Below the pieces are notes generated by a model, which saw only the letters and a list, made by a program, of their open reading frames with translations, had not been told where the DNA came from and made no database searches. A program made the translations under genes and the position numbers. A stretch of 64,000 bases of DNA from Aporhodopirellula aestuarii (GTDB lineage: Bacteria; Planctomycetota; Planctomycetia; Pirellulales; Pirellulaceae): the NCBI RefSeq assembly GCF_023701485.1, contig NZ_JAMQBK010000057.1:33229-97228 (forward strand), given 5' to 3'. Each line of letters begins with the position of its first letter. Within the stretch, counting starts at the first letter, position 1. This document shows positions 1 through 64,000 of this stretch, one piece after another.

Positions 1-177
1 CGGAACTCGCAAAGCCTCGGTCCGGCCTACAGTTCGCGGCAGTTTCGCCAGATGATTCCTGCAGACCTGCTTAACCCCTCGGGGACGCTGTCGCCGCCCC
101 AGGCCAACGTGAGCACCGCGTCTCCGGTCGTGAAACACACCTCAGCGGCGTTGTTTGTTGTGTCACGTCAAAACTGA
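1..177 (+). CDS. C-terminal end of an unknown protein (partial)
   Basis: The first reading frame is open from the window edge to a TGA at 175-177 and encodes the last 58 residues of a protein whose start lies outside. The tail is rich in serine, proline and alanine and shows no motif I recognise. It may be the disordered end of a larger protein. It is followed by about 170 noncoding bases before the next start. The open frame is the only support, so it could be a chance frame. Confidence 0.4.
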   Translation, partial: RNSQSLGPAYSSRQFRQMIPADLLNPSGTLSPPQANVSTASPVVKHTSAALFVVSRQN

Positions 178-347
178 CCTTGCGAGGCGTTCGCCGGATT
201 GGCTAGTCGAGTGTCACGCGTGGTCAGCTGATTTATTGGGGAACGTGCCGAAATCGATGAAGGTCCAGGATGGATCGATCGGTTTCGTCAACTGCTTCAT
301 CACCGGATGATGAGCATCAGCGACCAGACTGAGGCAAGGAAGCCGAC

Positions 348-1520
348 GTGGTTAAGTGGTTATGGTCCATCATTTGGGGAAAGAAAAGCTCGCGACGGCG
401 TAGTAAGAATGGTGCTGCGTGGTCGGTTTTTCGCTGGTTCACACCCGGTCTGACAATCACCGGGGTACTCGCGGCAATCGTTGCGGCGATTACCGGGCAA
501 GTGAATCTGCCGTCACTCGATTCGCTGCGCGGTACGGAACCTCCCGTCTACGAAGACCCGGTCACGTCCGCGGTTGCGTCGACACCCTCACCGCTGCAGC
601 CAACCGGTTATGCACAACCACGGGCGACAGCGGAGAGTGTTGCGTCGCGGAAAATTTCGCCCGTCGGTTTGAGTCCGACGACGCAGATGGACAACGGACG
701 GAAGTCGTTGACGGCGATCCGCGTGGCGACTTTTAACATCAAAGTCTTTGGTGATAAAAAATCGAGCGACGCAGCGGTGATGCAGCGACTCGCGGCGGTG
801 TTCATGCAATTTGATATCGTGGCGGTCCAAGAAATTCGAGGCGATCCGGACCTTCCGATCAACCGACTGCTGACAGAGATTGCACGCCAAGGTGGGCGTT
901 ATCGTGCCGTCCATGGCCCGCCGATTGGGCGCACTTCGCAAACCGAATGTTACGGATTCGTGTGGGACCAAGACCGTATCGATCTCGTGCCGCAATCCGA
1001 TTACATGATCGACGATCGTGCCGATCGGATGCATCGTGAACCGATGGTTGCTAGTTTTCAGAGTCGTGTCGCACCGATCGATTCGCGATTACCGTTTCGA
1101 TTTACCATGATCAATGTCCACACGGATCCCGATTTGGTTCGTGGGGATGACGGCTCGAACGAATTGAACGTACTCGATGATGTCTTCCAGAGCGTGCGTA
1201 ACTTTGAATATGAAACCACGGGCGAAGAAGACTTTCTCTTGGTCGGTGATCTGAATGTCGATGTCGGGAAACTCGCCGAACTCGGTCAGATTCCCGGGGT
1301 CGTTTCGCTTGTTGGTGACGTTCCTACTAACACGCTCAAAACGAAAACTTACGATCACATCTTAATCGATTCGCGAGTGACCACCGAATACGTCAGACGG
1401 TCTGGTGTTTTTGATCTCGAGAGTTTCTTTGGGATTGATCAATCCGAAGCGTTGAAACTGAGCGACCACTTACCCGTGTGGGCGGAGTTCAGCGTGTACG
1501 AGTCGCCTCGTCAGTTTTAG
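348..1520 (+). CDS. Membrane-anchored endonuclease/exonuclease/phosphatase (EEP) family protein
   Basis: This 390-residue protein has a basic N-terminus, one hydrophobic segment (about residues 32-52), a Ser/Pro/Thr-rich linker, and an EEP (DNase I-like) domain from about residue 125 to the end. Family motifs are clear: VATFNIKVFG at the first strand, VAVQEIRG with the metal-binding Glu, LLVGDLNVD with the catalytic Asp/Asn, and the terminal SDHLPVW with the Asp-His pair. The family hydrolyses phosphodiester or phosphomonoester bonds in nucleic acids, lipids or small molecules, and the substrate cannot be told here. The catalytic domain is probably held at the outer face of the membrane. The start is GTG with an AAGGA ribosome site at 336-340, 7 bases upstream. 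It converges on the next gene with a 28-base gap. Confidence 0.85.
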   Translation: MVKWLWSIIWGKKSSRRRSKNGAAWSVFRWFTPGLTITGVLAAIVAAITGQVNLPSLDSLRGTEPPVYEDPVTSAVASTPSPLQPTGYAQPRATAESVASRKISPVGLSPTTQMDNGRKSLTAIRVATFNIKVFGDKKSSDAAVMQRLAAVFMQFDIVAVQEIRGDPDLPINRLLTEIARQGGRYRAVHGPPIGRTSQTECYGFVWDQDRIDLVPQSDYMIDDRADRMHREPMVASFQSRVAPIDSRLPFRFTMINVHTDPDLVRGDDGSNELNVLDDVFQSVRNFEYETTGEEDFLLVGDLNVDVGKLAELGQIPGVVSLVGDVPTNTLKTKTYDHILIDSRVTTEYVRRSGVFDLESFFGIDQSEALKLSDHLPVWAEFSVYESPRQF

Positions 1521-1548
1521 ATCCGCTGCGGTACCGAGTCGTCAGCCT

Positions 1549-2400
1549 TTATTGCGATAGTGGTAAACGCAAACCGTCGTAGGCCAGATGAACTCCATCG
1601 GGAAGTTGTTGCTCGACGACGCCGTGATCCAGATCGTGGCAAATGTGAGTCAGGAAGGCCGATCGCGGTTTCACTTCGCGGATCACCTCCAGTGCTTCAT
1701 CGACGCTGAAATGGGTCGGGTGCGATTTGTATCGTAAGGCGTCGATCACCAATGTATCAACGCCTCGTAGCCGCTCGATCGAATCAGGCGGGATGTAGTT
1801 CGTGTCGGTGCAATAGGCGAAGTTGCCGATCCGGAAACCGAGTACATCAAAGTGCGGTCCATGACGCATCGGAATGGGGGTCGCTTCGACGCCGAGCACC
1901 TCGAACGGATCATGTGTGATTCGTTCGAAGCACAATTGAGGCCTCGAGCCGGGGTGTGTCTGGGTGCGATTGGTGAATGCGTAATCGTAAACGCGGCGGA
2001 TGCGATCCTCGACGTCCGGTTCACAGTACAGCGGGATGGCGTGGCCGAGCTGAAAGGGAAACAGACGCAGGTCGTCCAGGCCGTAGAGGTGATCGACGTG
2101 TTCGTGGGTGAACAATACCGCGTGAACGAGTGAGATCTTTTCTCGCAGTAGTTGCGACCGTAGGTCCGGCGGTGTGTCGATCAACAAATTGCCTGCGGGC
2201 AAGCGGACGACGATCGCACATCGGGTGCGGTTGTTGCGGGGATCGTCGCTCGTGCAGACGTCGCAGTGGCATCCCAAAGACGGGACGCCGACACTCGTCC
2301 CCGTTCCCAGGAAGATGACCTCGGGTTGGAATGGTTGGGTTGGGTCGTTTGTTTGGTCTGGCGTGGTCGCGGTGCCGGTGCGATTTTCGTGGAGTGTCAT
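1549..2400 (-). CDS. MBL-fold metallo-hydrolase, PhnP-like
   Basis: This 283-residue metallo-beta-lactamase-fold hydrolase resembles the PhnP / phosphoribosyl cyclic phosphodiesterase group. Visible motifs are FLGTGTSVGVPSLGC near residues 30-44, a Cys cluster (C44, C46, C49) that in PhnP binds a structural zinc, the metal-binding THEHVDH at 98-104, a later PMRHGPH, and FLTHICHD near the end. The chosen ATG at 2400 leaves a short disordered leader before the fold. The frame is open further upstream, but that extension overlaps the neighbouring glycosyltransferase and is low in family similarity. PhnP acts on cyclic ribose phosphates in phosphonate breakdown, but no phn genes lie nearby, so the substrate is open. 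Confidence 0.88.
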   Translation of the reverse strand: MTLHENRTGTATTPDQTNDPTQPFQPEVIFLGTGTSVGVPSLGCHCDVCTSDDPRNNRTRCAIVVRLPAGNLLIDTPPDLRSQLLREKISLVHAVLFTHEHVDHLYGLDDLRLFPFQLGHAIPLYCEPDVEDRIRRVYDYAFTNRTQTHPGSRPQLCFERITHDPFEVLGVEATPIPMRHGPHFDVLGFRIGNFAYCTDTNYIPPDSIERLRGVDTLVIDALRYKSHPTHFSVDEALEVIREVKPRSAFLTHICHDLDHGVVEQQLPDGVHLAYDGLRLPLSQ

Positions 2401-2456
2401 AGCGACCAATCGTACCGATAGGTGCAGGATTCTACCACGCGGGGTCGCGTGCGATG

Positions 2457-3788
2457 CTAGACGAGCAATTTGCGATAGAGTTCCGCGGTGGCGCGGGCCA
2501 TGGCGACATCGCTGAAGAATTCGGCATGCCGGGCGGCTGCGGCTTCGGCCATCGTGTCCCAATCGTGCTTGCCTGTGACGAACGCTTCGATTTGGTCGGC
2601 GAGTGAGTCGGGGTCGCGTGGTTCGGCGAGCAGGCCTTCGATTCCATGCCGGATGGCTTCCGGGGTTCCCTCCACCCTGGTCGCGATGACCGGAAGTGCG
2701 GCGGCCATTGCTTCGAGAACCACCATCGGGAGGCCTTCGCCAAATAGGCTCGGCAGGACCATCGCGTCGAGGCGGGACAGTTCTTGGGGGACGTTGTTGG
2801 TAAAACCGACCCATTCGACGTGGGGCCCGAGCTGCAATTCGCTGATTTGTCGATCGATTTTGTTGCGGTACGCGTCGGTCTCGAAGGGACCGATGCAGCG
2901 GAGCTTGACGTCATGGCCGCGGTGGATGACCCGCGAGAGTGCGTCGAGAACGACTTCGAGCCCTTTGCGATTACGCATCAACGCGATCATGCCGATGGTC
3001 CATGTTCCGCCAATGATGGGATGTCGTGTTCGATCAGGTCGAATCGCGGGCACGCCGTTGTGAACCACGGTGACGCGATCGGGCGAGTGTCCGGTGCGGA
3101 TGAGTTCCTCGCGGAGGCTGTTGGAAACGCACACGACGTGGGCGCAATTGGCGAGTGAGCGTTTTTCGATCCAGGCGTTGACCCGGTTGCTGATCATGCG
3201 TTCGCAATCCCGCGACGCCGGGCTGTGCACGTGATAGACCCAAGGCACCCCGGATAACCTTGCTGCGGCCGACGCGAGCATGGCGGTGCGTGGTGTGTGG
3301 GCATGCAACAATTGGTAGTTTTCGTTTTGAACGATCTCGGCGAGTCGTTTGGCCTGGAACACATCCCACTTGCCTCGCATGGTGATGCGATATCCGTGCC
3401 CCCACTTTTCTCCTGGGGGAAGGTCGCTCCGTTCGTCGAGCATGTCTGCAAAGCGTCCAGGTTTGACGCACGCGAAATCTGCTGCCACGCCTTCCGCTGG
3501 CAAGCAACGACCGAGATGCGATTGGACGCGTTCGGCACCCGAGAAGTGTTCACCATTGACGACGTGCAAAACGCGTACGGTCTGCGGAGGGAGAGGCTGA
3601 TTGCCGGTGGGTTCGCTGCCTTGACGCATCGCTGCGTCGGTCGACTGTGCTTGGTCGCTGTCCTTGACCGGTGGTCGAACGAGCATCCGGACGGTCGCGG
3701 GGCACGACTCATCGATTGGGGAGAGGGGCGTTGGTGCGGAAGTAAAATTGCTGGGGAGGCTCGGGGTCATGACTTCGGTATCCAACAT
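2457..3788 (-). CDS. GT4-family glycosyltransferase
   Basis: This is a GT-B fold glycosyltransferase of family 4. The core begins at VRVLHVVNGEHFSGAER, with the typical Gly/Ala-rich N-terminal donor loop. It continues through LLHAHTPRTAMLASAAARLSG and HVVCVSNSLREEL, and has the C-terminal signature EGLPMVVLEAMAAALPVI, whose first Glu contacts the nucleotide sugar. About 70 residues of low-complexity sequence precede the core. The start is uncertain: ATG at 3788 is used, with a GTG at 3818 and an ATG at 3629 as alternatives. It likely transfers a sugar to a lipid or polysaccharide precursor at the cytoplasmic membrane face. Its divergent neighbour is a GT-C membrane protein, which fits a role in surface glycan assembly. 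Confidence 0.88.
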   Translation of the reverse strand: MLDTEVMTPSLPSNFTSAPTPLSPIDESCPATVRMLVRPPVKDSDQAQSTDAAMRQGSEPTGNQPLPPQTVRVLHVVNGEHFSGAERVQSHLGRCLPAEGVAADFACVKPGRFADMLDERSDLPPGEKWGHGYRITMRGKWDVFQAKRLAEIVQNENYQLLHAHTPRTAMLASAAARLSGVPWVYHVHSPASRDCERMISNRVNAWIEKRSLANCAHVVCVSNSLREELIRTGHSPDRVTVVHNGVPAIRPDRTRHPIIGGTWTIGMIALMRNRKGLEVVLDALSRVIHRGHDVKLRCIGPFETDAYRNKIDRQISELQLGPHVEWVGFTNNVPQELSRLDAMVLPSLFGEGLPMVVLEAMAAALPVIATRVEGTPEAIRHGIEGLLAEPRDPDSLADQIEAFVTGKHDWDTMAEAAAARHAEFFSDVAMARATAELYRKLLV

Positions 3789-4049
3789 GAAAACGCGGGC
3801 ATGCCGATGATCGTGCACGCGGTAATGGGATGGCAGGGTTTCTGCGGAAAGCGTTGGTCACGCTGTCATGCGGGGCGAACCGAACTCGCTCCTCCCCCAA
3901 TCGAAGAGGGGAATTGATGATGGATGATGAGGGTTGTAGCGAAGACACCGAGCGAGTTGTTGGTAAGATACTGCCGCGCCCGCCGCTCTGACCGCGTCGG
4001 CGTTTACTGATGAAACACTGATGCCCCATTCAGGCCACTTTTGCAGAAT

Positions 4050-5696
4050 ATGGAACGCTCGATGGATACCGACGCTGCCCGCACGATTCGCTATCGGCGG
4101 ATGGCGGCGATGGGCGTGTTTGTGGTGGCGTTTTTGTTGAGATGGCCGTCTTGCGGTGAAAGTTTTTGGGTGGACGAACTGCATACGGCATGGTGCGTTT
4201 TCGCGGATTTGAGCGACGTCGGATGGCGTGCGGAGAGCGGCAACCAACAGAACGGATATTTTTATGCCCTGAATGCTTGGTATCGGGGCGTGCCGGCGGC
4301 GATGGAGTCGTTTTATGGCGTGGAAGCCATGTTGCGACTGACCAGCGTTTTATTCACGTCGATTTCGGCGGCGTGGTTGGTGTCGATGATCGCTCGCGTG
4401 AGCGGTAGCTTGATCGGTGGCGTGACCGCAGGTCTGGCAATGTGTTTTGAGAGCAACGCGGTGTTCTTTGGTACCGAACTGCGTCCCTATGCGGCGGTGT
4501 TGTTTTTGGCGACAGCGATGTTGAGCTTAATCGCGAGAATGATCGAACAGAACGCTGTGATGGTACGCGAGCACGGGGCCAGGAATGATCTGCGGAGTTT
4601 GCGTTCGAGTTTGATTGGTCGCGGTTTGCTGCACGGTTTGGTGATGTTCGCCGCCGCGTTGCATGTCACGTCACTCACCGTACTTGCGCCGTTATTGCTG
4701 ATGTTCGCTGTTTGTGATTGGTGGATGCGGCGAGAAGATGTGACGGCAAGGAAGGCCTCGATGCTGATCCACGGATGCGCTGGACTGCTTTGGTTGGTTG
4801 TGGCGGTGTGGTGGTTTACCGAGCACGAATCGTTGTGGCAATCGCGAAGTGCGTGGACGTCATTCGCGATGGTGAAATCATGGCGTGATGTTTGGACGTT
4901 GTGGCCGTGGATGTCGCTGCTGATCATGCCCCTCGTTGTGTGCTTCATCCAATGCGTTCGGAACCATTCGTCGGTCGAAGCGGTGAATCGCGATCCGGCA
5001 GCCCTTACGCTTGCCGTGCTTATATCGGTGGTGGTCGGTGCGACGTTCGCGTGTTTCCTTTTATCGTCCGTTGGTGGAGTCGCGTTGTGGCATCGTCGTT
5101 ATCTGATCGCATCGCTGCCTCTGTTGTGTGCGGCGCTTGGAATCACGATCGGGCTCCTCTCACGCCGGCGTGGTGTGGAGTCAGAGGGTGGTCGGGGTGG
5201 CGCGTTATTGGCTGTGGTTGTCGCGGCTGCTTGTTTGCTGGTAATGATTTTCCAGCAGGGAACGCTTCGCAAGTTGGGTCGCGGTGATTTTCGTTTCGCG
5301 CGACGGGGCGAAGATTGGAGGTCGGCGGTGGCATTGGTGCGAGAGGTTGCGCAGCCCGGTGACGTGGTCTGGGTGGACGCTGGGCTGATCGAACAAAAGG
5401 GACAGCCCACGATCATCACCGATCCGAAATTGGAAGAGTATTTCCGATATGTGGTCGGTGGCCCCTATGAAATCGGCAACGAGGTGGAGCCGGTCGGTGT
5501 AGGCGATCATGCGGTGGAGGCGTGGTTGAAGCTTCACGCTTTGACGGCCCTGCCGAATGATGCATCTGGGAGCGTTGCCCCAGCGGTTGCCCTGCTGACG
5601 CGGCAGCGATCGCCGTTGTTGCAGGCCCTGCCCACCGGGGTTGCGGATCGACGATTTGGAGGGGTGACGGTTCTGTTCCGTCAGGGAAGCCTGTAG
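4050..5696 (+). CDS. GT-C-type membrane glycosyltransferase (GT39/ArnT-like)
   Basis: This integral membrane protein of about 548 residues has many hydrophobic helices. Near the N-terminus, in the first outward loop, the sequence SFWVDELHT carries the Asp-Glu pair typical of GT-C enzymes that use polyprenyl-phosphate sugars (PMT/ArnT/GT39). An arginine/proline motif, FFGTELRPYA, follows around residue 150. The C-terminal 130 residues are soluble and probably face the periplasm (or paryphoplasm). The start is uncertain: ATG at 4050 is preferred, TTG at 4041 and ATG at 4062 are possible, and none has a strong ribosome site. It probably moves a lipid-linked sugar onto an extracytoplasmic acceptor. 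It is divergent from the GT4 gene and ends at a bidirectional terminator. Confidence 0.8.
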   Translation: MERSMDTDAARTIRYRRMAAMGVFVVAFLLRWPSCGESFWVDELHTAWCVFADLSDVGWRAESGNQQNGYFYALNAWYRGVPAAMESFYGVEAMLRLTSVLFTSISAAWLVSMIARVSGSLIGGVTAGLAMCFESNAVFFGTELRPYAAVLFLATAMLSLIARMIEQNAVMVREHGARNDLRSLRSSLIGRGLLHGLVMFAAALHVTSLTVLAPLLLMFAVCDWWMRREDVTARKASMLIHGCAGLLWLVVAVWWFTEHESLWQSRSAWTSFAMVKSWRDVWTLWPWMSLLIMPLVVCFIQCVRNHSSVEAVNRDPAALTLAVLISVVVGATFACFLLSSVGGVALWHRRYLIASLPLLCAALGITIGLLSRRRGVESEGGRGGALLAVVVAAACLLVMIFQQGTLRKLGRGDFRFARRGEDWRSAVALVREVAQPGDVVWVDAGLIEQKGQPTIITDPKLEEYFRYVVGGPYEIGNEVEPVGVGDHAVEAWLKLHALTALPNDASGSVAPAVALLTRQRSPLLQALPTGVADRRFGGVTVLFRQGSL

Positions 5697-5711
5697 GAGA
5701 ATCGCTTGAGC

Positions 5712-5752
5712 AAAAAAAATGCGAATCCCTGCAATGCCGCAGGGATTCGCAT
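5712..5752. terminator. Strong bidirectional rho-independent terminator
   Basis: A perfect 14-bp stem (5719-5732 ATGCGAATCCCTGC with 5739-5752) closes a 6-base loop. On the minus strand the hairpin is followed directly by eight T residues (complement of A 5712-5719). It therefore fits intrinsic termination of the leftward DUF1080 gene, and the hairpin may also stop the rightward glycosyltransferase gene. Confidence 0.92.
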
Positions 5753-5778
5753 CGAAGCGATGTGGATGTTAGCGAGGC

Positions 5779-6510
5779 TTACAGAGGTCGCACCCGGATA
5801 TTGCGATACGAGACTTCGTCGTTGTGGTCTTGCAAGCAGATATGGCCCGTGGTCGCTTCGCCGAAGCCTTTCCACTTACCGAATTTGCTCTTTGCGACAC
5901 GCGCGTTCCAGTCGTCGCTGCCCTTGACGAACTCGCTGTAGAGCACGCCGTTCAATTCGATCTGGCATTTTTCGGGAGTGATGATCACGCGAAGATGGTT
6001 CCACTCTCCGGCTGGTTTGGCTGCATCGGTTTCGCATGGGTAGAGCTGGTAGAGCCAACCGCTTTTTTGCGCGTCGTGGCCGCCAACGTGATCTTGGATC
6101 TGGATCTCAGGGCCGGTGTAATACGGTGGTTTGTCGGTTTCAACAACATGGAACATCACGCCGCTGTTCGCCGCGGGGGTGACTTTGAAGTCGAGTTCGA
6201 GTTCGAAGGCGGCGAATTTTTCGCGAGTGATCAGATTTTCGTTGCGGGCGCCTTTGCCCTGCTCTTTCGCTGAAATGCAAGTGAGGGCTCCGTCGGCAAC
6301 TCGCCAACCAGTGGTCACCGAATCGTGGTTGTATTCACGCCACGCAGACAGTGACGCCGCGTCGGGGGAATTACCATCAAACAGCGTGATCCAGGGTGAG
6401 GGTTCCGTTGTCGTTTGTTCAGCGACGGAAGTGGAGCAGAGTTGTGTCGACCCAAGCAGGGCGGCGATCAACAAGGGCAGCAAAGCATGAAGGCGTGGCG
6501 TGCAACGCAT
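5779..6510 (-). CDS. DUF1080 (3-keto-disaccharide hydrolase-type) secreted protein
   Basis: This 243-residue protein has a signal peptide (hydrophobic residues about 8-25) followed by a DUF1080 concanavalin-like domain. Recognisable segments are WITLFDGNSPDAASLSAWR, FAAFELELDFKVTPAANSGVMFHV, GPEIQIQDH, and the terminal GHICLQDHNDEVSYRNIRVRPL. The C-terminal segment is the usual end of this very common planctomycete family. Members cleave or bind oxidised (3-keto) sugars or related glycans outside the cytoplasm, and many are uncharacterised. The length matches single-domain members. It is followed by a perfect terminator and has no co-transcribed neighbour. Confidence 0.92.
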   Translation of the reverse strand: MRCTPRLHALLPLLIAALLGSTQLCSTSVAEQTTTEPSPWITLFDGNSPDAASLSAWREYNHDSVTTGWRVADGALTCISAKEQGKGARNENLITREKFAAFELELDFKVTPAANSGVMFHVVETDKPPYYTGPEIQIQDHVGGHDAQKSGWLYQLYPCETDAAKPAGEWNHLRVIITPEKCQIELNGVLYSEFVKGSDDWNARVAKSKFGKWKGFGEATTGHICLQDHNDEVSYRNIRVRPL

Positions 6511-6800
6511 GGCAGGTTCTCATGAGGTGGGAGGTGGGGAGGGAAGTCGAAGAGTCGCAGGTCAGTGTAATGGCCAGCTGACGCAAAGCAAATGTGCGTG
6601 CGAATCTTCGAAGTCGTTGAGAGGGGACAGTGTATGGCCCGGTGACTCACGTGCGATCACCTTTTCGGAGGGTGAGGCGAGTGGACTTTTATCAAGAGTA
6701 GATGGCACCAAGTTGTCGAGAGTCACGCCCTCATTTCTGGATTCTCGCCAGAAAATGCGCTGTTGGGCGTTTCGCAATACTTTGCCAGCGGCCAGGAGTC
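6511..6800. other. Noncoding gap with a small hairpin
   Basis: No credible gene is seen in these 290 bases. They hold the upstream region of the leftward DUF1080 gene and the downstream region of the DUF420 gene. A 7-bp inverted repeat (6734-6740 TTTCTGG with 6748-6754 CCAGAAA) lies 47 bases beyond the DUF420 stop and might terminate that operon. It lacks a good T-run, so this is weak. Confidence 0.4.
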
Positions 6801-7253
6801 CTACGCGTAGAGTTGGTACAGCATTAGGTAGACGAGTACGCCTGTTACCGAAACGTACATCCAAATCGGGAAGGCGAATCGAACCCATTTTTTGTGGGCG
6901 ACGATCCGGCCGTTCTTGGCTAGGTAGATTGCCCGCATCGCAAGAACGGGAACCGCGATCGCCAGCAGGATGTGGGGGATGAGGATCGAGAAGTAAGTGA
7001 TCCGGGCTGCCTGTGGCGCATCGGTTGGAAAAGGCCGATTCCACTGGCCTGTCGATTGGAACAACGCCAGTTTGTGGAACAGGTAGCAGGCCAGGAACGC
7101 GACGCTGACGAGAAACGCATTGACCATGAGTTTCTTGTGCTTTTTGGCTCGCCCATTCTTAATGTTCCACAGCCCCATGGCTAGCAACACGGTGGCGAGG
7201 ATGTTGAGGGCCGCGTTGAGGTGTGGCAGGTTATTGGCGAGCGTGTCCCACAT
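6801..7253 (-). CDS. DUF420 family membrane protein
   Basis: This 150-residue protein has four predicted transmembrane segments (about residues 10-28, 45-65, 85-108 and 122-147), which is the usual size of DUF420 (YozB-like) proteins. His and Lys residues cluster in the loops (AKKHKKLMVNAF, CYLFHKLALF, VAHKKWVRF), including the motif-like His positions conserved in the family. DUF420 proteins are typically found beside cytochrome c oxidase assembly genes, and their exact role is unknown. Here the gene is the last of a leftward set after an SCO protein (123-base gap) and an ABC-2 permease. That supports a role in oxidase biogenesis or copper delivery. Confidence 0.85.
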   Translation of the reverse strand: MWDTLANNLPHLNAALNILATVLLAMGLWNIKNGRAKKHKKLMVNAFLVSVAFLACYLFHKLALFQSTGQWNRPFPTDAPQAARITYFSILIPHILLAIAVPVLAMRAIYLAKNGRIVAHKKWVRFAFPIWMYVSVTGVLVYLMLYQLYA

Positions 7254-7376
7254 AGCTGTTTCCGCTGGGGTTGGAAAGAAAACGCCAATCGTAGCGGAAC
7301 GGGGCTGTGCTTTCGATCCGGGCTGGAGTTTGGTATCGGAAAGCGGCGGGTTGAAAGCCGTTGCGTTGGTCGCAGG

Positions 7377-8051
7377 TTAGCCCGCGAGCATTTCAGCAAT
7401 GCGTTCTTGAAGTGCCGCGAACTGTTTCTTTTCGGGCCAGTTGTAGAAGCCTTCCACTTTCCCGTCGGGATCAACCAGTACAAAACGTTCGGTATGGAAC
7501 TGTTTGCTGACCGGTTGGCGAAAGATCTCCGCACCGATGCGTCGGATGTAGTTCAGGTCGCCGGTTAAGAACAGCCATTGGTCCTTGTCAGCACCGAAGC
7601 GAGCCGAGTACTCCTGGAGGACTTCGGGGGTGTCGGTTTCGGGGTCTACCGAGATCGCGACAAACTTCACGCCTTGGTCTTTGAACTTGTCTTGGAGTTC
7701 CTGAATCTTTTGGTTTTGTTGAACGCAAATGCTCGGGCAGGTGGAAAAGAAGAAGCTGACGACATAGGGGGCACCCTTGAGGTCTTCGCTGCTGAGCTTT
7801 TCACCGCTGCGTTCGATCAATTCGAACCGGCTGAGCCATTCTTCGTCTTCGGGTGGTTTGGTCGGGGTGCCGTTTTCAATGTCTTCGGGTTTCAGCGATG
7901 CATTGTCGGCGATTGCGTTTTCGTTTCCGTAGACGATATCGCCGGGCCCAGGGCCTGTTGCAGGTCCCGGTGCGGATTGCATTTGGCGAATGACGAGGCC
8001 CGCGAAGACGCCGGCGGCCAGGATCAGGATAACGTTGAGAGCGGTTTTCAT
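7377..8051 (-). CDS. SCO1/SenC/PrrC family copper-handling thioredoxin-fold protein
   Basis: This 224-residue protein has an N-terminal membrane anchor (about residues 4-22), a Gly/Pro-rich linker and a thioredoxin-fold SCO domain. The copper ligands are visible: C105 and C109 in STCPSICVQQ, and H186 in KQFHTERF. VAISVDPETDTPEVL and FVLVDPDGKV are further family signatures. SCO proteins deliver copper to, or reduce, the CuA site of cytochrome c oxidase subunit II on the outer face of the membrane. The start at 8051 gives the classical short cytoplasmic tail before the anchor, and the frame extends upstream to 8102 with less likely sequence. The neighbours are a DUF420 protein and an ABC-2 permease. 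Confidence 0.93.
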   Translation of the reverse strand: MKTALNVILILAAGVFAGLVIRQMQSAPGPATGPGPGDIVYGNENAIADNASLKPEDIENGTPTKPPEDEEWLSRFELIERSGEKLSSEDLKGAPYVVSFFFSTCPSICVQQNQKIQELQDKFKDQGVKFVAISVDPETDTPEVLQEYSARFGADKDQWLFLTGDLNYIRRIGAEIFRQPVSKQFHTERFVLVDPDGKVEGFYNWPEKKQFAALQERIAEMLAG

Positions 8052-8106
8052 TGTGTTTTTCGTTTTGGTTGCACAGGATGGTTCGCCCGTGTGGGAAGGC
8101 AACTCA

Positions 8107-8970
8107 CTACACCATGGTATCGGCGCGGCGACTGCCTCGCATCAAATACCACGCGAGTGCGACAGTCAGTCCGGTCGCGGCGAGGGTCACGGACCAGCAC
8201 AGGCTCGAGCTCGGTGCGAAGCCTGCTGAGGATAGATCAAGGTTTGGGTTAATCAACCGCCTGAGCTCGACCATCGAGTAGCTCAGTGGATTGGCTTGCA
8301 TTACACCCGCCAACGCCCAGCTGCCCCAGCTTCCGTCCGTCGCCGGACCGCTCGGGCTCCAGGCAGGGATCGGGAAAAATGTGCCTGCGAGCAACCACAT
8401 CGGCATTAGCCCGAGCATCATGATCGCATGAAATCCTTGGGTGCTCTCCATCGGCCATGCCACGATCATCCCGAGCGCACACATGGCGATTGCGATCAGC
8501 GCCAGTAGCAGCATCAGCATCGGGAACGACGCTGAGATCGTCGGCAGCGTCGATGATTGCGTGACCGCGCCGACGAGGTAGACGAGGCCTAGAAACATGA
8601 GTGCCTGCACCCACGCGATTGCACCGCCACCGAGGACTTTGCCGAGCAGTACGGGGAATCGTCCGGCGGGTGACACCAGGACGGACTGCATGAATCCTTC
8701 TCGCCGGTCTTCGATGACGGATATGGTCGCAAAGATCGCGGTGAACAGGACGATCAGGGCGACGGTGCCGGGCAGGAAGAACTGCATGAAGTTCTCGCCA
8801 CCGGCGGAGGCAAACGACCCGCTCAGGCCGGTTCCAAAAAGCATCCAAAAGAGCAGCGGCTGGAGAACTGCCGCGGTGACGCGATTCCGCTGGCGAAAAA
8901 AACGCGTCCACTCACGTCGAGCCAGCATCCAGGCGGCGTTCATGCGGGACGATAAGGGCAGTTCGTTCAT
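8107..8970 (-). CDS. ABC-2 type transporter permease
   Basis: This protein of about 287 residues has six hydrophobic segments in the ABC-2 permease pattern. A cytoplasmic WMLARREWTRFFRQRNRV precedes the first helix. The family segment SVIEDRREGFMQSVLVSPAGRFPVLLGKVLGGG lies between helices 2 and 3. Such permeases pair with a separate ATPase to export polysaccharides, drugs, haem or copper-related cargo. No ATPase gene is adjacent in this window, so the partner is encoded elsewhere. ATG at 8970 is used; a GTG at 9003 would add 11 residues. It is first in a leftward set with SCO (55-base gap) and DUF420, an arrangement pointing to cytochrome oxidase assembly. Confidence 0.85.
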   Translation of the reverse strand: MNELPLSSRMNAAWMLARREWTRFFRQRNRVTAAVLQPLLFWMLFGTGLSGSFASAGGENFMQFFLPGTVALIVLFTAIFATISVIEDRREGFMQSVLVSPAGRFPVLLGKVLGGGAIAWVQALMFLGLVYLVGAVTQSSTLPTISASFPMLMLLLALIAIAMCALGMIVAWPMESTQGFHAIMMLGLMPMWLLAGTFFPIPAWSPSGPATDGSWGSWALAGVMQANPLSYSMVELRRLINPNLDLSSAGFAPSSSLCWSVTLAATGLTVALAWYLMRGSRRADTMV

Positions 8971-9113
8971 GTTGGGCTTGGTAGGGATCGTTTTGGGGGA
9001 CACGTCACCACTGAGATCAACCGCCTATTGAAAACGTTGAGCCGTGAATTGGAAAGGGTTAATCCGGTGGGCTGCGACGAGTGGTTCGGTATCGAGGTTC
9101 ATCGAAAAGCAAC

Positions 9114-9146
9114 AAAAAACCCTCTCGCGTAGACGAGAGGGTTTTT
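9114..9146. terminator. Bidirectional terminator after groEL
   Basis: An 8-bp GC-rich stem (9120-9127 CCCTCTCG with 9134-9141 CGAGAGGG) with loop CGTAGA is flanked by A6 on the left and T5 on the right. It can act in either direction. It lies 79 bases beyond the groEL stop and would end the leftward groES-groEL transcript before the ABC permease gene. Confidence 0.88.
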
Positions 9147-9224
9147 CGATTGTAAGCATGCGGAGCAAACGTCACGGCTAAAACTCAGCCGTTAACTTTT
9201 GGCTCGGTGTATGTGGCGTTTTGC

Positions 9225-10850
<1,626 letters not shown>

Positions 10851-10901
10851 CTAAAAGTGTGGAAAGGTTGGGGTTTTGGTAAGGATGGGGCGTGAGTGGG
10901 T

Positions 10902-11219
10902 CTAGCCGATGACGGCGAGCACATCGTCTTCACGCATGAGCAAATATTCGACGTCGTCGATTTCGACGGTTTCGCCGGCATAGCTGCTGAACAGGACGCG
11001 GTCACCGGCGGTCAATTGACTCGGGGCACGGGTGCCGTCATCGAGTTGTTTACCGGTGCCGATCGCAACCACGGTGCCGCGAGCGGGCTTTTCCTGAGCG
11101 GAGTCCGGCAGCACGATTCCGCCAGCGGTGGTGCTTTCGCGCTCTTCACGTTGAACGACGATACGTTCGCCAAGGGGTTGCAAACGAATTTTCGAAGCCT
11201 TCTTCGTGGCAGTTGCCAT
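10902..11219 (-). CDS. groES: Co-chaperonin GroES (Hsp10)
   Basis: This 105-residue protein has the GroES fold: IRLQPLGERIVVQREERESTTAGGIVLPDSAQEKPARGTV with the mobile loop in the middle, then GDRVLFSSYAGETVEIDDVEYLLMREDDVLAVI. It caps the GroEL ring. The ATG at 11219 is preceded by a GAAAGG ribosome site and leaves a short basic leader (MATATKKASK). The frame is open further upstream but without GroES similarity. It is the first gene of the leftward groES-groEL operon. Confidence 0.96.
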   Translation of the reverse strand: MATATKKASKIRLQPLGERIVVQREERESTTAGGIVLPDSAQEKPARGTVVAIGTGKQLDDGTRAPSQLTAGDRVLFSSYAGETVEIDDVEYLLMREDDVLAVIG

Positions 11220-11665
11220 ATCCGTGAGACCTTTCAGTAAGGGGGCAGATTGGGGAGATGTGTGAGTTACAAAGGAACGAGCGACCCGAAGGGCGATCGA
11301 CCTGATCAGGGTATGATTGCTGCAATTTGGCACTTCGTCGCCGGCTGTTTCTTCGGCGCGAACACCCATCTAGGTCATTGTGGCAGCGACCATCGTTTGA
11401 TCGCCGCTAATGAGCAATCGGCGTGCCACGAGCTGTTTTACGGCCGTAAGTGTTTCTTGATAAAGGAGTTAGCGTGATTCTCGCGGATGCGGGTTGGGGC
11501 CGCTTCACCAGATTGGCAGGCGTCGGGCTGGAACAACGTGCGGGGACGTTTGGCAGGACTGAGATTGAGGCAGTTTGCCCGGCCACAAGGCCTGAGGTGA
11601 CGCAACTGACCTTTCATCGTGACAGGGGAATTCGGTACCCATCGAGTCGACGTATCGCGTCGTGA
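11220..11665. other. Upstream region of groES and the PAP2 gene
   Basis: This 446-base divergent gap should hold the heat-shock promoter of groES (leftward) and the promoter of the PAP2 gene (rightward). I looked for a CIRCE element (TTAGCACTC-N9-GAGTGCTAA) and an HspR-type inverted repeat and found neither. A perfect 12-bp palindrome, TTACGGCCGTAA, lies at 11438-11449 and could be an operator, but it is short enough to be chance. No gene is convincing here. Confidence 0.5.
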
Positions 11666-12658
11666 ATGCCACAAAAGCTCGATCAGAAGGAAACTCCCTT
11701 GGATCGCCCCACCTCCGAGTCCTCCCGGCCTGAAAACCGTATTCCTGCGAGTCCACGCTTGAATCCTCCGTCCACCGACTCGTCCGCGCCACGTGCGAAA
11801 TCGCACCGGGCCGCGGCAGCGACCACCGCGAACGAGGCCGCGACGATTTATCGTCCGGTGACGCTTGTCTACATGGCAGCGATCATGTTGTTGATGGTGC
11901 CCGTGTTGACGTTGGTCGACACGAGTGTGGCGAGGTATTTTGAAAAATCACCACTGTCCAACGAATTGGTTTCGGCGCTCGAATTATCGCTGGTGTTTTC
12001 GCACGGGACGGGAGTGTTCCTCGTGCTGCTGAGCATCATGCTGCTCGCTCCGAGACTTCGCTGGCAAATCCCCCGTCTGGCAACACTCGCATTGGGAGGT
12101 GGTGCGCTGGCTACGATTACCAAAATGTTCGTGCTGCGGCCGCGGCCGAGCAGCTTGAATTTGGAATACGTGGGCAGCGAATCGGCATGGTTGTGGGCGA
12201 TTGATTGGAACCTTAGCGAGATCGCTGCCTTTGAAGCCAGTTCGCGTGCGTTCCCCAGCGGCAATGTCGTCACCGCCACCGCGCTGACGATCGGGTTGTG
12301 GATTTTGTTGCCGCGTGGTCGCGTGCTTTTTGCAACGATTTGGGCTGGGGTGCTGTTGCAGCGGCTTAGCACCGGTAGCCATTTCCTAAGTGACGCTTGC
12401 GGCGGAGTCGCGATCGGGTTGCTGTGGGCGTTTGTTTGTTATCACCCGAAACTGATGGGAACGCTCTTTGATCGAATGGCTCCCGAGCCTCGCCGTCGGA
12501 GAAGAAGCGAGCCGGCGGTCGCTCCGGTGGTCGCTGAAAGCGAGCGGATTGCGTTGACCGCAGGTGAAAAGCCGAGTGATGAGAAGTCAGACGACAGGCG
12601 TGTCGTTTCCATTGAGTCGGGGCGAGATCAGCCAGACGTGAAGGAACGCGCCGCATAG
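11666..12658 (+). CDS. PAP2-family membrane phosphatase with an altered motif
   Basis: This 330-residue protein has a long polar N-terminus (to about residue 60), about five to six membrane helices and a charged, Arg/Glu-rich C-terminal tail. The PAP2 phosphatase motifs can be read: K153 with R160-P161 (KX6RP, sequence TKMFVLRPRPS), FPSGN at 196-200, and R233-X5-H239-X3-D243 (QRLSTGSHFLSD). The second motif is normally PSGH, whose His acts as proton donor. Here it is Asn200. The family removes phosphate from lipids such as undecaprenyl diphosphate or phosphatidic acid at the outer membrane face. Whether the Asn variant is active is not clear. It converges on the next gene with only 7 bases between. 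Confidence 0.85.
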   Translation: MPQKLDQKETPLDRPTSESSRPENRIPASPRLNPPSTDSSAPRAKSHRAAAATTANEAATIYRPVTLVYMAAIMLLMVPVLTLVDTSVARYFEKSPLSNELVSALELSLVFSHGTGVFLVLLSIMLLAPRLRWQIPRLATLALGGGALATITKMFVLRPRPSSLNLEYVGSESAWLWAIDWNLSEIAAFEASSRAFPSGNVVTATALTIGLWILLPRGRVLFATIWAGVLLQRLSTGSHFLSDACGGVAIGLLWAFVCYHPKLMGTLFDRMAPEPRRRRRSEPAVAPVVAESERIALTAGEKPSDEKSDDRRVVSIESGRDQPDVKERAA

Positions 12659-12665
12659 CGTTGGC

Positions 12666-13364
12666 TCAAGCTGTTTCTGAGACGCCTTTGACGACGGGTT
12701 TGCGTCCGGACGCGATGCGAAGCAGCGTCGCATGGGTCGGCAGATAGATGGCGATCGGTAGTCCGATCAGCATCATGCTCAGCCACGCCCATGAAGGCAT
12801 GTGGCCTTGCGGAGCATCACTGCTCATCCCGTACACATAATTGACGTTGCGCGGCTGGTTTGCGAACTCCAGTGCATCTCCTGGTACCGGCAAGAAGTGG
12901 TAGCTGACCAGCATCGCGGCCCAGGCGACGATCGTCCAGGCCCAGAATGCTCGGCGGTCGTAGCCCAGTTTCATTACCAGACCGATCAGCAAGATCGGCA
13001 GCCAAAAGTGAAAAAACGAGAGGCCTCGGGCGAACATCGATATTTCTGAATTGAACATGTAGCCCGTCATGCCGGTCACGGGCAAGTTCATCAGGTTGCC
13101 GAGAAAGTCGACTTGCCAGAGGAGTTGTGGGAGGGTGATTCCGACCGCGGCCATCGACGCGAGGATCGGTTTCTCGGTCCAAACGGCGGCTAGGGTCAGG
13201 AACAACGCGATGTCGCAAAAGTAGACGAAATTGGTCGGCCCATATTCGATCCAGTAATACGGAACCAGCACGGCCATGAAGGCGGTGAACGCCAGTTTCA
13301 AAACCAGCGGCAGTTTGCGTGTGGTGGCGGCTTCGGTTGGAAAAGTGGTGTCGGGCATGATCAT
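12666..13364 (-). CDS. Unknown multi-pass membrane protein
   Basis: This is a 232-residue integral membrane protein with about six hydrophobic segments and no catalytic motif I recognise. Aromatic and polar runs such as VPYYWIEYGPTNFVYFCDIALFLTL, LPQLLWQVDFLGNL and FFHFWLPILLIGLVMKLGYDRRAFW may mark conserved in-membrane positions. It looks like a conserved planctomycete membrane-associated protein of unknown role. Starts at 13364 and 13358 are both possible. It converges on the PAP2 gene; the upstream gap separates it from an unknown soluble protein on the other strand. Confidence 0.75.
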   Translation of the reverse strand: MIMPDTTFPTEAATTRKLPLVLKLAFTAFMAVLVPYYWIEYGPTNFVYFCDIALFLTLAAVWTEKPILASMAAVGITLPQLLWQVDFLGNLMNLPVTGMTGYMFNSEISMFARGLSFFHFWLPILLIGLVMKLGYDRRAFWAWTIVAWAAMLVSYHFLPVPGDALEFANQPRNVNYVYGMSSDAPQGHMPSWAWLSMMLIGLPIAIYLPTHATLLRIASGRKPVVKGVSETA

Positions 13365-13728
13365 TCCAGTGGCGAAGGGTGTCTGAATGCGGTGACGGAG
13401 GCGTTATCGGGGGACTACTCACTGGTGCCCGAGTGGCGCGTCTTGTTGCGCGAGAACGCCTCGGATTTTTGAAAAACGCAACACGTGTCGTCAAAATGCA
13501 ACACGGTCCGATCTTCTTCGGCTCCGTAGCCGATCGCTGCAAGTCCTTTTTGTGCATAGGTTTGCGTTGGTTCTTTTCGGTTTGGATGGGGCGTTGCCGG
13601 ACGTGGGTACAGGGTGTGCATATGCAGTCGGGTTCGTATCCGGGGGGATGATGCATTGGGGGCGGTGCAGACGCAGTCGCTGTTTGCATCGCAATCCGTT
13701 CGATTCCACTGTGCCCTCCACGCTCCCT
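13365..13728. other. Divergent gap, no gene seen
   Basis: These 364 bases separate two divergent genes of unknown function and should hold both promoters. Two direct copies of GCAACACG lie 20 bases apart (13478-13485 and 13498-13505), which is two helical turns and could be a regulator site. This is weak evidence. The reading frame of the rightward gene is open back to 13552, but the extra sequence looks noncoding. Confidence 0.4.
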
Positions 13729-14607
13729 ATGCACGTTGTTCAACTCGCCGAACTTGCCGCCGTGATTGCCCATCATGGGCCTGCGCTGCTGTATCGGCAC
13801 TCCTCTATTCCTCCCGAAGCCATCAACAGTTATTGGAAGGCGTCCCGTGTTCGATTGGAGCTCTGGCATCAAACGCTCGCCCGATTCAATCGTGCGAAAA
13901 ACAGCGGCAACCACTACCGGATGCGTTGTTGGTGGCAGGACCACACTGGAGTGCTCGAGGAGATTCTTGCCAGCGAGCTGTTGACTCGAGTCGTCGCCGC
14001 GATCGCCGAAGGCAGCGATCGGGCTGGGGGACGCGACGAGTTTTCCCCCATCGCGCAGGCGATTTACCTTTCGCACTTGGAGGCTCGCAATCGGGTGCAG
14101 GCGGCGATCTTGGATCGGCGTGGGTGCACGGTCAGCGATGCCGTTCGCCTGAACCGGCTGCGTTGCATGATCGAGCGATGGATTGATGTTCTGATCGGAC
14201 AGCTCGCCGGATATGACTCGGCGTTGGTGCGTTACGGAATTGACGTTGAACGCACGGCTTCGTACGCCAAGGATGTCGAATTGATGGCGTCTGCGCCGAC
14301 GCGAGAAACGATCACGTGGTTGACCCGGGCGTCGATGACCGACGCGATTCGGCAAAAGGTGGCCAAGAATGCTTCGTTGCCGCAGGCTAACCGGGACGTC
14401 GCCGACAGCGCGCTGTTGATCTTACGTCCGGACATGTTCGACAGCGTGGGGGCGTTGAAATCGTTGTGGATGCATCGCATTGAAAACGATTCGGATCGGA
14501 CGGACTACATGATTACCGAGTATTTACGTCCGGACGTGGACGAGTCTCCGACCGCCTCAGCGTTTGACATGATTCACGCCGCGGCGCTTGCTCAGTGGTT
14601 TCGGTGA
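13729..14607 (+). CDS. Conserved-looking protein of unknown function
   Basis: This protein of about 292 residues has no signal peptide or membrane helix and no family motif that I recognise. It is mostly alpha-helical in appearance, begins MHVVQLAELAAVIAHHGPALLYRHSSIPPEAINSYW, and has a Trp/His/Arg-rich segment (RVRLELWHQTLARFNRAKNSGNHYRMRCWWQDH). ATG at 13729 is preferred because sequence before it is Cys/Arg-rich and noncoding in character; the frame itself starts at 13552. It precedes the bpt gene by 116 bases in the same direction, but no functional link is apparent. Confidence 0.65.
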   Translation: MHVVQLAELAAVIAHHGPALLYRHSSIPPEAINSYWKASRVRLELWHQTLARFNRAKNSGNHYRMRCWWQDHTGVLEEILASELLTRVVAAIAEGSDRAGGRDEFSPIAQAIYLSHLEARNRVQAAILDRRGCTVSDAVRLNRLRCMIERWIDVLIGQLAGYDSALVRYGIDVERTASYAKDVELMASAPTRETITWLTRASMTDAIRQKVAKNASLPQANRDVADSALLILRPDMFDSVGALKSLWMHRIENDSDRTDYMITEYLRPDVDESPTASAFDMIHAAALAQWFR

Positions 14608-14723
14608 GCCTGGACGTTGCGGCGGGGTCTGCGATTTCTCATACGAACCGTGCTGGTGGGTTTGTAGACTTGCGAGTTTGGTAGAATGAGACGCGGATTG
14701 GTCGTGTTTCGGTTCTCGCTCGG

Positions 14724-15488
14724 GTGCTCGGTTTCGTGTCGTCGTCTACTTCCGATGGATTCCCAGTGCAGTCTTTGCCGGTCCGCGGCCGGTTGGTGCA
14801 GGTGCAGGATTCGTTGTCGGATTGCCCGTACATCGATGCAACGGTCGCGCGAATGCCTCTGCACTACCCGATCAGAGGGCTCAGCGGCGCGGACGTCGAT
14901 ATGTTGCTCGACGGAGGTTTTCGTCGCAGCGGCACGCTGTTGTATTACACGCGGTGTGCTCCCTGTCACGCGTGCGAGCCGACTCGGATCGAAGTGTCCA
15001 GGTTCCATCTCAGCGGTTCATTTAAGCGTGTGCTCCGCCGGGCTGAGAATGAACTCACGATGACCTGGCAATTGCCTGCCGTCGATGAGCAGCGGGTGGC
15101 ACTTTACAACAAACATCGGGCGGAACGGGGCCTCGGTACCAGTCCCGCGATCGGCGTGTCCGAGTATCAGTCGTTCTTGACCGATTCGTGTTGGCCGACA
15201 CTCGAATTGGAGATCCGCAAGGGCGATCGATTGATCGGAGTGTCGATCATGGACGTCGGCGACAACAGCATCAGCGCGGTGTACACGCATTTCGATCCCG
15301 ATGCCTCACGATACAGCCCCGGGACACTGGCCGTGTTGAAGCAAATTCAGTGGGCATCGCAGCACAACCGTCGCTGGGCGTACTTGGGTTTGTACGTGAG
15401 CAGCAACCCGCACTTGAACTACAAGGCTCGATTTCTGCCTCAGCAGCGAATGCGTCACGGGAAATGGGAAGAAATCGATCGCGGTTAA
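14724..15488 (+). CDS. bpt: Aspartate/glutamate leucyltransferase (Bpt, arginyltransferase family)
   Basis: This protein of about 254 residues matches bacterial Bpt, an ATE-family enzyme that moves leucine from Leu-tRNA to proteins with N-terminal Asp or Glu and so marks them for ClpS/ClpAP degradation (N-end rule). Family features are YIDATVARMPLHYPI, the Cys cluster TRCAPCHACEPTRI (C78, C81, C84), which in relatives is linked to metal or Fe-S binding, FKRVLRRAENEL, and SAVYTHFDPDASRYSPGTLAVLKQI with YLGLYVSSNPHLNYKARF near the end. The frame begins at GTG 14724; the true start could be slightly later because the first 15 residues are not conserved in appearance. It acts in the cytoplasm. 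Confidence 0.92.
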   Translation: MLGFVSSSTSDGFPVQSLPVRGRLVQVQDSLSDCPYIDATVARMPLHYPIRGLSGADVDMLLDGGFRRSGTLLYYTRCAPCHACEPTRIEVSRFHLSGSFKRVLRRAENELTMTWQLPAVDEQRVALYNKHRAERGLGTSPAIGVSEYQSFLTDSCWPTLELEIRKGDRLIGVSIMDVGDNSISAVYTHFDPDASRYSPGTLAVLKQIQWASQHNRRWAYLGLYVSSNPHLNYKARFLPQQRMRHGKWEEIDRG

Positions 15489-15606
15489 CCGTCGCGAACG
15501 TCACCGCAACGTCTCGCCTCGAGAATGTTCAACCGGTAGACTCACGGTAACGGATCGGCTGATTCACGGTCGGCTCTAACGGTGCGCATAACAGGATACC
15601 GATACG

Positions 15607-15888
15607 ATGAGTGAAGACGATATCAACTTCGATGACGAGTCAAACGAAACGAGTTTGTCGAGCGGGGCGTTCGACGACGACGCAAATCTCGCGCATGTTG
15701 ACGAGGATGCCACTTACATCTGCGACAATTGCGGCGAGGAAATCGTGATTCCGGTGGACCTGGCTGGTGGGCAGGATCAAACCTACGTCGAAGACTGTCC
15801 GGTGTGCTGCAGTCCGAGCGTGATCCATGTGCACGTCGATGACGATCATGTCGATGTGCGTGCCGAACCCGAACAGGACCGTTTTTGA
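15607..15888 (+). CDS. CPXCG-type cysteine-rich small protein
   Basis: This 93-residue, very acidic protein has two Cys pairs, CDNC (C39, C42) and CPVCC (C64, C67, C68), separated by a short hydrophobic strand. This is the layout of the CPXCG cysteine-rich family, presumed to bind one zinc ion. The acidic N- and C-terminal arms are probably disordered. Its function is unknown; the family is often found as small conserved genes next to unrelated enzymes. It ends 4 bases before the comB-like start, so it is probably co-transcribed with comB, the ATP-grasp gene and the M20 gene. It could be a metal-dependent accessory or regulator. Confidence 0.85.
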   Translation: MSEDDINFDDESNETSLSSGAFDDDANLAHVDEDATYICDNCGEEIVIPVDLAGGQDQTYVEDCPVCCSPSVIHVHVDDDHVDVRAEPEQDRF

Positions 15889-15892
15889 TCTG

Positions 15893-16783
15893 ATGCAAAT
15901 TGAAACTTGGTTGTGTCCCTCTGCGGTCGCTGATCATGAGCGATCCCGGGCTCGCGTCTGTGTTGTGATCGATGTACTACGGGCGACGACGGTGATCACC
16001 ACCGCGATTGCGGCGGGAGCTCGATCCGTGACGACCTGTTTGGACATCGAGCAGGCATGGGAGATCAAACGAAACGCGGATCCGGACAACTCGCCGTTGT
16101 TGTGTGGTGAACGCGCCTGTCGACCGATCGAAGGATTCGACTACGGGAACTCGCCGAGTGAGTATTCACCGGCGGGAGTGAGTGGTCGTGAGCTTGTGAT
16201 GACGACGACCAACGGCACGCGGGCGATTGAGGCGGCGTCGGACTGCGACGTGATGATGTTGGCATGCTTCGCAAACCTCAGCGCGGTGGCCGATGCGATC
16301 ATCAGTGAAATGTCGGTCGGTTCGGAATCGAGTGCTGCGCCAAACCGGCAGTCTGACGCGACCGAGCAAGCAGGCCCGACCGAGCAGATGGCCGGCAGCG
16401 AACCGGTCCAGACCTCAGGTCGGTTGCGGATCGTCTGTGCCGGCACGGACGGCGCTGTGACGGGAGAAGACGTTTTGTTGGCGGGAGCATTGATCGCGGT
16501 CTGCCATCGAAAACTCAGCGATACGGCTCGGTTCTATGAGGGGCCGATTGATCTCGTCAATGATTCCGGTGCGATCGCGTTGGCTGCGTGGCAACACTGC
16601 ATCACGCATGACAAGGTAGTGGATTCCGATTCGTTGGCCCGTCGTCTGGCAATGACAGACGGTGGGCGGAACATGGTCGCCGCTGGATACGAACAGGACC
16701 TCGTTGATTGTGGTAGCATCGACGTGTTTGACAGTGTCCCGCAACGTGATCGTGTTTCCCCGGCAAGGTTCGTTCTACGATGA
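15893..16783 (+). CDS. comB: 2-phosphosulfolactate phosphatase family protein (ComB-like)
   Basis: This 296-residue protein has the ComB fold signatures: CVVIDVLRATTVITTAIAAGARSV near the start with the catalytic-site Asp-Arg, LLCGERACRPIEGFDYGNSPSEY in the middle, and VMTTTNGTRAIEAA. ComB removes phosphate from 2-phosphosulfolactate to give sulfolactate, in coenzyme M synthesis in methanogens and in sulfolactate formation in some bacteria. A disordered insert rich in Ser, Ala, Glu and Gln (about residues 142-180) interrupts the domain before LRIVCAGTDGAVTGEDVLLAGALI. The start at 15893 sits 4 bases after the CPXCG gene, and the stop overlaps the ATP-grasp start in an ATGA. No comA or comC is visible, so the phosphatase substrate is an assumption. 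Confidence 0.88.
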   Translation: MQIETWLCPSAVADHERSRARVCVVIDVLRATTVITTAIAAGARSVTTCLDIEQAWEIKRNADPDNSPLLCGERACRPIEGFDYGNSPSEYSPAGVSGRELVMTTTNGTRAIEAASDCDVMMLACFANLSAVADAIISEMSVGSESSAAPNRQSDATEQAGPTEQMAGSEPVQTSGRLRIVCAGTDGAVTGEDVLLAGALIAVCHRKLSDTARFYEGPIDLVNDSGAIALAAWQHCITHDKVVDSDSLARRLAMTDGGRNMVAAGYEQDLVDCGSIDVFDSVPQRDRVSPARFVLR

Positions 16784-18198
16784 ATCCCTCGACTCCCGTC
16801 GATAGCCCGCACTTCGTAGATACTCACGGACAGATGCCGCCGATGTGGCCACGTCGAGCCATCTTCTTTGCGAATCTTCTGGGGCTGTTTTTTGGTAACG
16901 AGGCGCAGACGCGCGAGCTCAGCAAGGAGGTCGGGGAACTCGATTCCTATAGCGCCCGTTTGATTCCGATCTTAGATTTGCTGTTTGAAGGCCCCGACAA
17001 CGTGTTGGTCGTCGAACGTCAACCGGATCAGGCGTTGTGTGATTACTTGTCCAACGATTTGAGGCTTTCGTTGCCGCGGATTTGCGTGTTGTTGCATGAG
17101 GAATACGTTCGCTTGGGGCGGTTGCTCGCGGAGAGTCCTGAATCGCCACTAAGCGACTTGTTGGACGCGGACCATCCTTTGGCGTCAATCGAGGTGGACG
17201 CGACCGAGACGTGGGCGGATGGGTATGTTACTGACGCGGTCTTGCCGCAGATCGCTGGTCGGTTGGGGTGTCGTACGATTTCTTCGACGCGCGCCAGTCA
17301 AGACGGCAACAACAAAGGATTGTTGCACCGGTTTCTCGTCAGCCAGGGTTTGCCTACGGTTGCGACGGAGTTCGCCGACGGGCCTGATGACGTTCGCGCT
17401 TGCGCCGAGCGGTTGCGCGATCAAGGGTTTGCCAGTGCCGTCGTGCGATCACAAATCGGTGCGTCCGGTGTCGGGATGATGAAATTGGCGGATCTGGGGG
17501 CTCTCGATTCGCTGCCCGCGGTGCCCGCCTATTTCTTTCACGAAGGCCCCTGTTTGGTACAAGGTTGGTTGTCACCGGGAATGATGGGGATCACCAATAT
17601 TCTCAGCCCGAGCACGCAATTGTTTTTAGATGAAGATCACGTCTATGCCTTCGACATGACAGAGCAAATCCTGAGTGAGCACAATATCCACGAAGGAAAT
17701 GAGTCACCGCCTCCGTACCTTGATCGTCTTCCCAACTTGCGTGATGAAACCATTCGGCAGGCCAAGGTGGTCGGGCGATGGCTCCATGAGACCGGGTACC
17801 GGGGAACGGCTAGCATCGATTGGTTGGTCGTTGAGCGTGAAGGCAAGTCCGAACCCGATGTGTACGTTTGCGAGATTAACGCGCGAGTAACCGGCGCGAC
17901 GTATCCGTCTTTGTTGGCTAAGTATTTCCGTCCGTCAGGTGCGTGGTTGCTGCGGAACCTACGTTTGGCTCAACCGGTCACCTCTGCGGTTTTGTTGCGG
18001 ACATTGGAAGAACGGGGACACCTGTTTCATTTGAAAGGTCGCGCCGGTGTGCTGCCTCTGAATTTTAACTTCGGTCGTGATGGTCTCGTTCACAAAGGAC
18101 AGTTTATTTGCATCGGAGCGGATTCGCAGGAGTGTCACCGCTTCCTAAGTCAAGCCGAAGCGGACTTGCCGGGCGGTTGGATTGCCGACCGCGATTAG
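16780..18198 (+). CDS. ATP-grasp ligase with a pre-ATP-grasp domain (PGM1-like)
   Basis: This 472-residue protein looks like an ATP-grasp carboxylate-amine ligase. An N-terminal domain (about 25-160, beginning RRAIFFANLLGLFFGNE) resembles the pre-ATP-grasp domain. The central ATP-grasp fold has the nucleotide loop VVRSQIGASGVGMM (221-234) and the metal-binding VCEINARVTGATYPSLL with E365 and N367. The C-terminal segment (about 405-465, GRAGVLPLNFNFGRDGLVHKGQFICIG) resembles the C-terminal domain of PGM1, the pheganomycin peptide ligase. The family joins a carboxylate to an amine through an acyl phosphate. Overlap with comB and proximity to an M20 hydrolase suggest one pathway. The substrate is unknown and the PGM1 likeness is by eye. 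Confidence 0.8.
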   Translation: MNPSTPVDSPHFVDTHGQMPPMWPRRAIFFANLLGLFFGNEAQTRELSKEVGELDSYSARLIPILDLLFEGPDNVLVVERQPDQALCDYLSNDLRLSLPRICVLLHEEYVRLGRLLAESPESPLSDLLDADHPLASIEVDATETWADGYVTDAVLPQIAGRLGCRTISSTRASQDGNNKGLLHRFLVSQGLPTVATEFADGPDDVRACAERLRDQGFASAVVRSQIGASGVGMMKLADLGALDSLPAVPAYFFHEGPCLVQGWLSPGMMGITNILSPSTQLFLDEDHVYAFDMTEQILSEHNIHEGNESPPPYLDRLPNLRDETIRQAKVVGRWLHETGYRGTASIDWLVVEREGKSEPDVYVCEINARVTGATYPSLLAKYFRPSGAWLLRNLRLAQPVTSAVLLRTLEERGHLFHLKGRAGVLPLNFNFGRDGLVHKGQFICIGADSQECHRFLSQAEADLPGGWIADRD

Positions 18199-18258
18199 CC
18201 GGGACGGTCTGTCCCCGGCAACGTTAGCATCCTTAATTCTTCGAACGACGGTACACCT

Positions 18259-19398
18259 TTGTCAGCCACCAACGATCATGAAAGCCTGAAGTCGCGTTTA
18301 ACATCTCTGACTCGTGATATGATTTTGATCCCGAGTACGGAAAGCCGTCCCGATGAACGGACGCGATGTTTCGAGTTTCTACGCCACCATCTCGATGCGA
18401 GCGAAGGTTTGCGGCTCGATCGATATGAGCGGAACGGACATCAATCCTTAGTCGTCCGCCCGGTTGATTGTGAATCGCCTGAGGTCCTGCTGTGCGGGCA
18501 TCTCGACGTGATCGAACATTCCGAGCGTGATGGTTACCATTCCCATGTCGAGAACGGGCGGATTTATGGTCCCGGAAGTGGGGACATGAAGGGGCAAATC
18601 GCGATCATGGTGGAGTTGATGAAGTCGCTGCACCGCCGTCATCCCGGCGCCAGTGTGGGGCTTGCGATTACGTCGGATGAAGAGCGTGGCGGTGCCGACG
18701 GTGTGCGGTTTTTGATCGAGGACGTTGGGTTGCGATGTGGCGTGGCAATCATCCCCGACGGCGGTTCGCTGTGTGATATCACCGTCGAAGAGAAAGGCGT
18801 GATTCACGCGAGAATCACGCAGACGGGGCGTGAGGGACACGGTGCACGTCCTTGGCTCGGTGAAAATGCGATCGAGCGGTTGTTGATAAGGCTCTCTCGA
18901 TTGGGAAACCATTTCGCCACGTATTGGCCTTCCGAGCCGATCGAAGAGCAGGTCAACCATTGGTTTCCGACGTGCAGCATCACGATCTGTGAGACTGAAA
19001 ATACGACAGTGAACCGCATTCCCTCGAGGGCGTCCGCGGTCGTCGATATTCGTTTTCCGCCGCCGCATGATGTTGCGTCGATGATGGCGGAAGTCACCGA
19101 CGTGCTCGGGCCAGGGTGTACGGTCGAACCGCTGATGACCGCCGAGCCGACTCATTTAGCTCCCGATCCATTGTTCCGTCGTGCGACCGAAGAGGTCACC
19201 GGTCAACCGGTTGCGATGGTGCGTGCTTCCGGCGGGAGTGATGGCCGCTTTTTTCGTGCGCACAACATTCCCGTAAATTTGTCGCGGCCGTTCGTCGGGA
19301 ATTTGCATTCGATCGATGAATGGATTGATATCGAATCGATGGTGACCTACTACCGGATTTGCAAGCGGTACATCGCGAGCCGGCTGTCGCTCGATTGA
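18259..19398 (+). CDS. M20-family metallohydrolase (ArgE/DapE/CPG2-like)
   Basis: This protein of about 379 residues is a zinc-dependent amidohydrolase or aminopeptidase of family M20. Metal and catalytic residues are readable: H81 and D83 in [11 protein letters not shown], bridging D109 in [10 protein letters not shown], catalytic Glu and ligand in TSDEERGG (E141, E142), D167 in IIPDGGS, and a terminal His in NLHSIDEW. The dimerisation or lid domain spans about 180-290. The start appears to be TTG at 18259, which keeps the helix before ILIPSTES; an ATG at 18319 would remove it. The gene follows the ATP-grasp gene by 60 bases, with a small imperfect hairpin (18199-18218) between. It may trim, deacylate or hydrolyse the ligase product or a precursor. 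Confidence 0.88.
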
Positions 19399-19407
19399 GG
19401 CACGCCT

Positions 19408-20706
19408 TTAGGGTGCCGGGGCGCTTTTCACGCTGACCAGGTGTTGTTCCTCTTGTCGATGCGATTGCCGTCGTTGCACGAGTAGTCGCATCATTTCATC
19501 GGCGCTGCCCTGGGCAAGTTCCGCGATCTGTCTCGGTTGGGTAGCGTCGCCGAATTCGTAAGTAACCGCGGCGACGTCGAGGGTGTCGCGAACCCACGCT
19601 TTGGATGTGCAGCGGTTGGCATTGTGGTTTAAGTCGTGATTGACGTTGTACCACGAAAACCTTTGTTGCAATGCGTCGAGCCAAGACGAGGTGAAGTTCT
19701 GCGGGAAGGCTTGGTCCACGTCTTCGGCGGTGTAGAAAACGTCTTCGTAGGTCGAGTGGAAATCAAGGAACAGATACAGCGACCGTCGTCCCGTCGAGCG
19801 ATAGCTGAGCAGTTCATTTCGCAGCGCCCGCGTTTCCGGTTGTGTGAAATGTTTCCAGTCGCGGTTGAGATCGACTCCGGCCGCGTTACACCGCCAGTGA
19901 CCACGGGCGACGCCGTCGGGGTTGGCCGTCGGGATCACCACCGTGCTGAATTCTTGGCGGAACTGTGACGCGCGAGAGGTCTTTGCCGAGATCGCTTCGA
20001 CAAACCGCATCAAGCCGAGCATGCCGGAGATCTCGGTAGGGTGTTGGCGGGCCATCAGGAAAATTGTCGCCGCGGATGACGATTCGCTGATCTTGAGTCG
20101 GCGGATCGGGCGATTCTCGACGGAGTATCCGATCACGTCCTGTTGGACGTAGTCGCGTTTTGCAATCTCGTTGATCCACCGATCGACTTCGGTATTAGTG
20201 ATCAATTGGCGGGCAGAAACCCACAATGGTTTGGTGTCAGCTCGGATCTTGAGGATTGCCTGCTTTCCAAACGGATGAACGGCGGTGATGAGCCGTTCGG
20301 CGGGAAACCAAGTTTCGCCATCGTGGCTGATCAAGGGTGAGTATCGGTGTGACCCGCCGTCGTAGCGGAGTCGAATGGTGAGGTCGCACGCCCGGGTCGC
20401 GCGGACTTGGAACGCGTACCACGCGCTATCGTTGATCGGGGTTTGTTCCGGTCGGATTACAAGATCGAATTCTTGGGGGCCGATTTGCACACACTGGTTA
20501 ACTCGTCCGCCGGGGAAGTCGCTGCGGATACACACGCTTTGATCTTCAGAAACAAAGCGGATCGCCGACCTGTCTCGGTTGCTGTCGTAGTTGGGGTCAA
20601 ACGCATGAACCGGGCCCGCCTGCAAGATCGCTACAATCGCCATCATCGATGCGAAGGCTCGGATACCCGCTGGAACGCCGAGACGAGAGAGTGTGAAGGC
20701 TTGCAT
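19408..20706 (-). CDS. Secreted M14 zinc carboxypeptidase (cytosolic-carboxypeptidase-like clan)
   Basis: This 432-residue protein has a signal peptide (cleavage likely after VHA, about residue 35), an N-terminal beta domain like those preceding M14 domains of the CCP/AGBL type, and a peptidase M14 domain from about 170. Zinc ligands H222 and E225 (ARQHPTEISG), H317 (FLDFHSTYED), substrate-binding NR at 281-282 (GVDLNRDW) and catalytic E384 (TYEFGD) are all present, so it should be active. It likely trims C-terminal residues or cleaves peptide branches outside the cytoplasm. It converges on the M20 gene with 9 bases between; its own upstream region holds a large inverted repeat. Confidence 0.9.
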   Translation of the reverse strand: MQAFTLSRLGVPAGIRAFASMMAIVAILQAGPVHAFDPNYDSNRDRSAIRFVSEDQSVCIRSDFPGGRVNQCVQIGPQEFDLVIRPEQTPINDSAWYAFQVRATRACDLTIRLRYDGGSHRYSPLISHDGETWFPAERLITAVHPFGKQAILKIRADTKPLWVSARQLITNTEVDRWINEIAKRDYVQQDVIGYSVENRPIRRLKISESSSAATIFLMARQHPTEISGMLGLMRFVEAISAKTSRASQFRQEFSTVVIPTANPDGVARGHWRCNAAGVDLNRDWKHFTQPETRALRNELLSYRSTGRRSLYLFLDFHSTYEDVFYTAEDVDQAFPQNFTSSWLDALQQRFSWYNVNHDLNHNANRCTSKAWVRDTLDVAAVTYEFGDATQPRQIAELAQGSADEMMRLLVQRRQSHRQEEQHLVSVKSAPAP

Positions 20707-20925
20707 AAGACATCCAAACAGCGAGGCCGGAGTTGTTTCTCAACCCTACCCGCGCCCAAGTGTCTCGTCGTCATCCATGCCAAACGCGGATGCGTCCTTT
20801 TGCCGCTGGTCACCCGATGGCAGCGGCTAGGACGGGTGTTCGCCTGTGTGCAGAAAAGCTCAAGTGGGTGCGGAGGCACCGTGTCAAGCAAATCGCTGCG
20901 TTGTGACGGCGTTCACCTTTCGGTT

Positions 20926-20970
20926 GTTTCATTTTAGACGACACATGAGAGGCGTCCAGCAAAATGAAAC
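20926..20970. repeat. Inverted repeat in the M14 / ABC-F gap
   Basis: Perfect 10-base arms (20926-20935 GTTTCATTTT with 20961-20970 AAAATGAAAC) enclose a second stem GACG...CGTC. It sits in the 324-base gap 20707-21030, 61 bases beyond the ABC-F stop and 220 bases upstream of the M14 start. It may end the ABC-F transcript or mark the M14 promoter. I see no gene in the rest of the gap. Confidence 0.55.
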
Positions 20971-21030
20971 CCGTCCGCGAGGGGTGCCTGTATTTCCGCC
21001 CTTCCCGGGGCCATGTCGGCGAAAATACGC

Positions 21031-22800
21031 CTAGAAATCGCTCAATTCCATCCATTTTTCTTCCGCTTCGCTCAATTCGACTTCAATCGCTTTGATCTGA
21101 TCGTGGAGGCGAACGGCATCGGTGGGATCGGTCTCGGTGAGCAGTTTCTCGTTGAGTTCTCGTTTTTCGTCGTCGAGTTTGGCGATCTTTCGTTCGAGGT
21201 TTCTGAGTTCTTTGCCGGTCTTGCGCTGATCTTTCTGCTGTTTCTGCTCGTTCTTGGACGCGCTGTTGTTGGAGGTCGATTTGCCGGCCGCTGCGTTGCG
21301 TTGGCGTTCCCCCTCGGAGACTTCTTTTTCCACCGCTTCGCAATAGGTGTCGTAGCTGCCGAAGTAATTGCGGACGCGTCCGTCGCGGACTTCGATGACG
21401 TTGGTCGCGACGCGGGCCATGAAGTGCCGGTCGTGACTAGTGAAGATGACTGTTCCCTTATACAGACGCAGGGCTTCGGCGAGGGCTTCGACGGTTTCGA
21501 CATCGAGGTGGTTACCGGGTTCGTCGAGGACGAGCACGTTTGCCGTTCCCAGCAGCAGGCTCGCCATGCAGACGCGGGCACGCTCGCCACCGCTGAGCAC
21601 TTTGATTTTCTTCTGGATGGCTTCGTCTCGAAAAAGGAGAGCGCCCGCCATCGCTAGCACGTCTTGCCGGGTCGTTTCCGGATCGGAGGCGTATTCGAGA
21701 TGTTCGAGGATGGTTTGTCGTTCATCAAGGCTGCTGTAGACGTGTTGGGCGTAAGTCCCGATTTCGATTCCGTGGCCCCATTTGACTGTTCCGTCGAGCG
21801 GTTCGAGCGAGTGGACGAGGGTCCGCAGCATGGTCGTCTTGCCTTGGCCGTTGTCACCGACGATGGCCGCTCGCTGACCGTGTTCGATCTCCAGTGAGAT
21901 GTCTTCGGCGACACGGTTGCCGGGGTATCCGATGGCGAGTTGTTCGCAGCGAACGGCGGTGCCCTGGCGGGGCTGGACGCGCGGGGCGCGGATATTGACG
22001 GTGGGTTCGTCGACTTGCAGTTCGACGGTTTGCAGTTTTTCGAGTTGTTTGGCTTTGCTGCGAGCTTGGCTGGCCGTGGACGCGTTGGCTCGGTTCTTTT
22101 CGATGAACTGCTTGAGTTGTTTTTGTTTGGCGATGACGGTGGCGTTGACGCGTCGGTCGTGTTCCCGGCGTTCCTCGCGGAATTCGAGGAAGTCGTGGAT
22201 CTTGCCTGGGAACATCGTCAGTTGCCCCTTGCTGAGTTCGAGGGTCTGGCTGCAGGTGGCCCGCAGGAAGGCTCGATCGTGGCTGACAATAAGGGCGGCT
22301 TTGTTGAAATCTCTGAGGAAGTGTTCGAGCAGGATCTGGGTGCGAAGGTCGAGGAAGTTGGTCGGTTCATCGAGCATCAGCAGGTTGGGATCGTGCAGCA
22401 GGAGTGCGGCCAATTTGACGCGTGTCTGCCATCCACCTGATAGCGCTTTGACGGGACCTTCGAGATATTGGCCCTTGAGCTCAAATTGGCCGGCGACTTG
22501 GCCGCATTGCCATTCGGGCGCGCCGCTGTCACGCATCAAGAAGTCGAGAGCCGATTCGCCCTCTTGGAACGGATCGTGTTGGCGGAGGTATCCGATTCGC
22601 AACGTCGGGTGGTGAATCACTTCCCCTTTTTCAACGTCTTCTTCGCCGAGCAGGATCCGCAGAAGGGTGGACTTTCCGGCGCCGTTGCGTCCGACGAAGC
22701 CGACTTTGACATCGTCGACTAGGCTGACGTTGGCTCCATCCAGGAGGACTTGATCACCGAAGCGTTTGTGAGCGTCGCGGAGTTGGATCAGAACAGCCAT
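21031..22800 (-). CDS. ABC-F family ATPase (Uup/EttA-like)
   Basis: This 589-residue cytoplasmic protein has two ABC ATPase domains and no membrane segment. It has Walker A motifs GRNGAGKST and GDNGQGKTT, signatures LSGGW and LSGGE, and Walker B motifs LLMLDEPTNFLD and VLVLDEPGNHLD. The linker between them contains the Lys/Arg/Gln-rich helical arm typical of ABC-F proteins. The C-terminal 75 residues form a charged coiled coil (starting near KNEQKQQKDQRK), as in Uup, which binds DNA or ribosomes. ABC-F proteins act on the ribosome or on nucleic acids, not as transporters. The ATG at 22800 is preferred to the upstream start at 22833, because it gives the usual N-terminus MAVLIQLRDAHKRFG. Confidence 0.93.
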   Translation of the reverse strand: MAVLIQLRDAHKRFGDQVLLDGANVSLVDDVKVGFVGRNGAGKSTLLRILLGEEDVEKGEVIHHPTLRIGYLRQHDPFQEGESALDFLMRDSGAPEWQCGQVAGQFELKGQYLEGPVKALSGGWQTRVKLAALLLHDPNLLMLDEPTNFLDLRTQILLEHFLRDFNKAALIVSHDRAFLRATCSQTLELSKGQLTMFPGKIHDFLEFREERREHDRRVNATVIAKQKQLKQFIEKNRANASTASQARSKAKQLEKLQTVELQVDEPTVNIRAPRVQPRQGTAVRCEQLAIGYPGNRVAEDISLEIEHGQRAAIVGDNGQGKTTMLRTLVHSLEPLDGTVKWGHGIEIGTYAQHVYSSLDERQTILEHLEYASDPETTRQDVLAMAGALLFRDEAIQKKIKVLSGGERARVCMASLLLGTANVLVLDEPGNHLDVETVEALAEALRLYKGTVIFTSHDRHFMARVATNVIEVRDGRVRNYFGSYDTYCEAVEKEVSEGERQRNAAAGKSTSNNSASKNEQKQQKDQRKTGKELRNLERKIAKLDDEKRELNEKLLTETDPTDAVRLHDQIKAIEVELSEAEEKWMELSDF

Positions 22801-23231
22801 GAATTGAAAAAATATGAAGGAAATTGAAAGCAACGGGAAAACGAAGTCGGGCCCGACAACGTAGCGAGAAAGACGAAAAAGTTCACCCGCTCTTGTCTAC
22901 CCACTCAGGCGTTCGGTGCGTAAAGTATCCAGCCACCGATACTGCGACAAAATAAATCCCCGCAATTCGCTTTGTGAATAGCCCCCGGCCGTAAAAAAGC
23001 TCTGCCAAAGCCCTGCAAAATCCCAGTCCACCCCTCGTTGCTGCAGTTTTGTAGCTGCCGAGGATGTTTTGCATCCGCCAAACGTGATTTGCTGTGCGTC
23101 CTATCCTGAAACGCACCTGACGTCCTATGATCAGTCGCTTTCTAAGTTTTCTTGCCTTTTAAAGCTAAACCTCTCTCCCTTCGAAGCCAACTCGGCGTTG
23201 CCGTCATCCGGTTCAACCGCCGCCCTCGCTC
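22801..23231. other. Divergent promoter region of the ABC-F gene and sucA
   Basis: This 431-base gap between two divergent genes is richer in A+T than its surroundings, especially near 22960-23170. It should carry promoters for both. I found no convincing gene, hairpin terminator or recognised operator in it. Confidence 0.5.
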
Positions 23232-26105
23232 ATGAATAGTTATTCGTTGGATTACATCGACGATTTGTACGTGCAATATGTGCGTGATCCGTCGAGCGTT
23301 TCCGAAACTTGGCGTCAGTATTTCGAGCAGTTTCTAGTCGGAGCGGGGGCACAGGTGCAGAACGCACCGGTACCTGCGGGTGCGGGAACGTCTCGCACCC
23401 GATCAGCCGGTCCGATCGGAGGCAGCTCGCGGTCGTCGTCCGCCGGGGCGCCATCGGGTGGTTCAGGCGATGAATCCGAAACCAACGGTGAGGTGCAGGC
23501 GGGATCGACCGGCAATCAGCACGTCGACCAGGCGTTGTGGTTGGCCCGAATCCAGGATCGCATCGACCAACTCGTCCGCGAATATCGAGTCCGCGGTCAC
23601 TTGGTCGCCAAGCTCGATCCGCTCGGTTTGTTTGAAAACGGTTGCCCTGAACTGTCGCCCCAGAGCCATGGGTTGAGTGACCAGGATTTGGCTCGGCCGT
23701 TCGATAGCAGTATTCTCGAGAACGTCACCGGCAGCACGCTCGACGTGATTTTGAAAAAGCTGCAGCAGACGTATTGCCGTAGCATCGGTGCACAGTTCAT
23801 GCACATCGACAATCGCAATATTCGCGATTGGTTGCAGCGTCGAATGGAGACGACGGAAAACCGCCTCGACCTGTCGTACGAAAAACAACGCCGGATTTAC
23901 ACCCGGTTGGCCGACGCCAGTATTTTCGAAGAGTTCGTGCGAAGGAAATTCGTCGGTGCCAAAACGTTCTCGCTCGAGGGCGCCGAGAGTCTCATCCCGC
24001 TCCTCGATTTGGCGCTCGAGAAGGCTGGCCAGCACAAGGTTCAGGAAGTCGTGATGGGCATGGCTCACCGCGGTCGCCTCAACGTGATGGCCAACATCCT
24101 CAAAAAACGAGCGATGAACATCTTCTGGTCCTTCGACGACCCCACGCCCGAGCTCAGCCGGGGCGGTGGTGACGTCCGTTACCACCTCGGCTACAGCAGC
24201 GATTGGCGGACGGCGTCGGGTGACACGCTGCACATTTCGTTGTGCTTTAACCCGAGTCACCTCGAGTTCGTCAATACGGTGGCTCAAGGGCGTTGTCGCT
24301 GCAAACAGGACAATCGGGGTGATGCTGCTCGCAAAGAAGTAATGACGATTCTCGTCCACGGTGACGCGGCGTTTGCCGGCGAAGGCATCGTTCAAGAAAC
24401 GCTCAACCTCAGTCAGTTGCCGGGTTATCGAACCGGCGGGACGTTGCACGTGGTGATCAACAATCAGGTGGGGTTCACGACCGAACCGAGCGATGGACGC
24501 AGCACGACTTACGCGACCGATATCGCCAAGATGCTGCAAATTCCGATTTTCCACGTCAACGGCGAAGACCCCGAGGCAGTCGCCCAAGTCGTCTCGCTGG
24601 CGATGGATTTCCGTAAGGAGTTCCAGCGTGATGTGGTGATTGACCTGTACGCGTACCGGCGTTGGGGGCACAACGAAGGTGACGAGCCGCGTTTCACCCA
24701 GCCTCGCATGTACACCGAAATCGATCGACGGCCCGGCGTCCGACAGCAGTATCTCAACCGATTGCTCAAGCTCGGCAAGATCACCGAAGACGAAGCCGAA
24801 GAGATCAGCAAGGAGCGAACCGAAAAGCTGGAGCGTGAGTTCGAAGCCAGTAAGAACGAGTCGTTTGTTCCTGACACGCAAACGCTCGCGGCCAATTGGA
24901 GCGAATATTTCGGCGGCCCCGAGCCCGATGAATCGATCGACACGACGGTCGACATCCAGGATCTCAGCCGTTGGCTTGACGCGTTGACACGTTTGCCCGA
25001 AGGGTTCTCGGCGCACAAAAAGCTCAAGCGGCCGATGGCCCAGCGTCGCGAAATGGCGGCGGGCGAACGCCCCTTGGATTGGGCGGCGGCAGAGCTAGCC
25101 GCGTTTGCATCGTTGCTCGAGCAGGGGCACCCGATTCGGATGACCGGCCAGGATTGCCAGCGGGGGACGTTCAGTCACCGACATGCGGTCTTGCACGACA
25201 CCCGCGACGGCAGCACGTACACGCCACTGGAACACATCAGCAAAAACCGGGCTCGGTTGGAGCTCTACAACAGCCCGCTGAGTGAAGCCGGTGTACTCGG
25301 TTTTGAGTACGGCTATTCGCTCGATTGCCCGACCGGATTGTGCGTCTGGGAAGCCCAGTTCGGTGACTTCTGGAACGTCGCTCAGGTGATCGTTGACCAG
25401 TTCATCGCGAGTGCCGAAGACAAATGGGATCGTTTGTCTGGTTTGGTCATGTTGCTGCCTCACGGTTTTGAGGGGCAAGGTCCGGAGCACTGTAGTGCGC
25501 GAATCGAGCGTTGGCTCGCCATGTCGGCCGAACACAACATCCAAGTTTGCCAGCCGACCACACCGTCGCAGTATTTTCACCTGCTCCGCCGGCAGGTGAT
25601 CCGTAAATGGCGGAAGCCGTTGATCGTGCTGACCCCGAAAAGTCTGTTGCGTCACCCGGAAGTGACCAGTCCACTCGACATTGTCGCTAACGGCAGTTTC
25701 CACAAAATTCTGCCGGACCGCAAAGTGCCGCTGGAGAGTGCGAAGCTGTTGCTGTTGTGTACCGGCAAGATCTATTACGACTTGCTGCAAGAACGCACGC
25801 AGCGCGAAATCGAAGGCGTGCCGATCATGCGTGTCGAGCAGCTTTATCCGTTAGCGATCGAAGAGCTGATGGCGTCGCTCGAAGGCTTGCCCGACGGCAC
25901 CGAAATCCGCTGGGTCCAAGACGAACCCGAGAACATGGGCGCCTGGCCGTACATGAAGTTCAAGTTTGGCGACGAACTGACTAAGCGATTCAGTCTGTCC
26001 AAATCCACGCGTTCGGAATCGGCGAGCCCGAGCACCGGCAGTATGGCGGCGCATAAGCTCGAGCAAGCCGATCTCTTGAAGGCCGCGTTCGAAGTGGTCG
26101 CGTAG
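23232..26105 (+). CDS. sucA: 2-oxoglutarate dehydrogenase E1 component
   Basis: This 957-residue thiamine-diphosphate enzyme decarboxylates 2-oxoglutarate and passes the succinyl group to the E2 lipoyl domain. The N-terminus MNSYSLDYIDDLYVQYVRDPSSVSETWRQYFEQF is typical of E1o and is followed by a Ser/Gly-rich spacer. Catalytic features include GMAHRGRLNVMANILKK, the TDP-binding GDAAFAGEG...NNQVGFTT and YRRWGHNEGDEPRFTQP. The C-terminal transketolase-like half contains FSHRHAVLHD and LPHGFEGQGPEHCSARIERWL. The C-terminal tail is extended by about 20 residues rich in Ser. No sucB or lpd gene is next to it, and sucCD lies about 33 kb away. Confidence 0.97.
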   Translation: MNSYSLDYIDDLYVQYVRDPSSVSETWRQYFEQFLVGAGAQVQNAPVPAGAGTSRTRSAGPIGGSSRSSSAGAPSGGSGDESETNGEVQAGSTGNQHVDQALWLARIQDRIDQLVREYRVRGHLVAKLDPLGLFENGCPELSPQSHGLSDQDLARPFDSSILENVTGSTLDVILKKLQQTYCRSIGAQFMHIDNRNIRDWLQRRMETTENRLDLSYEKQRRIYTRLADASIFEEFVRRKFVGAKTFSLEGAESLIPLLDLALEKAGQHKVQEVVMGMAHRGRLNVMANILKKRAMNIFWSFDDPTPELSRGGGDVRYHLGYSSDWRTASGDTLHISLCFNPSHLEFVNTVAQGRCRCKQDNRGDAARKEVMTILVHGDAAFAGEGIVQETLNLSQLPGYRTGGTLHVVINNQVGFTTEPSDGRSTTYATDIAKMLQIPIFHVNGEDPEAVAQVVSLAMDFRKEFQRDVVIDLYAYRRWGHNEGDEPRFTQPRMYTEIDRRPGVRQQYLNRLLKLGKITEDEAEEISKERTEKLEREFEASKNESFVPDTQTLAANWSEYFGGPEPDESIDTTVDIQDLSRWLDALTRLPEGFSAHKKLKRPMAQRREMAAGERPLDWAAAELAAFASLLEQGHPIRMTGQDCQRGTFSHRHAVLHDTRDGSTYTPLEHISKNRARLELYNSPLSEAGVLGFEYGYSLDCPTGLCVWEAQFGDFWNVAQVIVDQFIASAEDKWDRLSGLVMLLPHGFEGQGPEHCSARIERWLAMSAEHNIQVCQPTTPSQYFHLLRRQVIRKWRKPLIVLTPKSLLRHPEVTSPLDIVANGSFHKILPDRKVPLESAKLLLLCTGKIYYDLLQERTQREIEGVPIMRVEQLYPLAIEELMASLEGLPDGTEIRWVQDEPENMGAWPYMKFKFGDELTKRFSLSKSTRSESASPSTGSMAAHKLEQADLLKAAFEVVA

Positions 26106-26409
26106 AGCAGGCATTGCCGAAGGTTCCTCACCCGTACGGGATCTCCGCTGCCTTCACGGGGCGGAGGTGGAGCGGCACGACTTCGCCGATTGCGATGGTG
26201 ATTTTTGGGGATCGCTACCGCGTGGGGGAGCAATCGTGCTGCCGGCACTGGTGCTTTGTCCAACCGGAACTTGAGGGTTGCCTGATCCAGAGGGCTCGCG
26301 TCCTGCCGCTCAAAGTCTTAGTGGAACGGCGCGAGCGGGCCGGTCTCACCACCACTTTCAATGCTGATCAAGCACTAGGAAACGCGGCGGCGAAAAACAG
26401 GCCGTCGGT
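26106..26409. other. Gap after sucA with a dispersed repeat
   Basis: These 304 bases lie between the convergent sucA and metallophosphoesterase genes. A 99-residue open frame (26114-26413) has no protein-like features and I do not call it. The 24-base segment at 26319-26342 (core GGAACGGCGCGAGCGGGC) matches 61139-61162 at about 21 of 24 positions and marks a repeat family. Confidence 0.55.
26319..26342. repeat. Short dispersed repeat, copy 1
   Basis: The core GGAACGGCGCGAGCGGGC occurs here after sucA. It recurs with one change in the core at 61139-61162 after sucD. Both copies are intergenic and lie downstream of TCA cycle genes. Confidence 0.55.
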
Positions 26410-27168
26410 TTAGCGACCTTCGCGGAGGCGATAGCCTAAGAAGTTATCAAGATCGCTTTCTTCTTCGATCGCTTTGACGGTGCGTTCGATGTCGTATTCG
26501 ATGCGGCGGAACTCGAGTATGCCCGGTTCAACGATCACGTAGCAGCTTCGCGGGTCACCATCGCGAGGTTGTCCGACGCTGCCGACGTTGATCATCAGTT
26601 TTGCGTTGGGGTCGCCGAGCGAATATCCGGTTCCGGTTTCGGCGGGGCGGATGAAGCGATGGTCAGCGGTAAACACGCCGGGGACGTGAGTGTGTCCCTG
26701 GAAGCAGAGGCGTGGCACGAGCGAAAACAGTTTCTCCATTTTCTTGGAGTTCTGCGTGTCCTCGGGGAAGACGTATTCGTTTGTGGGGCCGCGTGGCGAT
26801 CCGTGAACGAACAGCCAGTCATTCTCGCGGACGGTGCGTGGCAGTTCGCACAGGTAATCGATCCTGCGGCGGCTAGCTTCGGGATCGTCGCCGATTTTCT
26901 CGAGCTGACTGCGGGTCCAGAAGATCGCTTGTTCGGCGGCAACGTTGAAGCCTTCGGGGTCGAACAGCGAACTGCTGTCGTGGTTACCGAGCACGCAGAA
27001 GTCGAACTCCATCACCTTGTCCAGGCAGGCGCATGGTTCAGGGCCGTAGCCCACCACGTCGCCCAAGCAAACGATGCGATCGACTTTTTGTGAGTCGATG
27101 TCTTCTAGGACGGAGGTCAGGGCGGAGAGATTGCCGTGAATGTCACTCAAAATTGCAGTACGCGTCAC
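26410..27168 (-). CDS. Calcineurin-like metallophosphoesterase, tandem paralogue B
   Basis: This 252-residue protein of the YfcE-like class of binuclear metallophosphoesterases has SDIHGN, GDVVGYGPEP, GNHDSS, HGSPRGPTNEYVFPED and GHTHVPG supplying the metal ligands. The GTG start at 27168 is chosen because it makes this protein exactly as long as its upstream paralogue and aligns TRTAILSDIHGN with KRALISDIHGN. The start lies 4 bases after the paralogue's stop, with a GAGGA ribosome site inside the end of that gene. Longer starts (27207, 27264) would overlap the paralogue. Substrate is unknown; relatives cleave cyclic nucleotides, dinucleotides or phosphoproteins. Confidence 0.9.
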   Translation of the reverse strand: MTRTAILSDIHGNLSALTSVLEDIDSQKVDRIVCLGDVVGYGPEPCACLDKVMEFDFCVLGNHDSSSLFDPEGFNVAAEQAIFWTRSQLEKIGDDPEASRRRIDYLCELPRTVRENDWLFVHGSPRGPTNEYVFPEDTQNSKKMEKLFSLVPRLCFQGHTHVPGVFTADHRFIRPAETGTGYSLGDPNAKLMINVGSVGQPRDGDPRSCYVIVEPGILEFRRIEYDIERTVKAIEEESDLDNFLGYRLREGR

Positions 27169-27172
27169 CCGA

Positions 27173-27931
27173 TCAATGTCCTCGTTTGAGTCGATCCCCG
27201 AGCGCATTGTCGAGATCGGGTTCGTTGTAAATCTTAGTTGCAGTCGCCTCGATATCGTACTCAACCCGGCGGTACGTGATCGTATTCGCGTCGGTGTCGA
27301 GGATCACGTAGCAGGAGCGATTGTTTTCGTCCCGTGGTTGCCCGACACTTCCGACGTTGATCAGCAGTTTTGCTGAGCCCAGTGAATAGGTGTTGTCGCA
27401 TTCTTCAGGCGAAATGAATTCACAGGTCGTGGTGAAAACACCGGGCAAATGCGTGTGCCCCATGAAGCAGTATTGGTCAATCTTGCCGAACAAAATTTCC
27501 ATTTTGCGGGTGTCGTAAACGTATTCAGGGAACACGTATTCGTTGGTCGGATCCCGTGGCGATCCGTGCACGAACCGGTAGGGTTCCTCGTTGAGGAATC
27601 GCGGCAGCTCGCCCAGGAAGTCCCAGCGTGCGTTGACTTGGGATTGGCTGCCATTGCCGGCGTCGAGTTGATCGCGAGTCCAGTAGATCGCACGGAGGGC
27701 CATCGGGTTGAACCCGTCGGGGTCAAACAACGCGGCTTGGTCGTGATTTCCCAAAATCGTTTGTTTGCATCGCCTCATAACAAGGTCGAGGCACTCGCAC
27801 GGATTGGGGCCATAGCCGATGATGTCGCCCAGGCAATAGATCTCATCGACGCCAATCGCATCGATATCAGCCATCACGGCCTGCAAGGCCTCGAGGTTAC
27901 CGTGGATGTCGCTAATCAACGCTCGCTTCAC
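27173..27931 (-). CDS. Calcineurin-like metallophosphoesterase, tandem paralogue A
   Basis: This protein has the same length (252 residues) and motif order as the following gene: SDIHGN near the start, GDIIGYGPNPCECLD, LGNHDQAALFDPDGFN, FVHGSPRDPTNEYVFPEY, GHTHLPGVF and LLINVGSVGQPRD. The two proteins look clearly homologous throughout, so they arose by tandem duplication and have both kept all metal ligands. The start is GTG. It is divergent from tsaB across 126 bases, which must carry both promoters, and is the first gene of a two-gene unit. The pair may act as a heterodimer or on related substrates. Confidence 0.92.
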   Translation of the reverse strand: MKRALISDIHGNLEALQAVMADIDAIGVDEIYCLGDIIGYGPNPCECLDLVMRRCKQTILGNHDQAALFDPDGFNPMALRAIYWTRDQLDAGNGSQSQVNARWDFLGELPRFLNEEPYRFVHGSPRDPTNEYVFPEYVYDTRKMEILFGKIDQYCFMGHTHLPGVFTTTCEFISPEECDNTYSLGSAKLLINVGSVGQPRDENNRSCYVILDTDANTITYRRVEYDIEATATKIYNEPDLDNALGDRLKRGH

Positions 27932-28057
27932 GAAATATCTCGAAAACCTGGTAAAACTCGGACCTGAAAAAACACACCACTCCCGTCACCATCGTAGGCA
28001 TCGGGCCGCCGCCGGTCGAAACATTATCGCAAGCGGTGGCGTCGGATTGTAGCGTTT

Positions 28058-28885
28058 ATGAATTTTGTGCAACAACCTATGCAGCAGGAATTCTCTGACT
28101 CACCGGATCGACCGTTCGCGGCCGCGTCGCTCGCCATTGAGGTGATTGGCCGTGAGGGATCGGTTGCGCTAATGAACGGTCGCGATGTGATTGCTGCCCG
28201 ATCACTCGATTCGGGGGCGCGGGCGGCCGCGGGATTGGCTCCACAGATTGCGAGTTTGGCAAAAGAATTTCTACCTGGTGGTGCACTCGATGCGCTCGCG
28301 GGTATCTCGGTGGCGGTCGGCCCTGGATCATTTACCGGGCTGAGGATCGCCGTCACAACCGCCAAAACGCTGGCCTATGCGCTTCAAATCCCGGTCGTGG
28401 CGGTGAATTCACTGACCGCGATCGCGGCGTTGGTGCGTCCGGATTTGGCCGCTCCCGATCACGCGACCGCCGTTCGCCAGCAAGTGCTGGTCGGATTGTC
28501 GGCCTATCGTGGGCAGGTTTATCGCGGTTGGTTTTCCGTCGAAGGGGCACCGGAAATTGATCTCATTTCGGCAGACCAATGGAAATCGGAGCTCAATCGA
28601 TCGATCCAGGACAACGAGAATGCTGCCGAGTCGTGCGACGACAGGCCGCAGGAATCGCCAGAAAAAAATGTCATTTTAATGGGCGACCGATCGGTATTTG
28701 ATCGCACGAAGCTCGCATTCGCTCCGCAGCAGTGGCGTGGTGACGGCGAAATTTGGGCGGTCGGTGTCGGACGCATCGGCGCCGAGATGCTGCGTCGAGG
28801 TGAAACGACTTCGGCAATCGATCTCGTTCCGGACTATCTCCGGCCGAGCGCCGCTGAGGAGAAGGCGAGCGGGACGATCGGGTAA
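28058..28885 (+). CDS. tsaB: tRNA threonylcarbamoyladenosine biosynthesis protein TsaB
   Basis: This 275-residue ASKHA-fold protein is the partner of TsaD and TsaE in making t6A37 on tRNAs that read ANN codons. The N-terminal strand (SLAIEVIGREGSVALMNGRDVIAARSL), the signature ISVAVGPGSFTGLRIAVTTAKTLAYALQIPVVAVNSL, and LVGLSAYRGQVYRGWF match the family. The first 25 residues and a segment around 185-200 rich in Asn, Glu and Asp are extensions. It works in the cytoplasm. It converges on uppS with 12 bases between. Confidence 0.93.
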   Translation: MNFVQQPMQQEFSDSPDRPFAAASLAIEVIGREGSVALMNGRDVIAARSLDSGARAAAGLAPQIASLAKEFLPGGALDALAGISVAVGPGSFTGLRIAVTTAKTLAYALQIPVVAVNSLTAIAALVRPDLAAPDHATAVRQQVLVGLSAYRGQVYRGWFSVEGAPEIDLISADQWKSELNRSIQDNENAAESCDDRPQESPEKNVILMGDRSVFDRTKLAFAPQQWRGDGEIWAVGVGRIGAEMLRRGETTSAIDLVPDYLRPSAAEEKASGTIG

Positions 28886-28897
28886 TCGCGGTGTCTG

Positions 28898-29692
28898 TTA
28901 GGACGATACCAGGCCGCCAAACCGGCGGGTGCGTTCCCCAAAGTCCGCCAACGCTTCGTGGAAGTCTTCGTCCTCGAATTCTGGCCAACATTTCTGCGTG
29001 AACCAGAGTTCGGCGTAGCTGATTTGCCAAAGCAGGAAATTGCTGATTCGCATGTCTCCGCCGGTGCGGATCATCAAGTCGACTTCGGCCAAGCCGTCGG
29101 TGTCGAGTTTGGCGGCAATGGCCTGTTCATCGATTGATTCAGGATCCAAATTTCCAGCGATTGCTTCGTGCGCTAATTTGCGAGCGGCTCGGGCGAGTTC
29201 GTCGCGTCCGCCATAGTCAACGGCCAGTACCAGTTCGGTGCCCGTGTTGTCGCGGCAAAGTTTTTGTGTTCGTTCGACTTCGCGGAGAACCTTGGCGTCG
29301 AGCCGGTCGACCCGACCGATGAACCGCAAACGCAAATTTTGTTCGAGCAAAGTGCGGCGTTCCTCGATCAAATACTGACGCAGCAAGTGCATCAGGAAAT
29401 CGAGTTCCGTCTTCGGCCGCTTCCAGTTTTCGCTCGACAGGCAATACAGCGTGAGCGCCTCGAGTTTTAGCCGTGAGGCCAATTCGGTCGTCCGGCGAAC
29501 GGTTGCGACGCCGCGCCGGTGTCCTTCGATTCGCGGCAATCCACGGCTCTGAGCCCAGCGGCCGTTTCCGTCCATGATGATTGCAACGTGCCGAGGCGTC
29601 GATCCAGACGGGGCCGTCGTGGGGGCGGGCGATTGAGAAGGTGTCTCCGAGTTCAATGGTTCGTTGGGCGTCGAGGGGGAGGGATTTGCCAT
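28898..29692 (-). CDS. uppS: Isoprenyl (undecaprenyl diphosphate) synthase
   Basis: This 264-residue cis-prenyltransferase chains isopentenyl units onto farnesyl diphosphate to give the C55 carrier lipid for glycan assembly. Motifs: HVAIIMDGNGRWAQ with the catalytic Asp, GHRRGVATVRRT, LTLYCLSSENWKRP, LVLAVDYGGRDEL, DLMIRTGGDMRISNFLLWQISYAELWFT and WPEF. About 30 residues of Ser/Pro/Thr-rich sequence precede the fold. Its presence supports lipid-linked glycan assembly in this organism, consistent with the GT-C and GT4 genes elsewhere in the window. Confidence 0.96.
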   Translation of the reverse strand: MANPSPSTPNEPLNSETPSQSPAPTTAPSGSTPRHVAIIMDGNGRWAQSRGLPRIEGHRRGVATVRRTTELASRLKLEALTLYCLSSENWKRPKTELDFLMHLLRQYLIEERRTLLEQNLRLRFIGRVDRLDAKVLREVERTQKLCRDNTGTELVLAVDYGGRDELARAARKLAHEAIAGNLDPESIDEQAIAAKLDTDGLAEVDLMIRTGGDMRISNFLLWQISYAELWFTQKCWPEFEDEDFHEALADFGERTRRFGGLVSS

Positions 29693-29729
29693 GGAATCGA
29701 TTAAGGATCAGTAGTCAGTTGGGGCGAGT

Positions 29730-30998
29730 TCAATCCAGGGGAGCTTCCCACAGACCGAGTGCAGGATTTTGCACGAAGTAGAACTCCGTCCCGTCGACGT
29801 CCTCATGAAAACCGTCTTGGAGTGTGTTGATATCGTAGCGTTTCAGCAGAGCATTCAAATCACCCGGGATGAAGCCAACCGACCGGATTTCTTCGTCTGT
29901 CAGTTTGCCAGCGGCGTAGACAACATCGAAGCGATTTTCGGGAGAACCGTGGACGAGGTGAGCGGCGGCAGAAGGGTCGGCGGCGAGGTCCTCGTGCTCT
30001 TCGACCAACTGCATCACTTCGTTCTTGGTGCGATAGCCGTATTTGCGAATCAGTTGATCGATCCGTTTGTCTTCACCGAATTCCTCCACCGCAGGTCCGA
30101 GTACGGTTAGGCGTCCGCCGGTCGCGATCGCTTTGCGGGTTCGGTAGATCGCTTTGTTGCCCAGCCACGTGCTCTTGAACTCGCTCGGGTCGAGGTAAGC
30201 GACGACGTGCTTAGGGGCGCGCGGCAGGTGGGTGATGTTGACTTGGCGGGACAGTTCCGCGGCGGCGAAGAACGTCTCGTGGTCGTCGCCGATGTACAGC
30301 CCACGCGTCAACTTGGTGCCGTCCTTGAGCAGCTCGATCACGGTCAGGGCATAGAGCAGCGGCATGTCCTGGCAGAAATGATCTTGGGCGTAGTTCAGAA
30401 TCTGCCGCAGCGGCGTGTTGGCGATTCCCAGTGTTTGGTCGATGCCGACCATGGCGCTGAGGTAATGACTCTCGTTGATCCCTGAAACGCCGCCGGTCCC
30501 GACGAAGACGTTCTTGTTGTAGTTGGCCATCCCAATGACTTCGTGTGGCACAACTTGGCCGATTGAAAAGATCAGGTCGTGCTGGCCGTCTCGCAGCAAT
30601 CGGTTGACCTCGGCGGGCCAGCTCTTGGTGTAGACGCCGTTGGTGGCGTTGGAAACAAAGTCTGCGGGCACCTCGCCCAATTGCACGACGTCGTCTCGCC
30701 AGCGGTGAGGGCGGAAAAGTTCGTGCGGGACACCGGGAAACATGTGGTCGAGCTGGGCCGGCGTCATCGGCGAGTGAGTGCCTAAGGCGGGCATAATGTC
30801 CGTTACTCGGTCGCCCAGTAATTCGTGGGAGAGCACGGTGAGTTCACCAGCTCGGCTGAACAGACGGGTTTGATCCGGGGGAAGCAGGAGCACCTTCTTC
30901 GGCGGCGAAATCGCGTCAAACGTCGTTTTCAGGGCTTCCCGCAAGTCATCGTTGGTGAGCGAAGTCGTTGGCGATCCGTTTGCGTAATAGATTGTCAC
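29730..30998 (-). CDS. LarA-like (DUF2088) protein
   Basis: This 422-residue protein resembles nickel-pincer-cofactor lactate racemase LarA. LLPPDQTR is near the start, H75 in ALGTHSPMTPAQ corresponds to the catalytic-His region, and PHEVIGMANYNKNVFVGTGG gives H152 and K162 at positions equivalent to the cofactor-tethering stretch. LarA family members racemise or epimerise lactate and other 2-hydroxy acids. No larB, larC or larE gene, which make the cofactor, is in this window. The start is GTG. The protein is divergent from a two-component gene. The substrate cannot be named; many LarA relatives use other hydroxy acids or sugars. Confidence 0.82.
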   Translation of the reverse strand: MTIYYANGSPTTSLTNDDLREALKTTFDAISPPKKVLLLPPDQTRLFSRAGELTVLSHELLGDRVTDIMPALGTHSPMTPAQLDHMFPGVPHELFRPHRWRDDVVQLGEVPADFVSNATNGVYTKSWPAEVNRLLRDGQHDLIFSIGQVVPHEVIGMANYNKNVFVGTGGVSGINESHYLSAMVGIDQTLGIANTPLRQILNYAQDHFCQDMPLLYALTVIELLKDGTKLTRGLYIGDDHETFFAAAELSRQVNITHLPRAPKHVVAYLDPSEFKSTWLGNKAIYRTRKAIATGGRLTVLGPAVEEFGEDKRIDQLIRKYGYRTKNEVMQLVEEHEDLAADPSAAAHLVHGSPENRFDVVYAAGKLTDEEIRSVGFIPGDLNALLKRYDINTLQDGFHEDVDGTEFYFVQNPALGLWEAPLD

Positions 30999-31250
30999 GG
31001 AAATGGTCCAGGAATGTCGGTGGGGCGAAAACGGCGAAATATGCCGCAGGGGGTGATCAAGTTAGTCTACTGGTCGACAGGCGTTTAATGCGATATTGTC
31101 TTACCTTAAGGGGTGGATTGCGAAAGTCTGACCGGTTGTAGGCCGATTTCGACCCGACTAAAACGGGACCGAAGAAGGCTGTCCAACCTGGTTCGTTCGC
31201 AAAGCTTGTCTCAGTTCCAAACTGCCTTTTCTCATCGAAGGACGAACACC

Positions 31251-32168
31251 ATGGCCAAGATCTTACTGGTAGAAGACAGTCCAACCCAGGCCGCCCAAAT
31301 CACGATGTTGCTTGAGGCGGCCGAGCATGATGTGGTGCATGCGCTCAATGGGCGTTTGGGACTCGATGAACTTCGTCGTCAGTCGATGGATATCGTCGTC
31401 ACGGACCTCGAAATGCCTGAAATGAACGGGCTCCAGCTGGTGGAGACGATGCGGGACGATTTTTCCCATATCCCCAGCATCCTCGTGACCGGGCACGGCA
31501 GCGAAGAACTCGCCGCGGAAGCCTTGCAGCTTGGGGCGGCCGGTTACGTCCCCAAAAATCGAATGAGCGAATTGCTCAACAACACGATTATCGACGTCCT
31601 CGGCGTGATTCGGACCGACGCGAGTTACGCCAAGCTCATCTCGACCCTGACGAAGAACGTTTTTGAATTCGAGCTGCCCAATGATCCTTTGCTGATCAAT
31701 CCGCTGGTCGGGTTGCTGATGCAGGTCAGTTCAGGCATGGAACTCCTGCCGAGTATCGACATGGTTCGGCTCGGTGTGGCAGTCGAACACGCGTTGGCCA
31801 ACGCGATGTTGTACGGCAATTTGGAGCTGACGCCGGACCAATGCCCCAGTCACCATGAGTTGGCTCGTGACGGCAAGTTTAGCCCCGCGATGCAGGAGCG
31901 GTTGGGGCAGTCTCCCTACCGCGATCGGACTATCCATGTCCAAGCGATCGCGGCATCGGATGCGATGCGAATCGTGATTGCAGACCAGGGCAACGGTTTC
32001 GATACGTCGATCGTTCCGCAAAAAGGGCAACTGGATCCCAAAACGATGTCCGAGGACGAAAACGCACCACGCGGGCAGGGACTGGTTCTGATGGCCAGCT
32101 TCGTTGACGAATTGGTCTACAATGAGAAAGGCAACCAGGTCACCCTGGTGAAACGTTGTCGACCCTAG
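31251..32168 (+). CDS. Response regulator with a GHKL (RsbW-like) ATPase output domain
   Basis: This 305-residue protein has an N-terminal receiver (phospho-acceptor D52 in VVTDLEMPEMNG, KILLVEDS at the start, Lys in YVPKN) and a C-terminal histidine-kinase-type ATPase domain. The latter shows an N-box AVEHALANAMLYGN, a G1-like VIADQGNGFD and a G2-like PRGQGLVLMASFVDEL, as in anti-sigma kinases of the RsbW/SpoIIAB type. There is no His phospho-acceptor helix. The start ATG 31251 has a strong GAAGGA ribosome site at 31237-31242; earlier in-frame sequence is noncoding. It lies 70 bases before the hybrid kinase and is probably its partner. A role in controlling an anti-anti-sigma pathway is an inference. 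Confidence 0.85.
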   Translation: MAKILLVEDSPTQAAQITMLLEAAEHDVVHALNGRLGLDELRRQSMDIVVTDLEMPEMNGLQLVETMRDDFSHIPSILVTGHGSEELAAEALQLGAAGYVPKNRMSELLNNTIIDVLGVIRTDASYAKLISTLTKNVFEFELPNDPLLINPLVGLLMQVSSGMELLPSIDMVRLGVAVEHALANAMLYGNLELTPDQCPSHHELARDGKFSPAMQERLGQSPYRDRTIHVQAIAASDAMRIVIADQGNGFDTSIVPQKGQLDPKTMSEDENAPRGQGLVLMASFVDELVYNEKGNQVTLVKRCRP

Positions 32169-32238
32169 ACAACGATGACTGACATGTTCTCATGGCGGTC
32201 TGCGATTGCACCGACGATCCCCAGCGGCGTGGAGAAAT

Positions 32239-34755
32239 ATGTCCGAATATCAAATTTCGTCTCATGAACGCGAGCTGCAAACCTCGGCCACGTACCGCGC
32301 CCTGGCGAACAGTTTGCCGTTGAGCGTATTGATTAAATCGTGTGATGGACGCCGGGTATTCGCCAATGACGCCTATTTGCGATGGCGGCATCTTTGCTGG
32401 GAGGATGTCGCGGGCAAAGTCGACGCCGACCTGTTCCCTGAAGAGATCGCACAGCAGTACACCGCCGATGACCGGGAAGTTCTCGAAAGTGGCAAGGCGC
32501 AGCATGCGGTGGAGCAGGCTACGATCGCCGATGGCAGTATCGGCTGGATCGAGCGGATCAAAAGTCCCATCTATGACGCCCACGGGAAGTTGTTGGGGAT
32601 TCAGGTTTTGTTCTGGGACGTCACCGCCCGCGTCCAGGCGGAGCAAACCAGCCGGTTCGAGCAATCGCTACTGAATACGTTGCTCAACAACATTCCAGAT
32701 TCCATCTATTTCAAGGATCTGCAAAGTCGGTTCATCCGGGTCAGCCAAGCGATGGCGGAAAAATTCGGATACCAAGACGTCGACGAGATTATCGGCAAAA
32801 CGGACGCCGACATTTTTACCCCAGAGCATGCCGAACAGGCCCGTCAAGACGAACTCAACGTGATCGAAACGGGCGTGCCGCTCGTCGATCGAGTCGAACG
32901 AGAAACGTGGCGGGATCAAGAAGACACGTGGTGCATGACCACCAAAATGCCGCTCATCGATGAGTCGGGCGAGCCCATCGGGACATTCGGCATCTCGCGG
33001 GACATCACGGCGCTCAAACGCAGCGAAGCGGCGCTGCAGGAAGCCGTTCGGATGGCCGACGCGGCAAACCGTGCCAAAAGCGAATTCTTAGCAAACATGA
33101 GTCATGAAATCCGCACCCCCATGAACGCACTTGTGGGAATGGCCGACCTGTTAGCGCAAACCTCATTGGACGATGTTCAGGGTGAGTATGTCGACACGAT
33201 CCGCCGATCGTCGGAATCTCTGCTGCGGCTGCTGAACGACATTCTCGATTTTTCCAAGATCGAAGCCCGCAAGCTCGAGCTCGAATCCGTTGTCTTTTCG
33301 CTCGGTTATGAGATCCAGGCGGCGATTTCGACGCTGCGTTACCAAGCTGCGAAAAAGAACCTGCAACTGCGACTCGACTATGACGAAGACTTGCCACAAC
33401 ACTTCGTCGGGGATCCCGGACGGATTCGGCAAATTCTGATCAACTTGATCGGCAACGCGGTCAAGTTTACCGATCGCGGTGGCGTCACGGTCTCCGTTCA
33501 GCGGTCTCACGAGACGTCCGAGGGCACACCCGAGGCGGACAATGAGGGAACCGGTAGAGCAAGGCTTCGCGTCAGCATCACCGACACCGGGATCGGAATT
33601 CCGCCGGCTCAGCAGGCGACGGTGTTGGCTCCGTTCACGCAAGCCGATGCGTCGATGACTCGGCGGTTCGGTGGGACAGGGTTGGGGCTCAGCATCAGCC
33701 GTCAGCTTGTTGAATTGATGGGTGGCACTTTGCAGTTGGAGAGTGAGGTTGGCGTCGGCACGACGTTCTATTTCGAGTTGGATCTGCCGATTGCGGATGT
33801 CGCCGATATGGAGCCCAATGATGATGATCTCGAAGAAGATTTGGGCGGTGATGAATATGTTGCGTCGGAACCATTGCGGGTCTTGGTTGCCGAAGACGGT
33901 GTTACGAACCAGCACGTGATCGCCGGATTGTTGCGATCGCTCGGCCACGAGTGTTCCATCGCCAGCGACGGTCGGGAAACGATTGCCAAATGGCGAAATG
34001 AACCTTTCGATGTCGTGTTGATGGACATGCACATGCCCGTGATGGATGGGCTCGAGGCGACCCTGGCGATACGTCAATATGAAATGGGGACAGACCGCCA
34101 TATTCCGATCATCGCCCTGACCGCTGCGGCGATGGCCGAGGATGCGAGATTGTGTCGTGAAGCCGGGATGGATAATTACCTCACGAAACCGATTCGCCGC
34201 CGCAAACTGCAACAAGCACTCTCGGTGATTCATCCCCGCAAGGATCGCCGCGTCCGCGCTACGGCGGGGGATTTGGAAACGGTAGGCGGTTCGAAAACCG
34301 TTGATGACAGCTCGAGAATCACGGTCGATGCCTCCGCTCCGACTCCTCGTTCTCGGTCGAAGGGAACGCCGAACGTTTTGGCTCTCAGCGAGGAGCACGC
34401 GGGCTGCTTGGATCTCGATTCCGCCCGCTCTCGGATTCCCGGTGGTGTTTCGGGCGTGTTGCGATTAGCGGCTGTGTTTCGCGAGGAATGTCACTCCTTG
34501 GTTCAGCAATTGGAGGCTGATTTTGGGTCCGGGGACAACAATTCGGCCCGCCGAAACGCCCATACGCTTAAAGGCGCCTGTGGTCTGCTCGGTGCGAAAC
34601 ATCTTCAGGCCGCCGCGGGAGCGATCGAAACTGCCGGCCGAGAGCAGCGTCTGGGGGATCCCGGTTTATCCGCATCGCTGTTGCAATCCCTACAGACCGA
34701 AGCTCAGCGGGTGCTCGCGGCGGTGGACGAGTTGCTTAGCCAAGATCAGGGGTGA
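32239..34755 (+). CDS. Hybrid sensor histidine kinase (PAS-PAS-HisKA-HATPase-REC-Hpt)
   Basis: This protein of about 838 residues has no membrane segment and so is a cytoplasmic sensor. Order of domains: PAS (about 20-130), PAS (about 145-265), HisKA with His289 in NMSHEIRTPMN, HATPase (about 390-515; N box LINLIGNAVKFTD, G1 ITDTGIGI, G2 GGTGLGLSIS), receiver with Asp596 in VLMDMHMPVMDG, and a C-terminal Hpt domain with His775 in NAHTLKG. This is the BarA/GacS-like tripartite layout with an added Hpt. The ATG at 32239 is preceded by GGAG; an earlier start at 32206 is less likely. The upstream receiver-GHKL gene is the likely phosphorelay partner. Confidence 0.93.
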   Translation: MSEYQISSHERELQTSATYRALANSLPLSVLIKSCDGRRVFANDAYLRWRHLCWEDVAGKVDADLFPEEIAQQYTADDREVLESGKAQHAVEQATIADGSIGWIERIKSPIYDAHGKLLGIQVLFWDVTARVQAEQTSRFEQSLLNTLLNNIPDSIYFKDLQSRFIRVSQAMAEKFGYQDVDEIIGKTDADIFTPEHAEQARQDELNVIETGVPLVDRVERETWRDQEDTWCMTTKMPLIDESGEPIGTFGISRDITALKRSEAALQEAVRMADAANRAKSEFLANMSHEIRTPMNALVGMADLLAQTSLDDVQGEYVDTIRRSSESLLRLLNDILDFSKIEARKLELESVVFSLGYEIQAAISTLRYQAAKKNLQLRLDYDEDLPQHFVGDPGRIRQILINLIGNAVKFTDRGGVTVSVQRSHETSEGTPEADNEGTGRARLRVSITDTGIGIPPAQQATVLAPFTQADASMTRRFGGTGLGLSISRQLVELMGGTLQLESEVGVGTTFYFELDLPIADVADMEPNDDDLEEDLGGDEYVASEPLRVLVAEDGVTNQHVIAGLLRSLGHECSIASDGRETIAKWRNEPFDVVLMDMHMPVMDGLEATLAIRQYEMGTDRHIPIIALTAAAMAEDARLCREAGMDNYLTKPIRRRKLQQALSVIHPRKDRRVRATAGDLETVGGSKTVDDSSRITVDASAPTPRSRSKGTPNVLALSEEHAGCLDLDSARSRIPGGVSGVLRLAAVFREECHSLVQQLEADFGSGDNNSARRNAHTLKGACGLLGAKHLQAAAGAIETAGREQRLGDPGLSASLLQSLQTEAQRVLAAVDELLSQDQG

Positions 34756-34837
34756 AAAGCAATCGCGGCACGCGGTCGTCCGATTAGAATGCGGCTGGCG
34801 CCCGCCCTCTGATTGCTCCTCCCAATGACCGTCTGCT

Positions 34838-36988
34838 ATGAGTGCTCCCATCGTCCGGTTCACCTCGATTGCCCTGTTCGCGATTTTCACCCTGCCCGTT
34901 TGGGCCCCGACTTCGGCCTCCGCCCAGGGGCTGCAGCAGACGATCGATGAGTTGACGGTTGACCCTCCTGATCCGGCCGTCGAGCAAACGATGCTCCGGG
35001 CACAGCGTGGCCCCACGGACCTCGGGCAAGCAATCTCGGCGCTGACGCGGATGGGGGAATTTGAGCGAGTTAATGAACTCCTCGGTTCGCTGGCCTCACG
35101 CCGGTACAACGATCAGCAAAAGGAGGCTGTCGCCAATCAAATTACCGCGGCCGAACGGCTGCGAATCGTGACCCATCCAGCGATGGCTCCCGAGGCGGTC
35201 GTGGCCTTGGACGAGCTATTTGACTTGCTCCGCCAGCGTCTAACATCGCCCGACCGACTCGCCAAAGCGATCGACGCGTTGACGTCGCCGAACGCTGACC
35301 AATCGCTGCCCGCGATTCGTACGCTGTTCGAAGGTGGCGAAGCCTCAACGGCGGCTCTCGTCCAGTCGATTGTTTCAGCCGATGATCTGGGCAAGCGGGA
35401 TGTCTGGTTGCGGGCGATGATCCGCATCGATGAACCATCGGGTGTGGCAGCCCTCCGCCGCATCGCATTGTATGGCACCGATCAGTCGCGAGCTGGTGCG
35501 TTGTCTGCCCTTGTCCGATTAGCAGGCAAAAACCTCAATGGAAACCATAGGCTGCTGATTGATCTGGCGACCGCGTTGTATCGACGCGGCGACAATCCAA
35601 ACGCGGCCGATGCCGAAACGGATCGATCGGCGAGTATCGCGGCACGCGCGATCGCGGCGATTGGTGATCGCGTTCCTTCACGAGAACGTGTGATCAGGGA
35701 GCTTCGCGACGAATTGGCCGAAGCGACTCGCATCGCCAACGGCAGCCTTCGTGATTTTGGTCGCACGACCACCTGGGTGATGAATGCCCAACAAACTGGC
35801 GTCGTGCCTCAGCGGATATCGGATTGGACGTTAACTTTTCGAGACGCTTCCGACGCCGCCGCCCGGTTGATCGCCGTTGGCGACGATGACCCCGAGAGTG
35901 TCACGCGTCAACTCGGAGCCATCCTGGCTTACAACGTCGCAGCCAATCCTGATTGGGGGACGCCGGAACAGATCGAGCAGTTTCGGGCCAATGAGTTGGC
36001 ACCCGCACTAGCGGCCTCAGCCAGCCTATCCGAAATCGAGTTCGTTCTAAGTTCATTAACGCTGGCAAGCGAAACCGAAAACGAGCCGGCCATGGTGGGT
36101 TGGTTGCGAATGATCGAACCGGTCACTGATGTTTCGCCTGCACCTTGGTTGCTCGGTACCGGCATTCGTGTTTCTCCCCTTGTCCAAGCCCTTGACCATC
36201 CCAATGCGATCGTGCGATACGAAGCGGCTGCAGCGATTGCGCGTCTGCGTCCTAACCATCCTTATGCCGGCAGCGCTCGTGTTCGAGATCGATGGGAGCA
36301 GATGAGTCTTCTCGGCGATCGAGCAACGGCGATCGTGCTTGAGAATCGTCCCGAGGTCGTCTCGGAGCTGGAGACACTGCTCAATCAGGCTGGATTACAG
36401 CCGCGTTTTGTGACTTCCGTCCGCGAACTCGAAGTCACCGCGTCGTTCGGTGGGGATCTGCGATTGATACTCACCAAACGCGAGCCCGTGGATGCATCGG
36501 CGGTTGAGTTGATTGATGTTGTTCGTCGCATCCGCGTCGCCCGTGACGTTCCGATGGTGATTTACACCGATCCGCCACCGCAAGTTGTTGAGGCATTCGA
36601 GGAACAAGAAGACCTCTCGGGATTGAACGAGGACGAGTTGCAAGTGCTCGCAGACGAGGCCGCCGTAGTACCCGATCGGTTCGGCGTGATTGGTGGGATT
36701 GATAACATCGAAGGGATCGTTCATCGTGATCTGCTGTATGGCGACCTGGACGCTGATTTCACTCTACAGACTCCACTTGATTTGCAGTGGGTTGGGGCGA
36801 GTCGTTGGGGCGATGAGTCCATCCGTGCGGGATTGGTTCGCGACATGCAGCGGCCTCGTTCGATCGCAGGACTATACGAGCTGCTGTTTGAAAGTCGCCG
36901 CCGTCAGCACCTGCCTCCCCTGAGTCCGATTGATCGATCCCGATACCGCCGAATTGCTGCCCAAGCACTTGCTGAAATGACTCAGTAA
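34838..36988 (+). CDS. Secreted HEAT-like repeat protein with a receiver-like C-terminal region
   Basis: This 716-residue protein has a signal peptide (residues about 1-30, ending ASAQ). The central 450 residues are helical and Ala/Leu/Arg-rich with short repeats such as VAALRRIALYGTDQSRAGALSALVRLAGK and IVRYEAAAAIARLRP, as in HEAT/ARM solenoids. From about residue 495 to 620, RATAIVLENRPEVVSELETLLNQAG begins an alpha/beta region that resembles a CheY-like receiver, but I see no clear acidic pocket or phospho-acceptor. The protein is probably an extracytoplasmic scaffold. It follows the hybrid kinase by 82 bases, in the same direction. Function is unknown. Confidence 0.75.
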   Translation: MSAPIVRFTSIALFAIFTLPVWAPTSASAQGLQQTIDELTVDPPDPAVEQTMLRAQRGPTDLGQAISALTRMGEFERVNELLGSLASRRYNDQQKEAVANQITAAERLRIVTHPAMAPEAVVALDELFDLLRQRLTSPDRLAKAIDALTSPNADQSLPAIRTLFEGGEASTAALVQSIVSADDLGKRDVWLRAMIRIDEPSGVAALRRIALYGTDQSRAGALSALVRLAGKNLNGNHRLLIDLATALYRRGDNPNAADAETDRSASIAARAIAAIGDRVPSRERVIRELRDELAEATRIANGSLRDFGRTTTWVMNAQQTGVVPQRISDWTLTFRDASDAAARLIAVGDDDPESVTRQLGAILAYNVAANPDWGTPEQIEQFRANELAPALAASASLSEIEFVLSSLTLASETENEPAMVGWLRMIEPVTDVSPAPWLLGTGIRVSPLVQALDHPNAIVRYEAAAAIARLRPNHPYAGSARVRDRWEQMSLLGDRATAIVLENRPEVVSELETLLNQAGLQPRFVTSVRELEVTASFGGDLRLILTKREPVDASAVELIDVVRRIRVARDVPMVIYTDPPPQVVEAFEEQEDLSGLNEDELQVLADEAAVVPDRFGVIGGIDNIEGIVHRDLLYGDLDADFTLQTPLDLQWVGASRWGDESIRAGLVRDMQRPRSIAGLYELLFESRRRQHLPPLSPIDRSRYRRIAAQALAEMTQ

Positions 36989-37031
36989 ACCAACTTCATT
37001 TTGCTCTACAGATTCTGGGGAATTTGCGTTC

Positions 37032-39557
37032 ATGTTGTCAAAGTTGAAATGGAGTTCATTGGTTCCTGGTTTCTCTTTCGTGAGCATCGTGATGCCGATC
37101 GTCGCGTGCATTGGAGTCTCAGCCGGGGAAACAACCGCGGTCGAGAGCATTCAAGTTGCGGGATTGGACGTCACACTTCCTGAGCGGGGCAGTTGGAGTG
37201 AGCAACCCGCTAAGAAATGGCAAGACGCGTTCGTAACCGGCAACGGCACCCTTGGCGCGATGGTGTTCGGTAATCCCGCCAATGAACGAATCGTTCTTAA
37301 TCACGAACGGCTCTACGAACCTCTGTTGGACACGCCCTGCCCCGTGCCCGATATCGCGTCGGCACTTCCCGAAGTGCGTCGTCTCATGCGAGAGGGAAAA
37401 TACGCAGAGGCGTACGCGCATTCTTACCAAGCCGCTCTCGATAAGGGGTTTCCCGGAATTCAATGGACCGATCCGTATCATCCCGCCTGTGCGTTAACGA
37501 TCGACCAAAGTGCAAACGTCGATGGTCACGTTTCATCAATTCGCACGGTTGATTTCCGCTCGGGTGAAGTCGGCGTTCATTGGAAATCCGCAGGCAAATT
37601 TTTCGAGCGACACACATTCGTATCTCGGCCCGATGGCGTAATCGTGATGCGAATTGTCGGGGGAGATGGCGAGCGGGTGAGTGGGCACATTCGTTTGGTG
37701 AATCAGGACTCCCGGCCAAAGTCCAAGCGTACCGACCAAAAAGGCGGTGGGTATCACGATCCTCAAATTGCGGCCGATGACGAATGGTGTACCTATCACT
37801 GCAAATACGAACGATCGCCGCGAGGCTATATGGTCGCCGCCCGTGTCGTCCCTGTTCATGGAAACTGTGTGGCAGACGGCACGTCCATCGAATTTGATGC
37901 CGAAGAGTTGATTTTGTTGATCGGCATTGAGTCCGTCGAGATCGATGACGGTTCCGATGAGTCGATGGATCAGTTGCAGCATCGTCTTTCAAAGATCGAT
38001 GCCGATTACAACGCGTTGCTCGAACGGCACGCCGCGGTTCATCGCGAAATGTTCGACCGTGTTGAGTTCCGATTGGCGGAATCGCAATCGAAGGAAATGA
38101 GCAACGAAGCCATCATCGAGCTTCAGAAGCAAACTGCCAACGAAAGTATGCAGCCCGCTCTGCTCGAAAAAATGTTCGACATGGGGCGGTACACTTTGAT
38201 CTGCTCCTCCGGTGAATGGCCGCCCAATTTAATGGGGGTCTGGAACGGTGATTGGCGACCGGAATGGTCGGGAGACTTCACCCTCGATGCAAACGTCAAT
38301 TTGCAAATCTCTGGTGCTAATCTGGGGGCCCTTCCTGAAGCGATCGCTAGCTACGATCGGCTGGTCATGGGAGTCGTTGACGATTGGCGGACCAACGCCA
38401 AAAAGCTGTTCGGGTGCCGGGGGATTCTTGCGGGCACTCGGACCGATGGGCGACACAACCTGCATACGCATTTCTCGCCCACCTTTCCCGGACATCTTTG
38501 GCTCTCGGGAGCCCAGTGGATGTTGTTGCCGATGGTCGAGCACTACGAAACAACCGGCGACGAGGTCTATTTGAAGGAACGGTTGCTGCCGTTAATGAAA
38601 GAGGTCGCACTATTCTACGAAGACTATTTGACAGAACGTGACGAAATCGGTGACCGCATGTTTGTGCCATCCTATTCACCGGAGAATCATCCGGGAAACA
38701 GCAAGTCGCCGGCGGCGATCAATGCGGCGATGGATATCGCGTGTTGCAAGGAAGTTTTGACGCAGTTGATTGCATTCAAAGATATCGGCGAGTTGTCGGA
38801 CAACGAAATCCAACGCTACACGAGCCTGCTCGAAGAAATGCCCGACTATTTGATCAACGAAGATGGAGCGTTGAAGGAGTGGGCGCATCCCGATCTAGAA
38901 GACAACTACGACCATCGTCACGTCTCGCATCTTTATCCGGTTTGGCCTGGGCACGAAATCGATCCCGATGACACTCCCGAGTTGTTCGCTGCCGCAACCG
39001 AAGCGGCACGTCGTCGTGGTCGTGGGAACGGTTCGGCTCACGGTCTTGCCCACATGGCCTTGATCGGGGCACGACTCAAGGACGCGGATCTCGTCGAAGG
39101 CAATTTGCGGTTCATGTTGTCACGAGGCTACCTGTCGCCGAGCCTGTTCACGTATCACAACCCGGGGCGGATCTACAACGCCGACATGCTGCACAGTTTG
39201 CCCGCCGTCGTGATAGAGATGCTCGTCCACTCCAAGCCTGCGACTCAATCACAAAACGGTGTAATCGAGCTGATTCCGGCTTTAAAAGAAACGCCGGCAT
39301 TGGCGGTCGGAGAAATCCGCGGTGTTCGTTGCCGAAATCAAACGACGGTCGAATCACTCAACTGGGATCTGCCGCGATCGAATCTCCAGCTGAAATTGGT
39401 TTCGCCCGTCCGCCAGGTGCTCGATATACGCGTCCGCCGTGGCATCGAGTCGGTGACAACGAGTGAAGGGAAACCGGTTGAAGTGGAGGGGGACGGTCGG
39501 TTTTCGGTGCGTTTGACGCCGAATCAGGCGGTAGAATTGTCGCTGCGTCTACGCTGA
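37032..39557 (+). CDS. GH95-like alpha-fucosidase family glycosidase
   Basis: This 841-residue secreted protein (signal peptide to about residue 32) follows the GH95 layout: an N-terminal beta domain with KKWQDAFVTGNGTLGAMVFGNPANERIVLNHERLY, then an (alpha/alpha)6 barrel. Catalytic-region motifs are present: the NVN pair where family members have NIN, SPENHP with the probable acid Glu, HRHVSHLYP, and an Asp aligned by eye with the residue that activates water (GRIYNADMLHSL). The neighbouring MNYW and FQIDGNFG sequences seen in typical members are changed, so this is a divergent member. GH95 enzymes release alpha-L-fucose or galactose from glycans, which suits a marine polysaccharide degrader. 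It starts 43 bases after the HEAT-like gene. Confidence 0.8.
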   Translation: MLSKLKWSSLVPGFSFVSIVMPIVACIGVSAGETTAVESIQVAGLDVTLPERGSWSEQPAKKWQDAFVTGNGTLGAMVFGNPANERIVLNHERLYEPLLDTPCPVPDIASALPEVRRLMREGKYAEAYAHSYQAALDKGFPGIQWTDPYHPACALTIDQSANVDGHVSSIRTVDFRSGEVGVHWKSAGKFFERHTFVSRPDGVIVMRIVGGDGERVSGHIRLVNQDSRPKSKRTDQKGGGYHDPQIAADDEWCTYHCKYERSPRGYMVAARVVPVHGNCVADGTSIEFDAEELILLIGIESVEIDDGSDESMDQLQHRLSKIDADYNALLERHAAVHREMFDRVEFRLAESQSKEMSNEAIIELQKQTANESMQPALLEKMFDMGRYTLICSSGEWPPNLMGVWNGDWRPEWSGDFTLDANVNLQISGANLGALPEAIASYDRLVMGVVDDWRTNAKKLFGCRGILAGTRTDGRHNLHTHFSPTFPGHLWLSGAQWMLLPMVEHYETTGDEVYLKERLLPLMKEVALFYEDYLTERDEIGDRMFVPSYSPENHPGNSKSPAAINAAMDIACCKEVLTQLIAFKDIGELSDNEIQRYTSLLEEMPDYLINEDGALKEWAHPDLEDNYDHRHVSHLYPVWPGHEIDPDDTPELFAAATEAARRRGRGNGSAHGLAHMALIGARLKDADLVEGNLRFMLSRGYLSPSLFTYHNPGRIYNADMLHSLPAVVIEMLVHSKPATQSQNGVIELIPALKETPALAVGEIRGVRCRNQTTVESLNWDLPRSNLQLKLVSPVRQVLDIRVRRGIESVTTSEGKPVEVEGDGRFSVRLTPNQAVELSLRLR

Positions 39558-39781
39558 ACTTTTGCGGAAAATTGCTTGTTGGCCGGTCGATTTAACCTAG
39601 ACTAGAAGGCCCCTTGTTTGGGGGTGAGTTGCTCCAGAGGCACGCCTTTTCAAGAATATTTGCCCCCCCGCGAGATTTTTTGTCCGGTCGAGGGGACAGT
39701 TCCCCATATATCCTGAGAGTAGGCCCGGTCGAGCGAGCAAACTCCTCGTTTTCGTGAATTGCTGTCAAAACATCGACGACC

Positions 39782-41653
39782 ATGAATCCAATATTGAGCT
39801 GTCTTCTACGCCGTAGCACACTGCGACCTGTATGGGCCGCACTGCTGACGATCACTTCGGTGGCCCCTATTGGCTGGGCTCAAGAAGGTAGCGAATACGC
39901 CACTTCGTCATCGAACGCGGAGAAATCCGCGGCTCCCGCCGAGCGGTCCTATTCCGCCGCCAAGCCACTCGATTCGGCAGAACTCGCCAAAGCGGCGTTA
40001 GACATCCTGCGTCAGAATTGCCATCGCTGCCACGGCGTGGAATACAAGATCGAAAAGATGAACGTGCTCGATCGCGAGACGTTGGTCGGGCATGTGCGTC
40101 CGGACGCCGAAGGGGATCGCGATATCTATGTTGTACCGGGGGATGCGGAAGCGTCGTTGTTGTGGAACGTGATCGAAGACGAGCACATGCCTCCGAAGAA
40201 ACCGCTCGGGGACAGCGACAAGCAAGTGATTCGTCAGTGGATTGATGCCGGGGCACCCTGGGAAACAGACCTGACACGCGAATTCATTGGCGATGTCGAT
40301 GTCTTAAAGCAGATCGCACGGCACCTGTTCGACATCCGCAAAGACGAACGCAAATTTCAGCGTTACCTGACGCTTACGCACATTCACAACAATCGATCGT
40401 TTACCGAGCGAGACTTGCGGATCTATCGTGCCGCGTTATCCAAAGCGGTCAACAGCATGTCGGATCAAGCGACGATTAAACCGCCGACACCGATTGATGA
40501 TGTCAAAACGATTTACAACATTGATCTGCGTCACTACGGGTGGCAAGAGTTTGGTACTTGGGAAGCGGTGCTCGAGAGGTACCCGTTTGGTCTCAAGCCA
40601 CAGTCGAGTATCGAGGCGCTTGAGATCTATGAGAAGATTGAAGAACTGTACGGTTCAGCGAATTTTGACGGCATCACTTCCATCCGCGCGGATTGGTTTG
40701 TCGCCAACGCGACCCGCCCGCCTCTGTATCACATCCTGACTGGCATCCCTGAGAAACTTTCGGATTTGCTCGATCGAGTGGGTGTCGATGTCGAAAAAAA
40801 CTTTCGACTGAACACTTCCCGCCGAGCAGGCTTGTTCGAGAGTGGGGTTTCGGGACAAAACCGATTGATCGAATACCATTCGTCGACCAACGGGACGTTT
40901 TGGATCAGCTATGACTTCGATCGTAACGCCGGTCGTGGCAATTTGGCTCGATTCCCGTTGGGGCCCAAATTCGAGAACAACGAGTTCGACAACGAAGCTT
41001 TTGAACACGCCGGTGGCGAAATTATTTTCAATCTACCCAACGGATTGCACGCTTACATGTTGGTCGACGGCAAAGGCAATCGGATCAACGAAGGGCCTGT
41101 GAACATCGTCTGGGATTCGCTGAACATTTCCGGCAGCCCGCTGATCGTAAACGGACTTTCCTGCATCAGTTGCCATAAACATGGCATGCTCGATTTTACC
41201 GACTTTGTCCGCGACGGAACTGCCGTGCAAAACCCGCAGGCTCGACGAAAAGTGCACGAATTGTTTCCTCCGCAGAATGAACTCGATCTAGCTCGTGAGT
41301 CAACCAAGCAAAATTATTTGCAACGTTTGTGGCGTGCTGTCGCTGGGGAATTAGAGCTGTCACCCAATCAACGTGACGCCTTGCTCGATTATGAAGAACC
41401 AATCAGTCGTGTTACTCAGCTCTACGCAAAAAATTTGAATCTCGAAGCCGCCGCCTGCGAACTCGGTTTTGAAGACAAAGACCTGCTTCGCAATCAGGTG
41501 TTTTCGGGACGCCTCGTGGAACTCGGTCTGGGGCCATTGGCCCTCGACGGCGGCACCATCAAACGTGCTTTTTGGGACTCCGCGGAGACATCGTCTTCGG
41601 TATTCCAGGAAGCCGCCAGTTCACTGCGGATCGGTACGCCGATCTCCAACTAG
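39782..41653 (+). CDS. Secreted c-type cytochrome-like protein, two haem motifs
   Basis: This 623-residue protein has a signal peptide (cleavage near GWAQ, about residue 34). A planctomycete-type cytochrome c segment with CHRCHG (C80, C83, H84) follows, then MPPKKPLGDSDKQVIRQWIDAGAPWE, which is typical of PSCyt1 domains and supplies a Met near the haem. A second CISCHKHGM motif (C461, C464, H465) lies far downstream in a large region of no recognised family. The haem motifs predict covalent haem and an extracytoplasmic location. It is the first of three same-strand genes with short gaps. A role in electron transfer or redox sensing is an inference. An AT-rich 224-base leader (39558-39781) probably holds the promoter. 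Confidence 0.8.
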   Translation: MNPILSCLLRRSTLRPVWAALLTITSVAPIGWAQEGSEYATSSSNAEKSAAPAERSYSAAKPLDSAELAKAALDILRQNCHRCHGVEYKIEKMNVLDRETLVGHVRPDAEGDRDIYVVPGDAEASLLWNVIEDEHMPPKKPLGDSDKQVIRQWIDAGAPWETDLTREFIGDVDVLKQIARHLFDIRKDERKFQRYLTLTHIHNNRSFTERDLRIYRAALSKAVNSMSDQATIKPPTPIDDVKTIYNIDLRHYGWQEFGTWEAVLERYPFGLKPQSSIEALEIYEKIEELYGSANFDGITSIRADWFVANATRPPLYHILTGIPEKLSDLLDRVGVDVEKNFRLNTSRRAGLFESGVSGQNRLIEYHSSTNGTFWISYDFDRNAGRGNLARFPLGPKFENNEFDNEAFEHAGGEIIFNLPNGLHAYMLVDGKGNRINEGPVNIVWDSLNISGSPLIVNGLSCISCHKHGMLDFTDFVRDGTAVQNPQARRKVHELFPPQNELDLARESTKQNYLQRLWRAVAGELELSPNQRDALLDYEEPISRVTQLYAKNLNLEAAACELGFEDKDLLRNQVFSGRLVELGLGPLALDGGTIKRAFWDSAETSSSVFQEAASSLRIGTPISN

Positions 41654-41715
41654 CACACTGCTTGATTCGCACTCAACCCAACGCACTTACAACGCCAACG
41701 ATAAGGAACCTGACG

Positions 41716-42921
41716 ATGATCTCACGACGATCACGATTACCTGCCATCGCATGCACGCTCGTCTTGAGTGTCATGAGTTTTCTCGTCACGACTCCGTCTC
41801 AGGCCGCTACGCTCGATGATGCGATCGTAAGCCTCGCCGAGAATATTTCGGAGTACCTTGAGGAAAAGGGGCAACGACAAATCATGCTGGGGACGTTTGA
41901 CGGGCCAGGTGCCGCAACGGCGGGCCGAGCCATTCGTGCGTCTCTCAAAGAAGAATTGTCGAAGAAGGATACTCAGGTCGTACCTCTCGGAGCGAGTTGG
42001 ACGGTGCGCGGTGCGTTTAGTTTTGAACAAACCGGTTCCGCCGCGATCGTTTTGATCAAAGCAAACCTGTTCGATAAATCTGGCAAAGAGATCTCGGGTT
42101 TTCGTGAGAAGGTCAAGGTCGAAGAGGTGCGAAGCATCGAAGACATCAGCCGACTGCTCGGGCTGACGGTCGATTTGGACAAAGAACAAGACGCCGTCGC
42201 CCAAGCTGCATCGAGCACCACGGCCAGCAAGAGTGACACCGCGAAACAACTGATCAGCAAACAAGCCGACGTCACTGACAAGTTGGTCTCCAGTGTCACC
42301 GAACCTGTCTTTGCATTTCGCAGTGGCGATAGGACCGTGGTGTCTCCTGATTCGAACAGCAAGTTTCGCGTCGAGATCCTCGTTAAATCTGCAGGGGCCA
42401 GCGATTTCGCACCGTTGCCGATCGAGAATACAGGCGGGTTTCCATTTGCCCCGCTGCAAGCCAATGACGTTTATCGAGTGCGTCTCTACAACGATGCCGA
42501 TCACGCGGTCGGTGTGAAGTTGTCGGTTGATGGAATTAATTCCTTCTGTCTGTCCGACGACGAGGGCCTACGAAGCCGTGGGACGTGGTTCTTTCCGGCT
42601 AAGAGTGTGGGGGTGATTTCGGGATGGTACGTCACACCAACGTTGCTCAAAGAATTCGTGGTCACCGCCAATAACGAATCACTCGGATTGCCACCGGGAT
42701 CGGACATCGGAACCGTGACGGCGCAGTTCTTTCACGCTTGGACGGAAAACGAACAACCGCCAGCGGTCGAGTTGTTGGCCAAGAACAAGGGACAACTACG
42801 TACCGGCATCGGTCGCGATATCACCCGCCAAGCTAGTTCGCAACGGTGTTTTTTCGGCGAAACGCTGCTCTCTTCGGTGAGTATCCGCTACAGCAATCCC
42901 GACGACCTGCCTGTTGAGTGA
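41716..42921 (+). CDS. Secreted protein of unknown function in the caspase operon
   Basis: This 401-residue protein has a signal peptide (residues about 1-30, ending SQAA). The N-terminal 130 residues (ISEYLEEKGQRQIMLGTFDGPGAATAGRAIRASLKEELSK and SWTVRGAFSFE) faintly resemble extracytoplasmic FlgO/CsgG-type folds. The C-terminal half is beta-rich, with FRVEILVKSAG, YRVRLYNDADHAVGVKLSVDGIN and SGWYVTPTLLKEFVV, which recalls domains found next to bacterial caspase-like proteases. ATG at 41716 has an AAGGA site and is preferred to the earlier in-frame start. It ends 3 bases before the WD40-caspase gene, so the two are almost certainly translated from one message. Function is unknown. Confidence 0.72.
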   Translation: MISRRSRLPAIACTLVLSVMSFLVTTPSQAATLDDAIVSLAENISEYLEEKGQRQIMLGTFDGPGAATAGRAIRASLKEELSKKDTQVVPLGASWTVRGAFSFEQTGSAAIVLIKANLFDKSGKEISGFREKVKVEEVRSIEDISRLLGLTVDLDKEQDAVAQAASSTTASKSDTAKQLISKQADVTDKLVSSVTEPVFAFRSGDRTVVSPDSNSKFRVEILVKSAGASDFAPLPIENTGGFPFAPLQANDVYRVRLYNDADHAVGVKLSVDGINSFCLSDDEGLRSRGTWFFPAKSVGVISGWYVTPTLLKEFVVTANNESLGLPPGSDIGTVTAQFFHAWTENEQPPAVELLAKNKGQLRTGIGRDITRQASSQRCFFGETLLSSVSIRYSNPDDLPVE

Positions 42922-42924
42922 GTC

Positions 42925-45900
42925 ATGAACCGACAGATCAAACGACGCCGACACGCGAAGTGCGTCTGTCACCTTTTGATGGCGTTTTCGCTGTTGGGCT
43001 TGATGATCCATCAGGCGGGGCGAACGCAAGCTCAAACGACCCCGCCGCGGGTTGTGCTCAACACCGGCGGCCCCGCAGGGCAGATTCGACAATTGCGTTT
43101 CTCGTCCGACTCGCAGCGACTATATGCGGCGGGTCTCGACAAGAGCGTTCACGTTTATGAAGTCGGTTGGAATCGCGGCGACGGCGGGCCACCTGAATTG
43201 AAACAGGTCTCGCCGATGTACTGGGAACAGGCGCGTGGCGATCGTGGCAGCATCTATTCTTTGGCCCTGAATTCGCGTCAGAGAGAAATGGTTCTCGGCG
43301 GGGTCGGCGCCCGTCAACAAACCGGGGACATCGCGCTGTTCGATCTCGGCCGAGGGCTCGTGGCGGGGTGTCTGCCGTCGCCGGAGCAGCGGACCACGGC
43401 GGCCGCTGCGAAACGAATCGGGACCGAAGGCCATCTCTATGCGGTGATGTCGCTCGATTACTCTCCCGATGGCAATCGGATCGTTTCTCGCGATGAACGT
43501 GGCGGGCTCGTTCTCTGGCAACGCGGGCCGCAGGGGGGATTCGATGTCACGGTTCTGCGTCCGCCCAACCCTCAAGCCTCACGGTTTGCACCGCTTGCGA
43601 TTTTTACCAGCGATCAAAACGTCGTGTATTCAAGGCAAGATCCCGACGGCCAAGTGCGGCTGATCAGCCGATCGCTGCGTACGGGCAACGAGGCCCCGTT
43701 TACCGAAAGCTATCACGGCCGGGTGGCTGCGTTGACACGTGACCATCGACACGTGTTCTGGGCGTCGGCTGACGGATTGGGAAGGGTTTATCTCTCCGAC
43801 GTTCGCGATCCAGCCAATCGTCACGTGATCCGCGCGTCGCTACCACATGTCACCGCAATTGCGATGGGTGATAACGCATTGGCGGTGCTCAGCAACGAGT
43901 TCAGTGACGGACGCGCCGGTAACGTGGTTGTGGAGTTGTTCGATCTGGCGACAAGACGGCGAGTGGATGCGGCCACCGTGTCAACAACTGAGTACTCGCG
44001 CGCACTGGCAATTTCACCCGACGGTCGATTTCTCGCGGTGTCGAAGGAAGACCCTCGCTCGATTTTGGTCTTTCCACTTACTGACACCCAGGATCGGCCG
44101 CTCGCCAGACCGTTGAGCGAGCAGCCGCCACTGGTTGCACGGGCGAATACGCAGCCCACAAACCAATTAGCCTTATCACCCGATGGCAGGCTGCTCGGAT
44201 TCGGCAGGGATCCAGGATCAATATTCTCGTCGCTGGATTTGGCTCTGGGAGAAATTCGTAGCGACCAACCGCCGAGCAACGACTGGATGTTTCCGGTCAC
44301 GCAGTCCCAGGGGTGGCAGGTCACGCGGGTGAATCGGCCGACCACGCAGCTACGCTTGGTTGATCCGACAGGAAAACCATGGTTGATCGATCTCAACCCG
44401 ACGTTCCAGGGCACGTATTTTAGTCATTGTTTCTTGTTCACACCTGCCAGCAGTGAGCCGGTGGGCATCGCGATCGGCACCGAGCACGTCAACGGGATTT
44501 TTGTTTATCGATTCAGCGGCAACACGCCGGCGAGTTCTGATGCTTTTGCGCCTCCCATGGTGCGATGGTATCGCGATCATACCGGCACGATCACATCGTT
44601 GATTGCGAGCCCCGATGGCCGAACTCTGTTCAGCGGATCGCAAGACAATACGATCAAATTGTGGCGTTTGGGCGGAGTGTTCTCCGGTGCAGGTGCAGGT
44701 GAATTTGAGCAGGCGTCGTTCTGGGGTTGCGATTTCGAGATTATCAACGGCAACGTGGTGGTTCGCCGAGTAGATCCCGAAGGGATCGCGTTTGCGCGTT
44801 CTCTCCGCGAAGGCGATCGGATCACACGAATTCAAGGTTACGACCGACGAGATCTGGCGACGATTCTCGATGCCCAGGCCGGGACTGCGTCGGCCGAGGA
44901 GATTCGCAGGGTGCTGGGGCAAGTCTCCGTGCTCAGGCAGAATTTGATCTATGCCGACTCGACGCGGCCAAATGGGCAAAACGAGACGAAGCGTTTCATC
45001 ATCCGTCCGTCTTGGGAGCCGTTCCTTACCGCGTTTGCAAATGAAAACGATCAATGGGCGATCTGGCATCCGAGTGGATTTTTCAACGCGTCGGCGGCCG
45101 AAGGGGGAGGATTATTTGAATGGATGATCCTTCGGGGTGCCGATCGTCCGCCGCGAATGGTCGAGGGCGGTTTCTTAGCGAAGGAGTTTGAACGACCCGA
45201 AACGATTTTGAAATTGATCTCAGGAGTTAACATCGCCGACGCGGTCGCTGGCGAACCACCGATCGCCGGAAGGCTCGCCGGTGTGATCGATTCCACGCCG
45301 GAGGTGACGATCCTGTCGCCTGAAATCGGCCAAGGCCTCTCGGGAGGGCAGCCCAATGTCATCACAGCACATGTCGATTTTGGGACCGGAAACCCAGCCA
45401 ACTATGACGTCCGAGCGAACATTGACGCCGTGCGTTTACCGGATCCCGAAATCGAGGCACTCCCCAACAACCAATTTCAGTACACATGGACCGTGAACGT
45501 TTCGGGGCGGCTCAACCAGATCCAAGTCATTGCGAAAGAGCGAGGTGGGGCGTTGGCGAGTTTGTACGCGTCGGACGTCGCCTACCGACGTGGGGAGACT
45601 GACCGGGAGACACCGTATCGGTTGCACGTGCTCTCGTTGGCTTCTGAAGATTACAGCGGCCCATTGGCAAATCATCGCAACGGATTCGGCCGGTTGGAGT
45701 TCCCAATCGATGATGTGGACGCGATCGTCAAAACGCTGCGTGACAAACAATTGGCTGGATTGGGACGTTATCAATTGGGCAACATTCGCGAACTGCGGGA
45801 TGACCAGATCACGCAGGAATCTGTTGCCAACGAGATTCGTCGACTCAATGATCAGTTGCGTGCGAAAGGCGAGCGGCACATTCTGATCGTGTATCTTTCT

Positions 45901-46398
45901 GGGCACGGCACCACCATTGACGGGGAATATCACTACGTGACCACAACGAGTCGGTCGGCCGATCCGGTGGAGTTGCGACGCGGTTCGTTGCCCTGGTCAC
46001 TGCTCGATGGTGCCGGCGAATCAGGGACAGGTGTGATTTATATGATTGATACCTGTCACAGTGGATCGGCGGTTGATGCCAAGAGCAGCATTCGCGATCC
46101 GCTGCAAAGTGGCGGGGTGGTGATCGCGGCGGCGAGTGGTCGCGAATCGGCGAAAGAGCTCGCGCCGCTAGAGCATGGTTGTTTCACGTTTTCGGTGCTC
46201 GCCGCACTCGACGGAGATGCCGATGGTGTGGGGAACCAAAAGGGAGACGGGGCCAATGGTATCGTTGATCTGGAAGAGCTCGTGTCGTTTGTTCGTGATT
46301 ATGTCGGGCAGTTGACCGCTGGAGAACAAAAGCCGACCGTGACGCCTCTGCGGCTGTCCGATACGTTGCGGCTCGAGCTTGTTCGGACGGCGAAGTGA
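42925..46398 (+). CDS. Secreted WD40-PDZ-caspase (peptidase C14) protein
   Basis: This 1157-residue protein has a signal peptide (cleavage near TQAQ, about residue 37). A WD40-like beta-propeller region (about 50-590) follows, with blades such as RLYAAGLDKSVHVYEV and GRTLFSGSQDNTIKLWRL. A PDZ-like segment (about 600-660, REGDRITRIQGYDRRDL) and a WHPSGFFNASAAEGGGLFEWMI stretch common before bacterial caspase domains come next. The C-terminal caspase-like domain holds the catalytic His994 in YLSGHG and Cys1044 in DTCHSG, so it should be an active cysteine protease. Most metacaspases are cytosolic; this one is exported. It is the last gene of a run with a cytochrome and an unknown protein and converges on a membrane AAA ATPase. 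Confidence 0.87.
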   Translation: MNRQIKRRRHAKCVCHLLMAFSLLGLMIHQAGRTQAQTTPPRVVLNTGGPAGQIRQLRFSSDSQRLYAAGLDKSVHVYEVGWNRGDGGPPELKQVSPMYWEQARGDRGSIYSLALNSRQREMVLGGVGARQQTGDIALFDLGRGLVAGCLPSPEQRTTAAAAKRIGTEGHLYAVMSLDYSPDGNRIVSRDERGGLVLWQRGPQGGFDVTVLRPPNPQASRFAPLAIFTSDQNVVYSRQDPDGQVRLISRSLRTGNEAPFTESYHGRVAALTRDHRHVFWASADGLGRVYLSDVRDPANRHVIRASLPHVTAIAMGDNALAVLSNEFSDGRAGNVVVELFDLATRRRVDAATVSTTEYSRALAISPDGRFLAVSKEDPRSILVFPLTDTQDRPLARPLSEQPPLVARANTQPTNQLALSPDGRLLGFGRDPGSIFSSLDLALGEIRSDQPPSNDWMFPVTQSQGWQVTRVNRPTTQLRLVDPTGKPWLIDLNPTFQGTYFSHCFLFTPASSEPVGIAIGTEHVNGIFVYRFSGNTPASSDAFAPPMVRWYRDHTGTITSLIASPDGRTLFSGSQDNTIKLWRLGGVFSGAGAGEFEQASFWGCDFEIINGNVVVRRVDPEGIAFARSLREGDRITRIQGYDRRDLATILDAQAGTASAEEIRRVLGQVSVLRQNLIYADSTRPNGQNETKRFIIRPSWEPFLTAFANENDQWAIWHPSGFFNASAAEGGGLFEWMILRGADRPPRMVEGGFLAKEFERPETILKLISGVNIADAVAGEPPIAGRLAGVIDSTPEVTILSPEIGQGLSGGQPNVITAHVDFGTGNPANYDVRANIDAVRLPDPEIEALPNNQFQYTWTVNVSGRLNQIQVIAKERGGALASLYASDVAYRRGETDRETPYRLHVLSLASEDYSGPLANHRNGFGRLEFPIDDVDAIVKTLRDKQLAGLGRYQLGNIRELRDDQITQESVANEIRRLNDQLRAKGERHILIVYLSGHGTTIDGEYHYVTTTSRSADPVELRRGSLPWSLLDGAGESGTGVIYMIDTCHSGSAVDAKSSIRDPLQSGGVVIAAASGRESAKELAPLEHGCFTFSVLAALDGDADGVGNQKGDGANGIVDLEELVSFVRDYVGQLTAGEQKPTVTPLRLSDTLRLELVRTAK

Positions 46399-46437
46399 AC
46401 GCCATCGATCGACGGGCACACAGAAGGTGACTTGCCG

Positions 46438-47826
46438 TTAGGCGACTCCGAAGCCCAGCAGCCGTTTGGTCAACGCACCGCCGTGAGTGGTCATGTCGCG
46501 TATGGCGGCTTGGAAATCAGGATCGGTCAAATGGGAGGGCTCACCCGATTGATCCGATCGAATGATCGCGAATTGGCTCGCTCGTCGCACGAGTTCACGT
46601 AAGAATGCGGGTGTGGTGTCATTGCTAGATCGAATCCAATGAGACAGGTCGACGTGCGCGAGAGTTTGGTCCCCGGCGAATAGTTGCAGCAACCGTTCAC
46701 GGCAATGGGCGTCAGGCAGCGGGAATTCGATTGCTTGATCGACTCGGCCCGGGCGATCGACGAGCGCCGATTCGATTTGTTCGGGGCGGTTGGTGGTGAG
46801 TAAGAACATGACTTGATCTTGCCTCTCCAACCCATCCATTTGGTTCATCAATTCATGCAGCACACTGCCGTAGGGATTCGTTTCGCGGTGCGATGCGATT
46901 AGATCGACGTCATCAAGAATCAGCAGTGACGGACGCAGCATCTTGGCGATCTTGACGGTCTGTTCGAGGTGGATGAGTTGTTGGCCAGTCAGTAAGAATT
47001 TAGTCACGTCGGGAAGGTGTCCGATCAGCCAACGCGAGACGAGCGTCTTGCCGGTGCCAGGCGGTCCGTGGAGCAACAGCCCGCGACTCCCCGACTGACC
47101 CATTTCAACAAGTCGTTCGGAGATGTTGAAAAAATCCACCGTGCTGCGACGCAGCAATTCCATCGTTTCGGAGGGCAGGATGATGTCGGTTTCGTTAATC
47201 CGGTCGATCTCATGAAATTCGAGGCTGAGATTGACGTCGCCATAATCGTAGTCCTGAGCCTTTGAGAGACTCAGCACTTGCCCGCGATAGCAACTGTACT
47301 GGCTCGAAAGCCGCGTTACCTGTTCGAGGACTTCTTGCGTGAGCGACTCGTCGGCGCCTGCCACCATGAGGTGCCGCGGTTCGTTCCAGACCAAAAATCC
47401 CTGATCGCGATATCGCAAGAAATAGATCGCGGCGATGGGGACGCGAATGCGTTTACGCGGAGCGATTTGAACCATTTGGTAGCGGATCGCTTGAGGGGCC
47501 ATTTTGCCTTCACGGATCGCATCAAACACTAACACCCGTTCTGGGATGCCGAGGCGACGGATCAACCGGGAATCGGGTTGCTCGTCCCAATGCTCCATCG
47601 CCCGATGGAAATTGGGCAGGTCGATGACCAGCATCTCGGTCTGGATCAAAGTCACGTCGTCGAGCCGGTGGCCGAGAATCCTGCGGGCTTGTTTGCGAAA
47701 CAGCCAGCCTTTGAGGTGAGAGGCGCACGTCCCGGCGATCAATCCGAGAATGACAATGCCGAGGATTGAAAAGAATACGAATACGATCACCTCATCACCA
47801 GTCAGCGCGATCAGCATAGAAATCAT
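46438..47826 (-). CDS. Membrane-anchored AAA ATPase
   Basis: This 462-residue protein has an N-terminal transmembrane helix (about 10-35), a middle region (40-210) of unknown fold, and a single AAA module: Walker A GPPGTGKT at 254-261, Walker B LLILDDVD at 301-308, sensor LTTNRPEQIESALVDRPGR with the arginine finger pair, and a helical C-terminal lid. The domain order and inward-facing ATPase resemble BCS1-like AAA proteins, but no extra family domain is evident. It probably remodels or extracts protein substrates at the membrane. It is convergent with the WD40-caspase gene (39-base gap), which is proximity only and does not show joint function. Confidence 0.85.
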   Translation of the reverse strand: MISMLIALTGDEVIVFVFFSILGIVILGLIAGTCASHLKGWLFRKQARRILGHRLDDVTLIQTEMLVIDLPNFHRAMEHWDEQPDSRLIRRLGIPERVLVFDAIREGKMAPQAIRYQMVQIAPRKRIRVPIAAIYFLRYRDQGFLVWNEPRHLMVAGADESLTQEVLEQVTRLSSQYSCYRGQVLSLSKAQDYDYGDVNLSLEFHEIDRINETDIILPSETMELLRRSTVDFFNISERLVEMGQSGSRGLLLHGPPGTGKTLVSRWLIGHLPDVTKFLLTGQQLIHLEQTVKIAKMLRPSLLILDDVDLIASHRETNPYGSVLHELMNQMDGLERQDQVMFLLTTNRPEQIESALVDRPGRVDQAIEFPLPDAHCRERLLQLFAGDQTLAHVDLSHWIRSSNDTTPAFLRELVRRASQFAIIRSDQSGEPSHLTDPDFQAAIRDMTTHGGALTKRLLGFGVA

Positions 47827-48261
47827 GATTACGGAGATCCTGCGTGCGAAGTTGTTGGATCTTCACACTCTAACGGATCTCCCCGCCCGTACGTGAGCAA
47901 TGCACGGTGAAACCCTGATCGAAGGGGGCATGACCGGGTTCGGAAGGCTTCCGCGAGTTTGGTGTTGCGGCGGCGATGGTGGAAACGAGAGCGTTGTCGG
48001 TGCCTGATCCATGGCATTTCGTAAACGTGTTCTCCAAAACCCCCTGCCGTCCCGGCTACGCTCCGCAAAGATTCGTTCCGTCCCGAATCGGTGTCGCCCA
48101 CGATCAAAGTTGCCAACCCCGTCATGCCCACTTGCAAGCAGTTTTCCTACAATCGGATCGCGGTGTGATACGATCTGGGCGAAGGCCGAGGTTTCGTATT
48201 CCTATCAATCGAGGATAACGAGGACGCCTTTTCGAAGTTTTTTTGCAGCGTTGGACGAAAT
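47827..48261. other. Divergent gap between the AAA gene and the CHASE kinase
   Basis: No credible gene is seen in these 435 bases, which should hold promoters for both flanking genes. A 6-8-6 inverted repeat, GATTCG-N8-CGAATC, lies at 48070-48089, 172 bases before the kinase start, and a 6-base palindrome CGGAAGGCTTCCG lies at 47941-47953. Both could be regulator sites, but neither has independent support. Confidence 0.45.
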
Positions 48262-50451
48262 ATGATCAAACGAGTCGACCAATCGAACGTGCGCGAGCGA
48301 CTGCGTCGTCGTGGCACGTTTCAATGGTTTCATGCACTCACAGTCGTGCTGTCGATTGGATTGACGCTGTTCGCCTGGGACTATTCGCGTAAGCAGTTGC
48401 AATCAAAGATTCAGATTCAATTCGACCGTGAAGCGGAACGGATCGTCGGGCTCGTAACGGAGCGGATGCAGAAATACGAAGAGGCGTTGTTGGCGGCGTC
48501 GGCGTTTTTAGAAGTAGACGAACGTGAAATTACGCGAGATCGATGGCGGCACTACGTCGACCAGATTGAGATTCGAGAAAGGTACCCCGGCATCAACGGG
48601 CTCGGTGTCGTCCTCACAGTTCCACGACAAAACCGTGACGAATTCATCGCCAAACAGCAATTGGGCCATCCTGATTTTCGGATCTATCCCGAACACGACC
48701 AGCCGATGCTGTGGCCGATCACCCAAGTCGTACCAGAGCGACCCAACGCGGCGGCGCTCGGTTTGGACATGGCGCATGAAACAAATCGACGTGAAGCGGC
48801 GGAGAAGGCACGCGATAGCGGATTGAGCCAAGTGACTGGTCCCATCGTCTTGGTTCAAGATACCCAGCGGACGCCAGGATTTCTGTTTTTTACCCCGTTT
48901 TACGATATCGATTTTTCGACGGAAATGAGCCTCGCGAGCGAGACCGTGAGGCGGGCGCGGTTCGAAGGGTTGGTCTACGCACCGTTTTTGGTGCGAAACC
49001 TGATGCGGGGGACGATGGAGAGGCAAAAACGTTCGCTCGGATTGCGGATCATTGATGGCGGTGACGTTCTTTTCGATGAACACGTCGAATCGCAATCGGG
49101 GTTTGATCCTGAGCCGTTGCTGAAGAAAGAGTTGACCGTGCCCATGTATGGTCGACTGTGGACTTTTGATCTTTGGTCCGATCTGTCATTTCGCAAAAAC
49201 GCATCGTCGTCTCAACCGCAAACCATCTTGTGGGCGGGTCTGCTGATCGATTCTTTGCTGATCGGGATGTTCCTGTCGATTTCGCGCGCCAGTCGTAAGG
49301 CGTTGAAAATGGCTGATGAAATGACGCAGGATTTGCAAAGCGTTTCTTTGGCAACCCAAGCCAACCGAATCGGGATTTGGGATTTCGATCCGATCACAGG
49401 GAAATTGGAATGGGATGACGCCATGTTCGATCTTTATGGTTGCAGCCGCGACGATTTCAGCGGTGCGTACGATGCATGGCAAAACTGCGTCCATCCCGAT
49501 GATCGCGAGGCGTCCAATCAAGCCGTCCAGCGTGCTCTCCAAGGTGAGCGGTCGCTCGATATTTTGTTTCGTGTGATTCATCCCGATGGGACGGTGCGTT
49601 ATCTCGGTGGCCAGGGGGTCGTGTTTCGCAACGACGATGGTGAGGCGATCCGCATGCTCGGTGCCAATACCGACCTGACCGAGCAGATGAAGATGCTCGA
49701 TGAACGCAAGCAGCACCTTCGGGAAATCGCGCGAGCCAACGTGGAATTGAAACGCAGTAATGACGAGCTCGCGCAATTCGCCTACGTCGCCTCGCACGAC
49801 CTGCAGGCGCCGTTGAGGCGAATCGTTTCATTGTCGCAGTTGCTCAAAGATGAATTAGGCGAATCGCTTTCAGAGGACGCCATCCTTTTCATGAGCCAGA
49901 TCGAATCGAGTGCGTTGAGCATGCGAGATTTGATTCTCGACTTGCTGAGCTACTCCCAAATCGAATCCGAGAAACGAACCTTGGTTCGCTGTGACGTGAA
50001 GGCCTTGATCGATTCTGCGATCGAGAATCTGTCCGAACTGATCGCCGAATGCGACGGTGTGGTGAACTGCGACGATGTGCCTGATATCAATGCCGATCCG
50101 CATCAACTGATCCAGCTCTTTCAAAACCTGATCGGGAACTCGTTAAAATATCGAGGCGACAAGCCACCGCTGGTTCGTGTCTCCGGTGTGGCGCGGCCCG
50201 ATGCTACGGAATACATCGTTGCCGATAACGGGATTGGGATCGCGCCAGAGCATCGCAAACGGGTGTTTGGCGTGTTCAAACGTTTACATGCCGAGTCAAC
50301 CTACCATGGAAACGGAATCGGCTTGGCGATATGCAAAAGGATTGTGGATCGTTTGGGAGGTAGTATTTGGATCGCTGATTCGGAACTCGGTGGCACCGCC
50401 TTCCACATTTCAGTACCTAATGTAGACTTCGACTCGCAAGAAATTCGATGA
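48262..50451 (+). CDS. CHASE-domain sensor histidine kinase
   Basis: This 729-residue membrane kinase has a transmembrane helix (about 24-42), an extracytoplasmic CHASE domain (about 70-250) including GINGLGVVLTVPR, GLDMAHETNRREAAEKARD and FLFFTPFYD, a second helix (about 320-340), a PAS/PAC domain (about 365-475), then HisKA with His512 in YVASHDLQAPLRRI and a HATPase domain (LIQLFQNLIGNSLKYRG, VADNGIGIAPEH, GNGIGLAICKRI). The HDLQAPLR kinase core is the bacteriophytochrome-like type. CHASE domains bind small extracytoplasmic ligands such as cytokinin-like or lipid signals. The neighbouring single-domain response regulator begins 49 bases later and is its likely partner. Confidence 0.93.
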   Translation: MIKRVDQSNVRERLRRRGTFQWFHALTVVLSIGLTLFAWDYSRKQLQSKIQIQFDREAERIVGLVTERMQKYEEALLAASAFLEVDEREITRDRWRHYVDQIEIRERYPGINGLGVVLTVPRQNRDEFIAKQQLGHPDFRIYPEHDQPMLWPITQVVPERPNAAALGLDMAHETNRREAAEKARDSGLSQVTGPIVLVQDTQRTPGFLFFTPFYDIDFSTEMSLASETVRRARFEGLVYAPFLVRNLMRGTMERQKRSLGLRIIDGGDVLFDEHVESQSGFDPEPLLKKELTVPMYGRLWTFDLWSDLSFRKNASSSQPQTILWAGLLIDSLLIGMFLSISRASRKALKMADEMTQDLQSVSLATQANRIGIWDFDPITGKLEWDDAMFDLYGCSRDDFSGAYDAWQNCVHPDDREASNQAVQRALQGERSLDILFRVIHPDGTVRYLGGQGVVFRNDDGEAIRMLGANTDLTEQMKMLDERKQHLREIARANVELKRSNDELAQFAYVASHDLQAPLRRIVSLSQLLKDELGESLSEDAILFMSQIESSALSMRDLILDLLSYSQIESEKRTLVRCDVKALIDSAIENLSELIAECDGVVNCDDVPDINADPHQLIQLFQNLIGNSLKYRGDKPPLVRVSGVARPDATEYIVADNGIGIAPEHRKRVFGVFKRLHAESTYHGNGIGLAICKRIVDRLGGSIWIADSELGGTAFHISVPNVDFDSQEIR

Positions 50452-50500
50452 AGCACTTTGGTGCGACGTGCAGGATGATTCGTTTGTTGGGAAATCCTTG

Positions 50501-50917
50501 ATGAAAAAACCGATTCAACTGGTGATGTTGGTTGATGACAGTAGCCTGGACAACATGATTCACACTCGAATTCTCAAGAAGTCTGGGTTGGTGGAGGAGA
50601 TCATCGCATTCGAATATGCCGAAGACGCACTGAAGTATTTGCAGAACGAAAATCACGGTGTGGATGTGATTTTTCTCGATCTCAACATGCCGAGAATGGA
50701 CGGCTACGAATTCCTTGAGGAATACCATAAGCTCAGCAGCATCCAGAGAGCGAAAACGCTTGTCATGATGCTTTCGACGTCGAGCCGACCAGGCGACGCC
50801 GAGCGGGCGAAACAGTTCCCGCACGTGATCGATTACCAATCCAAACCGCTCGGTATCGAGACCCTCGAGTCGATCGTTCGCCATCATTTCAGTGATGATA
50901 CTGAAGCGAGTGTGTGA
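50501..50917 (+). CDS. Single-domain response regulator
   Basis: This 138-residue protein consists of a receiver domain only: LVDDSS with the acidic pair, phospho-acceptor D60 in VIFLDLNMPRMDG, a Ser/Thr switch in MLSTSSRPGD, and Lys in DYQSKPLG. It matches regulators that accompany phytochrome-type kinases (RcpA-like) and usually pass phosphate onward. ATG 50501 with GGGAAA upstream is preferred to GTG 50468. It is in the same direction as the CHASE kinase, so the pair forms a two-component unit with no DNA-binding output. Confidence 0.9.
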   Translation: MKKPIQLVMLVDDSSLDNMIHTRILKKSGLVEEIIAFEYAEDALKYLQNENHGVDVIFLDLNMPRMDGYEFLEEYHKLSSIQRAKTLVMMLSTSSRPGDAERAKQFPHVIDYQSKPLGIETLESIVRHHFSDDTEASV

Positions 50918-50938
50918 GACCGGCGATGACACGAATGT

Positions 50939-51940
50939 TTAGTTCGTCTTAGGTCCGATCGACACGGCAACACTGCGATGATCGGACCCGCAATCTCGCC
51001 CGATGTCGTACTTCGAGCAAGCAAGGTCATCGCTTATCAAAATGTGATCGATCAGCAATCCGAATGGGAATAGCGGGCGAGCGTACCAGGACGGTCGGAT
51101 CTCCCAACACGCCGCGGCTCGTTTCAGCCCAGAAGATTTCTGAAAATCGGTGAAATTGGCGTTCCAAGGTGTCAGATTGAAATCGCCCAGCAGAATGGTT
51201 CGGCCGGAACCGTTTGCGGTCGCGCGAATGTGTTTCGCCAATTCGGCGAGTTGCCGATTTCGGGTATGGAAGTTTGCTTGGCCGAGCGGCGGAATGGGAT
51301 GCGTCGCGATGAGCCGGTAGTCGTCGATCAAGACTTCGAGGCTGTTGGGGGTGCCCTGCCAACGCAACTTTTGAGTGGATCGGATGGGCCGTTTGGACAA
51401 GACTCCGATCCCAAAATTGTCGGTGTCGCTTTCGTCAAACGTGTAGTGCGGATGCGATTCGGCGAAGGATTTTTGGAGTCGGTCGGCGAGGTTGGGCGAG
51501 AGTTCGATAATGGCGATAACGTCCGCGTTGATCGCAAGCAACTCGTTGATAATCTTGTCGTGCTGACGGTTGCCCGTCAGGACATTGGTTGTGACGACGC
51601 GAATCGAATCACGGGGATCGAGTTCGGCCGAGTCGTCGAGCGTGCCCAAGTTCATCCCTGCCAAATTGATGAGTAGAAGTCCGGCGGCGGATCCGGCAAT
51701 CCACCAACGCTGCATCAAAAGCGAAATCACGAGGATGACCACGATCGTGATCAAGCCTTGGATCCGCAGGTTGGCGACAGTATCGAATGTCCAGTGAACC
51801 CGCGCAAACATGGCGGCGCAGGTCGCCACAGCGAGCACCGCGGACAGAATTACGAGAAAGGCATCGACGCTTTTGATGATGTGTGGCATCCGGCCAGGAT
51901 AACGTAGCACGGACGTGCGTTCACGGCCCCAGAGTTTCAT
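50939..51940 (-). CDS. Membrane EEP-family endonuclease/exonuclease/phosphatase
   Basis: This 333-residue protein has a basic N-terminus, two or three hydrophobic segments (about 23-48, 62-80 and 82-98), and a C-terminal EEP domain: IRVVTTNVLTGN, VIAIIELSPN, ILLGDFNLTPWNANF with catalytic Asp/Asn, and DCGSDHRSV with the Asp-His pair. It differs in layout from the EEP protein at 348-1520, which has one helix and a long linker, so the two are not recent duplicates. The domain probably faces outward. ATG 51940 is used; ATG 51889 is possible. Substrate is unknown. It converges on the response regulator gene with 21 bases between. Confidence 0.88.
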   Translation of the reverse strand: MKLWGRERTSVLRYPGRMPHIIKSVDAFLVILSAVLAVATCAAMFARVHWTFDTVANLRIQGLITIVVILVISLLMQRWWIAGSAAGLLLINLAGMNLGTLDDSAELDPRDSIRVVTTNVLTGNRQHDKIINELLAINADVIAIIELSPNLADRLQKSFAESHPHYTFDESDTDNFGIGVLSKRPIRSTQKLRWQGTPNSLEVLIDDYRLIATHPIPPLGQANFHTRNRQLAELAKHIRATANGSGRTILLGDFNLTPWNANFTDFQKSSGLKRAAACWEIRPSWYARPLFPFGLLIDHILISDDLACSKYDIGRDCGSDHRSVAVSIGPKTN

Positions 51941-51994
51941 CCTGTTCTGGCAATCGTTTACGGGCGTGCCAGTGGATGTCGACGACGGCGCATG

Positions 51995-52027
51995 AAAAAA
52001 CGTCGGCCTCCTTGTGAGAGGCCGACG
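51995..52027 (-). terminator. Rho-independent terminator of the YTV gene
   Basis: A perfect 10-bp stem (52001-52010 CGTCGGCCTC with 52018-52027) with a 7-base loop is followed on the minus strand by six T residues (complement of A 51995-52000). It lies 55 bases beyond the stop of the YTV gene and fits intrinsic termination. Confidence 0.9.
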
Positions 52028-52081
52028 CTATTTTGCAAAACGTTGCGGCAAGCGACACGCTTACCGCTTCGTGGGGGATGA

Positions 52082-53839
52082 CTAGCAACCGCAGCCGCAA
52101 CCGGTGACCGGAGCCGAACCACATCCGCAACCGGCTGATCCGGCAGGAGCAGCCGATCCGCCCGAGCCACTGCCCGAGACAGGAACTTCAACCGTTTGTG
52201 GGACCATGACGGTCTTGGTCACTTGAACTTCCTTCTGAACCTGAACAGGAACGCAGACGGTGTAGTCTTCAGTCACTGTTTCTTTGACTTGTTCCATGAC
52301 GGTCACTTCGTAAGGAACTTCTTCGCTCACGGTGTCGCACTCGATGACGGTGTATTCGCGAGTTTTCTCTTGCGGCACCATCACGGTGACGGTGCGTTGA
52401 CGCGTTTCGGTCGTCATCGACGTCTTAGGAACCATACGAGTTCGAGTTTCAGCAACCATCGTGGTCACGTTCTTGTTGCGAACGCGAGTTTCGGTTTGGC
52501 AGCTGGTCTTCGCAACGAGGCGCGTACGTTGTTCGGTGCGAGTCTTACGAACTTGGTACTCTTGAGTACGTTGTTCTTGACGGCAACGACGTACCGCAAC
52601 TTGGCGAGTACGTGTTTCCATACGAGTGCGAGTCACAGGCACGACGCAAGTGCGCGTTTCGACGCGGCAACGTTTCACGTTGACCATGCGAGTGCGAGTT
52701 TCGCAGCGGTATTTCGTGACCGAAACAGGACGTGTGCGGGTTTCGCTACGGCACTTGGTCACGTTGTACGTGTAAGGCTGCTCAACGTTTTGAGTCGTGT
52801 AGGTCGTGTAAGGAACTTGTTCGCAAACAACGTTTGGAACCCAAACCTTGCGAGTGACGGTGGTGGCCGATGAGCTGCCACATCCGCCGCAGCCATCGCC
52901 ACAACCGCATGAGCTGCAGCAGCAACACGAGCCACAACCTCCGCACGAAGCCGATCCGCAGCCGCTATCAGCAGGGACTTCTTCGGTGACGCACTGGTAG
53001 CTGCCCATGTCTTTGCTGACGGTGCGGTACTTGGTAACTGGAACGCGTTGGCAAACGGTGCGGGTACCCGTCATTGTTTCCGTGTAAGGAACGCTAACGG
53101 TGTAGCTGACTTCGCTGGTTTCCGTGTAAGGAACGCGAGCTGTGTACGTTTGAGCGACTTGCTCGACGTAAGGAACCTTGACCGAGTAGGTTTTCTCAAC
53201 GTTCTCGGTGTAAGGAACGCAAACGTTGTAGCTTTTTTCAACCATTTCGGTGTAAGGGACGTTAACGGTGTAGGTGCGAGTTGCCGTTTCGGTGTAAGGG
53301 ACACACACGGTGTAAGGAACTTCGACTTGAGTCGTGACAGGAACTTGAACCGAGTAGGTTTCTTCAACAACTTCGGTCTTAGGAACCATAGCCGTGTAAG
53401 TTTCTTCGACTTCGGTCGTCACAGGAACTTGAACGGTGTAGTCTTGGGTTTGCTCAGTCGGGACCATGACGGTGTAGGTTTCCGTCTTAGTAACTTCACG
53501 CGGAACTTGCTTGTTAACGGTGCGTGTACGAGTTTCGGTGCGTGGAACGCACTTGATGACATCGTACGACCGTTGACGAGTTTCTTGTTTCATTTCGGTG
53601 ACGGTCACCATTTGGGTTTCGGTGACTTGCGTCGGGACCATGACCGTTTGGGTCGTCATGGCAGGGCCGCTGCCGCCATCGGCGATCACTGCGGGGCCGG
53701 CTGAATCGCCAGCGAGCGTGTCGGAGCATCCGCCACATGCGACCACGGGGGCTGGCGAGCCACAGCACTGGGCGTTGGCGACGGGGCCGTACGCCATGGC
53801 AGTCAGCGCGACTGCGAGCGTTAGAGACAGTTTCTTCAC
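52082..53839 (-). CDS. Secreted cysteine-rich YTV-repeat protein
   Basis: This 585-residue protein has a signal peptide (residues about 1-24, ending ANAQ) and then two blocks of repeats. The N-terminal block (about 60-265) repeats YTVxVPYTE-like units many times with Val/Thr/Glu-rich spacing. The C-terminal block (about 335-560) repeats ETRTRxVxV-like units rich in Arg and Thr. Between them (about 285-325) is a Cys/Gly-rich stretch, and the protein ends in CGCGC. The YTV repeat was described in planctomycetes and is proposed to form part of the protein cell wall, where disulfide bonds could cross-link it. The GTG start has an AAGGAAA site. It is a probable structural wall protein rather than an enzyme. 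Confidence 0.93.
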   Translation of the reverse strand: MKKLSLTLAVALTAMAYGPVANAQCCGSPAPVVACGGCSDTLAGDSAGPAVIADGGSGPAMTTQTVMVPTQVTETQMVTVTEMKQETRQRSYDVIKCVPRTETRTRTVNKQVPREVTKTETYTVMVPTEQTQDYTVQVPVTTEVEETYTAMVPKTEVVEETYSVQVPVTTQVEVPYTVCVPYTETATRTYTVNVPYTEMVEKSYNVCVPYTENVEKTYSVKVPYVEQVAQTYTARVPYTETSEVSYTVSVPYTETMTGTRTVCQRVPVTKYRTVSKDMGSYQCVTEEVPADSGCGSASCGGCGSCCCCSSCGCGDGCGGCGSSSATTVTRKVWVPNVVCEQVPYTTYTTQNVEQPYTYNVTKCRSETRTRPVSVTKYRCETRTRMVNVKRCRVETRTCVVPVTRTRMETRTRQVAVRRCRQEQRTQEYQVRKTRTEQRTRLVAKTSCQTETRVRNKNVTTMVAETRTRMVPKTSMTTETRQRTVTVMVPQEKTREYTVIECDTVSEEVPYEVTVMEQVKETVTEDYTVCVPVQVQKEVQVTKTVMVPQTVEVPVSGSGSGGSAAPAGSAGCGCGSAPVTGCGCGC

Positions 53840-53891
53840 GAGAGTTTCCTTGGGGGGGACAAGACAGTCGGACCGTCTACCGACGACCGAG

Positions 53892-53922
53892 CAAACTAGA
53901 GGGTTAGACGCAGGCTAGTTTG
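53892..53922. repeat. Inverted repeat upstream of the YTV gene
   Basis: Perfect 8-base arms, 53892-53899 CAAACTAG and 53915-53922 CTAGTTTG, flank a 15-base spacer about 53-83 bases before the YTV start. In the transcript it would fold into a 5' leader hairpin, or as DNA it could bind a regulator. It lies in the 196-base gap 53840-54035. Confidence 0.55.
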
Positions 53923-54035
53923 ACGGGCACTTCTGTCCACTCATGAATCAGAACCCCTATCGGAAAACCGCGGCCGCTCACAAGTTATTCCGTTGATACG
54001 GACTATGCGGATTGAGGGCGTGAGAGCGTTGTTCG

Positions 54036-55688
54036 CTACCCGATGGCGGCGGTAAGGAGTTCGTGTTCGGTCCACTGGGACGTCTCGCGGACGTCCGTCA
54101 GAACGCCGCGCGAAAAGACGCCGATGGAATCGCAAACACCCAACAGTTCGGGTAAATAGCTGCTGACTAGCAGGATCGCTTTCCCCGACGCCGCCAATTC
54201 GCCGATCTGGCGATAGATCACTCCTTTACTGCCAATGTCGATCCCGCGGGTCGGTTCGTCGAGTAGCAGGATTTCGCAATCATGGTGCAGGAGGCGAGCC
54301 AACGCGATCTTCTGTTGATTGCCTCCCGAGAGTTCACCGATCGGCTGTTGAGCTGAGGAGGCTTTCACGTCGAGTCGCTGCATCCAGGTTTGTGTCGATC
54401 GTGACATCGCCCCAATGTCGAGCAGTCCGGCTTTGCGGTAGGAGTCCATCCGCGTGATCGTGAGGTTGTCGGTCAAACTTCGATCGAGAAACAAGCCTTC
54501 GTTCTTGCGATCTTCTGAAACCAACCCCATCGAGTCACGCACCCAGCTGAGGTCCGGTCGACGAGGTGCCGGCGGTTTGCCTGCGACGCAGACCACGCCG
54601 TCGGTGATGGCATCGAGGCCGAAGATCGCCCGCAGGGTTTCGGTGCGTCCTGCACCGATCAAGCCCGCGATGCCAAGGATTTCACCACGATGTAATTGGA
54701 AGCTGACCGATCGTGGGCCTGCTTCTGAGCAAACCTGTTTGACTTCCAAAGCCACTTCGCCTCGGGTGTGGGTGAATTTTGGATACAGGTCCGACATGTC
54801 ACGGCCGACCATGTAGCGGATAATCTGGTCCATGGGGGTTGGCGGATCGTCATCGGCAACGGCTGGTGATTGGACGTTGGCGTCGTCGACGTCAGTTCGT
54901 TCGTCGTCGGTGTGTTTGGTGACCGACGGCAGATTTGCCTGATCGGAATGCTCGCCCGGCATCCGCCCCGTCGCGACCGTGCGGCCATCGCGGAGCACCG
55001 TAAACCGGTCGGCGATGCGTTCGCATTCTTCGAGGAAGTGGCTGATGTATAAAATGCTGACGCCATCTGCGGCGAGTCGTTCGATGACATCAAAGAGGCG
55101 TTGAGTGTCGACTTGAGTCAGGCTGCTCGTCGGTTCGTCGAGGATCAACAGTTTGAGTGAGCTGGATGAATTGTTCGTCGACGTGACGACGGCGCGGGCG
55201 ATTTCAACCATCTGTTGTTCGGCGATCGAAAGTTCTCCGGCTTGTCGATCGAGCGACAGATGGCCGCAGTTGAGTTTCTGTAATGCTTCGGTCGCCCATT
55301 GTCGCTCGGCAGCCCGATCTACCCAGCCGACTCCCCGGGCGAGTCGCCTGATCGTCGTGCCCGACGTTCGTGGTTCGCGGCCGAGTGTGATGTTTTCGCA
55401 AACCGAGAGATCTGGGGCGAGGTTGAGCTCCTGGTAGATCATTGCGATGCCGATCGACTGCGAATCACGCGGGCCGGCGAAGTCGACGAGTTCTCCATCA
55501 AATCGGATTTCACCCTCATCGGGGCGATGGGCGCCGCTGAGAACCCGCATCAGGGTGCTTTTGCCGGCCCCGTTTTCGCCGATGATCGCATGCACTTCGC
55601 CCGGCTGGACATTCAAGTCCACCCCATCGAGTGCCCGAGTGGCCCCGAACGATTTTCGAATTCCAGTGAGCGTGAGCCTTGGGATCAT
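54036..55688 (-). CDS. Sugar ABC transporter ATPase (RbsA/MglA type), two domains
   Basis: This protein of about 550 residues has two fused ABC domains typical of simple-sugar importers. The first has Walker A GENGAGKST, signature LSIAEQQM, Walker B LLILDEPTSSL. The second, as usual in this class, has a degenerate Walker A (AGLIGAGRTET), signature LSGGNQQK and Walker B LLLDEPTRGID. A low-complexity Asp/Thr insert (about 255-290) separates them. The partner permease and binding protein are not in the window, so it is an orphan here. It is divergent from an arsR gene across a promoter region carrying an operator-like palindrome, which might control both. ATG 55688 is used; TTG 55694 is possible. 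Confidence 0.9.
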   Translation of the reverse strand: MIPRLTLTGIRKSFGATRALDGVDLNVQPGEVHAIIGENGAGKSTLMRVLSGAHRPDEGEIRFDGELVDFAGPRDSQSIGIAMIYQELNLAPDLSVCENITLGREPRTSGTTIRRLARGVGWVDRAAERQWATEALQKLNCGHLSLDRQAGELSIAEQQMVEIARAVVTSTNNSSSSLKLLILDEPTSSLTQVDTQRLFDVIERLAADGVSILYISHFLEECERIADRFTVLRDGRTVATGRMPGEHSDQANLPSVTKHTDDERTDVDDANVQSPAVADDDPPTPMDQIIRYMVGRDMSDLYPKFTHTRGEVALEVKQVCSEAGPRSVSFQLHRGEILGIAGLIGAGRTETLRAIFGLDAITDGVVCVAGKPPAPRRPDLSWVRDSMGLVSEDRKNEGLFLDRSLTDNLTITRMDSYRKAGLLDIGAMSRSTQTWMQRLDVKASSAQQPIGELSGGNQQKIALARLLHHDCEILLLDEPTRGIDIGSKGVIYRQIGELAASGKAILLVSSYLPELLGVCDSIGVFSRGVLTDVRETSQWTEHELLTAAIG

Positions 55689-55713
55689 GTGCAAACCGCC
55701 AGGAAAAGCTCAA

Positions 55714-55741
55714 TTGACATATCGTAACCTTCCGATATATT
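55714..55741 (+). promoter_or_regulatory. Promoter with ArsR-type operator
   Basis: A TTGACA at 55714-55719 and a TATATT at 55736-55741, 16 bases apart, form a near-consensus sigma-70-type promoter. Between and overlapping them is an inverted repeat, ATATCG (55719-55724)-N8-CGATAT (55733-55738). This is the usual position for repression by an ArsR-family protein, whose gene starts 63 bases downstream. The palindrome also lies about 30 bases upstream of the divergent sugar ABC gene, which may share control. Confidence 0.75.
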
Positions 55742-55803
55742 GACAAGCAGGGAGAATCAATCGTACGACCAACACTTCGATCCGAAATGACTCACGCAGA
55801 AAT

Positions 55804-56130
55804 ATGAAAAAAGGTACCGCCAAAACGATCGTCGCCACCAAGCCGAAGGGGAGTGTGCAGGAGCTCGGCGACGCCGCCGAGTGTCTCAAAACCCTTGCCC
55901 ACCCGGTTCGGTTGAGGATGGTCCAGTTGCTGTTGCACGGTCGGTATACCGTCGGTGAATTGGCCGCCGACTGCGAAGTCCCGGACAACGTCGCCTCGGA
56001 GCACCTGCGGTTGATGCAGCGGTGTGGTTTTTTCACCAGTGAGCGTGAGGGACGCCGCGTATTCTACCAAGTCGCCGAACCTCATTTGGAAAAACTGATG
56101 GCGTGTATCGAGGGGCGTTTTTTATCTTAG
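55804..56130 (+). CDS. ArsR-family transcriptional repressor
   Basis: This 108-residue winged-helix protein shows the family core AECLKTLAHPVRLRMVQLLLHGRYTVGELAADCEVPDNVASEHLRLMQRCGFFTSEREGRRVFYQV. There are two Cys residues near the recognition region and one near the C-terminus (C-E-V-P-D, C-G-F-F, C-I-E-G). Some ArsR relatives (BigR/SqrR/YgaV) sense sulfide or persulfide with paired cysteines; C in these places could serve that role, but spacing does not prove it. It sits just downstream of a palindromic promoter and before rhodanese and CoA-disulfide reductase genes, so it likely represses them in response to a thiol, persulfide or metal. Confidence 0.9.
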   Translation: MKKGTAKTIVATKPKGSVQELGDAAECLKTLAHPVRLRMVQLLLHGRYTVGELAADCEVPDNVASEHLRLMQRCGFFTSEREGRRVFYQVAEPHLEKLMACIEGRFLS

Positions 56131-56342
56131 GGCAACCTGACTGAATCAACTCGGAATCGACGTAGCGGTTCGTCGATCCTTGCAAAACTTTTTTCCGTTC
56201 GACCGCAATCTTCTCGCTGAAATGTTCTGCCGCAGGACCTCGCGACATCACTCGGGGTAGCGGGCAAAACAATACGGTGGATCGCTCACCGTGTTCCTTT
56301 TTATATCTCGTCAAATCCCAACCTAACGAAGTAGGGCTGCTT

Positions 56343-56885
56343 ATGAAAACGATCTCTGTCCACGAACTCGCCCGACTGCAGGCCGAACAACCGGTGAGCT
56401 TGATCGACGTGCGGATGCCCACTGAGTTTCGTGAAGTCCACGCCGAATGCGCTCACAACGTGCCGTTGGATGCGTTGGAGCCAGATCGTGCTGTCGAAAT
56501 GTACGGTCAGAAAAATCGACCGTTGTATGTGATCTGCAAAAGTGGTGGCCGATCGGAAATGGCCTGCAAGCAGTTGATGGCAGCCGGATACGATAACGTG
56601 GTGAGTGTTGACGGCGGCACGGAGGCTTGGGATCGAGCCGGGCTACCTGTCATCCGTGGCAAGAAGGCGGTTTCGCTCGAACGACAAGTGCGCATTGTTG
56701 CCGGGTCGCTCGTGTTAATTGGTGCCGTTTTGGCGATGGTGGTGAATCCCGTCTACGCGGGGCTGTCGGCGTTCATCGGTGCGGGATTGGTCTTTGCCGG
56801 AGTGACCGATACGTGTGGCATGGGCATGATGCTCGCGAAGATGCCTTGGAATCGCTGCCAAACTCATGCCTGTCAAGTGAAATAA
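56343..56885 (+). CDS. YgaP-like rhodanese with C-terminal membrane helices (DUF2892)
   Basis: This 180-residue protein has an N-terminal rhodanese domain with active-site Cys65 in VICKSGGRSEMACKQL, preceded by LIDVRMPTEFREVHAECAHNVPLD, then two transmembrane helices (about 122-138 and 142-160) and a short Cys-rich tail (CGMGMML...NRCQTHACQ). This is the layout of YgaP, an inner-membrane rhodanese. The enzyme transfers sulfane sulfur to thiol acceptors such as cyanide or thioredoxin. ATG 56343 is chosen; the earlier frame start would precede the rhodanese fold. It lies between arsR (212-base gap) and a CoA-disulfide reductase-rhodanese fusion (37-base gap). Confidence 0.93.
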   Translation: MKTISVHELARLQAEQPVSLIDVRMPTEFREVHAECAHNVPLDALEPDRAVEMYGQKNRPLYVICKSGGRSEMACKQLMAAGYDNVVSVDGGTEAWDRAGLPVIRGKKAVSLERQVRIVAGSLVLIGAVLAMVVNPVYAGLSAFIGAGLVFAGVTDTCGMGMMLAKMPWNRCQTHACQVK

Positions 56886-56922
56886 CGTCCGTTCTCTCTT
56901 TCCGTTTTATTTTGGATACGCC

Positions 56923-58623
56923 ATGAAGATTGTGATCATTGGGGCCGTTGCTGGTGGAGCCTCGGCAGCCGCTCGGGCAAGACGACTGAGCGAAGACGCG
57001 GAAATTGTTTTGCTCGAACGAGGTCCCGAACCTTCGTTTGCCAATTGTGGGTTGCCGTATTACGTCGGCGGGAAAATTGAATCTCGCGACAAGCTTCTCG
57101 TGGCGCCCGCTCAGCGACTTCGCGAGCGTTACCGTCTCGATGTTCGCACGCTGAGCGAAGTGACGGCGATCAATCGGAGCCAAAAAACGGTATCCGTTCG
57201 GGATCTAAAAACGGGTGATTATTATGAGGAGAGCTATGACAAACTGATCTTTGCGACGGGAGCATCAGCATTCAAACCGAACATTCCGGGCATCGACGGT
57301 GACCGGATCATGAGTCTGCGCGATTTGCCGGATGCCGATCGATTGCATGCTCAGGTGACGTTGAAGAGCGGGGCGAAGGCCGCGGCTCAGCGGGTTGTTG
57401 TCGTGGGCGCCGGTTTTATCGGGATCGAGGTGGTGGAAAACATGGTCCACCGTGGCGTCGATACGACGTTGATTGAGTTATCCGATCAAATCCTGCCGCC
57501 ATGGGATCGCGAGATGATCGAGCCGCTTCATGCGGTGCTCGCTGATCAAGGCGTGCACGTGCATCTGAGTGACTCAGCGGTGCGGTTCGAGGACGATGGA
57601 ACCGAATTGATCGTGCATTTGAACTCGGGCACGGTTGTGCGTGCTGATTTTGCGGTCGTAAGCATCGGTGTGCGCCCGGAGAACACGCTGGCCCTCGACG
57701 CCGGCTTGGCCTGCGGCGATCGTGGCGGGGTGATCACCAACGAGTCTATGCAAACCGACGACCCGGATATCTACGCGGTGGGCGATGTCGCCGAAGTGCG
57801 TTGTTCGATCACAGGCGACGCGACGCAGATTCCGCTGGCGGGACCGGCCAATCGGCAGGGACGGATCGCGGCGGATCATCTCTTTGGTAGGGAATCGAAA
57901 TACCGAGGGACTCAGGGGACCGCGATCGTTGGCGTTTTTGGACGAGCCGCGGCGATGACGGGATTGAGTGAAAAAATGTTGCGGCGGTCAGGACGTTCTT
58001 TCGAGAAAGTCTACATCCATCCCGCCGATCACGCGGGGTACTATCCCGGTGCGACCGCGATGAGTCTGAAGCTATTGTTTGATCCCGAAGGCGGTGAGAT
58101 TCTTGGTGCTCAGGCGGTCGGTACCAATGGAGTGGACAAGCGGATCGACGTGATCGCGATGGCGATCCAGGCCGGCATGACGGTCTACGATCTCGAGGAA
58201 GCCGAGTTGTGCTACGCCCCGCAATTCGGATCGGCGAAAGATCCGGTCAACATGGCTGGCTTTGTCGCCTCCAGCGTTCTGCGTGGCGATCAGCCGATCG
58301 TGCACGCGGCCGAGGTTATTGAGTCGGTCGCCGGTGAACCAGCGGTCGCTAGCGATCGACACGGGTTTTTGCTGGACGTGCGGACACCGTCTGAGTTTTC
58401 GGCGGGCCACGTCGAAGGTGCGGTCAACATTCCGCTCGAGCAGCTCCGCGAGCATCTCGACGAATTGCCGCGAGAGCGAGAAATTGTCGTTTATTGCAAA
58501 GTCGGGCAACGGGGATACATGGCGACGAGGTTGCTGGCGCAGAAGGGGTTCCAGGTCAAGAATCTCAGCGGCGGGTACACGACCTACTTGCGCGCCGAAA
58601 CGCCGCAGTCCGTCTTGGCGTGA
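56923..58623 (+). CDS. CoA-disulfide reductase with C-terminal rhodanese domain
   Basis: This 566-residue flavoprotein has FAD- and NAD(P)H-binding modules: VIIGAVAGGASAAARARRL, the active-site C42 in FANCGLPYYVGG, RVVVVGAGFIGIEVVENM, and DDPDIYAVGDVAEV. It is followed by a dimerisation domain and a rhodanese domain (about 480-560) with active-site C525 in VYCKVGQRGYMA. The CoADR-RHD family reduces CoA-disulfide and CoA-persulfide, and with the rhodanese part can act on polysulfide or persulfide. Both active-site cysteines are present. It is third in an ArsR-controlled set with a YgaP-like rhodanese. Together the set looks like a sulfide/persulfide stress response. Confidence 0.95.
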   Translation: MKIVIIGAVAGGASAAARARRLSEDAEIVLLERGPEPSFANCGLPYYVGGKIESRDKLLVAPAQRLRERYRLDVRTLSEVTAINRSQKTVSVRDLKTGDYYEESYDKLIFATGASAFKPNIPGIDGDRIMSLRDLPDADRLHAQVTLKSGAKAAAQRVVVVGAGFIGIEVVENMVHRGVDTTLIELSDQILPPWDREMIEPLHAVLADQGVHVHLSDSAVRFEDDGTELIVHLNSGTVVRADFAVVSIGVRPENTLALDAGLACGDRGGVITNESMQTDDPDIYAVGDVAEVRCSITGDATQIPLAGPANRQGRIAADHLFGRESKYRGTQGTAIVGVFGRAAAMTGLSEKMLRRSGRSFEKVYIHPADHAGYYPGATAMSLKLLFDPEGGEILGAQAVGTNGVDKRIDVIAMAIQAGMTVYDLEEAELCYAPQFGSAKDPVNMAGFVASSVLRGDQPIVHAAEVIESVAGEPAVASDRHGFLLDVRTPSEFSAGHVEGAVNIPLEQLREHLDELPREREIVVYCKVGQRGYMATRLLAQKGFQVKNLSGGYTTYLRAETPQSVLA

Positions 58624-58811
58624 GCGGATCGACGGGCCACGCGGCGATCTGGGTGTGAGAAGGGATTTGGCTGTGAGGGAGGCACGTGTGAGGAATCTAT
58701 AGGCGGGAACGGGAGGAGCCCCGTGGTCAGTTTTCGTGAGGCGGCGTATATTTCCCACCTGCGTCATTGAACCACAAACTACCCCTGACCCGACCTGCGG
58801 GATTCGTCCTG

Positions 58812-59996
58812 ATGAAAATTCACGAGTATCAAGGAAAAGAACTCTTCCGCGCCGCTGGCGTCCCCGTGCTCGAAGGGCACATGGTGACCACGCCTGAAGA
58901 AGCAGCGGCCGCGTATGAGAAGCTTGGCGGGAAAATTGCCGTCGTCAAAGCCCAGATCCACGCCGGCGGGCGAGGAAAGGGGAACATTATCGACAACCCG
59001 GACCAAAAAGGTGTCGTGTTGTGCAAATCCGCTGAGGAAGCCAAAGCGGCTGCGGCGGGATTGCTCGGCAAAAAACTCGTCACCATCCAAACCGGTCCTG
59101 AAGGCCAAACGGTCGGAAAGGTCTTCGTCGAAGCCGGTTGCGATATCGCCCGCGAGCTGTATCTCGGGATCGTCGTCGATCGCGTCTCGTGCAAGCCCGT
59201 TCTGATGGTCAGCACCGAGGGTGGGGTTGAGATCGAGAAGGTTGCTGAGGAAACACCTGAGTTGATCCACAAGGAAGGTTTTGATCCGGCGATCGGATTG
59301 GAACCATTCCAAGTTCGCAAGATTTGCAAGAAGCTCGGCATCGAAGGTGCCGCGGCCAAGAGTGCGTTCAAGTTCATGACCGCCATGTGCCGTTTCTTCA
59401 TCGACTACGATTGCTCGCTCGCCGAGATCAACCCGCTCGTCATCACCGGTTCAGGTGAGATGATTGCATTGGACGCCAAGATCACTTTTGACGAGAACGC
59501 GATGTTCCGTCACAAGGATCTCGAGTCGCTGCGTGACCTCAGCGAAGAGGAAGAGAGTGAGATCCGAGCGGGCAAGGCGGGGTTGAGCTACGTCAAGCTC
59601 GATGGAAACATCGCTTGTTTGGTCAACGGTGCCGGTCTGGCGATGTCGACGATGGACATCATCAAGTATCACGGCGGAGAGCCCGCGAACTTCCTCGATG
59701 TCGGTGGCGGTGCCAACGCGGCTCAAGTCACCGAGGCGTTCCGGATCTTGTTGTCGGACAAGAACTGCAAGGGCGTGCTCGTCAATATCTTCGGCGGCAT
59801 CGCACGTTGCACCACGATCGCGTCAGCGTTGATCGAAGCGAGCAAAGAGGTCGGCTTTACCGTCCCGCTCGTCGTGCGACTCGAAGGCACCGAAGTCGAA
59901 GAAGGTCGAAAGATGCTCGAAGAGAGCGATGTCGATGTGATCACGGCAGTCGACCTCACCGATGCGGCCAAGAAGATCGTCGCCGCAACTGCGTAG
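58812..59996 (+). CDS. sucC: Succinyl-CoA synthetase, beta subunit
   Basis: This 394-residue ATP-grasp subunit is complete: [30 protein letters not shown], and the C-terminal [30 protein letters not shown] and [19 protein letters not shown]. It binds the nucleotide and, with SucD, makes ATP or GTP from succinyl-CoA. ATG 58812 gives the family-standard N-terminus; the frame opens at 58767 with an unrelated leader. It is followed by sucD after a 132-base gap containing a hairpin. Confidence 0.97.
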
Positions 59997-60010
59997 GCTC
60001 AACGTACGGT

Positions 60011-60037
60011 CAGCCGGGAGCAGTTGGCTCCTGGCTG
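60011..60037. repeat. Hairpin between sucC and sucD
   Basis: Arms 60011-60021 (CAGCCGGGAGC) and 60027-60037 (GCTCCTGGCTG) pair at 10 of 11 positions with the other a G-T wobble, around a 5-base loop. There is no T-run, so it may shape message stability or be a repeat relic rather than a terminator. A small AAAAGCTA repeat lies at about 60108-60122. Confidence 0.6.
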
Positions 60038-60128
60038 CCAGCTTCAAAAACTCATTCATCTCACTCCTCCTGTCACGCCAAAGCAAGAAAAGCTGATCGC
60101 GGGCAGCAAAAAGCTAAAAGCTATCCTC

Positions 60129-61004
60129 ATGAGTATTCTGGTCGATAAAAATACGAAAGTGATTTGCCAAGGAATCACGGGCAATGCGGGCAAGTTCCAC
60201 GCGATGGGTTGCCGCGACTACGGCACGCAACTCGTCGGCGGCGTTACGCCTGGTAAGGGCGGGCAAGATGTCGAAGGCATGCCGGTTTTTGACACCGTCG
60301 AAGAAGCGGTTCAGCAAACCGGTGCCGACGCCACGATGATCTTCGTGCCACCTCCGTTCACCGCCGACGCGATCCTCGAAGCCGTCGACGCCGGTATTCG
60401 AATCATCGCCGCGATCACCGAAGGTGTGCCTGTCATCGACATGGTTCGCGTCTATGAAAAGGTCAAAGCGAGCGGTTCCATTCTGATCGGTCCGAACTGC
60501 CCAGGCCTGATCACCCCCGGTGAGTGCAAGATCGGGATCATGCCCGGTTACATTCACACCCCCGGCAAGATCGGCGTGATGAGCCGTTCGGGAACATTGA
60601 CCTACGAAGCGGTTTGGCAAACCAGCAGTTTGAAGCTGGGACAGAGCACCTGCGTCGGTCTGGGTGGCGACCCGATCGTCGGCACGAACTACATCGACCT
60701 GTTCAAGCTGTATCAGGAAGATGACCAAACCGAAGCGATCTTGATGATCGGCGAAATCGGAGGCAGTGCCGAAGAAGAGGCCGCCGCTTACGTCAAAGAG
60801 CACGTGACCAAGCCGGTTGCCGCGTTCATCGCCGGCCGCACGGCACCTCCCGGCAAACGCATGGGACACGCTGGTGCAATCATCAGCGGCGGTAAGGGAA
60901 CGGCTGAAGAAAAGGTTGCCGCTCTCGAAGACGCCGGAATCGTCGTCGCACCAAGCCCAGCCGAAATGGGCGAAGCAGTCCTCAAGGCGATCAAGCAAGC
61001 CTAA
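60129..61004 (+). CDS. sucD: Succinyl-CoA synthetase, alpha subunit
   Basis: This 291-residue subunit carries the CoA-binding Rossmann fold ([25 protein letters not shown]), [35 protein letters not shown], and [26 protein letters not shown] with the phospho-His. It couples with SucC. The ATG at 60129 is the usual start; the upstream in-frame region (60024 on) is intergenic. It ends before a repeat-rich gap and is last in the sucCD pair. Confidence 0.97.
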
Positions 61005-61394
61005 GGCGATTGAGCGGACGGTCGACGCCCAAAACGCGTCGTCGTCTCGGATTTTGTGCCGTGCATCATCGAGTGCCGAAGGCACGGCATTTGATTAACC
61101 ATGGACGCCAGTCCATGGTTGCGGGTTACCTCGTCTTTTAGCGGAACGGCGCAAGCGGGCTGTTGTTTTAGGCGTTTCGCAAAAATTAGTGAGCCGACAG
61201 CGCTAGCTGCGGGCCTCCAATGGGCACGTACTAGCCGTTAGGCCCGCGGCTAGCGCCGTCGGCTCACAAAAACAACAGCCCGCGAGCCGTCCGGTCCCGA
61301 GTCACGGAGCGGCTCGCACCATTTCGCTACATCTCAAATCCCGCAGTAACGCAATCAATGTCCCGAAGACACGGCATTCGTCGCTGCGGATTGC
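61005..61394. repeat. Intergenic cluster of inverted repeats
   Basis: This 390-base gap between sucD and metXW holds several palindromic units. An 8-base inverted repeat TGCCGTGC / GCACGGCA lies at 61057-61064 and 61082-61089. A perfect 10-base stem is at 61097-61106 and 61111-61120 with a GCCA loop. A dispersed 24-base segment is at 61139-61162. A nested hairpin has outer arms 61155-61169 and 61269-61283 (15 bases, perfect) and inner arms 61189-61216 and 61240-61267 (28 bases, 26 paired). I see no gene here. It resembles intergenic REP- or MITE-like families in planctomycetes. Confidence 0.8.
61155..61283. repeat. Large nested palindromic element
   Basis: Outer arms 61155-61169 and 61269-61283 are exact inverted repeats of 15 bases. 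Inner arms of 28 bases (61189-61216 and 61240-61267, beginning GTGAGCCGAC) match at 26 positions, and both mismatches become G-U pairs in a minus-strand transcript. The central loop is 23 bases. There is no open frame inside, so it fits a non-autonomous mobile or REP-type unit. Confidence 0.8.
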
Positions 61395-63278
61395 TCAGTC
61401 GCGGTGGATGACCATCACCGCCGTGTCGGCGTTCAGGTTCGGAGTTTCCCCCGCATCGATGTGGCGTGATTGGCTGACGTCCCAGTAGATCTCCTGGTCG
61501 ATCGTGACGCCCATCTTGACCAGCAGGTCATGGACGTCAGCGATGGTGGGAAAGCGTCGGTTCGGGGTGTCGTGCCAGTCGAAGTCGAATTCGCCCGGTG
61601 CTCGTGGTGAACGGCCGCGTGTGACGTAGTCGTCGCGGAGTGCCTTGTATCCGAAGTTGGGGAAGCTGATGATCGCTCGCTTGCCCACACGCAGCATCTC
61701 TTCGAGCAGCGCGACAACGTTTTCGACTGCCTGCAGCGTCGCGTTGAGAATGACGACGTCGAACTGGTTGTCGATGAACGCGGGCAGTCCGTTGTTAAGG
61801 TCATAGTCGATGACGTCGATGCCACGCATGGCGGTCGCCAGGATGTTTTCCTGTGCAACTTCGACACCCATTAATCGCATCGGTGTGTTCGAGTGTCGTG
61901 CGCGAATCGCAGCGAGGAGTTCACCGCTTCCGCAACCGAGGTCGAGCACGCTGTTTCCGGCCGGGATCAGATCGAGGATCGATTCTTCGGCAACGGTTAG
62001 TTGCACCGGGGGTTCGGTGTCGTTCGGCTTGGCCGCCGGTGAGCCGGTGTCTTGTGGTTTTTGAGTGGATTGCCACAGTCGTTCTTGGACCAGCGGCCCG
62101 TAAGTCGCCATGTCGCGTGCGATGAGGAATGCGTCGTGGCCGGCGTCGGTGGTGATTTCAGCGTAGGTCACTCGTTTGTCGAGTGCGGTCAGCGCGTTGA
62201 CGATCTCACGAGACTGGGCGGGTGGGAACAACCAATCGCTACTGAAACTGATCAACAGGAAGTCGCACGTGCATTCGTCGAACGTTTCCATTAGTTTCAA
62301 CCGGGTGCCGCCCAGGTCGAAAAGGTCCATCGCCATCGAGAGCGTGATGTAACTGTTGGCGTCGAAGCGGGTGGTGAATTTTTGACCTTGGTGGGCCAGG
62401 TACGATCCGATGCTGAAGCGTTGTTCGAATTGCGAAGCGATTTGCCGTGGGTCGTGCCGGTCGGGATCGAATTTCGCCTCCATCGCTTCGACGCTCAGGT
62501 AGGTGATGTGCCCGAGCATGCGGGCGATGGCGAGCCCGGTGTCGGGGCGTTGTGGTCGGCCGTAATATTGTCCGCCCTGAAAATGAGGGTCGGTTTGAAT
62601 GGCATTGCGGGCGATCACGTCAAAGCCGAGTGCTTGGCTCGTCAGGCGTGGGGAGGTCGCGATCGCAATGCAGGTTTGGGTGCAATCGGGATAACGGCTG
62701 ACCCACTGCAAGGCTTGGTGGCCGCCGAGAGATCCGCCCACGACGGCCCGCCATTTCTTGATGCCGAGATGGTCAGCAAGTCGACGCTGGACTTCGACCA
62801 TGTCACCGATGGTGATGCGTGGAAAGTCAGCGCCGTATGGGATTTCGGTCGCGGTTTGTCCGCCCGCGGGATCCCCGTCGCCGTTGTCTTCGGGGCCGCG
62901 TGAGACCCATCGCAGGTCGCCGGGGCCGGTTGTTCCGCGGCAGCCGCCGAGCACGTTGGGGCACACGACAAAGAATCGATTGGTGTCGATCGGGAGTCCC
63001 GGACCGATCAGCCCGTCCCACCATCCAGGTTGATCATCCTCGTCGTGGCGCGCGGCGTGGGAGTCACCGGAGACGGCATGGCAAACCAAGACCGCATTGG
63101 AGGCATCTGCGTTAAGTGTGCCCCAGGTTTCGAAGCAGCAGCGGATTCTCGGCAGTTCGCCGCCCCGCTCCAAAGACAACGGTTCGTCGAACCAAACGGT
63201 CTGTGCATGGACGAGTGGCTCATCGCTGCGGATGTCGTCGGTGCTAAAACTCTCGTCGGTGGTCGCCATGCCTTGCAT
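61395..63278 (-). CDS. metX: Homoserine O-acetyltransferase fused to MetW
   Basis: This 627-residue protein joins two usually separate proteins. The N-terminal part (about 20-400) is an alpha/beta-hydrolase acyltransferase with nucleophile S183 in GGSLGGHQAL, D348 in SSDWLFPP and H381 in DAGHDAFL; it makes O-acetyl (or O-succinyl) homoserine. A Pro/Asn-rich linker (about 404-430) leads to a MetW-like methyltransferase-fold domain (430-627) with VLDLGCGSGELL, NATLQAVENVVALLEEMLRVGK and SFPNFGYKALRDDY. MetW is commonly encoded beside metX and needed for activity, so the fusion keeps a 1:1 ratio. ATG 63269 would also fit. It follows metY in the same direction, forming a methionine synthesis unit. 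Confidence 0.95.
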   Translation of the reverse strand: MQGMATTDESFSTDDIRSDEPLVHAQTVWFDEPLSLERGGELPRIRCCFETWGTLNADASNAVLVCHAVSGDSHAARHDEDDQPGWWDGLIGPGLPIDTNRFFVVCPNVLGGCRGTTGPGDLRWVSRGPEDNGDGDPAGGQTATEIPYGADFPRITIGDMVEVQRRLADHLGIKKWRAVVGGSLGGHQALQWVSRYPDCTQTCIAIATSPRLTSQALGFDVIARNAIQTDPHFQGGQYYGRPQRPDTGLAIARMLGHITYLSVEAMEAKFDPDRHDPRQIASQFEQRFSIGSYLAHQGQKFTTRFDANSYITLSMAMDLFDLGGTRLKLMETFDECTCDFLLISFSSDWLFPPAQSREIVNALTALDKRVTYAEITTDAGHDAFLIARDMATYGPLVQERLWQSTQKPQDTGSPAAKPNDTEPPVQLTVAEESILDLIPAGNSVLDLGCGSGELLAAIRARHSNTPMRLMGVEVAQENILATAMRGIDVIDYDLNNGLPAFIDNQFDVVILNATLQAVENVVALLEEMLRVGKRAIISFPNFGYKALRDDYVTRGRSPRAPGEFDFDWHDTPNRRFPTIADVHDLLVKMGVTIDQEIYWDVSQSRHIDAGETPNLNADTAVMVIHRD

Positions 63279-63387
63279 TCGTTGTCGCTTCGACTCGGGT
63301 GGGCTCGAAGCGTCTCGTTCAAGCTAGTGAGGATTACGGCCGAGCAATTGCCCTACCGCGGTTGGAATCTGTTTTGTCGTTCTGTTC

Positions 63388-63423
63388 AAAACGCGTCGGA
63401 GGCAAACCGCCTCCAACGCGTTT
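63388..63423. repeat. Hairpin between metY and metXW
   Basis: Arms 63389-63403 and 63409-63423 form a 15-base stem with one mismatch that is a G-U pair in the leftward transcript, around a 5-base AAACC loop. It lies between the metY stop and the metX start (177-base gap). A run of T follows in the leftward direction, so it could be a partial terminator or attenuator. Confidence 0.65.
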
Positions 63424-63455
63424 GTGTGAAATGGACAAAAGTCCTCGTGTTCCGC

Positions 63456-64000
<545 letters not shown>

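Follow-up and report, generated by a model that had tools for sequence, protein, structure and literature searches.

The window analysed here, a stretch of 64,000 nucleotides from Aporhodopirellula aestuarii (NZ_JAMQBK010000057.1), contains four closely spaced genes, for a CPXCG protein, a ComB-like phosphatase, an ATP-grasp ligase and an M20 hydrolase. Do these four genes form one pathway, or do only some of them belong together? The original prediction read all four as a pathway to an amide of a sulfonated or phosphorylated hydroxy acid. The layout on which it was based is correct. The genes lie head to tail (Table 1), with 4 bases between the CPXCG and comB genes (15889-15892), an overlap of 4 bases, ATGA, between comB and the ATP-grasp gene (16780-16783), and 60 bases between the ATP-grasp and M20 genes (18199-18258). 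The M20 gene has a TTG start, and its counterparts in two related genomes, G003 and G012, start with a Met at this residue. All four reading frames gave a low dN/dS against G003 (0.036-0.073, with dS near saturation); thus, all four look like real genes.

Table 1. The four genes of the locus; coordinates are positions in the 64,000-nt window.
Gene	Position	Strand	Basis	Reading
CPXCG zinc-ribbon protein (PF14255)	15607-15888	+	Pfam	probable companion of comB rather than of the ligase-M20 module
comB-like phosphatase (PF04029)	15893-16783	+	Pfam	adjoins the pair in its own genus only
ATP-grasp carboxylate-amine ligase, PGM1-like fold, 472 aa	16780-18198	+	alignment and model	putative module core
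M20 di-metal amidohydrolase, 379 aa, TTG start	18259-19398	+	Pfam and alignment	putative module core

The ligase and the hydrolase

The ATP-grasp protein of the window falls below every Pfam cut-off (PreAtp-grasp, 16.6 bits versus 27.5). PF18604 matches 11 of 14 members (E up to 0.1, best 1.6e-6), with the window's protein below the cut-off. An hmmsearch profile found a Streptomyces ATP-grasp peptide ligase and PGM1 with E values of 0.0018 and 0.02. The structural model (pLDDT 85.5) bore out the description of this protein as PGM1-like: the first 18 Foldseek rows all belonged to an ATP-grasp peptide ligase (8ynd, 8ynq) or to PGM1 (3wvr, 3wvq), with E values of 1.5e-20 to 3.4e-17, moderate TM-scores of 0.57-0.66 by query length and an rmsd of 4.7-6.5 Å. 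The window's ligase shares with these enzymes the overall fold, the layout of a pre-ATP-grasp and an ATP-grasp domain, and alignable GYRG...D and EINAR...G stretches, but it is only 13-18% identical to them in the fold alignments. Residues K179, E365, N367 and R369, which we take to be the ATP-grasp catalytic residues, were invariant in all 14 rows of the ligase alignment, as were the C-terminal R471 and D472. By its model, then, the protein is closest to the PGM1-type ATP-grasp peptide ligases, and it is predicted to couple an acid with an amine.

The M20 assignment also held, with scores well over the Pfam cut-offs (Peptidase_M20 PF01546, 89.3 bits versus 24.6; M20 dimerisation domain, 54.6 versus 21) and an M20 fold. 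Eight residues (H81, D83, D109, E141, E142, D167, H194 and H350) were conserved in 17 of 17 alignment rows. Among them are the five metal ligands, H81, D109, E142, D167 and H350, and the catalytic Glu, E141. Judged by its sequence, the enzyme carries a complete di-metal M20 site. It scored below the curated cut-offs of the best 25 of the 48 NCBIfam models that it matched, and the best DapE/ArgE model gave 155.9 bits where the curated equivalog score is 381.

Both its sequence and its fold place the M20 enzyme closer to 2rb7, an uncharacterised Desulfovibrio protein, and to the DapE/ArgE deacylases than to the carnosinases. The carnosinase CN2 first appeared at row 29 of the fold search, after 2rb7, DapE, ArgE and carboxypeptidase G2. 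The window's enzyme has the fold and metal site of 2rb7, DapE and ArgE; it shares an HGARPW stretch with 2rb7 and a G-S-D-G-R-F-like stretch with DapE. D167 is also Asp in 2rb7, whereas DapE has a Glu ligand (Gly-Glu-Pro). The metal ligands of CN2 are of the same kinds as those of the window's enzyme. As carboxypeptidase G2 retains the same Asp as CN2 (excerpts of PMC6271292), that residue alone is no mark of a dipeptidase.

The ligase-M20 pair across genomes

The link between ligase and M20 hydrolase was supported. In 25 of 25 orthologous loci the M20 gene lies directly 3' of the ATP-grasp gene on the same strand (in G492 it is cut by the contig end). The relatives with an ATP-grasp ortholog are also those with an M20 ortholog, 7 of 40 with the window's own genome included, and the two gene trees are similar, with the same groups of 14 and 8 rows (the 14-row group being starred in the ligase tree only). 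The pair is present in planctomycetes and verrucomicrobia, and its spread is patchy.

For these counts, a genome seen under several locus identifiers was counted once. Three remote ligase matches were set aside before the 25 loci were counted: L018 in G016, L027 in G374, which covers query residues 315-387, and L094, a second match in G430. The G016 match (27% identity) was also left out of the 7 relatives. Any M20 match within 16 kb of L018 and L094 was at E 2.9 or worse. Additionally, G339 was left out for the ligase, its contig starting about 60 bases before the M20 gene.

The two genes do not appear to be strictly coupled. G401 carries an M20 ortholog in conserved surroundings, but the gene before it is unrelated, and even at E 1 the genome gave no match to the ATP-grasp protein. 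This empty result is weak in a genome 88% complete and without a positive control; the same query did match 9 of the 337 genomes sampled from the phylum of G430. This case suggests that the hydrolase can persist alone. In three of the 25 loci the ligase gene is broken while M20 stays open: in G416 a TGA stands in place of Trp23, which is invariant elsewhere; G412 has a frame shift; and L016 combines a frame shift with a TGA in place of Trp145, which is nearly invariant. The three broken genes represent decay or assembly error; like G401, they speak against strict coupling.

How widely the pair occurs can be stated for the samples covered. Profile searches covered two phyla, that of the window (ligase in 6 of 392 genomes, its own included, besides the remote G374) and that of G430 (9 of 337, G430 included), and we claim no restriction to them. 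A scan of 84,980 species with six peptide patterns taken from the window's ligase, which reaches near relatives only, gave 8 loci. Ligase relatives were found in none of 50,697 phage records and in one of 72,556 plasmid records, a PGM1-related protein of Streptomyces with 25.4% identity. The gene pair is not described in those parts of the open-access literature that we consulted, mostly on ATP-grasp enzymes (excerpts of PMC4431377, PMC8939145, PMC6271292 and PMC12239564).

No third constant gene was found. In a set of 28 loci, which includes two remote homologs and two loci from one genome, no family recurred in more than five; the greedy ORF sets used here miss some genes. comB and a response-regulator-like family (named by eye and not adjoining the pair) each reached five, and all others reached at most three.

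comB and CPXCG

Both upstream proteins are family members by Pfam: the CPXCG protein matches Cys_rich_CPXG (PF14255) with 63.3 bits versus a cut-off of 25.2, and the ComB protein matches 2-ph_phosp (PF04029) with 187.5 versus 26.4. However, the ComB protein scored below the curated cut-offs of all eight NCBIfam models that it matched, including the equivalogs TIGR00298 (84.5 versus 175.05) and NF002054 (142 versus 330).

The four-gene order was expected to be conserved in relatives. This was true for M20 behind the ligase but not for CPXCG-comB before it, which stands 5' of the pair in only 5 of 25 loci, all from the window's own genus. Similarly, a ligase gene without comB and M20 partners was to count against the pathway; the ligase does occur without comB, but not without M20 in the orthologous loci. 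Conversely, comB and CPXCG persist without the ligase, since they adjoin in 7 of 8 same-genus genomes that lack it, and comB matches were found in 35 of 40 relatives, regardless of whether these carry the pair. No comB match was seen in three of four further pair-bearing genomes (L014, L015 and L016, completeness not given), nor in the pair-bearing G021. We therefore rejected comB and CPXCG as constant pathway members; comB is probably a local neighbour and not part of the module. We also considered CPXCG as a LysW-type carrier protein. Its gene is missing beside the pair in 20 of the 25 loci, so that a necessary role as carrier is unlikely.

Within the genus the arrangement is tight. In the five same-genus genomes with the pair, it always lies right behind comB, even though the surroundings differ in two of them (G006 and G008), which makes shared transcription likely there. 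In the window's subclade CPXCG-comB may share the pair's transcript without sharing its chemistry. The adjoining comB-like gene recalls the ComB route to coenzyme M and sulfolactate, but elsewhere comB is unlinked to the pair, and ComA was found in none of 13 genus genomes and in one of 40 relatives (control matches in 2 of 14 named genomes). There is thus no sign of phosphosulfolactate as a substrate, and nothing that we found points to a sulfonated product.

A proposed make-and-break model

M20 accompanies the ligase in 25 of 25 loci and CPXCG-comB in 5, and comB occurs independently of the pair; the recurring unit is thus a two-gene ligase-hydrolase module. Because its genes constantly adjoin, the two enzymes probably make and unmake the same small molecule. 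We propose, with somewhat more confidence than doubt, that they are a make-and-break module acting on a single dipeptide-like amide. The ATP-grasp enzyme would activate a carboxylate with ATP as an acyl-phosphate and join it to an amine, giving the amide. The M20 enzyme, with its bound metal pair, would hydrolyse this amide or a derivative of it, presumably at the very bond that the ligase makes. In this way building blocks could be stored or neutralised and then regained by the cell, and the product may be a storage compound, a compatible solute, or a detoxified or signalling conjugate.

An ATP-grasp ligase that works against an M20 dipeptidase would have a precedent, as carnosine synthase is an ATP-grasp protein according to a title cited in PMC6271292; the proposed likeness to carnosine synthase and carnosinase is one of logic. 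A more specific version, which we hold only tentatively, is that the product is an undescribed amide or dipeptide of planctomycetes and verrucomicrobia, made by the ligase and reclaimed by M20, and that lineages with the hydrolase only use the compound of their neighbours. The model no longer treats comB and the sulfonate idea as central, and it names a compact pair whose ligase, in the window, stays below every Pfam cut-off. As no other constant partner was found, two purified proteins may suffice to find the metabolite.

Three other explanations have to be weighed against this module. Of the pathway that unites all four genes, only the ligase-M20 link has stood. The constant place of the pair behind comB within the genus speaks for it, but the 20 loci without comB beside the pair, the comB-free genomes, the missing ComA and the curated scores of the ComB protein make it very improbable. 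It is also possible, though unlikely, that the ligase adds a protecting or carrier acyl group to an amine, other enzymes modify the product and M20 removes the group, as in the gamma-glutamyl-putrescine and LysW carrier routes. G021 would fit such a scheme: an MFS transporter, ligase, M20 and aldehyde dehydrogenase genes follow on one strand, the last three overlapping in turn, and the dehydrogenase scores best against succinate-semialdehyde dehydrogenase (547.7 bits) and aminobutyraldehyde dehydrogenase (444.9 bits), below the cut-off in each case. The weak match of the M20 protein to the [LysW]-lysine hydrolase model (49.1 bits versus 363) and the small, acidic, zinc-ribbon-like CPXCG protein point the same way. 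However, an aldehyde dehydrogenase stands beside the pair in one of 25 loci (neighbours partly scanned), no such family recurs, and CPXCG is seldom nearby.

Less probable still is a PGM1-type peptide natural product, in which a ribosomal or small peptide would receive an unusual acid from the ligase and be trimmed by M20. The ligase fold favours this explanation, as does an MFS transporter gene that lies on the same strand no more than 250 bases away in at least three of 25 loci (G021, G620 and G384; neighbours partly scanned). Against it, no PGM-like tailoring genes were seen among 40 neighbour and homolog proteins scanned with Pfam. Unlike PGM1 systems, the loci found pair the ligase with M20 and gave no precursor-like ORF common to lineages: among short ORFs of 15-90 aa in flanks of at most 1200 bases (less where the contig ended), none was common to more than two lineages, a search that fast-changing or distant genes escape. 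These short ORFs fell into 63 clusters, of which 45 belong to the window's genus, 16 link two of G361, G384 and G412, and two are cross-lineage pairs of two members.

Pairing of the ligase and hydrolase genes

The original prediction had read a compact operon of four genes from the window, and its coordinates and spacings agree with ours; all four genes are on the + strand. The CPXCG gene ends 4 bases before comB, comB overlaps the ATP-grasp gene in an ATGA, and 60 bases separate the ATP-grasp and M20 genes. Pfam bore out the families given to CPXCG, comB and M20. The genome holding the window is 9.07 Mb.

Features of the four-gene block and its flanks in the window
Feature	Position	Strand
Flanking gene, by eye presumably arginyl/leucyl-tRNA-protein transferase-like	14724-15488	
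CPXCG	15607-15888	+
comB	15893-16783	+
ATP-grasp ligase	16780-18198	+
Arg-Asp at ligase C-terminus	18190-18198	
M20 hydrolase	18259-19398	+
Flanking gene, by eye presumably M14 carboxypeptidase-like	19408-20706	
Flanking gene, by eye presumably ABC-F ATPase	21031-22833	

The sources of ATP-grasp orthologs were 40 relatives, 392 genomes of the window's phylum, 84,980 species scanned by pattern, and 337 genomes of the phylum to which G430 (Verrucomicrobiota) belongs. After removal of repeats and three remote matches, 25 loci were counted. An M20 ortholog lies directly downstream of the ligase on the same strand in all 25, including G492, where a contig end cuts the M20 gene. CPXCG and comB lie upstream in only five: the window's own locus and those of four congeneric genomes. 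Thus, the expected conservation of gene order holds for M20 behind the ligase, but not for CPXCG-comB ahead of it.

Of the 40 relatives, the seven with a ligase ortholog, own genome included, are also the ones in which M20 orthologs (E up to 1e-30) were found. In the phylum sample, M20 (E up to 1e-40) occurs in 8 of 392 genomes versus 6 for the ligase. The two extra genomes are G339, in which the contig extends only about 60 bases ahead of M20, and G401 (L110:3269-4381), which has no ligase match and retains the downstream neighbours seen in relatives with the pair. Additionally, three ligase genes are broken beside an open M20 gene: by a TGA at Trp23 in G416 (L028:9232-9330), by a frame shift in G412 (L031:10400-10560), and by a frame shift and a TGA in place of Trp145 at L016:6180-6400. 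These breaks may reflect decay or assembly error. Together with G401, they are evidence against tight coupling of ligase and M20. In two of the three broken genes, the TGA replaces a Trp conserved in relatives.

Predicted properties of the two enzymes

The ligase reached no Pfam or NCBIfam cut-off, PreAtp-grasp being a weak match. Its AlphaFold2 model (pLDDT 85.5, pTM 0.86) supports the proposed PGM1-like ATP-grasp fold: the top 18 Foldseek rows are a Streptomyces ATP-grasp peptide ligase (8ynd/8ynq) and PGM1 (3wvr/3wvq), with TM 0.57-0.66 by query length and rmsd 4.7-6.5 Å. A profile search by sequence returned just these two at E < 0.1. According to PMC8939145, PGM1 joins an unusual amino acid to a small core peptide; because the ligase resembles PGM1, it is natural to predict that it forms an amide from an acyl-phosphate. 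K179, E365, N367, R369 and R471-D472 are invariant in a 14-row alignment (62% mean column identity). The Arg-Asp, at the extreme C-terminus in 14/14 rows, may reach into the active site.

The M20 model (pLDDT 90.1) is nearest to 2rb7 (TM 0.85), an uncharacterised M20 family member from Desulfovibrio, followed by DapE, ArgE and carboxypeptidase G2, with carnosinase CN2 from row 29. All 17 aligned proteins have the full set of catalytic and metal-binding residues. D167 occupies the place of CN2 Asp195; 2rb7 also has Asp there, whereas the DapE rows have Glu. This residue hints at dipeptide-like substrates, and is not proof because carboxypeptidase G2 is counted, in the CN2 paper, among proteins keeping the same Asp.

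A proposed make-and-break module

We believe that the best reading is a make-and-break module, in which the ligase would spend ATP to form an amide and its M20 partner would cut it. The observed part of this reading comprises the gene pairing, the two folds and the residues of the active sites; we infer that both enzymes share a substrate. The main rival is a protect-modify-release route, best supported by G021, a genome of the window's family. There, genes for a fucP-like MFS transporter, the ligase, M20 and an aldehyde dehydrogenase of the succinate-semialdehyde type are packed closely one after another (L017:5090-10544). The ligase could instead make a PGM1-like peptide, but a search for short ORFs up to 1200 bases either side of the pair found no candidate precursor gene shared by more than two lineages. 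We found no description of the pair in the open-access literature, mostly that on ATP-grasp enzymes, with long result lists covered in part. A make-and-break pair is no surprise in principle: both folds are known, and the carnosine system already uses such ligase-hydrolase logic.

comB and the history of the pair

comB has a match in 35 of 40 relatives, 6/7 with the pair and 29/33 without it. The genomes of loci L014, L015 and L016 have no comB match, and in Rubripirellula obstinata comB lies on another contig than the pair. CPXCG and comB are adjacent in 7 of 8 same-genus genomes lacking the ligase, and in G023 of another genus. ComA was found in none of 13 genus genomes and in 1 of 40 relatives. 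The comB part of the proposed pathway is thus not supported, as comB occurs with or without the pair and the 13 genus genomes gave no ComA match. We also rejected comB as a constant partner of ligase-M20, given its own distribution and a CPXCG-comB that adjoins the pair in 5/25 loci.

The ligase and M20 trees share one 14-row group (Rhodopirellula, kin, a Phycisphaeraceae MAG and five Verrucomicrobiota), and both place G021 outside it. The ligase tree has a star on this group (100/98), the M20 tree has none (88/91). Going by starred branches, the Verrucomicrobiota label must change two or more times on the ligase tree; on the M20 tree they require only one change. These changes and the thin distribution suggest horizontal spread of the pair, within the limits set by several weak forks and some long rows.

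In favour of the original prediction, wherever a genus member has the pair (five cases), it sits behind comB. Since G006 and G008 keep the block among genes that differ from the window's, a rearrangement did not separate the four genes, which may share a transcript. On the simplest account, the pair would have landed once behind a pre-existing CPXCG-comB, in the ancestor of these five. Besides the window, the loci keeping the block are L074, L019, L075 and L020; the two with other surroundings are L074 and L019.
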